This document shows positions 1-35,539 of a DNA stretch of 35,539 bases, in pieces (within the stretch, counting starts at the first letter, position 1; each line of letters begins with the position of its first letter). Both the position numbers and the translations under genes were made by a program. The notes beneath the pieces were generated by a model. It did not search any database and was not told where the DNA came from. It saw nothing but the letters and a program-made list of their open reading frames with translations. The stretch comes from Thermaceae bacterium (GTDB taxonomy: Bacteria; Deinococcota; Deinococci; Deinococcales; Marinithermaceae), in contig WFXV01000052.1 in assembly GCA_015490435.1 (NCBI GenBank), forward strand, positions 1-35,539, in the 5' to 3' direction.

Positions 1-297
1 CTCGCCGCCCTCTTCCTGGGCTTTGGCGGCTACGGCGCCCCGCTCACCCCCACCCTGATCTTGGGCGGCCTCCTGGGGCTGGTCTTCGCCCGCGCCCTCC
101 CCTGGCCCCTGGACCCCGCCGCCCTGGCCCTCGCCGGGGCGGTGGCCTGGCTCTCGGGGAGCGCCCGCACGCCGCTCGCGGCGGTGGCGCTCGCGGCCGA
201 GCTCGCCGGCTACCGCGTCCTTCCCATTGCCCTGGTGGCGGCCGCACTCGGCTACGCCCTGGTCCGCGTCCCCCTCTTCACCGAGCAGGCCGAGTAG
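1..297 (+). CDS. ClC-family chloride channel, C-terminal fragment (5' truncated by window edge)
   Basis: Frame +1 open from base 1; LAALFLGFGGYGAPLTPTLILGG...WLSGSARTPLAAVALAAELAGY resembles the C-terminal membrane part of ClC channels. Confidence 0.7.
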   Translation, partial: LAALFLGFGGYGAPLTPTLILGGLLGLVFARALPWPLDPAALALAGAVAWLSGSARTPLAAVALAAELAGYRVLPIALVAAALGYALVRVPLFTEQAE

Positions 298-298
298 C

Positions 299-328
299 TT
301 GCGTCCCGCGCCGCCGGCGGGTCAAAAT
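299..328 (+). promoter_or_regulatory. Putative promoter of aroH (TTGCGT-N18-CAAAAT) with leaderless start
   Basis: CAAAAT (323-328) lies 6 nt before the ATG at 335; TTGCGT 299-304. Confidence 0.4.
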
Positions 329-334
329 CGCCCC

Positions 335-703
335 ATGGTCCGGGGCATTCGCGGCGCCATCACGGTGGACGAGGACACCCCCGAGGCGATCCACTCCGCC
401 ACCCGCGAGCTCCTCCGCGAGATCGTGGCGCAAAACGGCATCGAAAGCTTCGAGGAGTTCGCCGCCATCATCTTCACCGTCACCGAGGACCTCTCCTCCG
501 CCTTCCCCGCCGAGGCCGCCCGCCAGCTCGGGATGCACCGCGTCCCCCTGCTCTCGGCCCGCGAGGTTCCGGTGCCGGGGAGCCTGCCCCGGGTTATCCG
601 GGTGCTCGCGCTCTGGAACACCGAAAAGCCCCAGGACGCGATCCGCCACGTCTACCTCCGCGAGGCCAAGAAGCTCCGCCCCGACCTGGAAAGCGCCCAG
701 TAG
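335..703 (+). CDS. aroH: Chorismate mutase, AroH class
   Basis: MVRGIRGAITVDEDTPEAIHSATRELLREIVAQNGI...AAIIFTVTEDLSSAFPAEAARQLG...VPLL typical AroH; internal ATG of the 227..703 ORF chosen. Confidence 0.92.
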   Translation: MVRGIRGAITVDEDTPEAIHSATRELLREIVAQNGIESFEEFAAIIFTVTEDLSSAFPAEAARQLGMHRVPLLSAREVPVPGSLPRVIRVLALWNTEKPQDAIRHVYLREAKKLRPDLESAQ

Positions 704-704
704 C

Positions 705-732
705 TTGACACCCCGGACCCGGGGCGCATAAG
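705..732 (+). promoter_or_regulatory. Putative promoter upstream of the AspRS2 leader (TTGACA-N16-CATAAG)
   Basis: Consensus -35 TTGACA 705-710; -10-like CATAAG 727-732; leader ATG 11 nt further on. Confidence 0.6.
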
Positions 733-743
733 CTTGCAGCAAG

Positions 744-773
744 ATGCGCTGGGCCCGCAACAATAACGCCTGA
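744..773 (+). CDS. Attenuator leader peptide MRWARNNNA (three consecutive Asn codons)
   Basis: ATG CGC TGG GCC CGC AAC AAT AAC GCC TGA, directly upstream of an antiterminator/terminator pair and the AspRS2 gene. Confidence 0.75.
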   Translation: MRWARNNNA

Positions 774-774
774 C

Positions 775-796
775 GGGGGAAGGTCCCGCTTCCCCC
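775..796 (+). promoter_or_regulatory. Putative antiterminator hairpin (GGGGGAAG / CTTCCCCC)
   Basis: 775-782 pairs perfectly with 789-796, which overlaps the 5' arm of the terminator. Confidence 0.7.
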
Positions 797-823
797 CGGT
801 CGCCCGTGGACCGGGGGTTTTTT
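793..823 (+). terminator. Intrinsic attenuator terminator upstream of AspRS2
   Basis: CCCCCGGTC (793-801) gcccgtg GACCGGGGG (809-817) followed by TTTTTT (818-823); perfect 9-bp stem. Confidence 0.85.
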
Positions 824-844
824 CGGGCCCAAGAGGGGGAAACG

Positions 845-2113
845 ATGCGCGTACTGGTGAGCGAACTCCCAAAGCACGAGTGCGAGGAGGTCGAGGTCTG
901 GGGCTGGCTCCACTGGCGGCGCGACCTCGGTGGGATCCAGTTCGCCCTGATCCGCGACCGGAGCAGCGTGGTCCAGGTGGTGCTCCCGGGCGGGGTCCGG
1001 CTGCCGCTGCCCGAGTCGGTGGTGAAGGCCCGGGGCAAGGTGGTGAAAAGCGAGAAGGCCCCGGGCGGCTTCGAGATCCACAGCGAGGGCCTCGAGCTCC
1101 TTGCCCCGGCGGAAAAGCCCACCCCGGTCGAGATTCCGAAGGAGGAGTGGCGGGCAAACCCCGAGACCCTGCTCACCTACCGCTACGTCACCCTCCGCGG
1201 GGAGAAGGCCCGCGCCCCCCTCAAGATCCAGGCGGCGCTGGTCCGGGGCTTCCGCAAGTACCTTGACTCCCAGGGCTTCACCGAGATCTTCACCCCGAAG
1301 ATCGTCAAGGCCGGTGCCGAGGGCGGCTCCAACCTCTTCGAGGTGGACTACTTCGGGGAGCCCGCCTACCTTGCCCAAAGCCCCCAGCTCTACAAGCAAA
1401 TCATGGTCGGGGTCTACGAGCGGGTCTACGAGGTGGCCCCGGTCTGGCGCGCCGAGGAGCACGCGACCAGCCGCCACCTGAACGAGTACCTCTCCCTCGA
1501 CGTCGAAATGGGCTTCATCGAGGACGAGGAGGACGTGATGGCGCTCGAGGAGGAGCTCATCCAGGCGATGCTGGAAGAGGCGAAAACGAGCGCCGCCCGC
1601 GAGATCGAGCTCCTCGGCGCCGAGTGGCCCAAAGTGCCGAAGACCTTCCCCCGCGTCCCCTACGCCGAGGCCAAGAAGATCGTGAAAGAGCTCGGCGTCG
1701 GCATGGGCGCCGACCTGAACGACGCCGCCGAACGCGCCCTCGGGGAATACTTCTCGGAAAAATACGGCACCGACTTCATTTTCGTGGTGGACTACCCCGA
1801 GGAGGTCCGGCCCTTTTACACCATGCCGAAAGAGGGCGGCCTGACCCGGGGCTACGACCTGCTCTTTAGGGGCCTTGAGATCACCTCGGGCGGCCAGCGC
1901 ATCCACCAACCTGAGCTCATCGTCCAGCAGCTCGAGAAAAAGGGCATGAACGTGGAGGCCTTCAAGGACTACATCGAGGTCTTCCGCTACGGCATGCCGC
2001 CGCACGGGGGATTCGCCATCGGCGCCGAGCGCTTCACCCAAAAGCTCCTCGGCCTCCCCAACGTCCGCTACGCCCGCGCCTTCCCCCGCGACCGCCACCG
2101 GGTGGCGCCCTAA
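845..2113 (+). CDS. aspS2: Aspartyl-tRNA(Asx) synthetase, archaeal-type/non-discriminating (AspRS2-like)
   Basis: Class II aaRS; EIPKEEWRANPETLLTYRYVTLRGEKARAPLKIQAALVRGFRKYL, EGGSNLFEVDYF, LEITSGGQRIH, GGFAIGAERFTQKLLGLPNVRYARAFPRDRHR; strongly like T. thermophilus AspRS2 from memory. Confidence 0.9.
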   Translation: MRVLVSELPKHECEEVEVWGWLHWRRDLGGIQFALIRDRSSVVQVVLPGGVRLPLPESVVKARGKVVKSEKAPGGFEIHSEGLELLAPAEKPTPVEIPKEEWRANPETLLTYRYVTLRGEKARAPLKIQAALVRGFRKYLDSQGFTEIFTPKIVKAGAEGGSNLFEVDYFGEPAYLAQSPQLYKQIMVGVYERVYEVAPVWRAEEHATSRHLNEYLSLDVEMGFIEDEEDVMALEEELIQAMLEEAKTSAAREIELLGAEWPKVPKTFPRVPYAEAKKIVKELGVGMGADLNDAAERALGEYFSEKYGTDFIFVVDYPEEVRPFYTMPKEGGLTRGYDLLFRGLEITSGGQRIHQPELIVQQLEKKGMNVEAFKDYIEVFRYGMPPHGGFAIGAERFTQKLLGLPNVRYARAFPRDRHRVAP

Positions 2114-3567
2114 AGCGCCCGGGCCGCCCGCAGCACGAAGGCGTAAGCGAGCAGACCGCCCAGTCCCCCGGCAAGAAGCGGGGGCACGCTCGCGAGCGCC
2201 CCCACCGGCGGACCCGCGATCCCGGCGAAGAGGCGGGCGGCGCCGGCGGCGAGGAGGGCGGCGGCGAACACCGGCAAAAAGCGCCGGAAAAGCGCACCGA
2301 GGTCGAGCCAGGCGCCGCGACCCAGCCCGAAGGCGAGCAGCAGCACCCCGAGCCAGCCCGCGAGCACGGTGGCGAGGTTGAGCCGGAACATGCCGTAGGG
2401 CGCGAGGAGGTAGTAGCCAAGGGCGTTCAAGAGAAAGAGCGCCACGCTCACCCGCACCGCTTCCAAAATCCGCTCCCGGGCGTAGTAGGCCCGGAGCAAA
2501 AGGGCGTAAACACCCCAGGGGAAAACGGCGAGCGCAAGCGCGAGGAGCGCTTCGGTGGAAAAGCGGAAGTTCGCTTCGGTAAAAGCCGGCGTCCAGGCGA
2601 AAAGCACCGCCACGATCCAGGGGGCGAGCGCCCAGGCGAGCGCCGAGGCCAGCGCCAGGAGCAACCCCACCTGGTAGATCGCCCGGGAGAGAAGCTCCCG
2701 GAAGGTCCCCGCCTCCCCCCGCGCGGCGTGCTCGGCGAGCCGGGGGAAGACCGCCATCGCCGGGCTCACCGAAAGCAGACCGAGCAGCATCAGGTAGACC
2801 ATCTCGGCATTGTAGAAACCGGTCACCGCCGCCGTGGGGTAGGCGGTGAGCAAAGCGGTGAGGACGACGTTCACCACCTGCCGGGTCGAGGTGGTGAAGA
2901 GGAAGGGGAGCATGAGGGCGCCGGCGCGGCGGACCTCGGGGCTGAGCTCGAGCTCGAGCCCGATCCCCCGCAAGAAGAAAAGCTGCACCAGCGCCTGGGC
3001 AAACCCGCCCGCGACGTAGGCGACGGCGATCCAGGTCGCGGCCTTAGGAAGGGCGAGCATCAAGCTGACGGCGGCGAGGTTGAAGGCCACCGGAGCGAAG
3101 GCGGGGGCGAAGAAGCGCTCTTCGGCCTGAAGCAGCGCGGAAAAGAGCGCCGAGACGCTGATCGCGAGCAAAAACGGCGCCACCAACCGGATGAGCCCCG
3201 TCACGAGGCCGAGGTCGAGCCGGGATCCCTCGGCCACCAAGAGATCGGCGAAAAAGGGCGCAAAGAGCTCGATGAGCCCGAGCACGGCCAAGTTCGCCGC
3301 CAGCAAAAAGGCAAAGAACCGGCGCACGAAGGCTTCCCGCGGCTCGCCCTCGAGTCCCTTGAGCACCGGGATCAAAGCGTTCGTCACCGCTCCCTCGGCG
3401 AGGATCTCGCGGAAGAGGTTGGGTACCCGGAAGGCGACGTTGAAGGCGTCCTTGGCAAGGTCGGGGTATAGGTTGTTGAAGACCGCCTGCCGCAAAAGGC
3501 CAAAGGCGCGGCTAAAAAGCGTCCCCGCCATCATGAGGGCGGCGTTTTTCCGCACCGAGCGGGCCAC
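2110..3567 (-). CDS. murJ: Lipid II flippase MurJ (MviN family)
   Basis: SVRKNAALMMAGTLFSRAFGLLRQAVF...NVAFRVPNLFREILAEGAVTNALIPVL, characteristic MurJ N-terminus; GTG start. Confidence 0.93.
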   Translation of the reverse strand: MARSVRKNAALMMAGTLFSRAFGLLRQAVFNNLYPDLAKDAFNVAFRVPNLFREILAEGAVTNALIPVLKGLEGEPREAFVRRFFAFLLAANLAVLGLIELFAPFFADLLVAEGSRLDLGLVTGLIRLVAPFLLAISVSALFSALLQAEERFFAPAFAPVAFNLAAVSLMLALPKAATWIAVAYVAGGFAQALVQLFFLRGIGLELELSPEVRRAGALMLPFLFTTSTRQVVNVVLTALLTAYPTAAVTGFYNAEMVYLMLLGLLSVSPAMAVFPRLAEHAARGEAGTFRELLSRAIYQVGLLLALASALAWALAPWIVAVLFAWTPAFTEANFRFSTEALLALALAVFPWGVYALLLRAYYARERILEAVRVSVALFLLNALGYYLLAPYGMFRLNLATVLAGWLGVLLLAFGLGRGAWLDLGALFRRFLPVFAAALLAAGAARLFAGIAGPPVGALASVPPLLAGGLGGLLAYAFVLRAARAL

Positions 3568-3595
3568 GGGTAGAGTTTACCGGCGAAGCGCGCCC

Positions 3596-4039
3596 TCAAA
3601 GCCGATCGAGATCGAAGTCGGGTTCCAGTGGATCGACAAAGCGGACGCCCTCGATCTCGGAGCCGGGCGAAAAATCCTCGGAGAGGATGACAGGAATCCC
3701 CCGCAACCGGGCGAGCGCCCATAGCTGGGCGTCAAAGTAAGAAAGCCGGTAGCGCTCGACCCCGCGAAGGGCCTCGAGCACCACCGGGTAAAAGAGCGCG
3801 AGCACCGGAAACGCCTCGGCCAAAAGCTCTACCTGCTGCCGTACTTTTTCCGCGGGAAGCGGAGGATCAAGCTTCCGCAAGACCACGCTGGCGAACTCAC
3901 CTAGCACTTGGATCGAGAGCGCCGCGTTCCCCTTGCGGGCCAGGATGCGAAGCAGTGCGCCCGCTTTCTCACGCTTATAGGGGTGCCGACGGTCAAGGGG
4001 ATAAAGCAGCAGGTTGGTGTCGATCAGGTAGCGGATCAA
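3596..4039 (-). CDS. vapC: PIN-domain protein, VapC-like toxin
   Basis: IRYLIDTNLLLYPLD...E...YFDAQLWALARLRGIPVILSEDF: acidic PIN motifs; overlaps the upstream antitoxin-like gene. Confidence 0.82.
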   Translation of the reverse strand: MIRYLIDTNLLLYPLDRRHPYKREKAGALLRILARKGNAALSIQVLGEFASVVLRKLDPPLPAEKVRQQVELLAEAFPVLALFYPVVLEALRGVERYRLSYFDAQLWALARLRGIPVILSEDFSPGSEIEGVRFVDPLEPDFDLDRL

Positions 4040-4305
4040 GGCTTGACGCGACCCCTCTCTTGGTAGACCTCCTCGCGGCGAAAGTGCCAGCCCTCGGGGA
4101 AGCGGTGGTGCTTTTGCACCTCCTCCGCCAAATCCAGAAACCGAAGCACCGCTTCCTCGGGCGCCCTTTGGTCTTCCTCCGGAGAAGCCAGGAAGCGATC
4201 CAACGCCCGGCGCACGACCTCGGCCTCGCTAACGCCGAGCTCGCGGGCCCTTTGCTTCAAAAGCGCGTCCTGATCCTCGCGCAAGTAGAGTTGCTTGCGG
4301 ACCAC
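4036..4305 (-). CDS. vapB: Ribbon-helix-helix (CopG-like) antitoxin
   Basis: VVRKQLYLREDQDALLKQRARELGVSEAEVVRRALDRFL RHH pattern; GTG at 4305 preferred over 4323 because TATACT sits 6 nt upstream of it. Confidence 0.75.
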   Translation of the reverse strand: MVRKQLYLREDQDALLKQRARELGVSEAEVVRRALDRFLASPEEDQRAPEEAVLRFLDLAEEVQKHHRFPEGWHFRREEVYQERGRVKP

Positions 4306-4311
4306 GCCTTG

Positions 4312-4317
4312 AGTATA
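4312..4317 (-). promoter_or_regulatory. -10 element TATACT of vapBC (leaderless)
   Basis: Minus strand TATACT-CAAGGC-GTG. Confidence 0.5.
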
Positions 4318-4355
4318 CATCACCTACATCATGCCTTCGCCCTTAAAGTGATCTC

Positions 4356-4760
4356 GTGGCCAAAACCCTAATCCAGCACGCCGGCCTGCCGATTTATCTC
4401 CTCGACTCGGTGACCGAGGGCGGCGAGGAGCAAACCGGTGCGATCGTGATCACCGGCTCCCACGGCGGGCTCTCGGCGGCCCGCTACGCCCTCGCCTACC
4501 GCCCCCTCCTCGTCGTCTTCAACGACGCTGGGATCGGCAAGGACGAGGCCGGGGTAGCGGGGCTAAAGGTGCTCGAGGATGCCGGCATCGCCGCCGCCGC
4601 CGTATCCCACACCTCGGCCCGGATCGGCGAGGCCAAAAACACCTGGGAAAGCGGCGTCCTAAGCCGGGTAAACGCCCCGGCCCGAGCGCTCGGGCACGGG
4701 CCGGGAATGCGCGTACGCGAGGCGGTTCAGCGCTTAGCGGAGGGGTTCCGCGCCCTTTAG
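4356..4760 (+). CDS. Conserved-looking hypothetical protein
   Basis: GAIVITGSHGGLSAARYALAYRPLLVVFNDAGIGKDEAGVAGLKVLEDAGIAAAAVSHTSARIGEAKNTWESG; glycine-rich, ordered; GTG start with TAAAGT 6 nt upstream. Confidence 0.65.
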   Translation: MAKTLIQHAGLPIYLLDSVTEGGEEQTGAIVITGSHGGLSAARYALAYRPLLVVFNDAGIGKDEAGVAGLKVLEDAGIAAAAVSHTSARIGEAKNTWESGVLSRVNAPARALGHGPGMRVREAVQRLAEGFRAL

Positions 4761-5293
4761 GAGCAGCACCGCGTCGTTGTAGTCGGCGTCCACCCACTCC
4801 TCGATGAAGACCAAGACGCCCACCTTCTCGCCGGGGGGGTGAGCGCTTCGAAGGCGCGCATCCCTCGGGGCGCTTCGTTCAAGGCGTCGAGGGAGTAGAT
4901 GCGCTCCCGGTCCCCGCCGAAGACGTGGACGAGGCCGAAGGGACCCTCGGGCTTGAAACTCGCGGAAAGCGGCGGGAAGAGGCAGCCATCCAGCGAGCCG
5001 GAGTAGTGGACCACCAGGGTCTGGCGGGTGGGGTTTTGCTCCGTGTAGTAGCCCGCCTCCACCCCGATCGCCGCCGACTCGCCCCCGATCAGGGTGAGGG
5101 TCACCTCGCCTTTGGGGGCGAAGACCTGGTGGGGAAGCGGGGCGCCCTTGCGGTAGCCGCAGTAGAAGGTGGGGCCGAAGGTGTTGACATCGGGAAGGGC
5201 GACCTCCTCGACCACCTCCTGCACCCGGGGCGCGCAGGCCGCGAGCAAGCCGAGCAGAGCCAGCAGTCCGATCCACCAAATGTGCCGTTTCAT
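4734..5293 (-). pseudogene. Predicted lipoprotein gene with apparent frameshift at a 7-C homopolymer
   Basis: MKRHIWWIGLLALLGLLAACAPR (lipobox LAAC) in the 4757..5323 frame; plausible C-terminus PGEKVGVLVFIEEWVDADYNDAVLLLKGAEPLR continues in the 4734 frame; switch point at G7 4833-4839 on the + strand. Confidence 0.65.
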
Positions 5294-5339
5294 ACTTTTT
5301 ACCCCGGAACCCGCTCGGTTCAAAGCCGGTTAAATCCGC

Positions 5340-7982
5340 CTAGGTGGCCCAGTAGATCCGGCTCCCGGTGGGCGACTTCTCCACCACCAGCCGCTCCGGG
5401 ATCCGCTCCGCGAGCTCCGCCACGTGGGTGACGATGCCCACGAGCCGGCCGCGGGTGGGCAGGGTCTCGAGCACACCCGCGGCGAACTCCAGGGTTTCCC
5501 GGTCGAGCGTGCCGAACCCCTCGTCGAGGAAGAGCGCCCCCAGCTTGCCGTCGGAAAGCCGCTCGGAGAGCGCGAGGGCGAGCGCCAGGGAGGCCAGGAA
5601 GGACTCGCCCCCAGAAAGCGTGCGCACCGGGCGGACGCTCTTCGTCCAGGTATCCTCGACGAAGTAGTCGCCGCCCTCGGCGAGCAGGCGGTAGCGGTTT
5701 TGGTAGAGCTCGGCGAGGATCGCGGAGGCCCGCTCCACCAGGCCGCGCTGGTAGTGGTGGATCAGGTACTCGGGGAAGCGGTCCGAGCGCAGGTCCGTGA
5801 CCAGTTTCTCCCAGACCCGGAGCTCCTGGGTGAGCTCGGCCCGCTCCTTCTCGAGCGCCTTCCGCCGCTTTTCCTCGGCCTCGAGGCGCCGGAGCCGCTC
5901 GCCGAGCTCTCCCACCTCGCCGCTCAGGCGCAGGACCTGGGACTTGAGGCCCTCGGTTCGCTCCCTCGCCTCCTTGAGCGCGGCGGGGCTTGGGGCCTCT
6001 TCGCCTTTGAGCGCGTCCTCGAGCGCCCGCACCTTGGCGGAAAGGGCCTCCCGCGCCTTTTGGTAGCGCTCGAGCTCCTTCAATAGCTCGGTCCGCTCCG
6101 CCTCCGGCAGGGCGCTCGCCTTGAGCTCGGCGGCGTCCTCGAACCCGGCCTCGGCGAGCCGCGCCTCGAAGAGGCCCTGCAGCGCCTCCCGGGCCCGCTC
6201 GGCCTCAAAAAGCCGCTCGGAAAGCCCGGCGAGCGCACGCTCGAGCTCGCCCTGCTCCTTTTCCAGCGCCTCCTTCTGGGAAACCGCGGCCTTCAAGTCG
6301 GCCTGTTCAGCCCGGATCCGGGAAAGCCGTGCCTCGGGATCCTCCTCCCCGAGCTCCCGAACGAGCCCCCGGGCCATGGCGGCGAGCCTGGCCTCGACCT
6401 CGAAGGCGGAGGGGAGCCCGGCCTTGCGCTCCCCGAGCGCCTTTTCCAGCTCCGAAAGCTCGCGGGCGAGCTTTTCCGCGTGCATCTCTTTGGCCCGCTT
6501 CTCCGAGCGCAGGGCGCGGTACTCGTCGCGAAGCGCCTCCACCCGCGCTTTGAGCTCCTCGACCCGGGCGCGAAGGGGGCCGAGCGCGCCCGGCCCCTCG
6601 GGCCTGGGCGGCGGCACCTGGACGACCTGGCCGCACAGGGGGCAGGGCTCGCCGGGCCTCAGGTGCTCGTGGTAGGCGGCGAGCCCTGCCTTGAGCTCGG
6701 CGTCCTTGAGCCTGGCCTCGGCCGCCTTCAGCTCCTCCCCAAGCTTCGCCCCTCGCTCGACGAGCTCGGCCATCCGCTTTTCGAGCGCCTCGGCCGCCCG
6801 CTTCGCCTCCTCGAGCTCCCCCCGCAACCGCTCGGCGCGCCGCCGTTCCCGCGCGAGCTCGGCATGGCTCCTTCGCATCTCGAGGAGCTCCTGCACCGCG
6901 AGAGCGTCGAAGGGAAGCACCTCTCCCTCACCCTCGGGCCGGCCCAGCCGGGAGAGCCAGCGACGCTTTTCGAGGAGGCCCTTGAGCCGCGCCTCCTCCT
7001 CCAGCAGGCCGGCGAGCCGCTCGGGGTCCGCCTTTTTTGCGACCTCGCGGAGCCTTTCGCGGAGTTTTTCGAGCCGCCCTTCGAGGGCGCCCTTCTCTGC
7101 CCGGATCTTCTCGATGCGCCTTGCCTCTTCCTCGAGCCTTGCGAGCTCGGGGATCAGCCGGGCCGCCGCCTCCGCCCGGGAAAGCCGCTTTTCGAGCCCG
7201 GCCATCTCCTCCTCGCGGGCGCGGAGCGCGGCGAGCGCCCGCCGGGCCTCGGCGAGCTCCTGGAACCGCTCGGCGAGGTTTTGAAGCCGGGCGAGCGCCT
7301 TCTCCGCCTTAGCGAGCTCGCCCTCCCTTCGCTTGAGCTCGGCCCGCTTCGATTCCAGGGCCTCGCGGAGCGCGTCCAGGGGCTCCCCCTCCGCGAGCCC
7401 GGCGAGCTCGCCCTCGATGCGCTCGAGCCTCCTCGCCACCCCCTCGCGGTGGAGACTCGCCCGCTCGCGCATGGCGGCGAGGGTCTCGAGGCCAAAAAGC
7501 GAGGCGAGGAGCGCCCGCCGCTCTTTAGGCTCGCCTTTCAAGAAGCGGTCGAACTCCCCCTGGGGCAGGAGGATCGCCCGGGTAAAGGCGTCGAAGGAAA
7601 GCCCGAGCACGCGCTCGAGCCGCTCGTTCAGCGCCTTGACCTTCTCGGTGTCGGGAAGCGCCCGGAACCGCCCGCCTTCCTCCCGCTCAAGCCGATGCTC
7701 GCTCTTTCTCCCCACCGCCCGGGTGACCCTATAGACCCCGTCCCCGGCCTGGAAGACGAGCTGCACCCGGGCCACCTCGGCGCCGGGGTGGACGAGCTCG
7801 CCGTACTTCTTGAAGCCCCTCGGGGTCTTGGCGTAGAGGGCAAAGGCGATCGCGTCCAGGATCGTGGTCTTGCCCGCCCCGGTGGGACCGGTGAGGACGA
7901 AGAGCTCGACGTCGGAGAAATCCACCGCCTGGCGGGTGCGGTAGGGCCCGAAGCCCTCGAGCTCAAGCCGAAGCGGCCGCAT
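5340..7982 (-). CDS. sbcC: Exonuclease subunit SbcC (Rad50-like)
   Basis: MRPLRLELEGFGPYRTRQAVDF...LTGPTGAGKTTILDAIAFALYAKTPRG; zinc hook GEPCPLCGQ; LSGGESFLASLALALALSE; coiled coil. Confidence 0.95.
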   Translation of the reverse strand: MRPLRLELEGFGPYRTRQAVDFSDVELFVLTGPTGAGKTTILDAIAFALYAKTPRGFKKYGELVHPGAEVARVQLVFQAGDGVYRVTRAVGRKSEHRLEREEGGRFRALPDTEKVKALNERLERVLGLSFDAFTRAILLPQGEFDRFLKGEPKERRALLASLFGLETLAAMRERASLHREGVARRLERIEGELAGLAEGEPLDALREALESKRAELKRREGELAKAEKALARLQNLAERFQELAEARRALAALRAREEEMAGLEKRLSRAEAAARLIPELARLEEEARRIEKIRAEKGALEGRLEKLRERLREVAKKADPERLAGLLEEEARLKGLLEKRRWLSRLGRPEGEGEVLPFDALAVQELLEMRRSHAELARERRRAERLRGELEEAKRAAEALEKRMAELVERGAKLGEELKAAEARLKDAELKAGLAAYHEHLRPGEPCPLCGQVVQVPPPRPEGPGALGPLRARVEELKARVEALRDEYRALRSEKRAKEMHAEKLARELSELEKALGERKAGLPSAFEVEARLAAMARGLVRELGEEDPEARLSRIRAEQADLKAAVSQKEALEKEQGELERALAGLSERLFEAERAREALQGLFEARLAEAGFEDAAELKASALPEAERTELLKELERYQKAREALSAKVRALEDALKGEEAPSPAALKEARERTEGLKSQVLRLSGEVGELGERLRRLEAEEKRRKALEKERAELTQELRVWEKLVTDLRSDRFPEYLIHHYQRGLVERASAILAELYQNRYRLLAEGGDYFVEDTWTKSVRPVRTLSGGESFLASLALALALSERLSDGKLGALFLDEGFGTLDRETLEFAAGVLETLPTRGRLVGIVTHVAELAERIPERLVVEKSPTGSRIYWAT

Positions 7983-9129
7983 CCTCCGCCTCCTCCCGGG
8001 CCCGGCGGAAGGCCCTGATAAGCGCCTCCTCCGGCGCCTCGCCGTAGGTCTCCTCGTGGTAGCGGCGGTAAGCCTCCTCGACCCCGAGCACCTCGGCCTC
8101 AGCAGACCCGCTCCCCTCCCGCGCGTCCTCGACCTCGAAGACCACCTCGAGCAGGTGGGGGTTTTCGGAAAGGAGCCGCTCCCTGAGGACCGGATCCGGC
8201 CGCCCCTTTAGGGCGAGCTTCGCGTAGCCGGGAAAGCGCTCGAGCTCAAGCGCCCTCCGCTCGAGCTCCTCGAGGGAGAAGCGGAAGGTCTTGAGCGGCT
8301 TGCCCCAGCGCGCCTGGATCTCTTCCAAAACCCGCGCGGGCCTTCCCGGCTCGAGCTCGAGGAGGATCGCCCCCCGGGGCGCGTCCTCCCCCTCGCCGAA
8401 GTCAAGCTGGATCAAGGAGCCCGCGTAGTACGCGAGGGGCGCGTCCGAGACCCGCTGCTGCCGGTGGATGTGCCCGAGCGCCACGTACCCCGCCCCGGTG
8501 GGCAGCGCCTCCGCCGGCACCGCGTAGCTATTCCCCACGTAGAAGGTGAACTCGCCCCCGCCGAGCTTCAGGTTCGCCCCCTCCAGGGTGAGGTGGCCGA
8601 CCAGAAGGTTCGCCGTCCTTGGGGAAAAGCCCCGGGCGAGGTTTTCGAGCACCTTCCGCATCCGCTCGGCGTAGGCGAGCTGCTGCTCCCCGACGTCCTT
8701 CTCCATGAGCTCGGCGGCCTTCACCAGCCGGCGCTCGGAGAGAAAGGGAAGGAGCGCGGCCCGGAGGGCGCCCCGCTCGCGCACCCCGCCCTCCTCGAAG
8801 AAGCGGAGCTCGGCCTCGATCTCGGCGCCGAAGAGCCCGAGCACCCCCCGCCAGGCGGCGATCCGCGCCCGGGGGTCGTGGTTGCCGGCGACCCCGAGGA
8901 GGGGGACGCCGAGCTCCTTCAGGCGCATCAAGAAGTCGAAGAAGACCGCCTCCGCCTCGGCCGGGACCTGGGGCCGGTCGAAGAGGTCGCCGGCGGCGAC
9001 GAGGAGCTCAACCCGCTCCTCCTCGACGATCTTGAGGACCTCCTCCAAGGCGGCGGCGATCTCCGGGGTGCGGTCCACCCCCTTCAGGGTCTTGCCCAGG
9101 TGCCAGTCGGCGGTGTGCAGGATCCTCAT
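7963..9129 (-). CDS. sbcD: Exonuclease subunit SbcD (Mre11-like)
   Basis: MRILHTADWHLGKTLKGVDR...AAGDLFDRPQVP...VAGNHDPRARIA...VGHLTLEGA...LGHIHRQQ phosphoesterase motifs. Confidence 0.95.
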   Translation of the reverse strand: MRILHTADWHLGKTLKGVDRTPEIAAALEEVLKIVEEERVELLVAAGDLFDRPQVPAEAEAVFFDFLMRLKELGVPLLGVAGNHDPRARIAAWRGVLGLFGAEIEAELRFFEEGGVRERGALRAALLPFLSERRLVKAAELMEKDVGEQQLAYAERMRKVLENLARGFSPRTANLLVGHLTLEGANLKLGGGEFTFYVGNSYAVPAEALPTGAGYVALGHIHRQQRVSDAPLAYYAGSLIQLDFGEGEDAPRGAILLELEPGRPARVLEEIQARWGKPLKTFRFSLEELERRALELERFPGYAKLALKGRPDPVLRERLLSENPHLLEVVFEVEDAREGSGSAEAEVLGVEEAYRRYHEETYGEAPEEALIRAFRRAREEAEDAAASA

Positions 9130-10841
9130 AGGTCGAGCTCGTCCCGTAGGGTCTTGGCGGAGACGTCCTCCGCCACCTCGCTTTGCTTGGTGGCCCAGGC
9201 GGGGAAGGGGAAGGTGACGAGTTGGGGCACCGGCACCTCGGGCTGCTGCAAGATCACCGCCCCCTGGGGCAGGATCAGCGCCCGCTCCCGGAAGGCCCCG
9301 GGCAGGTAGCGGTACTCGGGCCGCTCGGCCTCGGCGGCGTCGAGCCGGCCCACCACCCGGATGGCGGCGTTCGCCACCACCCGCCGCTCGACCTCGCTCG
9401 CGGTCTGCTGCGCCCCGATCAGGATCACCCCGAGGGAACGGCCGCGCTCGGCGATGTCGAGGAGGATGTCCTTGATCGGGCTCTCCCCATCCCGGGGGGC
9501 ATACTTGTTGAGCTCATCCAGCACCACGAAGACCTTGCCCCGGTAGCGGTTTTCCTCCTTGGCGGTGAAGACCTCCTTGAGGAGCGAGCCGACCACGAAC
9601 ATCTGCGCCTGGGGCGCGAGCCGGTGGATGTCCACCACGTTGAGCTGGCGGTCGCTCTTCAAGGGGTCCGGGGGCCGGCCCGGCCGGTCGCCCCGGATCA
9701 GCCGGCGCACGTGCTTCGCCGCCGCCCGGAGCCGGCGGATGAAGGCCTGCAGCGTCCCGGTGTGCTGGCGGGCGATCCAGCGGGGGTCGCCCTTCGCCTC
9801 CTCGCCCTCGGCCTCGTTGCCGAGGAGCTTGGCCTCGAGGTAGAGGACCAGGTCGTCGAAGGTGGAAAGCGCCACCTTGCCGAGCGCGTCGAAGGTGACC
9901 GGCGCGGCCTCGGCCCCCTCCCAGTCGTCCACCAAGAGGGCTGGCCCCTCCTGGTCGCGGGCGAGCTGGGCGAGGCGCAGGGTGACGTGGTCGATCAAAA
10001 AGCCGAGGTTGGTCATCGCCCCCCGGTCGGCGAAGAGGTAGGGAAGTAGCCCCTCCCGGGCGAACTGGACCAGGTCCCAGTGGTAGGGGATCACCCCCTC
10101 GTGGCGCCCGCTGGTCTCGGGAATGAGCTCCCCCTCCCCGGGGGCGAAGCGGGGCGGGGCAAAAAGCCCCACGCTGTCGAAGGGCTCGGCGGGCAGGCCG
10201 AGGGCGCGGTAGGCCTCCCGGTCCTCGTCTTTAAGCAGGGCGTTCGGGCGGTCGAGGTAGAAGAGGTCCTGGCCCTTGACGTTGAAGATCAGCGTGCGGG
10301 CGCTGGCGGCGTCCTTCAAGACCCCGCTTCGGTAGAGGGAAAAGAGCAAGAAGAGCGCGTAGCTCGTCTTCGCCGCCACCCCCGAGATCCCCGAGATGTT
10401 CACGTGGCCGCCCCGGCGGCCGTCCAGGAACTCGAGGTTCACGTAGGCCGGCTCACCGTTCCTGAGGAGCCCCACCGGGAGCCGCTCCCGCATCCGCTCG
10501 TAGTAAAGCGCCTCGAGCAACCGCTCGCCCCGGGCCAGGTAGACGGGGGCGCCGGGCTCGGGGGGGAGATAGTCCTCGGGCTCGAGCCGGGTGACGGTGA
10601 CGTGGGCGACGTAGGCGGTGTTCACCGGGAGGACGTTCTCCCGCACGAGGAAAGCGTCCGAGTCGAACTGGCTGCCCTCGTGCAGCTTCATCACCCGGTC
10701 CACCATGCCGTAGTAGCGGACGCCGCCGCTTTCGGCAAAGACCAGGTCATCCAGGCGGAGCAGCCCGCCCTCCTCGACGCCCACCCAGAACTCGAGCGGG
10801 GTCGATTCCCGCCGGCCGAGGACCACGCCCACCGGTTCCAT
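9126..10841 (-). CDS. herA: HerA-type ATPase (bacterial HerA/DUF87-like)
   Basis: HAS-barrel-like N-terminus, NISGISGVAAKTSYALFLLFS P-loop-like motif, VFVVLDELNKYAP Walker B, ILIGAQQTASEVERRVVANAAIRVVGRLD; adjacent to nurA and sbcD. Confidence 0.85.
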   Translation of the reverse strand: MEPVGVVLGRRESTPLEFWVGVEEGGLLRLDDLVFAESGGVRYYGMVDRVMKLHEGSQFDSDAFLVRENVLPVNTAYVAHVTVTRLEPEDYLPPEPGAPVYLARGERLLEALYYERMRERLPVGLLRNGEPAYVNLEFLDGRRGGHVNISGISGVAAKTSYALFLLFSLYRSGVLKDAASARTLIFNVKGQDLFYLDRPNALLKDEDREAYRALGLPAEPFDSVGLFAPPRFAPGEGELIPETSGRHEGVIPYHWDLVQFAREGLLPYLFADRGAMTNLGFLIDHVTLRLAQLARDQEGPALLVDDWEGAEAAPVTFDALGKVALSTFDDLVLYLEAKLLGNEAEGEEAKGDPRWIARQHTGTLQAFIRRLRAAAKHVRRLIRGDRPGRPPDPLKSDRQLNVVDIHRLAPQAQMFVVGSLLKEVFTAKEENRYRGKVFVVLDELNKYAPRDGESPIKDILLDIAERGRSLGVILIGAQQTASEVERRVVANAAIRVVGRLDAAEAERPEYRYLPGAFRERALILPQGAVILQQPEVPVPQLVTFPFPAWATKQSEVAEDVSAKTLRDELDL

Positions 10842-10853
10842 CGCGGAACTATC

Positions 10854-11783
10854 CTAACCGGCGAAGAGGCGAAAGAGGCGCCGGCGGAGGAGGTCCCGGC
10901 TCCCGAGCCGGCGCCTAAGCTCGCGCTCGAGCCCCCCCACCGGCAGAAGGTTCGCCGGCGCCCGGGGGTCGCGGTAGGGCGAGGAGGCGAGCCGGGTGAG
11001 CACGAAGAGCGCGTGGGCCGCGAGGGTTCGGGCCTCCTCGAGCTCCCCGGCGTCGGTCTCGACCCGCACCAGTCCGGCGCTTTGCGCATACGGCGGGGAG
11101 GGTTCCAGGGGAAGGCGCTGGTACCAGCTGAAAAAGTCCCTCGGGGTGCGGCGGGCGGCGGCCGGGACCCGGAAGACCGGGGTGCGCTCGCCGGGGCCGA
11201 GCTCGGCGAGGATCCCCGCCCGCTCCCCGTCCAGGTAGCGGCGGAAAAAGCTCTTGACGTAGCCGAGCCGGGGCGGGCCAAAGGCGGTTTCCTTGGGGAA
11301 GAAAAGCGGCCCGTCGTGGAAGAGGAGGGCGTCCGGGTGGACCTCGGCGAGGCGCTGGCCGAGGGCCCACTCCGCCTTGCGCCTGAGCTCCCGGGCAGCC
11401 GCGAGCAGCTCCTCCCGGGAGGCGGCGGGGACCTCGAGCGGCCGGTAGGCCGGGCCCCCGGGGAGCTCTAGGGGAAACGCCGCCGGCGAGACGAAGACCC
11501 TCTGCACCAAGGCCGGCTCGGCCAGGCGGATTCCTTCCTCGCCCCGCACCACCGCCCCCACCGCGTAGCTGAAGAGCACGCCGGGGAAGCGGTCCTCCAC
11601 CCAGACGAAGGCGTCCACCCGCTCCACCCCGTCGACGAAGATCCAGGGACCGGGGTGGGGCTGGGCCCCAGCGCGGGGCGCCCAGGGGCCGGGCTCGGCC
11701 GGCTCGGCGGGGACCGCCGTCGCCTCCTCCGGCCCCTCGTGGACGCCGTAGTCGGGCTCCCAGGCCTCGACGCGGAGCCGCAT
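10854..11783 (-). CDS. nurA: NurA-domain nuclease
   Basis: WIFVDGVERVDAFVWVED, DALLFHDGPLF, GYVKSFFRRYL, SPYRDPRAPANLLPVGGLERELRRRLG typical NurA motifs; next to herA. Confidence 0.85.
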   Translation of the reverse strand: MRLRVEAWEPDYGVHEGPEEATAVPAEPAEPGPWAPRAGAQPHPGPWIFVDGVERVDAFVWVEDRFPGVLFSYAVGAVVRGEEGIRLAEPALVQRVFVSPAAFPLELPGGPAYRPLEVPAASREELLAAARELRRKAEWALGQRLAEVHPDALLFHDGPLFFPKETAFGPPRLGYVKSFFRRYLDGERAGILAELGPGERTPVFRVPAAARRTPRDFFSWYQRLPLEPSPPYAQSAGLVRVETDAGELEEARTLAAHALFVLTRLASSPYRDPRAPANLLPVGGLERELRRRLGSRDLLRRRLFRLFAG

Positions 11784-11788
11784 CCCCC

Positions 11789-12862
11789 TTATTTTTCCAG
11801 CCGCGCGAGCGCTTCCTTGGCCTTTTGGTGTTCGGGGTCGAGCTTGAGCGCCTCCCGGTACTGCGCCCGGGCGCCCTCGAGGTCCCCGAGCTTCTCGTTG
11901 GCCACCCCGAGCCAGTAGCGGTAGTCGGCGTTCTTGGAGGCGAGGACCACCGCCTTGGTGAAGAAGAAGCGGGCTTCCTTGGCCTGGCCGAGCTCGAGGT
12001 GGGCCTGGCCCAGGTAGAAGTAGGCCTCGGGGTAGGCGAGCGGGGCGAGCTCCACCGCCTTCTTCAAGGCGGCGATGGCCCCGGCGAAGTCGCCCTTCTT
12101 GAGCCGCACCTGCCCCAGGTAGTCCCAGGCCAGGCTGTTTTCGGGATCGAGGCGCACCGCCTCGGTGAGCACCTCTTCCGCCCGGTCGAGCTCGCCCTTG
12201 ACCGCGAGCAAGGCCCCGAGCCGCGCGCGGTAGTAGGGCTCCTCGGGAGCCGCCCGGACCGCCTCCTCGAGCGCCGCCACCGCCTCCTCGAGCTTGCCCT
12301 GGGCGAGGTAGGCGAGGGCGAGGTTGTAGCGGATCTGGGCGTTCTGGGGGTCGAGCTCGGCCGCCTTCTTGAAGGCCGCGATCGCCTGCTCGTGGTTGCC
12401 GAGGGCCTCCTCGATCACCCCCTCGAGGTTGTAGACCGCCGCGTCCTCGGGGGCGATCCGCTTGGCGTCGGCGAGGACGCTCTTGGCCTTGGCGAGCTGG
12501 AGCTTTTTGAGGGCGGGGTCCTCGCTCTCGCCGGCGAGCTCGAGGTAGGCCTTCGCCAGCGCCAGGTAGGCGGGCAGGAACCTGGCGTCGAGGGCGATCG
12601 CCCGCTTCAGGTTCTCCACCGCGGGGTTCAAAAGTCCGAGCTTGAGCTGCACCCGGCCGAGCCCGTAAAGCGCCCGGGGGTTGTTCGGATCCTTCTTCAC
12701 CGCCTGCTTGTAGGCGATGAAGGAGGCGTCGTAGGCGCCTTCGGCGTAGTACTTGTTGCCGAGCAGCATCCAGGCCTCGGGGGTGAGGTCCTTGGCCTCT
12801 TGCTGGGCCAGCCCGGCGCCCAGGAGGAGGGCGAGGAGTAGGGGGACGATTCGGTTCCGCAT
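11789..12862 (-). CDS. Secreted/periplasmic TPR-repeat protein
   Basis: Signal peptide MRNRIVPLLLALLLGAGLAQ, then tandem TPRs (AYKQAVKKDPNNPRALYGLGRVQLKLG etc.). Confidence 0.85.
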   Translation of the reverse strand: MRNRIVPLLLALLLGAGLAQQEAKDLTPEAWMLLGNKYYAEGAYDASFIAYKQAVKKDPNNPRALYGLGRVQLKLGLLNPAVENLKRAIALDARFLPAYLALAKAYLELAGESEDPALKKLQLAKAKSVLADAKRIAPEDAAVYNLEGVIEEALGNHEQAIAAFKKAAELDPQNAQIRYNLALAYLAQGKLEEAVAALEEAVRAAPEEPYYRARLGALLAVKGELDRAEEVLTEAVRLDPENSLAWDYLGQVRLKKGDFAGAIAALKKAVELAPLAYPEAYFYLGQAHLELGQAKEARFFFTKAVVLASKNADYRYWLGVANEKLGDLEGARAQYREALKLDPEHQKAKEALARLEK

Positions 12863-12871
12863 GCGTGCCTC

Positions 12872-14128
12872 CTAGAGAATGTACCGGGAGAGGTCCTCCC
12901 GCTCGAAAACCGGGAGCAGCCGCTCCGCGACGTAGGCCTCGGTGATGGTGACCCGCCCGAGACCGGTCTCAAAGCTGATCTCCTCGAGCACCCGCTCGAG
13001 CACGGTGTGAAGCCTGCGCGCCCCGATGTCCTCGAGCTCCTGGTTGGCCCGGTGGGCGAACCGGGCCACCGCCCGGATCGCCTCCGGGGTGAACTCGACC
13101 TCGGTGCCGTCGGCGGCGAGCAAGGCGGTGTACTGGCGGATCAGCGAGGACTCGGTCTGGGTCAGGATCCGCTCGAAGTCCTCGGCGGTAAGGGGCTTGA
13201 GCTCGACCCGGATGGGAAACCGCCCCTGGAGTTCGGGGATGAGATCAGTGGGCTTGGCCACGTGGAAGGCCCCGGCCCCGATGAAGAGCACGTGCTCGGT
13301 GGAGATGGGGCCGAGCCGGGTGTTCACCACGGTCCCCTCGACGATCGGGAGGAGGTCCCGCTGCACCCCCTCGCCGGAGACGTCGGGGCCGCGCACCCCG
13401 TCCTTGGAGGCGATCTTGTCGATCTCGTCGATGAAGACGATGCCGTCTTCCTGGGCCCGCCGGGCCGCCTCCTGGCTCACCTCCTCCTTGTCCACCAGGG
13501 TCTCGGCGACCTGGTTCTTGAGCGCCTCCCGCGCCTCCCTGACCCGCATCCGCCGGCGCACCCGGCGGCGGGGCAGGAGGCCGGTGAGCATCTCGGAGAG
13601 GCCCTGCATCATCTGCTCCCCGCCGAGCATGCCCATGAAGGGGAGCTTGGGCTCCTCGGGCACCTCGATCTCAACCAGCCGGTCGTCAACCCGCCCGGAG
13701 GCCACCTCCGAGACCCCCACCCCGAGCAACCCGGCGAGCTCCTCGTTGGCCCGGCGGGTCGCCTCCTCGGCCACCGCCTCGGTCTTCTCCCGCATCACCA
13801 GCTGGTAGGCGACCTCCGCCAGGTCGCGGACGATCGAGTCCACATCGCGGCCGACGTAGCCCACCTCGGTGAACTTGGTGGCCTCCACCTTCAAGAAGGG
13901 CGCCCGGGCGAGGCGCGCAAGCCGCCTCGCGATCTCGGTCTTCCCCACCCCGGTGGGGCCCATCATCAGGATGTTCTTGGGCATGACCTCGCGGGCGAGC
14001 TCGGGGGGCAGCTTCTTGCGCCGGTAGCGGTTCCTGAGCGCTACCGCCACCGCCCGTTTGGCCTCGTCCTGGCCGACCACGTACTTGTCGAGCTCGGCAA
14101 CGATCTCGCGCGGCGTCAACTCGGTCAT
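12872..14128 (-). CDS. hslU: ATP-dependent protease ATPase subunit HslU
   Basis: [40 protein letters not shown]...[20 protein letters not shown]...[10 protein letters not shown]...C-terminal DLSRYIL. Confidence 0.97.
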
Positions 14129-14658
14129 CGGGCTTCTCCCACGGTGAGCACGGTGATCTCGCCCCCAGAATATAGGTCGATCTCGGCCGCGATGCGAAGG
14201 GCCTTCTCGGCGATCTCGGGGGCCGGGAGCGCGGTCTCGCGCAAAAGCGCCTTGGCCGCGGCGAGCGCGTAGGGCGCCCCGCTCCCCACCCCGAGCACCG
14301 GCTCGTCGGGGGCCAGGACCTCGCCGGTACCCGAGAGCAAGAGCAGTTGCTCGCGGTCGGCGACCACCATCATCGCCTCGAGCTGGCGGAGGATCTTGTC
14401 GGTGCGCCAGAGCTTGACCGTCTCCACCGCCGCCCGCTGGAGGTTGCCGCGGGCCGCCTTGAGCTGCTCCTCGAACTTTTCGAAGAGGGTGAAGGCGTCA
14501 GCGACGCTCCCGGCGAAGCCGGCGAGGACGCCGCCCTCGAGCCGGCGCACCTTGACCGCGCCCCGCTTCATCACCGTCTGGCCCAGGGTCACCTGGCCGT
14601 CCCCCGCGAGGGCGGTCACCCCGTCCCTGCGCACCGCCAGGATGGTGGTCCCGTGCAT
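14125..14658 (-). CDS. hslV: ATP-dependent protease peptidase subunit HslV
   Basis: [31 protein letters not shown]...[19 protein letters not shown]; overlaps hslU start; internal ATG of 14670 ORF preferred. Confidence 0.95.
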
Positions 14659-14691
14659 CGCCGGCATCAAGGGAAGGCTACCGGCGGGCGG

Positions 14692-16014
14692 TTAGGCAGC
14701 GGTGAGAGCAAACCCCTCGGTGCGAAGCCATTCCCGGAAGGCGGAGAGCCCGCGGGCGAACATCCGCCGGCGCCGCTCCTTTTTGGGAATCTTTTCGGGC
14801 CAGGCCGGGACCAGACCCCAGTTCGCGTTCATCGGCTGGAAATTCTCGGGGTTGGCCTCGGCCAAAAAGCGCACCAACCCGCCCAGCATGCTGGCCTCGG
14901 GCGGCACCACCACCTCTCCGCCTTGGGCGAGGCGGGCCGCGTTCTTGCCCGCGAGCCAGCCGGTGGCGGCGGACTCGAGGTAGCCCTCGACCCCGGCGAG
15001 CACCCCGGCGGCGAAGAGCCGGGGCTCCTCCTTGAACTGAAGGGTGGCCCGGAGCAGGCGGGGGGCGTTTAGGTAGGTGTTCCGGTGCATCACCCCGTAG
15101 CGGACGATCTCGGCTTTCTCGAGGCCCGGAATCGAACGCACGAGCTCCTTCTGGTCCCCCCACTTGAGCCCGGTCTGAAACCCCACCAGGCTCCACATCC
15201 GCCCCGCCTTGTCCTCGCGGCGGAGCTGCACCACCGCGAAGGGCCGCTCCTTCGTGCGGGGGTCGAAGATCCCGACCGGCTTTAAAGGCCCAAAGAGCGG
15301 GGTCTGGTAGCCCCGGCGGCCGAGCTCCTCGATCGGGATGCAGCCCTCGAAGAACTCGAGCTTCTCCCACTCGTGGGGGGTGTGGCGCCGGGCCCGGGTC
15401 AGGATCTCGTAGAAGCGGCGGTACTCCTCCTCGGTCATCGGGCAGTTGATGTAGTCGGGGCTCTGATCGTAGCGCCCGGCGAAGAAGCACTTCTCCATGT
15501 CGATCGACTCGAAGAGCACCACCGGGGCGGCAGCGTCGTAAAAGGCGAGGAAGTGGTCGCCAAAGCGCCGCTTCAAGGCTTCGGTCAGGGGATCCGAGGT
15601 CAGGGGGCCGGTGGCGAGGACCACCGGGCCCTTTTCCGGGATCTCGGTGACCTCCTCGCGCACCACCTCGATCAAGGGGTGCTCCTCTACCGCCTTGGTG
15701 ATCCGCTCGGAGAACTCCTCCCGGTCCACCGCGAGCGCCCCGCCCGCGGGCACCCGGGCGGCGTCGGCGGCCGCCATCACCACGCTCTTTGCCTCGCGCA
15801 TCTCGGCCTGGAGGAGCCCCTTCGCGCTGGTCTCCCCCTCAGCCCCGAGCGAGGTGGAGCAAACGAGTTCCGCGAGCTTTCCGGTCCGGTGCGCCGGGGT
15901 CATCTTCCGGGGGCGCATCTCATGGAGCCGGACCATAACCCCCTCGCGGGCCGCCGCGAGAGCGGCCTCGCTGCCGGCGAGCCCGCCGCCGATCACGTGC
16001 ACCACGCGGTCCAC
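14692..16014 (-). CDS. trmFO: tRNA (uracil-54-C5)-methyltransferase TrmFO (FADH2/folate-dependent)
   Basis: VVHVIGGGLAGSEAALAAAREGVMVRLHEMRPRKMTPAHRTGKLAELVCSTSLGAEGETSAKGLLQAEMR, classical TrmFO. Confidence 0.96.
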   Translation of the reverse strand: MDRVVHVIGGGLAGSEAALAAAREGVMVRLHEMRPRKMTPAHRTGKLAELVCSTSLGAEGETSAKGLLQAEMREAKSVVMAAADAARVPAGGALAVDREEFSERITKAVEEHPLIEVVREEVTEIPEKGPVVLATGPLTSDPLTEALKRRFGDHFLAFYDAAAPVVLFESIDMEKCFFAGRYDQSPDYINCPMTEEEYRRFYEILTRARRHTPHEWEKLEFFEGCIPIEELGRRGYQTPLFGPLKPVGIFDPRTKERPFAVVQLRREDKAGRMWSLVGFQTGLKWGDQKELVRSIPGLEKAEIVRYGVMHRNTYLNAPRLLRATLQFKEEPRLFAAGVLAGVEGYLESAATGWLAGKNAARLAQGGEVVVPPEASMLGGLVRFLAEANPENFQPMNANWGLVPAWPEKIPKKERRRRMFARGLSAFREWLRTEGFALTAA

Positions 16015-16074
16015 AACCCCCTGACCTTAGCAAAAACCACGGGGCAATAAAAGCGTCCCGGTTAGACTGATCGT

Positions 16075-16677
16075 ATGGCGAAGGGATTCCAGGATCTCCT
16101 CGGCGCCCTCCTCGCCTCCGGTCTCGCGCGGCCGGAGGTGCTCGAGGGCGCGGCCAAGAAGCTCGGCTTGGATGACCTCTAAGGTGGCCTGCTCGGCGGG
16201 TCGGGCGGAGTCATTGGGGCGCTCGGCGGCCTCCTCGGGGGCGGCGCTCAAAAAAGCGGCCCGAACCCCTTGGAGCTCATCACCCGGCTCGCCGGCGGCG
16301 CCCCCGCGGCCCCGGCCACCGACCCCGAGGAGCGGGCCAAGACCCTCCTGCTCGCCATGATCCTCGCCGCCAAGGCCGACGGCAAGCTCGGCCGAGAGGA
16401 GTACGAGCGGATCACCGGCAAGCTCGAGGAGGTGGACGCCTCCCACGAGGTGCGGGCCTTCGTCTACCAGGCGATGGCCGAGGCCCAAGACCCCGCCCCG
16501 CTCGTCGAGGCGGCGCGAAGGGACCCCGCCCTCGCGAAGGAGATCTTCGCCGCCAGCGTGCTCGCGATCCGGGTGGACACCCCGGAGGAAAGCCGCTACC
16601 TCGCGGAGCTCGCCCAGAAGCTGGGCCTATCCCAGGCCGAGGTCCGGGAAGTGCTCGCCCGCGCGGGGCTCGCTTAG
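16075..16677 (+). pseudogene. DUF533/YebE (TerB-like) protein gene interrupted by an in-frame TAA
   Basis: ATG16075 MAKGFQDLLGALLASGLARPEVLEGAAKKLGLDDL* then same frame GGLLGGSGGVIGALGGLLGGGAQ...ERAKTLLLAMILAAKADGKLGREEYERI...; TAA at 16180-16182. Confidence 0.7.
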
Positions 16678-17543
16678 ATCCGCCGGCCCTTCTCGTCGTA
16701 CTTGTAAAAGCCCTGGCCGGTCTTCCGCCCGAGGAGGCCGGCCTGCACCATCTTCTTAAGCAGGGGCGAGGGCCGGTACTTGGAGTCGGAAAAGCCCTCG
16801 TAGAGGACCTCCATAATCGCGAGCACGGTGTCGAGGCCGATGAAGTCGGCGAGCTCCAAGGGCCCCATGGGGTGGTTCATCCCGAGCTTCATCACCGCGT
16901 CCACCGCCTCCGGCGTCGCCACCCCCTCGTGCACCGCCTGGATCGCCTCGTTCAGCATCGGAATCAACACCCGGTTGGAGACGAAACCGGGGTAGTCGTT
17001 GACCTCCACCGGGGTCTTCTTCATCTTGCGGGCGACGGCGACGACGGTCTCGGTGGTCTCGTCCGAGGTGCGGTGCCCGCGGATCACCTCGACCAGCACC
17101 ATGAGCGGCACCGGGTTCATGAAGTGCATCCCGATGAACTTCTCGGGCCGGCTCGTGTAGGAGGCGAGCTTGGTGATGGGGATCGAGGAGGTGTTCGAGG
17201 CCAGGATCCCCTCGGGCTTCACCACCTGGTCGAGCTCCCGGAAGACCTCGGCCTTCACCCCCTCGTCCTCGACCACCGCCTCGACCACCAGGTCGCAGTC
17301 GGCGAAGTCCTTGAGGGAGAGCGTCGTCTTGATCCGGCCGAGGGCGGCGTCATGTTCCTCCTGGGTGATCTTGCCCTTTTCCAAAAACTTCCCGAGGGAG
17401 CGGCGAATGGCCGCGAGTCCCCGCTCCAAAAACCGCTCCTCAACGTCCCTGAGCACCACCTCATAGCCCGCCTGGGCGGCCACCTGGGCGATGCCGGAGC
17501 CCATCTGGCCGGCCCCCACGACACCGATCTTCTTGACCTCCAT
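16674..17543 (-). CDS. 3-hydroxybutyryl-CoA / 3-hydroxyacyl-CoA dehydrogenase
   Basis: [30 protein letters not shown]...[33 protein letters not shown]...[17 protein letters not shown]. Confidence 0.95.
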
Positions 17544-17556
17544 GGCGCCTCCTTTC

Positions 17557-19164
17557 CTAGCTCAACACGATGTTCCGCCGCTCGGCCTCGGTGTAGAGGC
17601 CGTACTCCATCCCATCCAAGAGCGCCTGCCAGACCGCCTGGATCAGGTCCCCGGAGATCCCGATGGTGGTGAAGCTCCGCTCCCCGTCCGCGAGGGTGAT
17701 CGTCACCCGGGCCTTGAGCTCGCGGGTGCCCCGGGGGTAGAAGGTGCGGACCCGCACCGACTTGAGCGAGAGCGCCCGCACGTACCCGGCGAGCTCGCCG
17801 AGCCCCGCCCCCTCCTCGAGTAGGGCGTCCTTCAGCACCATGAAGAGCGTGCGCACCGGCCCCTCGCCCTCGGCGGCGACGTACTCGGTGCGGCCTCCGA
17901 GCTTGACTCGGAGGGAGGCCTCCACCACCGGCTGGAGCTTGCCCCGGATGACCTCGAAGAGCCTAAGCCTTTCCACCTCGATCCAGGGACGAAAACGTCC
18001 GGTGAGCTTGCCCAGCACGAGCTCAAAGCTGGCCTCGGCGTCCTCGTAGGTGTAGCCCTCCCTCTCGAGCCTGAGGAGCTCTTCCTTGATGCGGCGGTTG
18101 GCGGCGGTGTCCTCGGTGAGGTCTACCCCGAGCCGCCCGGCGAGGGCTTCCAGGTAGCTCGCCTGGGCGATGCCGGGGAGCAGGAGCCTGCGCTCGTTGC
18201 CCACCGCCTCCGGGGGAATCGGCTCGTAGGACTCGGGGTCGCTGAGCACCGCGGCGATGTGGGCGTGGGTGCGGTGGGCGAAGACTTTGTAGCCGACGAA
18301 GGGGTGGTAGTCGAGGTCGCCGACCCCGATCTTGTTCACGATCTTCCGGGTGATCGGGGTGAGCTTTCTAAGCGCCTCGTCCGAGACCACGTCGAGCCCC
18401 ATGCGAAGCTTCAGGATCGGAAGCAGGGTGGCGAAGTCGGTGATCCCGCAGCGGGCGCCGTAGCCCCCCACCGAGCCCTGGACGTGGCGGGCCCCGGCCT
18501 CGATCGCGCTGATCGCGTTCGCCACCGCGAGGCCGGAGTCGTTGTGGCCGTGGAAGCCCACCGGCACCTCACCCGCCAGCTCGACCACCGTGCGCGTGCT
18601 CTTTTTCACCTCGCTGGGCAGGGCGGCGCCGTTGGAGTCGCCGAGGTCGATGAGGTCGGCCCCGGCTTCGAGCGCCGCCTGCACCACCGCGAGGGGGTAG
18701 TCCCGCCCCCGCCGACAGGCGTCGAAGAAGTGCTCGGCGGTGAAGAGCACCTCCTTGCCCTGGTCCTTGAAGAAGGCCACGGTGTCCCGCACCATGCGGA
18801 GGTTTTCCTCGAGGCTGGTGCGGATCACCTTCTCCACGTGGAGCTCCCAGGCCTTGCCGTAGACGTGCACCACCTCGGTCTCGGCCTTCAGCATGGCGCG
18901 GACGTTGGGATCGCGGGAGGGCGGGGTCTCGGGCCGGCGGGTGGAGCCGAAGACGGTGAGCTTCCCTTTTAGCCCGAGCTCCCGCGCGCGGGCGAAGACC
19001 TCGAGGTCCTCGGGGAACTGGTAGGGCCAGCCGGCCTCGAGGTAGTCGATCTCGAGCTCATCGAGGAGCTTCAGAATCTCGAGCTTGTCCTCGGGGGTAA
19101 AGCTCACCCCCTCGGCGAGCGCCCCGTCGCGCAGGGTGGTGTCGAGCAGGCTGACGGGCTTCAT
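17557..19164 (-). CDS. cimA: (R)-citramalate synthase (CimA, LeuA/HMGL family)
   Basis: [44 protein letters not shown]...[39 protein letters not shown]; long C-terminal regulatory domain; CimA-like length and motifs. Confidence 0.88.
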
Positions 19165-19189
19165 GCCCCTACCTTACCGCATAAAGCAA

Positions 19190-19213
19190 ACCCCCCGGCC
19201 CTTGGCCGGGGGA
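19190..19213 (-). terminator. Intrinsic terminator downstream of tRNA-Pro
   Basis: Minus strand CCCCCGGCCAAGGGCCGGGGGGTTTGCTTT: GC stem with short T-rich tail. Confidence 0.6.
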
Positions 19214-19214
19214 C

Positions 19215-19294
<80 letters not shown>

Positions 19295-19305
19295 CAGCAA
19301 GGATC

Positions 19306-19334
19306 AGTCTAACGAGCTCTTTTTGCCTTGTCAA
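19306..19334 (-). promoter_or_regulatory. Putative tRNA-Pro promoter (TTGACA-N17-TAGACT)
   Basis: Minus strand TTGACA (19334-19329), 17-nt spacer, TAGACT (19311-19306), 11 nt before the tRNA 5' end. Confidence 0.8.
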
Positions 19335-19356
19335 CGCGGCCGCCATCCCGTATACT
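19328..19356 (+). promoter_or_regulatory. Putative leu operon promoter (TTGTCA-N17-TATACT)
   Basis: TTGTCA 19328-19333, TATACT 19351-19356, leader ATG at 19367. Confidence 0.8.
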
Positions 19357-19366
19357 CGCGCCCAAG

Positions 19367-19414
19367 ATGTTTCGGGCGCCCGGTCTTCGCCTAGCCCTCG
19401 GACTCCGGGGGTAG
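19367..19414 (+). CDS. leu attenuator leader peptide [15 protein letters not shown] (four Leu codons)
   Basis: ATG TTT CGG GCG CCC GGT CTT CGC CTA GCC CTC GGA CTC CGG GGG TAG, between promoter and terminator upstream of leuC. Confidence 0.75.
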
Positions 19415-19439
19415 GCGCCGGCGTAGCTCGCCTGCCCCC
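19407..19439 (+). promoter_or_regulatory. Putative leu antiterminator hairpin
   Basis: GGGGGTAGGC (19407-19416) can pair with GCCTGCCCCC (19430-19439; one G-U), overlapping the terminator 5' arm. Confidence 0.6.
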
Positions 19440-19460
19440 CGCGAGGGGGGTTTTGTTTTT
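19435..19460 (+). terminator. Intrinsic attenuator terminator upstream of leuC
   Basis: CCCCCC (19435-19440) gcga GGGGGG (19445-19450) TTTTGTTTTT (19451-19460). Confidence 0.8.
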
Positions 19461-19470
19461 GGGAGGGGAA

Positions 19471-20898
19471 ATGGGCAAGACGCTTTACGAAAAGGTCTGG
19501 GAAGCCCACGCGGTGCGCGAGCTTCCCGACGGCCGCACCCAGCTCTTCATTGACCTGCACCTAATCCACGAGGTGACGAGCCCCCAGGCCTTCGCCATGC
19601 TGAAAGAGCGGGGCCTCAAGGTCGCCTTCCCCCACCGGACCTTCGCCACCGTGGACCACATCGTCCCCACCGACCGGCGGGAGGAGCCCCTCGCTGACCC
19701 CCTGGCCCAGGAGATGCTCGAGGCCCTAAGGCGAAACGTCAAGGAGCACGGCATCACCTTCTTCGACCTAAAGAGCGGCCGCCAGGGGATCGTCCACGTG
19801 ATCGGCCCTGAGCTCGGCCTCACCCAGCCCGGCTTCACCATCGTCTGCGGCGACTCCCACACCTCGACCCACGGCGCCTTCGGGGCGGTAGCCTTTGGCA
19901 TCGGCACCACCCAGGTGCGCGACGTGCTCGCCACCCAGACCGTGGCCATGCAAAAGCTCAAGGTCCGCCGCATCGAGGTGAACGGCCGGCTCCTCCCCGG
20001 GGTCACCGCCAAGGACGTGATCCTCCACATCATCCGCACCCTCGGGGTCAAAGGGGGGATCGGCTACGCCTACGAGTACGCCGGCGAGGTCATCGAGCAA
20101 ATGAGCATGGACGAGCGGATGACGATCGCCAACATGTCGATCGAGGGCGGCGCCCGGGTGGGGTACATGAACCCCGACGAGACCACCTTCGCCTACCTGA
20201 AGGGCCGGCCCTACGCCCCGAAGGGCGAGGACTGGGAGCGGGCGGTGGCCGCGTGGAAGGCCCTCGCCTCCGACCCCGACGCCCACTACGACGACCGGGT
20301 CGAGATCCAAGGCGAGGCGATCGCCCCCACCGTCACCTGGGGGGTACACCCCGGGCAGTCGGCCCCGGTGGACGGCCGGGTGCCCGACCCCGCCGATTTC
20401 CCCGAGTCCGAGCGGGCTCAGGTCGAGGACGCCCTCCGCTACATGAAGCTCACCCCGGGGCAAAAGCTCACCGACGTCAAGGTGGACGTCGCCTTTCTCG
20501 GAAGCTGTACCAACGCCCGGCTCTCCGACCTCCGCGAGGTGGCGAAATACCTCCGGGGCAAGAAGGTGGCGAAGGGGGTCCGGGCCCTGGTGGTGCCGGG
20601 GAGCCAGCTCGTCGCCGAGGCCGCTGAGCGAGAGGGGATCGCCGAGGTCTTCCGCGAGGCCGGCTTCGAGTGGCGGGCCCCCGGCTGCTCGATGTGCCTA
20701 GCGATGAACCCCGACCGCCTGGTCGGCGACGAGCTCGCGATCAGCGCCTCCAACCGCAACTACAAGGGCCGTCAGGGAAGCCCCACCGGCCGCACCGTGC
20801 TGGCGAGCCCGCTCACGGTGGCGGCCAGCGCGGTGGCGGGCCACATCGCCGACCCCCGCGAGGTCCTCGGGATTGGAGGGGAAGATGCCACCGATTAA
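19471..20898 (+). CDS. leuC: 3-isopropylmalate dehydratase large subunit
   Basis: [15 protein letters not shown]...[17 protein letters not shown]...[33 protein letters not shown]...[15 protein letters not shown]...[12 protein letters not shown]; Leu-rich leader supports Leu pathway role. Confidence 0.95.
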
Positions 20899-21493
20899 AC
20901 GCATCCAGGGACGGGCGGTGCCGATCCGCGGACGGGACATCGACACCGACCGGATCGTGCCCGCGCGGTTTTTGAAGACGGTGACCTTCGACCGGCTGGG
21001 GGAAGCGCTCTTTTACGACGAGCGCTACGACGAAAAGGGCCACCCCAAGGACCACCCCTTGAACGACCCCCGCTACGCCGGGGCGAAGATTCTCCTGGTC
21101 GAGGCTGGGTTCGGCTCGGGCTCCTCCAGAGAGCACGCGCCCCAGGCGATCAAGCGGGCGGGTTTTGCGGCGCTCGTGGGCGAGTCCTTTGCCGAGATCT
21201 TCTTCGGAAACGCCACCCAGATTGGCCTGGTGGCGGTGACCGTGGCGCCGGAGGACCTCGGCTACCTCTTCGCCCTGGTGGAGCGATCCCCCGAGACCGA
21301 GCTGGTGATCGACCTCGAGAAAATGGAGCTCAAGGCGGGGGACCGGGTGATCCCCGTCTTCCTCCCCGAAGCCGTCCGCGAGGCCTTCCTCGAGGGGCGC
21401 TACGACCCGCTCGAGGTGCTCTTAGAGGCGATGGACCGAATCCGGGAGATGGACGCGCGGCGGGCGGGGCCGGGAAAACCTGGCGTCTATTAG
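20885..21493 (+). CDS. leuD: 3-isopropylmalate dehydratase small subunit
   Basis: [29 protein letters not shown]...[40 protein letters not shown]. Confidence 0.94.
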
Positions 21494-21574
21494 GCCCCGG
21501 GCGGGGCGCTTTTGGAGTCGGGGCGAAAGCGCCCCGGCCAACCTTGGCCACCCGCCGCACAATAGATTGTCTTC

Positions 21575-23612
<2,038 letters not shown>

Positions 23613-23643
23613 GCTCCGAGCGTACACCCGATACACTCGGGGC

Positions 23644-24393
23644 ATGAGGCTAAGGAACACCACCTGGATCCTGACCGGCGCCTCCCGGGGCATCGGCCGG
23701 GCGCTCGCGCTCCTTCTCGCCGAGCGGGGTGCCCGGCTCGTGCTCTCCGCTCGCCACGCCGCCCCCCTCGCCGAGGTCGCCGCCCTGGTGCGGGAAAAGG
23801 GGAGCGAGGCGATCCCGGTCGAGGGCTCGGCGGGCCGTCCCGAGGTCGCCGACCGGCTGGTGCGGGCGGCGAAAAAGCTCGGGAACTTCACCGGCTTCAT
23901 CCATAACGCCGGAGTGCTGCACGCCGGTCCCCTGCTCTGGGAGCTCCCCGAGCCCCACTGGGACGAGGTAATGGAGGCGAACGTCAAGGCCGGTTACCAG
24001 CTCATCCGCTACGCCGTCCCCGAGCTCATCCAGGCGGGCGGCGGGGTGGCGGTCTTCTTCGGCTCCGGCGCGGCCGAGTCGAACCTTCCCGGCATCGGCG
24101 CCTACGCCGTGGCCAAGGCCGCCGAGGAGCACCTCGCCCGCCAGCTCGCTGCCGAGGCCCCCGAGATCACGAGCTTCGTCTACCGCCCCGGGGTGGTGGA
24201 GACCCGCATGCAGCAAGAGGCCCGCACCGCCGAGGGCGGGGCCGCCGAGGTCTTGCACCGGGTCTTCCGCGGCTACAAGGAGCAGGGCATCCTGCTCACC
24301 CCGGAGGAGAGCGCCCGGGCGCTCATCCGCATCCTCGAGGGCGATCCCCGGCGCTTTTCCGGCAAGGTCGCGACCTGGGAGGACGGGGCATGA
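23644..24393 (+). CDS. Short-chain dehydrogenase/reductase
   Basis: [30 protein letters not shown]...IHNAG...[21 protein letters not shown] (TGASRGIG; YxxxK); ATG 6 nt after TACACT. Confidence 0.9.
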
Positions 24394-26075
24394 GGAGCGA
24401 TCGTATCAAGAAAGGCGCCGACCGCGCCCCCCACCGCTCGCTGCTTAGGGCCACCGGGGTGATCGAGCGCGAGTCCGACTTCGAAAAGCCCTTCATCGCG
24501 GTGGTGAACTCCTACGTGGACATCGTCCCGGGCCACGCCCACCTCCGCGAGTTCGTCCAGAGCATCAAGCGCTACATCCGCGAGGCCGGCGGGGTGCCCT
24601 TCGAGTTCAACACCATCGGGGTGGACGACGGCATCGCCATGGGCCACGAGGGGATGCACTGGAGCCTCCCCTCCCGGGAGCTGATCGCCGACAGCGTCGA
24701 GACCATGCTCCGGGCCCACGCCTTCGACGCCGCGATCTTCATCCCCAACTGCGACAAGATCGTGCCCGGGATGCTGATGGCCGCGCTCCGGGTCAACATC
24801 CCCTCGATCTTCGTCTCGGGCGGGCCGATGCGGGCGGGGGTGCTCCCCTCGTCGGGCCGGGTGGTGGACCTGATCAGCGTCTTCGAGGCCCTGGGGCAGC
24901 TCAAAAAGGGCGAGATCGACGAGGACGAGCTCAAGGAGATCGAGACCTACGCCTGCCCCGGCTGCGGGTCGTGCTCCGGGCTCTTCACCGCGAACAGCAT
25001 GAACTCGCTGCTCGAAGCCCTGGGCCTCGCCCTCCCCGGAAACGGCACCATCTTGGCCGAGGACCCGCGCCGCGAGGAGCTCAAGAAGAAGGCCGCCTAC
25101 CGGGTGGTCGAGCTCGCCTTCGGGGACCTAAAGCCCCGGGACATCGTCTCCCTGGCCTCCTTCGAGAACGCCTTCCGGCTCGACGTGGCCATGGGCGGCT
25201 CGACGAACACCGTGCTCCACACCCTGGCCGCCGCCGAGGAGGCGGGGATCCCCTTCCCGCTCGAGCGCCTCGACGAGATCGGCCGCACCACCCCGACGCT
25301 CTCCAAGATCGCCCCGAGCTCCGCCTATCACATGGAGGACCTCGACCGCGCCGGCGGCATCCACGCGATCCTGAAGGAGCTCGCCCGGGGGGGCTACCTG
25401 AACCTCGAGGCCATGACCGTGCAAGGGAAGACGCTCGGGGAGGTGCTCGAGGAGGGCGACTTCGAAATCAAGGACGAGCGGGTCATCCGCCGGCTGGAAA
25501 ACCCCTACGACGAAAAGGGCGGCCTCCGGATCCTCTTCGGGAGTCTCGCGCCCGAGGGGGCGGTGGTGAAGACCGCCGGGGTCGATCCCAAGATGATGCG
25601 CCATACCGGCCCGGCGCGGGTCTTCGACTCCGAGGAGGAGGCCCAGGCCGCGATCAACGGTGGCAAGATCCGCCCCGGCGACGTGGTGGTGATCCGCTAC
25701 GAGGGGCCTAGGGGCGGGCCCGGGATGCGGGAGATGCTCGCCCCCACCTCGGCGCTCGTGGGCATGGGGCTCGGCGACTCGGTGGCGCTCATCACCGACG
25801 GGCGCTTCTCCGGCGGCACCCGGGGCGCGGCCATCGGCCACGTCTCCCCCGAAGCCGCCGAGGGCGGGCCGATCGGCCTGGTCGAGGAGGGCGACCTGAT
25901 CGCGATCGACCTCGTCGAGGGCCGGGTGGACCTGCTCGTGGACGAAGCCGAGCTCGAAAGGCGCCGAGCACGCTTCAAGCCCCTCAAGAAGCCGGTGAAC
26001 GGCTCCTGGCTGAAGCGCTACCGGGCGCTGGTGACGAACGCCTCCCGGGGCGCGGTGCTAAGGGAGCCGGAGTAA
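24390..26075 (+). CDS. ilvD: Dihydroxy-acid dehydratase
   Basis: [23 protein letters not shown]...[13 protein letters not shown]...[15 protein letters not shown]...[32 protein letters not shown]; overlaps SDR stop (ATGA). Confidence 0.96.
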
Positions 26076-26090
26076 GGGAACGCCTTCCGA

Positions 26091-26127
26091 AACCGCGGGA
26101 ACTTGCGCGCCCGCGGTTCATATTTTT
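26091..26127 (+). terminator. Intrinsic terminator after ilvD
   Basis: AACCGCGGG (26091-26099) N10 CCCGCGGTT (26110-26118) followed by catattttt. Confidence 0.65.
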
Positions 26128-26171
26128 AAATCGGCCTTAGAGGTACTTTGGTGCGCTAGAGGAGGTGAACG

Positions 26172-27320
26172 ATGCGGAGACTCGCGGGCCTTTTGCTGGC
26201 GTTTGCGGTGGCCTTTGCGCAGGGCAAGGTGGACTACAAGGGGCTGGTCGTCGGCACCCCCTACCCCGCCCTCACGGTCAAGGCGGGGGAGGTGGTGAAC
26301 CTCGCGCTCGAGCTCAAGAACTTCGGCCTGCCCCCCCAGTACGTCCGGCTCCGCGTCGAGGGCGTGCCCAAAGGCTGGACCGCGGCCTTCCTCGGCAACG
26401 GCCGGGTGGTCGAGGCCGCCTTCCTCGCCCCCGACGCCAGCGAGAACCTGACCCTCCGGGTCGAGGTGCCAGAGGGGGTGAAGGAGGGCCGCTACCCGAT
26501 GACCGTCGTCGCCGAGGGCAGCACGGCGAAAAGCGAGCTCCCCATCGTCCTCACCGTGGGCAAGGTGCTCCCGCCCTCCTTGAAGCTCGAGGTCGAGCTC
26601 CCGGTCCTAAAGGGCACCCCCACCACCACCTTCCGCTACCGAGCGACGCTTAAGAACGAGTCCGACCAGGACCTCCTCGTCGGCCTCGAAGCCGACGCGC
26701 CCCAGGGGTTCGAGGTCGTCTTCAAGCCGCAGTTTTCCGGCCAGGAGGTGACCACCCTCCCGATCAAGGCGGGCGAGACCAAGAACCTCGACATCGAGGT
26801 CAGCCCCCCGCCCAAGGTGGAGGCCGGGGAGTACGCGATCCGGGTCACCGCCCGGGCCGGGGCGGCGAAGGCGGGCGTCGAGCTCAAGGCGATCGTCACC
26901 GGCCGTCCCGAGCTCACCCTCACCACCCCCGACGGCCGGCTCTCGGGCCGCGCCTACGCCGGCCGCGAGTCCCCCTTGAAGCTGGTGATTAAGAACCGCG
27001 GCAGCGCCGAGGCGAAGAACGTCGAGCTCTCCTCCTTCGAGCCCTCGGGCTGGGAGGTCACCTTCGACCCCAAGACGATCCCCTCGATCCCCGCGGGCGA
27101 GAAGGCCGAGGTGACCGCGAAGATCAAGCCCTCGGCCAAGGCGATCGCCGGTGACTACATGGTGACGATCACCGCCAAGCCCAAGAACGGCACCTCCGAG
27201 TCCGCCGACTTCCGCATCACCGTGCTGACCTCGACGATGTGGGGCATCGTCGGCGTGGGGCTGGTGGCGGTGGCGCTCGGCGTGCTGGCGCTCGCGGTGG
27301 CGCGCTTCGGGCGGCGATGA
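26172..27320 (+). CDS. Exported NEW3/CARDB-like domain membrane protein (COG1470-like)
   Basis: Signal peptide [17 protein letters not shown], repeated Ig-like NEW3 modules ([12 protein letters not shown]..., [30 protein letters not shown]...), C-terminal TM helix; RBS gaggaggtga. Confidence 0.8.
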
Positions 27321-28252
27321 TGGCGGCGATCGAGACCCAAGGCCTCACCAAGCGCTACGGGCGGCTGGTGGCGGTGGAGGATCTCGACCTCGTGGTCGAG
27401 CGGGGCGAGGTCTTCGGCATCCTGGGGCCGAACGGCTCCGGGAAGACCACCACCATCCTGATGCTCCTCGGCCTCACCGAGCCCACCGCCGGCACCGTCC
27501 GGGTGCTCGGCCGCGACCCGGTGCGCGAGCCCCTTAAGGTCAAGCGGCGGGTCGGCTACCTCCCGGACACGGTGGGGTTCTACGACGAGCTTTCGGGCCG
27601 GGAGAACCTCCGCTACACCGCCCAGCTGAACGGCATGCGGGGCCCGGCGGTGGAGGCCAGGATCGAGGAGCTCCTCGGCCAGATGGGCCTCCTCGACGCC
27701 GCCGACCGCCCGGTGCGCACCTACTCCCGGGGCATGAAGCAAAGGCTCGGGCTCGCCGACGTCTTGCTCAAAGAGCCCGAGCTCGTGATCCTGGACGAGC
27801 CCACCCTGGGCCTCGACCCCCAGGCGGCCCACGAGTTCTTGGGCCTCATCCGATCGCTCAAGGAGCGGGGCCTCACTGTGCTCCTCTCCTCCCACCTGCT
27901 CCACCAGGTGCAGGCGATCACCGACCGGGTGGGGCTCTTCCGGAAGGGGCGGATGGAACTCGTGGGCTCGGTGCCCGAGCTCGCGAAAAAGGTGCTCGGC
28001 GGGGCCTACCGGATCCGGGTCCGGGCCGAGGGCGAGGGGCTCGAATCGGCCCTCGCCGCGATCCCCGGCGTCCTCCGGGTCCGCCGGGAGAACGGGGGAT
28101 TCCTGCTCGAGACCGAGCGGGACCTGAGGCCCGACGTGGCCCGGGCGGTGGTCCGGGAGGGGGGGAGGCTTTTCGGGCTTGAGCTCGAGGAGCCCAGCCT
28201 CGACGAGATCTACCGCGCCTACTTCGAGGAGGTGAACCGTGACGCGGCGTGA
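27317..28252 (+). CDS. ABC transporter ATP-binding protein
   Basis: [22 protein letters not shown]...[20 protein letters not shown]...[33 protein letters not shown]. Confidence 0.95.
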
Positions 28253-29195
28253 GGGTTCGGCCTTCTCCGGCCTAGGCGTGGTCTTTCTGAAGGAGTTCGC
28301 CGACCAGCTCTCGGGCACCCGGATGCGGCTTTTGGAAGCGCTGATCGTCCTCACCGCGATGGCCACCATCTACGCCGCCATCCAGACGATCAAGAACGTG
28401 GTCGGCGAGGACGTCTTCCTCTTCTTGCGCCTCTTCACCACCGCCAAGGAGCCGCTCCCCTCCTTCGTCGCCTTCGCCGGCTTCCTCGTGCCCCTGCTCG
28501 CGATCGCCCTCGGCTTCGACGCGGTGAACGGCGAGTTCCAGCGCCGCACCCTGGGCCGGGTGCTCTCCCAGCCGATCTACCGGGACGCGCTGCTTTTTGG
28601 CAAGTACCTGGCCGGGCTCGCCACCTTGGCGCTCGTCTTGCTCGCGGTCTGGCTGCTCATCACCGGGCTCGGCATTCTCTTCACCGGCCTCGCCGCCTCG
28701 GGCGAGGAGGTGGCGCGGAGCCTTCTCTACCTCGCCGCCACCCTGGCCTACGGCGGCGTCTGGCTGGCGGTGGCGCTCTTCTTCTCGGTTGTCTTCAAAA
28801 GCCCCACCACCAGCGCCCTGGCGGCGATCGGCGTCTGGCTCTTCTTCACCGTCTTCTGGGGCATGATCGCGGGGCTCTTGGCCCCGGTGATCAGCCCGGT
28901 CCACTACGGCTTCCCCGAGGAGGTGCTGAGGCAGGCCCAGACCGAGCTCGCCCTCGCCCGCCTCGCCCCGAACACCCTCTACGCCGAGGCCACGCTCGCG
29001 CTGCTTCAGCCCGAAGTAAGGGCGCTCGGGCCGGTGCTCCCGGCCCAGCTCGAGGGAATGGTGCTCGGCACCCCCCTGCCCCTTTCCCAGTCGGTGCTCC
29101 TCGTCTGGCCCCAGTTCGCCGGCCTGATCGCCGCCGGCGTGCTCTTTTTCACCCTGGCCTACGTCGTCTTCCAACGGATGGAGATTCGGGCTTGA
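28239..29195 (+). CDS. ABC-2 type transporter permease (NosY-like)
   Basis: Six-helix hydrophobic pattern with [52 protein letters not shown]. Confidence 0.88.
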
Positions 29196-29208
29196 GGTGG
29201 GAAGAAAA

Positions 29209-29233
29209 GGGGCCCGCCCTTTGGGCGGGCCCC
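29209..29233. terminator. Bidirectional intrinsic terminator between convergent genes
   Basis: GGGGCCCGCCC ttt GGGCGGGCCCC, perfect 11-bp stem; minus-strand tail TTTTCTT. Confidence 0.75.
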
Positions 29234-29246
29234 TCGCGTTTCGGCT

Positions 29247-29627
29247 TTACTCCAGCCACTCGGTCCGGTATTCCTCGGTCTTTGGCACCACGCAAAGGAA
29301 GAGCACCGGGTCCTCTCCCACGTTCTCGTACCAGTGGGCGACGCCCGGGGGGATGAAGACCACGTCCCCGGGCCCGATCTCGTAGACCGCGTCGCCGAGC
29401 CCGATCCGCATCCGCCCGGCGAGGACGTACTGCTCGTGCTCGACGTCGGGGTGGCGGTGTTTCTTGATCCTCCCGCCGGGAAGCAGGGTGAACCGGCGGA
29501 GAACGAAGTTCGGCGCCTCCTCGGGGCCGATCAGGACCTGGATGAATGCCCCCTCGGCGTCGTCCACCGGTACCCGCCGCACCTTGTCCGCGTGGATGAC
29601 CTTGGCCTTCAAGCCTCCCCTCCCCAC
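29247..29627 (-). CDS. Cupin-domain protein
   Basis: LLPGGRIKKHRHPDVEHEQYVLAGRMRIGLGDAVYEIGPGDVVFIPPGVAHWYENVGEDPVLFLCVVPK. Confidence 0.9.
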   Translation of the reverse strand: MGRGGLKAKVIHADKVRRVPVDDAEGAFIQVLIGPEEAPNFVLRRFTLLPGGRIKKHRHPDVEHEQYVLAGRMRIGLGDAVYEIGPGDVVFIPPGVAHWYENVGEDPVLFLCVVPKTEEYRTEWLE

Positions 29628-30241
29628 TTGGCCAACAGGGCCACGACCTCGTCGTCCTCCACCTGGGGAAAGACCTCGTAGTAGGCGGCGACGGCGGTGA
29701 AGTCGGGCGGGGTCGAGAGCACCACCACCTCGGCCTTGTCCCGAAGCCGCTCCACCGCCTCCGGCGGCGCCACCGGCACCGCCACCACCACCCGCGCGGG
29801 GGCCTCGGCGCGCACCGCCGCCAGCGCCGCCTCCATGGTGCTGCCGGTGGCCATGCCGTCGTCGGTGAGCACGACCATCCGGCCGGTGAGCGGCTCCTTG
29901 GGCCGGACCGCGCGGTACTTCGCCCTCCGCTCCTCGATCACCCGGAGCTGCCGCGCCACCTCGTTGCGGATGTAGGCCTCGCCGGCGTAGCGGTAGGCGT
30001 AGGGCTGGAGGATCACCTCGCCAGTCTCCGCCACCGCCCCGAGGGCGAACTCGGGGTTGCCGGGGGCCCCGATCTTGCGCGCCAGGATGACGTCCATCGT
30101 CCCGCCCAGGCGCTCGGCGAGGACGTCGGCGATCACCACCCCGCCCCGGGGAATGCCCAGCACCACCGGGGCTACGAGCCCGAGCGGGCGCACCGCCTCG
30201 GCCAAGAGTTCCGCCGCGTGCCGGCGATCCTTGAACCGCAC
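29609..30241 (-). CDS. Phosphoribosyltransferase family protein
   Basis: RFKDRRHAAELLAEAVRP...VLGIPRGGVVIADVLAERLGG...RKIGAPGNPEFALGAVAE...RMVVLTDDGMATGSTMEAALAAVRA. Confidence 0.92.
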   Translation of the reverse strand: MRFKDRRHAAELLAEAVRPLGLVAPVVLGIPRGGVVIADVLAERLGGTMDVILARKIGAPGNPEFALGAVAETGEVILQPYAYRYAGEAYIRNEVARQLRVIEERRAKYRAVRPKEPLTGRMVVLTDDGMATGSTMEAALAAVRAEAPARVVVAVPVAPPEAVERLRDKAEVVVLSTPPDFTAVAAYYEVFPQVEDDEVVALLAKWGGEA

Positions 30242-30247
30242 GTTTTC

Positions 30248-30253
30248 ATTGTA
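30248..30253 (-). promoter_or_regulatory. -10 element TACAAT of leaderless phosphoribosyltransferase gene
   Basis: Minus strand TACAAT-GAAAAC-GTG(30241). Confidence 0.55.
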
Positions 30254-30296
30254 ATCGCCGGAGCCGGTTTTTTCCGCGATTTTTCCCCACCCCGGC

Positions 30297-30956
30297 CTAG
30301 CGCCCGAGCGCCCGCCGGAGGCCGCGTAGGTCGCCGCGGAGGAAGATCAGGGTCAAAAAGAGCCCAAGGGCGAAGGCCTGAAGCGCACTCATCGGCCAAA
30401 CCTCATGGAAGAGGGGGTCGTGCACCAAGAGCCGTGCCCCCGCCCAGACGATCACCAGCGCCCCGAGCAGGGTGAGCCAGGGCCAGCGGTTCAGCCACTG
30501 GGAAACCAGACTCGCCCCCAGCATCAAAATCGGGATCGAGAGGGCGAGCCCGAAGACGAGGAGCCAAAGGTGCCCCTCGCTGGCGGCGGCCACCGCCAGC
30601 GCGTTGTCGAGCGAAAGGGTGAAGTCCGCGACCACGATCAGCGCCACCGCCTGCCAGAACCCGTTCGCGGTCCGTGCGGGGCCGGTCTCCTCCTCTTCGC
30701 GGAGGAGCTTGGCCGCGATCCAAAAGAGGGTGAGCCCGCCGAGCGCCCGGAGGTAGGGAATCTGCAGCAGGAAGGCGGCGAGGATGGTGAAGGCGATCCG
30801 AAGCCCCACCGCGCCCAGGGTGCCGATCAAGATCGCCTGACGCCGCATCGGGGCCGGCAGGCTCCGGACCGCCATGCCGATCACCACGGCGTTATCGCCG
30901 GAGAGCACGAGGTCAATGAGGACGATGCTCAGGAAGTTGAAAAGCCAGGGCGGCAT
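30297..30956 (-). CDS. TerC-family integral membrane protein (YjbE-like)
   Basis: FLSIVLIDLVLSGDNAVVIGMAVRSLP...ALIVVADFTLSLDNALAVAAAS, paired LSGDNA/LSLDNA motifs. Confidence 0.9.
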   Translation of the reverse strand: MPPWLFNFLSIVLIDLVLSGDNAVVIGMAVRSLPAPMRRQAILIGTLGAVGLRIAFTILAAFLLQIPYLRALGGLTLFWIAAKLLREEEETGPARTANGFWQAVALIVVADFTLSLDNALAVAAASEGHLWLLVFGLALSIPILMLGASLVSQWLNRWPWLTLLGALVIVWAGARLLVHDPLFHEVWPMSALQAFALGLFLTLIFLRGDLRGLRRALGR

Positions 30957-30957
30957 C

Positions 30958-31833
30958 TTACTCTTCGAGCACGAAACGCGGTTCCCGCTCGTGCAGCCGA
31001 ACCCGATGGATGATCCGCTGGTCGTGGTCGCCGTCGGTGTGGGTGGTGGCCACCACGGTGACGTAGTCCCGGATGGGGCTTTTGATCACCTTCTTGGTGA
31101 GCGTCTCCTCCACCTGGAAGATCCCGGCGGCGTTGTTCATCTTGACCCGGATCTCCACCGGCACCTCCCGGCCTCTTAGGATCATCACCTCGTCCACCGC
31201 CAGCGCCGAGATCGAGTGGATGTCGATTGAGCCCAGCGCGAAGGCCTTGCGGCCCCGGCCCTTGGTGATGTCGGTGCCGTCGGCCACCGCAGTGACCCCG
31301 GCCTCGATGGTGAGGGGCTCGGGCTCGAGGTCGTGGCTGAAGATCGAGTGGAGCGCGAGCGCCCGAAGCCGCACTCGCTGGGCGGGGTCGTCGTAGACCT
31401 CGGCCAGGACGCGGTCCAGGATCGGCGCCGCAAGGGTCACCCCGAAGGCCTCGTGGTGCACCCGGTGCACCTGGTTGCCGATGTCGTGGAGCATGGTGCC
31501 GAGCAGGGTGACGACGTAGGCGTCCTCGAGCTCACCCGAACCGCTCTTTTCCGTGTCGGTCTTGACCCCGGCCTCGACGAGTAGCCTCAGGATCGCCACC
31601 GCCGCCGCCCCGGTGAGGATCGCGTGCACCCGGCCGTGGTCGTTGTAGCCGAGCTTGTGCATGGTGAGGTAGTTGGCCATGTCCCAGCTCGCCCGCGCCT
31701 CGGGGTCGGCGACCAGGAGCTCGTAGGCCTTGAGCGCCCGGGGGTAGCTGGCAAGCCCCTTCCGGATGGCCTGATCGGCCTCCTGGTGGAGCTTGGCCTT
31801 GGGGCTTGCGACGTGGATCACCCGGTCGTCCAC
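30958..31833 (-). CDS. HD-domain phosphohydrolase
   Basis: NDHGRVHAILTGAAAVAILRLLVEAGV...VVTLLGTMLHDIGNQVHR...HSIFSHDLEPEPLTIEAGVTAVADGTDITKGRGR. Confidence 0.82.
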   Translation of the reverse strand: MDDRVIHVASPKAKLHQEADQAIRKGLASYPRALKAYELLVADPEARASWDMANYLTMHKLGYNDHGRVHAILTGAAAVAILRLLVEAGVKTDTEKSGSGELEDAYVVTLLGTMLHDIGNQVHRVHHEAFGVTLAAPILDRVLAEVYDDPAQRVRLRALALHSIFSHDLEPEPLTIEAGVTAVADGTDITKGRGRKAFALGSIDIHSISALAVDEVMILRGREVPVEIRVKMNNAAGIFQVEETLTKKVIKSPIRDYVTVVATTHTDGDHDQRIIHRVRLHEREPRFVLEE

Positions 31834-32640
31834 TCACTCCCCCTTGAAGTTGGGCTTCCGCTTTTCCAGGAAAGCGCTCGTCCCCTCCTTGAAATCGGTG
31901 GTACGGGAGACGAGCCCAAAAAGGTCGGCCTCGATCTCGAGCCCCTCGGGAAGTGGCAGGTCAAAGCCCCGGAAGACCGACTCCTTGGCCAGCGCCATCG
32001 CGACCGGGCCGTTTTTCACCAGGGTCGCGGCAAGCGCCTTGGCCTCTTCGAGCGCGTCCTCGGCCAGGCGGTTCACAAGCCCCATCTGGTAGGCCTCTTC
32101 GGCCTCCACGTGGCGGCCGGTGAGGATCAGGTCGAGGGCGCGGCCAAGGCCGATGATCCGGGGCAGGCGCTGGGTGCCGCCGAAGCCCGGGATGAGGCCG
32201 AGGCCCACCTCGGGAAGGCCGAGCTTCGCCTTCCTCACGGCCACCCGTAGGTCGCAGGCGAGGGCGAGCTCGAGCCCTCCACCGAGCGCGTAGCCGTTGA
32301 TCGCGGCGATGGTGGGCACGGGCATGGCCGCGATCGCGTTCATCACGTCCTGGCCGAGAAGGGAGAACTCCCGGGCCACGAAGACGTCGGAAAGCCCGGC
32401 AATCTCGGGGATATCGGCGCCGGCCACGAAGGCCTTCCCCTCGCCGGTGAAGATCACCGCCCGCGCCTCCAGGTCCTCGGCCACCAGCTCGGGAACCTCG
32501 GCGAGCTCCCGGAGCAGCGCGGTCGAGAGCGCGTTCAAGACCTCAGGGCGGCGGATGGTGATCACCGCCACGCCCTCTTCCACCCGGTAGTCGAGATGCT
32601 CGAACTCCGGCCCGTGGGAATGCTCGACCTCGAACTTCAT
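31834..32640 (-). CDS. Enoyl-CoA hydratase/isomerase family protein
   Basis: VAVITIRRPEVLNALSTALLREL...GEGKAFVAGADIPEIAGL...AAINGYALGGGLELALACDLRVA...LGLIPGFGGTQRLPRIIG. Confidence 0.93.
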   Translation of the reverse strand: MKFEVEHSHGPEFEHLDYRVEEGVAVITIRRPEVLNALSTALLRELAEVPELVAEDLEARAVIFTGEGKAFVAGADIPEIAGLSDVFVAREFSLLGQDVMNAIAAMPVPTIAAINGYALGGGLELALACDLRVAVRKAKLGLPEVGLGLIPGFGGTQRLPRIIGLGRALDLILTGRHVEAEEAYQMGLVNRLAEDALEEAKALAATLVKNGPVAMALAKESVFRGFDLPLPEGLEIEADLFGLVSRTTDFKEGTSAFLEKRKPNFKGE

Positions 32641-33347
32641 GCTCTACCCTCCAATCGCAAAAGCGCGGTAAGCGCCACCTCAATCATGCGGCCCACGGCG
32701 CGGGTGAGGACCTCCTCGGGGACGAGCTCGGGATCCCCGACGTTGTTCGAAACCGCGAGGATGCTGGCGGCTTCCACCCCGCGCATCCCCGCCAGGAGGA
32801 AGATCGCCGCCGACTCCATCTCCACCGCGAGCGCCCCATAAGAGGCCCACTCCCGGGCCTCCTCGGGGGTGGTGGCGTAAAAGGCGTCCTCGGTGAGGAT
32901 CGGGCCCACGTGCACCCCCTCGCCGGCGGTCTCCACCAGCGCCTGTAAGAGCCGGAAACTCGGCGCCGGGGCGAAGGGCCGCCCCTTCAGGTACTGCCGA
33001 GTGGTCCCGTCGGCAGGGATGGCGCTCGCCGCCACCACCAGCTCGCCGGGGCGCACCCTCGGGGAGAGCGCCCCCGCGGTGCCAATCCGCACGAGCCACT
33101 TCGCACCCAGCTGGATCAGCTCCTCGACCACGATCGCCGCCGAAGGGGTGCCCATGCCGGTGGTCTGCACCGAGACCGGCATCCCCCGGTAGCGGCCGGT
33201 GTAGCCAAGGAGGCCGCGGTGGTCGTTGTAGAGCCGGGCGTCCTCGAGGTAGCGCTCGGCGATCCGACGGGCCCGCCCCGGGTCCCCAGGCAGGAGGACG
33301 TAAGGGGCGAGATCGTCGGGACCGGCGTGGATATGAATCGGGCTCAC
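32637..33347 (-). CDS. deoD: Purine-nucleoside phosphorylase, DeoD type
   Basis: SPIHIHAGPDDLAPYVLLPGDPGRARRIAERYLEDARLYNDHRGLLGYTGRYRGMPVSVQTTGMGTPSAAIVVEELI...VEMESAAIFLLA; GTG start at 33347. Confidence 0.9.
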   Translation of the reverse strand: MSPIHIHAGPDDLAPYVLLPGDPGRARRIAERYLEDARLYNDHRGLLGYTGRYRGMPVSVQTTGMGTPSAAIVVEELIQLGAKWLVRIGTAGALSPRVRPGELVVAASAIPADGTTRQYLKGRPFAPAPSFRLLQALVETAGEGVHVGPILTEDAFYATTPEEAREWASYGALAVEMESAAIFLLAGMRGVEAASILAVSNNVGDPELVPEEVLTRAVGRMIEVALTALLRLEGRA

Positions 33348-34003
33348 GATTCCAAGGATACCAGGCGCCCCGCCTCGAGGCGCCAACCGGGAAGCCCCGA
33401 GACCAAGCGCTCGTCGTGGGTCGCGAGCAAGACCGCCGCCCCCTCTTCCCGGGCGAGGGAAAGAAGCGCCTCGAGCACCGCCCGCGCGTTCCCCGGATCG
33501 AGGGCGCCGGTGGGCTCGTCGGCGAGGAGCAACCGGGGCCGGGCGTAGAGCGCCCGAGCCACCGCCACCCGCTGGCGTTCGCCGCCGGAGAGCGCCTCAG
33601 GCTTCAGCCGCGCGCGCCCCGAAAGCCCGAGCCGATCGAGCAGCGCCCGCGCCCGCCCGGGATCCGGCCGGCCCAAGAGCCAGCCCGAGAGCATCGCGTT
33701 CTCCAGGGCGCTGAGCTCGGGGAGCAGGTAATGGTGCTGGAAGACGAGCCCGAGGTAGCGCCGCCGGAGCCGGACCCGCCTTTCCTCGGGCCAGCAGCTG
33801 ATCGGGTGTTCGCCCCAGTAAACCGTACCCCCGTGGGGTTCAAGAATCCCCGCGAGTAGATGGACCAAGGTGGTCTTCCCCGACCCCGAGGGCCCCAGCA
33901 GCACCCGCACCTCCCCCTCGCCCACTTCCAAGTCCAATCCTGAGAAAAGCGGAAGCCCGCGGTAAGAAAACGTAAGACCTTCGGCGCGGAGTACGCTCGC
34001 CAT
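33344..34003 (-). CDS. ABC transporter ATP-binding protein (LolD/MacB-type)
   Basis: LRAEGLTFSYRGLPLFSGLDLEV...LGPSGSGKTTLVHLLAGILEPHGGTV...LSGGERQRVAVARALYARPRLLLADEPTGALDP. Confidence 0.92.
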   Translation of the reverse strand: MASVLRAEGLTFSYRGLPLFSGLDLEVGEGEVRVLLGPSGSGKTTLVHLLAGILEPHGGTVYWGEHPISCWPEERRVRLRRRYLGLVFQHHYLLPELSALENAMLSGWLLGRPDPGRARALLDRLGLSGRARLKPEALSGGERQRVAVARALYARPRLLLADEPTGALDPGNARAVLEALLSLAREEGAAVLLATHDERLVSGLPGWRLEAGRLVSLES

Positions 34004-34025
34004 CGCTTTCGCATGGTACCGCTTC

Positions 34026-34055
34026 TTTACAGCGGTCCTCTTTTCGCCGTATTCT
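34026..34055 (+). promoter_or_regulatory. Putative promoter of crp/fnr-like gene (TTTACA-N18-TATTCT)
   Basis: TTTACA 34026-34031, TATTCT 34050-34055, GTG start 8 nt downstream. Confidence 0.6.
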
Positions 34056-34063
34056 GACCTGCG

Positions 34064-34750
34064 GTGATTGCGGATAAGGTATTAAGCCAGTCGGAGTTCT
34101 GGCGCAGCCTTCCCGTGGAGTCCCACCGCATTCTCCGCGAAGCCTGCCCCACCTGGCGATTCGACCCCGGCGAGACCATCTTCCAAAAGGGCGACCCCGG
34201 GGAGGCCCTCTACCTCGTGCTCGCGGGCAAGGTCCGCATCTTCCGGGAGAGCCTGGAGGGGCGCCGCAAGGTGCTCGCCTACGTACACCCGGGCGAGGTC
34301 TTCGGCGAGATGAGCCTGGTCGAGGAGCGGCCCCGGAGCGCCTCCGCCGTCGCCGAGACGCCCACCGAGGTCCTCGTGCTCTTCCGCGACACCTACATGA
34401 ACCTCCTCCGTCGCTTCCCCCTGCTCGGGCACAACCTGGCCCGGATCATCGCCGCCCGCCTTCGCGAGATGAACGACGAGATTCTCTTCCTCACCTTCGA
34501 GGAAGCAAAGAGCAAGGTGGCCTTCGCCCTTCTGAAGCTCTACCGCCACCGCCACGGCGAGCCCCGGGACGGGGGCTGGTTCATCCCCATCGTCCACCAG
34601 GAGATCGCGAACCTCGCGGGCACCAGCCGGGAGACCGCGACCCGCGTGGTCCACGAGCTCCGCGATCGGGGAATCATCGCCTCGGTCTCCAGCGGGCTCG
34701 TCCTCCGCGACCTCGACGCCCTGGAGCAGGTACTCTACGGCTTGCAATGA
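34064..34750 (+). CDS. Crp/Fnr-family transcriptional regulator
   Basis: cNMP fold FDPGETIFQKGDPGEALYLVLAGKVRIFRES...HPGEVFGEMSLVEERPRSASAVAE; HTH VHQEIANLAGTSRETATRVVHELRDRGII. Confidence 0.94.
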   Translation: MIADKVLSQSEFWRSLPVESHRILREACPTWRFDPGETIFQKGDPGEALYLVLAGKVRIFRESLEGRRKVLAYVHPGEVFGEMSLVEERPRSASAVAETPTEVLVLFRDTYMNLLRRFPLLGHNLARIIAARLREMNDEILFLTFEEAKSKVAFALLKLYRHRHGEPRDGGWFIPIVHQEIANLAGTSRETATRVVHELRDRGIIASVSSGLVLRDLDALEQVLYGLQ

Positions 34751-35421
34751 GCCTCATCGCCGCTTCCATCCTGGCCGCCGACTTCGCCCGGCTGGCCGAG
34801 GCGGTGGCCGAGAGCCAGGCCGCCGGCGTGGACCGCTTCCACCTCGACGTGATGGACGGCCGTTTCGTGCCCAACCTCACCTTCGGGCCGGTGGTGGTCG
34901 AGGCGATCCGCAAGGTGAGCGACCGCCCCCTCGACGTTCATGCGATGGTGGTCGAGCCCGAGCGCCTCGCCCCCGACCTGGTCCAGGCCGGCGCCAGCCT
35001 CCTCGCCTTCCACCTCGAGGCCACCCCCCACCCCCACCGGCTGCTCGAGGCGATCCGGAGCCTCGGGGCGAAGGCGGGCATCGCCATCAACCCCGGCACC
35101 CCGGTAGAAGCCCTCACCGACCTCCTCGAGCTCACCGACCAGGTCCTCCTCATGAGCGTGAACCCGGGGTTCGCCGGCCAGCGCTTCATCCCCCGCACCT
35201 ACCGAAAGCTCGAGCGCCTCGCCGCCCTGCGACGGACCGAGGGCGCCTCCTTCGAAATCGCCGTGGATGGCGGGGTGAAGCCGGAAAACACGGGCCGCCT
35301 CGCCGCCCTCGGGGCCGACGTCCTGGTGGCCGCCTCCGGGCTCTACAACGAAAAGCCGGTAGCCGAAAACCTCGCCGCCTACCGGGAGGCCCTCCGTGAT
35401 CCGGGCGGCGCTCTGCCCTAA
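34747..35421 (+). CDS. rpe: Ribulose-phosphate 3-epimerase
   Basis: IAASILAADFARLAEAV...FHLDVMDGRFVPNLTFGP...LDVHAMVVEPE...MSVNPGFAGQRFIP...IAVDGGV. Confidence 0.96.
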   Translation: MSLIAASILAADFARLAEAVAESQAAGVDRFHLDVMDGRFVPNLTFGPVVVEAIRKVSDRPLDVHAMVVEPERLAPDLVQAGASLLAFHLEATPHPHRLLEAIRSLGAKAGIAINPGTPVEALTDLLELTDQVLLMSVNPGFAGQRFIPRTYRKLERLAALRRTEGASFEIAVDGGVKPENTGRLAALGADVLVAASGLYNEKPVAENLAAYREALRDPGGALP

Positions 35422-35539
35422 CGAGCCCCTGCCCGAGGCCCAGGCCGCGGTGGTGGTGGACGTAATCCGCGCCACCACCACCGCCGTCGCCTTCCTCGAG
35501 GCGGGGGCCCAGGAACTCTGGCTCGCCCCCGACCACGAC
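35396..35539 (+). CDS. 2-phosphosulfolactate phosphatase (ComB) family, N-terminal fragment cut by window edge
   Basis: GTG start in rpe overlap; VIRAALCPNEPLPEAQAAVVVDVIRATTTAVAFLEAGAQELWLAPDHD matches ComB N-terminus. Confidence 0.7.
   Translation, partial: MIRAALCPNEPLPEAQAAVVVDVIRATTTAVAFLEAGAQELWLAPDHD

Follow-up and report, generated by a model that had tools for sequence, protein, structure and literature searches.

A predicted transcription attenuator with an Asn/Asp-codon leader peptide upstream of the non-discriminating aspartyl-tRNA synthetase gene in Deinococcota

Introduction

The formation of asparagine on tRNA is classically illustrated by Thermus and Deinococcus. The locus described here bears on how the non-discriminating aspartyl-tRNA synthetase (AspRS2) of such bacteria is regulated. 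Searches of the main text of open-access papers yielded no account of a leader peptide for Asn or Asp, nor one of how AspRS2 is regulated in Deinococcota; the AspRS2 leader is unmentioned in the main text of a leader-gene survey (PMC4833913) and of a premature-terminator survey (PMC2965389). Here, we report on the DNA preceding the AspRS2 gene in a metagenome-assembled genome (G000, family f1) and in its relatives, and we propose, with a probability of roughly 0.85, that the gene is controlled by a ribosome-mediated transcription attenuator that contains an Asn/Asp leader peptide.

Results and discussion

Organization of the AspRS2 locus

The window, that is, the whole stretch of 35,539 nucleotides that was analysed, encodes a protein that scores 561.6 bits against NF003483 (cut-off 353) and 420.3 bits against TIGR00458, the profile of non-discriminating AspRS (cut-off 368.4). 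These scores bear out the gene assignment made in a first-pass annotation of the same DNA. That annotation had also placed a promoter, a short ORF with Asn codons, two hairpins and a run of six T ahead of the gene and had read them as an attenuator; every one of these elements was recovered in place, as was AspRS2 itself (Table 1), while the -10 box is an addition of the present analysis. Among the 43 ATG-initiated mini-ORFs of 5–14 codons on both strands of the window, the leader ORF is the only one that contains NN or three consecutive Asn/Asp codons. It is also the sole match, on either strand of the 35.5 kb, to a rule that combines promoter, ATG and mini-ORF.

Table 1. Features of the AspRS2 locus in the window
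Feature	Position	Strand	Basis
Chorismate mutase type I, upstream neighbour, outside the element	335–703	+	PF07736, 7.6e-46
-35 box of the leader promoter, TTGACA	705–710	+	Read from sequence; TTGACN in relatives
-10 box, TAAGCT, 18 nt past the -35 box	729–734	+	Read from sequence; TANNNT kept in relatives
Leader ORF, MRWARNNNA*, probably leaderless	744–773 (ATG at 744, TGA to 773)	+	Homologues by rule in 91/95 genomes
Control codons AAC AAT AAC (Asn-Asn-Asn)	759–767	+	Read from sequence
S1, antiterminator 5' arm, GGGGGAAG	775–782	+	Complementary to CTTCCCCC, 789–796
S2, antiterminator 3' arm (CTTCCCCC, 789–796) overlapping terminator 5' arm (CCCCCGGTC, 793–801)	789–801	+	
Predicted intrinsic terminator, 9-bp stem, 7-nt loop, T6 tail (818–823); 3' arm S3 (GACCGGGGG, 809–817)	793–823	+	
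Putative Shine-Dalgarno of AspRS2, GAGGGGG	833–839	+	Read from sequence
AspRS2, non-discriminating aspartate--tRNA(Asn) ligase, 422 aa	845–2,113	+	Profile matches NF003483, TIGR00458

Conservation of the leader ORF and its codons

DNA upstream of AspRS2 was obtained from 95 of 112 Deinococcota genomes, belonging to five families (f1–f5), and was searched with a codon-blind rule consisting of a TTGAC-like box, 15–19 nt, TANNNT and the first ATG. A mini-ORF behind a promoter of its own, the latter judged by sequence only, precedes AspRS2 in 91 of the 95 genomes. The four genomes that the rule missed include G021, which has VQVFNVDSRDDDNF with a GTG start, and G110, whose contig-truncated leader reads ...RDDDNRGLGA. 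The peptides found include MRWARNNNA in the window as well as MRGLLNNDR, MALAASRNNDT, MRLPQGNDA, MLRTDNNS, MLRRRDDNP, MKCFFNNSADDDN, MTHLAFSDDNSGSGRLGA and MRAAARNFNDNNDRLRAA, together with MCPRLLNNG, which likewise stands ahead of AspRS2 in T. parvatiensis (L043).

The two promoter boxes are separated by 17 or 18 nt in all 91 leaders, under a scoring rule that favoured 17 nt, and the leader ATG invariably lies 7–11 nt past the end of the -10 box (9 nt in the window). Given this distance, the 5' UTR would measure roughly 0–5 nt, making the ORF leaderless or nearly so. At most three of the five positions of GGAGG are matched before the leader ATG in 82 of the 91 leaders. Genes with a TANNNT box shortly before the start codon and no Shine-Dalgarno sequence have been classed as leaderless, and such genes are estimated at about 40% in Deinococcus-Thermus (PMC3160421). 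The AspRS2 leader displays both features, and we regard its ORF as probably leaderless.

Asn is present in 90 of the 91 mini-ORFs found by the rule, and adjacent Asn/Asp codons occur in 82. Counted by genus, adjacent Asn/Asp codons were found in 22 of 25, against a mean of 0.9 and a maximum of 4 in shuffles. Asn/Asp codons as such are concentrated in the reading frame of the leader, where they make up 85 of 391 codons, as opposed to 8 of 366 and 6 of 366 in the other two frames. Synonymous codons replace one another (AAC 61, AAT 83, GAC 84 and GAT 31), and the differences in leader length among genomes amount to whole codons. The confinement of Asn/Asp codons to one frame, combined with the interchange of synonyms, is the signature of selection acting on ribosome-read codons. 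Comparative genomics strongly supports the earlier attenuator reading through a conserved ORF, its codons and, as described below, its hairpins. The comparison that the first-pass annotation had proposed, for Asn enrichment and paired hairpins in related genomes, yielded both across the order.

A few genomes show reduced versions of the leader. Those of G063 (L138), G070 (L137), G032 (L164) and G072 (L142) are down to one Asn codon, possibly with a loss of control or an altered sensitivity. The leader of G111 (L183) is degenerate and has one Asn codon. G017 (L196) has no such Asn codon; the leader is missing there, and the DNA upstream of AspRS2 appears to be coding.

Two mutually exclusive hairpins

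A three-segment layout, in which S2 pairs with S1 as well as with S3, is common to all lineages. The S1/S2/S3 segments read GGGGG / CCCCCGGTC / GACCGGGGG in f1, GGGGGT / ACCCCCGATAC / GTATCGGGGGT in g12 (Meiothermus-like, the genus name being inferred) and CTCGGGG / CCCCGAGG / CCTCGGGG in most of f5. Other f5 genomes carry different sets, namely GCTTCGGG / CCCGAAGC / GCTTCGGG in G090, TTGGGGT / ACCCCAA / TTGGGGT in G074 and CCCGGGG / CCCCGGG / CCCGGGG in G107. In 88 of 89 leaders, the S1:S2 pairing shares 4 nt or more with the terminator. In the window, the overlap of the two arms within S2 makes the hairpins sterically exclusive, in agreement with the first reading of this DNA.

Since a MAFFT alignment was register-shifted in the C/G runs, co-variation was assessed with segment-anchored counts and swap tests; G038 was left out of the analyses of segment geometry, co-variation and folding occupancy. 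The apical pairs of the terminator stem show compensatory changes in relatives. Among f5 genera, S1 pairs less well with a swapped S2 than with the S2 of the same leader (p = 2e-4), and this also holds over all lineages. The swap test between genera was not significant in f1/f4 (p = 0.34), where the G-run that makes up S1 leaves it little power, and S1 complementarity alone is often no better there than in shuffles. The antiterminator is backed by co-variation in f5, and none that is significant was found in the window's own family.

The geometry of S1 and the codons is preserved. In the window, S1 begins 16 nt beyond the start of the first Asn codon and 4 nt beyond the start of the stop codon; throughout f1, the corresponding distances are 15–16 nt (from the first control codon) and 3–4 nt. 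Measured from the start of the stop codon, f1 and f4 together span 2–6 nt, and in f5 S1 lies within the last codons preceding the stop. The expected footprint of a stalled ribosome ends just short of the S1 start in f1.

Folding and the proposed mechanism

In the mechanism that we propose, RNA polymerase would start approximately at the leader ATG, and a ribosome would enter the mini-ORF directly, in leaderless fashion. When charged tRNA(Asn) or tRNA(Asp) is short, this ribosome would stall on the Asn/Asp codons, and S1, situated 15–16 nt downstream and just outside the stalled ribosome, would capture S2 on its emergence. With S2 captured, the terminator would not form in time and AspRS2 would be made, giving more Asp-tRNA(Asn) and, through GatCAB, more Asn-tRNA(Asn). 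A ribosome terminating at the leader stop codon would, with the geometry of f1, cover S1.

The complete transcript of the window folds with the terminator 1.6–3.2 kcal/mol better than the antiterminator at 37–75 °C, whether a ribosome is stalled or not. At equilibrium, the predicted hairpin occupancies of f1 and f4 leaders were nearly the same for either position of the ribosome, and a strong equilibrium switch was seen in only 7 of 27 f5 leaders. For the f5 genomes G084 and G097, the equilibrium values are 0.03 stalled versus 0.99 at the stop and 0.15 versus 0.99, respectively. Until S3 has been transcribed, the stalled state in the window folds best into the antiterminator, at -17.2 kcal/mol at 37 °C and -9.3 kcal/mol at 65 °C. 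Given that the terminator is favoured at equilibrium even with a stalled ribosome, the switch must be kinetic, operating by capture. The spacing of S1 fits the stall and stop geometry suggested at first pass; equilibrium folding favours the terminator in both ribosome states.

T-rich tails follow the hairpin in the window and in most f1, f4 (outside Thermus) and f5 leaders, and no T-run was found after the hairpin in leaders of the genus Thermus, where the output step may differ. Thermus leaders such as L125, L118 and L130 have a hairpin of about -30 kcal/mol with no T-run behind it. It is conceivable that the leader peptide is real and that control is mainly translational or due to ribosome occupancy, the hairpin hindering or re-initiation assisting AspRS2 synthesis, particularly in Thermus. 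The Thermus hairpin without a T-run and the nearness of the hairpin end to the Shine-Dalgarno of AspRS2 are in line with such control, for which a general re-initiation proposal exists (PMC4833913). The tails of the other lineages argue against it, and by inspection the arms of the hairpin are spent in the stem and leave the Shine-Dalgarno uncovered. We consider translational control unlikely and favour transcription attenuation.

Asn and Asp codons as the proposed sensor

The leaders contain 144 Asn and 115 Asp codons out of 1058. Leaders of f1 and Thermus have mainly NN or ND, and those of g12 and f5 mainly DNN or DDN. The original proposal considered Asn alone; in most lineages, Asp codons belong to the predicted sensor as well. 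The tRNAs that decode Asp and Asn codons are the two substrates aspartylated by a non-discriminating AspRS. We give even odds to a two-tRNA sensor, in which the charging levels of tRNA(Asn) and tRNA(Asp) are both read by the leader, so that one peptide monitors both AspRS products; on this view, Deinococcota and Melainabacteria share one solution, equivalent to the two-codon T-box of Clostridia but built on a leader peptide.

Two other accounts of the codon content were considered and dropped. Queuosine-tRNA is common to the codons of Asn, Asp, His and Tyr; sensing of this modification is unsupported, with 12 His and 5 Tyr among the 1058 leader codons. An association of Asp codons with genomes in which AspRS2 is the sole AspRS was rejected, as AspRS1 was detected in 108 and AsnRS in 106 of the 112 genomes, in every genus.

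Stalling might be caused by the nascent peptide instead of codon hunger, either as an arrest peptide or by acidic pausing of the EttA type. Ribosomes of E. coli pause at early acidic pairs, and replacing Asp with Asn reduces pausing (PMC11282234); many of the leaders have an early DD. The free interchange of Asn and Asp, the unconserved residues ahead of the cluster and the complete lack of acidic residues in the window leader all speak against this cause, which we regard as very improbable, and the codons themselves stay the favoured signal. Equally, it is scarcely credible that the gene upstream simply ends in a common terminator beside which an Asn-rich mini-ORF lies by chance, with no regulation: a lone terminator-like hairpin is indeed expected in such GC-rich DNA (1 found in the window versus 0.7 expected by chance) and the minimum free energy of 739–850 is unremarkable (z = 0.2), but conservation is phylum-wide, the enrichment is specific to frame and codon, the co-variation tests contradict this reading and the promoter comes after the upstream gene but before the hairpin. 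The significance of the element stems from its conservation among relatives and not from the single window sequence.

Asparagine synthesis in f1 and specificity of the leader

Genomes of f1 have GatB, AsnRS and the bacterial AspRS1. AsnA was not found in f1 genomes, nor was a full-length AsnB; only PP-loop-sized fragments matched Asn synthase, with less than 30 bits, and none matched TIGR01536. As some of these genomes are incomplete, the absence rests on several of them jointly. Given the lack of AsnA and AsnB and the presence of GatB, the gene content suggests that AspRS2 with GatCAB is probably the only asparagine synthesis route of f1. The AspRS2 and GatCAB route of T. thermophilus represents the same situation (PMC4206432).

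With the same rule, no Asn/Asp leader was detected at the AsnRS, AspRS1 and gatB loci of f1, the upstream region being incomplete at some of them. A restriction of the AspRS2 leader to genomes without asparagine synthetase was rejected, given that AsnB-type matches occur in 36 of the 112 genomes, many of which carry the leader.

AspRS2 loci in other phyla

A leader ORF of the same design was also found ahead of AspRS2 in two Melainabacteria (L074:2735–2881 and L065:2740–2886). It has 48 codons, including AAC AAT AAT AAT GAC AAT GAT AAT AAT (NNNNDNDNN). After the codon run comes TTCTTGCGGTT, which is identical to the 3' arm of the terminator and gives an exact 11-nt S1/S3 repeat.

A T-box (Rfam RF00230) was identified in 10 of 11 Bacillota AspRS2 loci tested, directly upstream of the gene (L054, L056, L060, L063, L070, L077, L078, L083, L085 and L097). 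At L054, another T-box lies on the downstream side of AspRS2. These T-boxes match the clostridial T-box control of tRNA-dependent amidation, which Saad et al. are said to have described in 2012 (in J Biol Chem) and 2013. That a tRNA- or ligand-binding RNA of this kind, T-box or riboswitch, takes the place of a leader-peptide switch in Deinococcota as it does in Bacillota is a reading to which we attach next to no weight, as RF00230 was found neither in the window nor in L043, L045, L051 and L053, no Rfam family reached the gathering threshold in four Deinococcota loci, the window gave only sub-threshold matches (E 0.3–0.6), the leader is only about 100 nt long and its codons are frame-specific.

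Relation to known attenuators and implications

The attenuator of E. coli pheST has an aminoacyl-tRNA synthetase as its target, and the ilv and thr attenuators of the same species have several kinds of control codon per leader. The AspRS2 leader also has more than one kind of control codon; unlike in ilv and thr, these correspond to the pair of tRNAs served by a single non-discriminating synthetase. In the trp and his attenuators, a short leader ORF rich in cognate codons is combined with a competing antiterminator and intrinsic terminator (PMC1183508). The AspRS2 leader has the same arrangement as trp, his and pheST, sharing with the last a synthetase target, and differs from the three in its Asn/Asp codons, its AspRS target, its apparently leaderless ORF and its occurrence in Deinococcota. 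In addition, a separate pause or protector hairpin was not identified in the AspRS2 leader. Leaderless attenuators of Actinobacteria (e.g. in C. glutamicum) likewise have the leader-peptide ATG at or near the transcript start, and they differ from the AspRS2 leader in amino acids, genes and phylum. The clostridial T-box, too, places the pathway of a non-discriminating AspRS under the control of tRNA status; it binds the tRNA directly, whereas the sensor in Deinococcota would be a translated leader peptide.

Attenuation offers a phylum-wide and testable answer to the question of how AspRS2 is regulated, in which its output would follow charged tRNA(Asn), and probably tRNA(Asp), via the leader peptide. 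It would constitute an Asn/Asp-specific attenuator of an AspRS gene that is conserved across a phylum, and the same pathway would then be served by different RNA sensors, a T-box in Clostridia and a leader peptide in Deinococcota. The leader ORFs of 7–11 codons in f1 and in Thermus/Meiothermus-like genomes may also provide minimal models of leaderless translation coupled to transcription in thermophiles.
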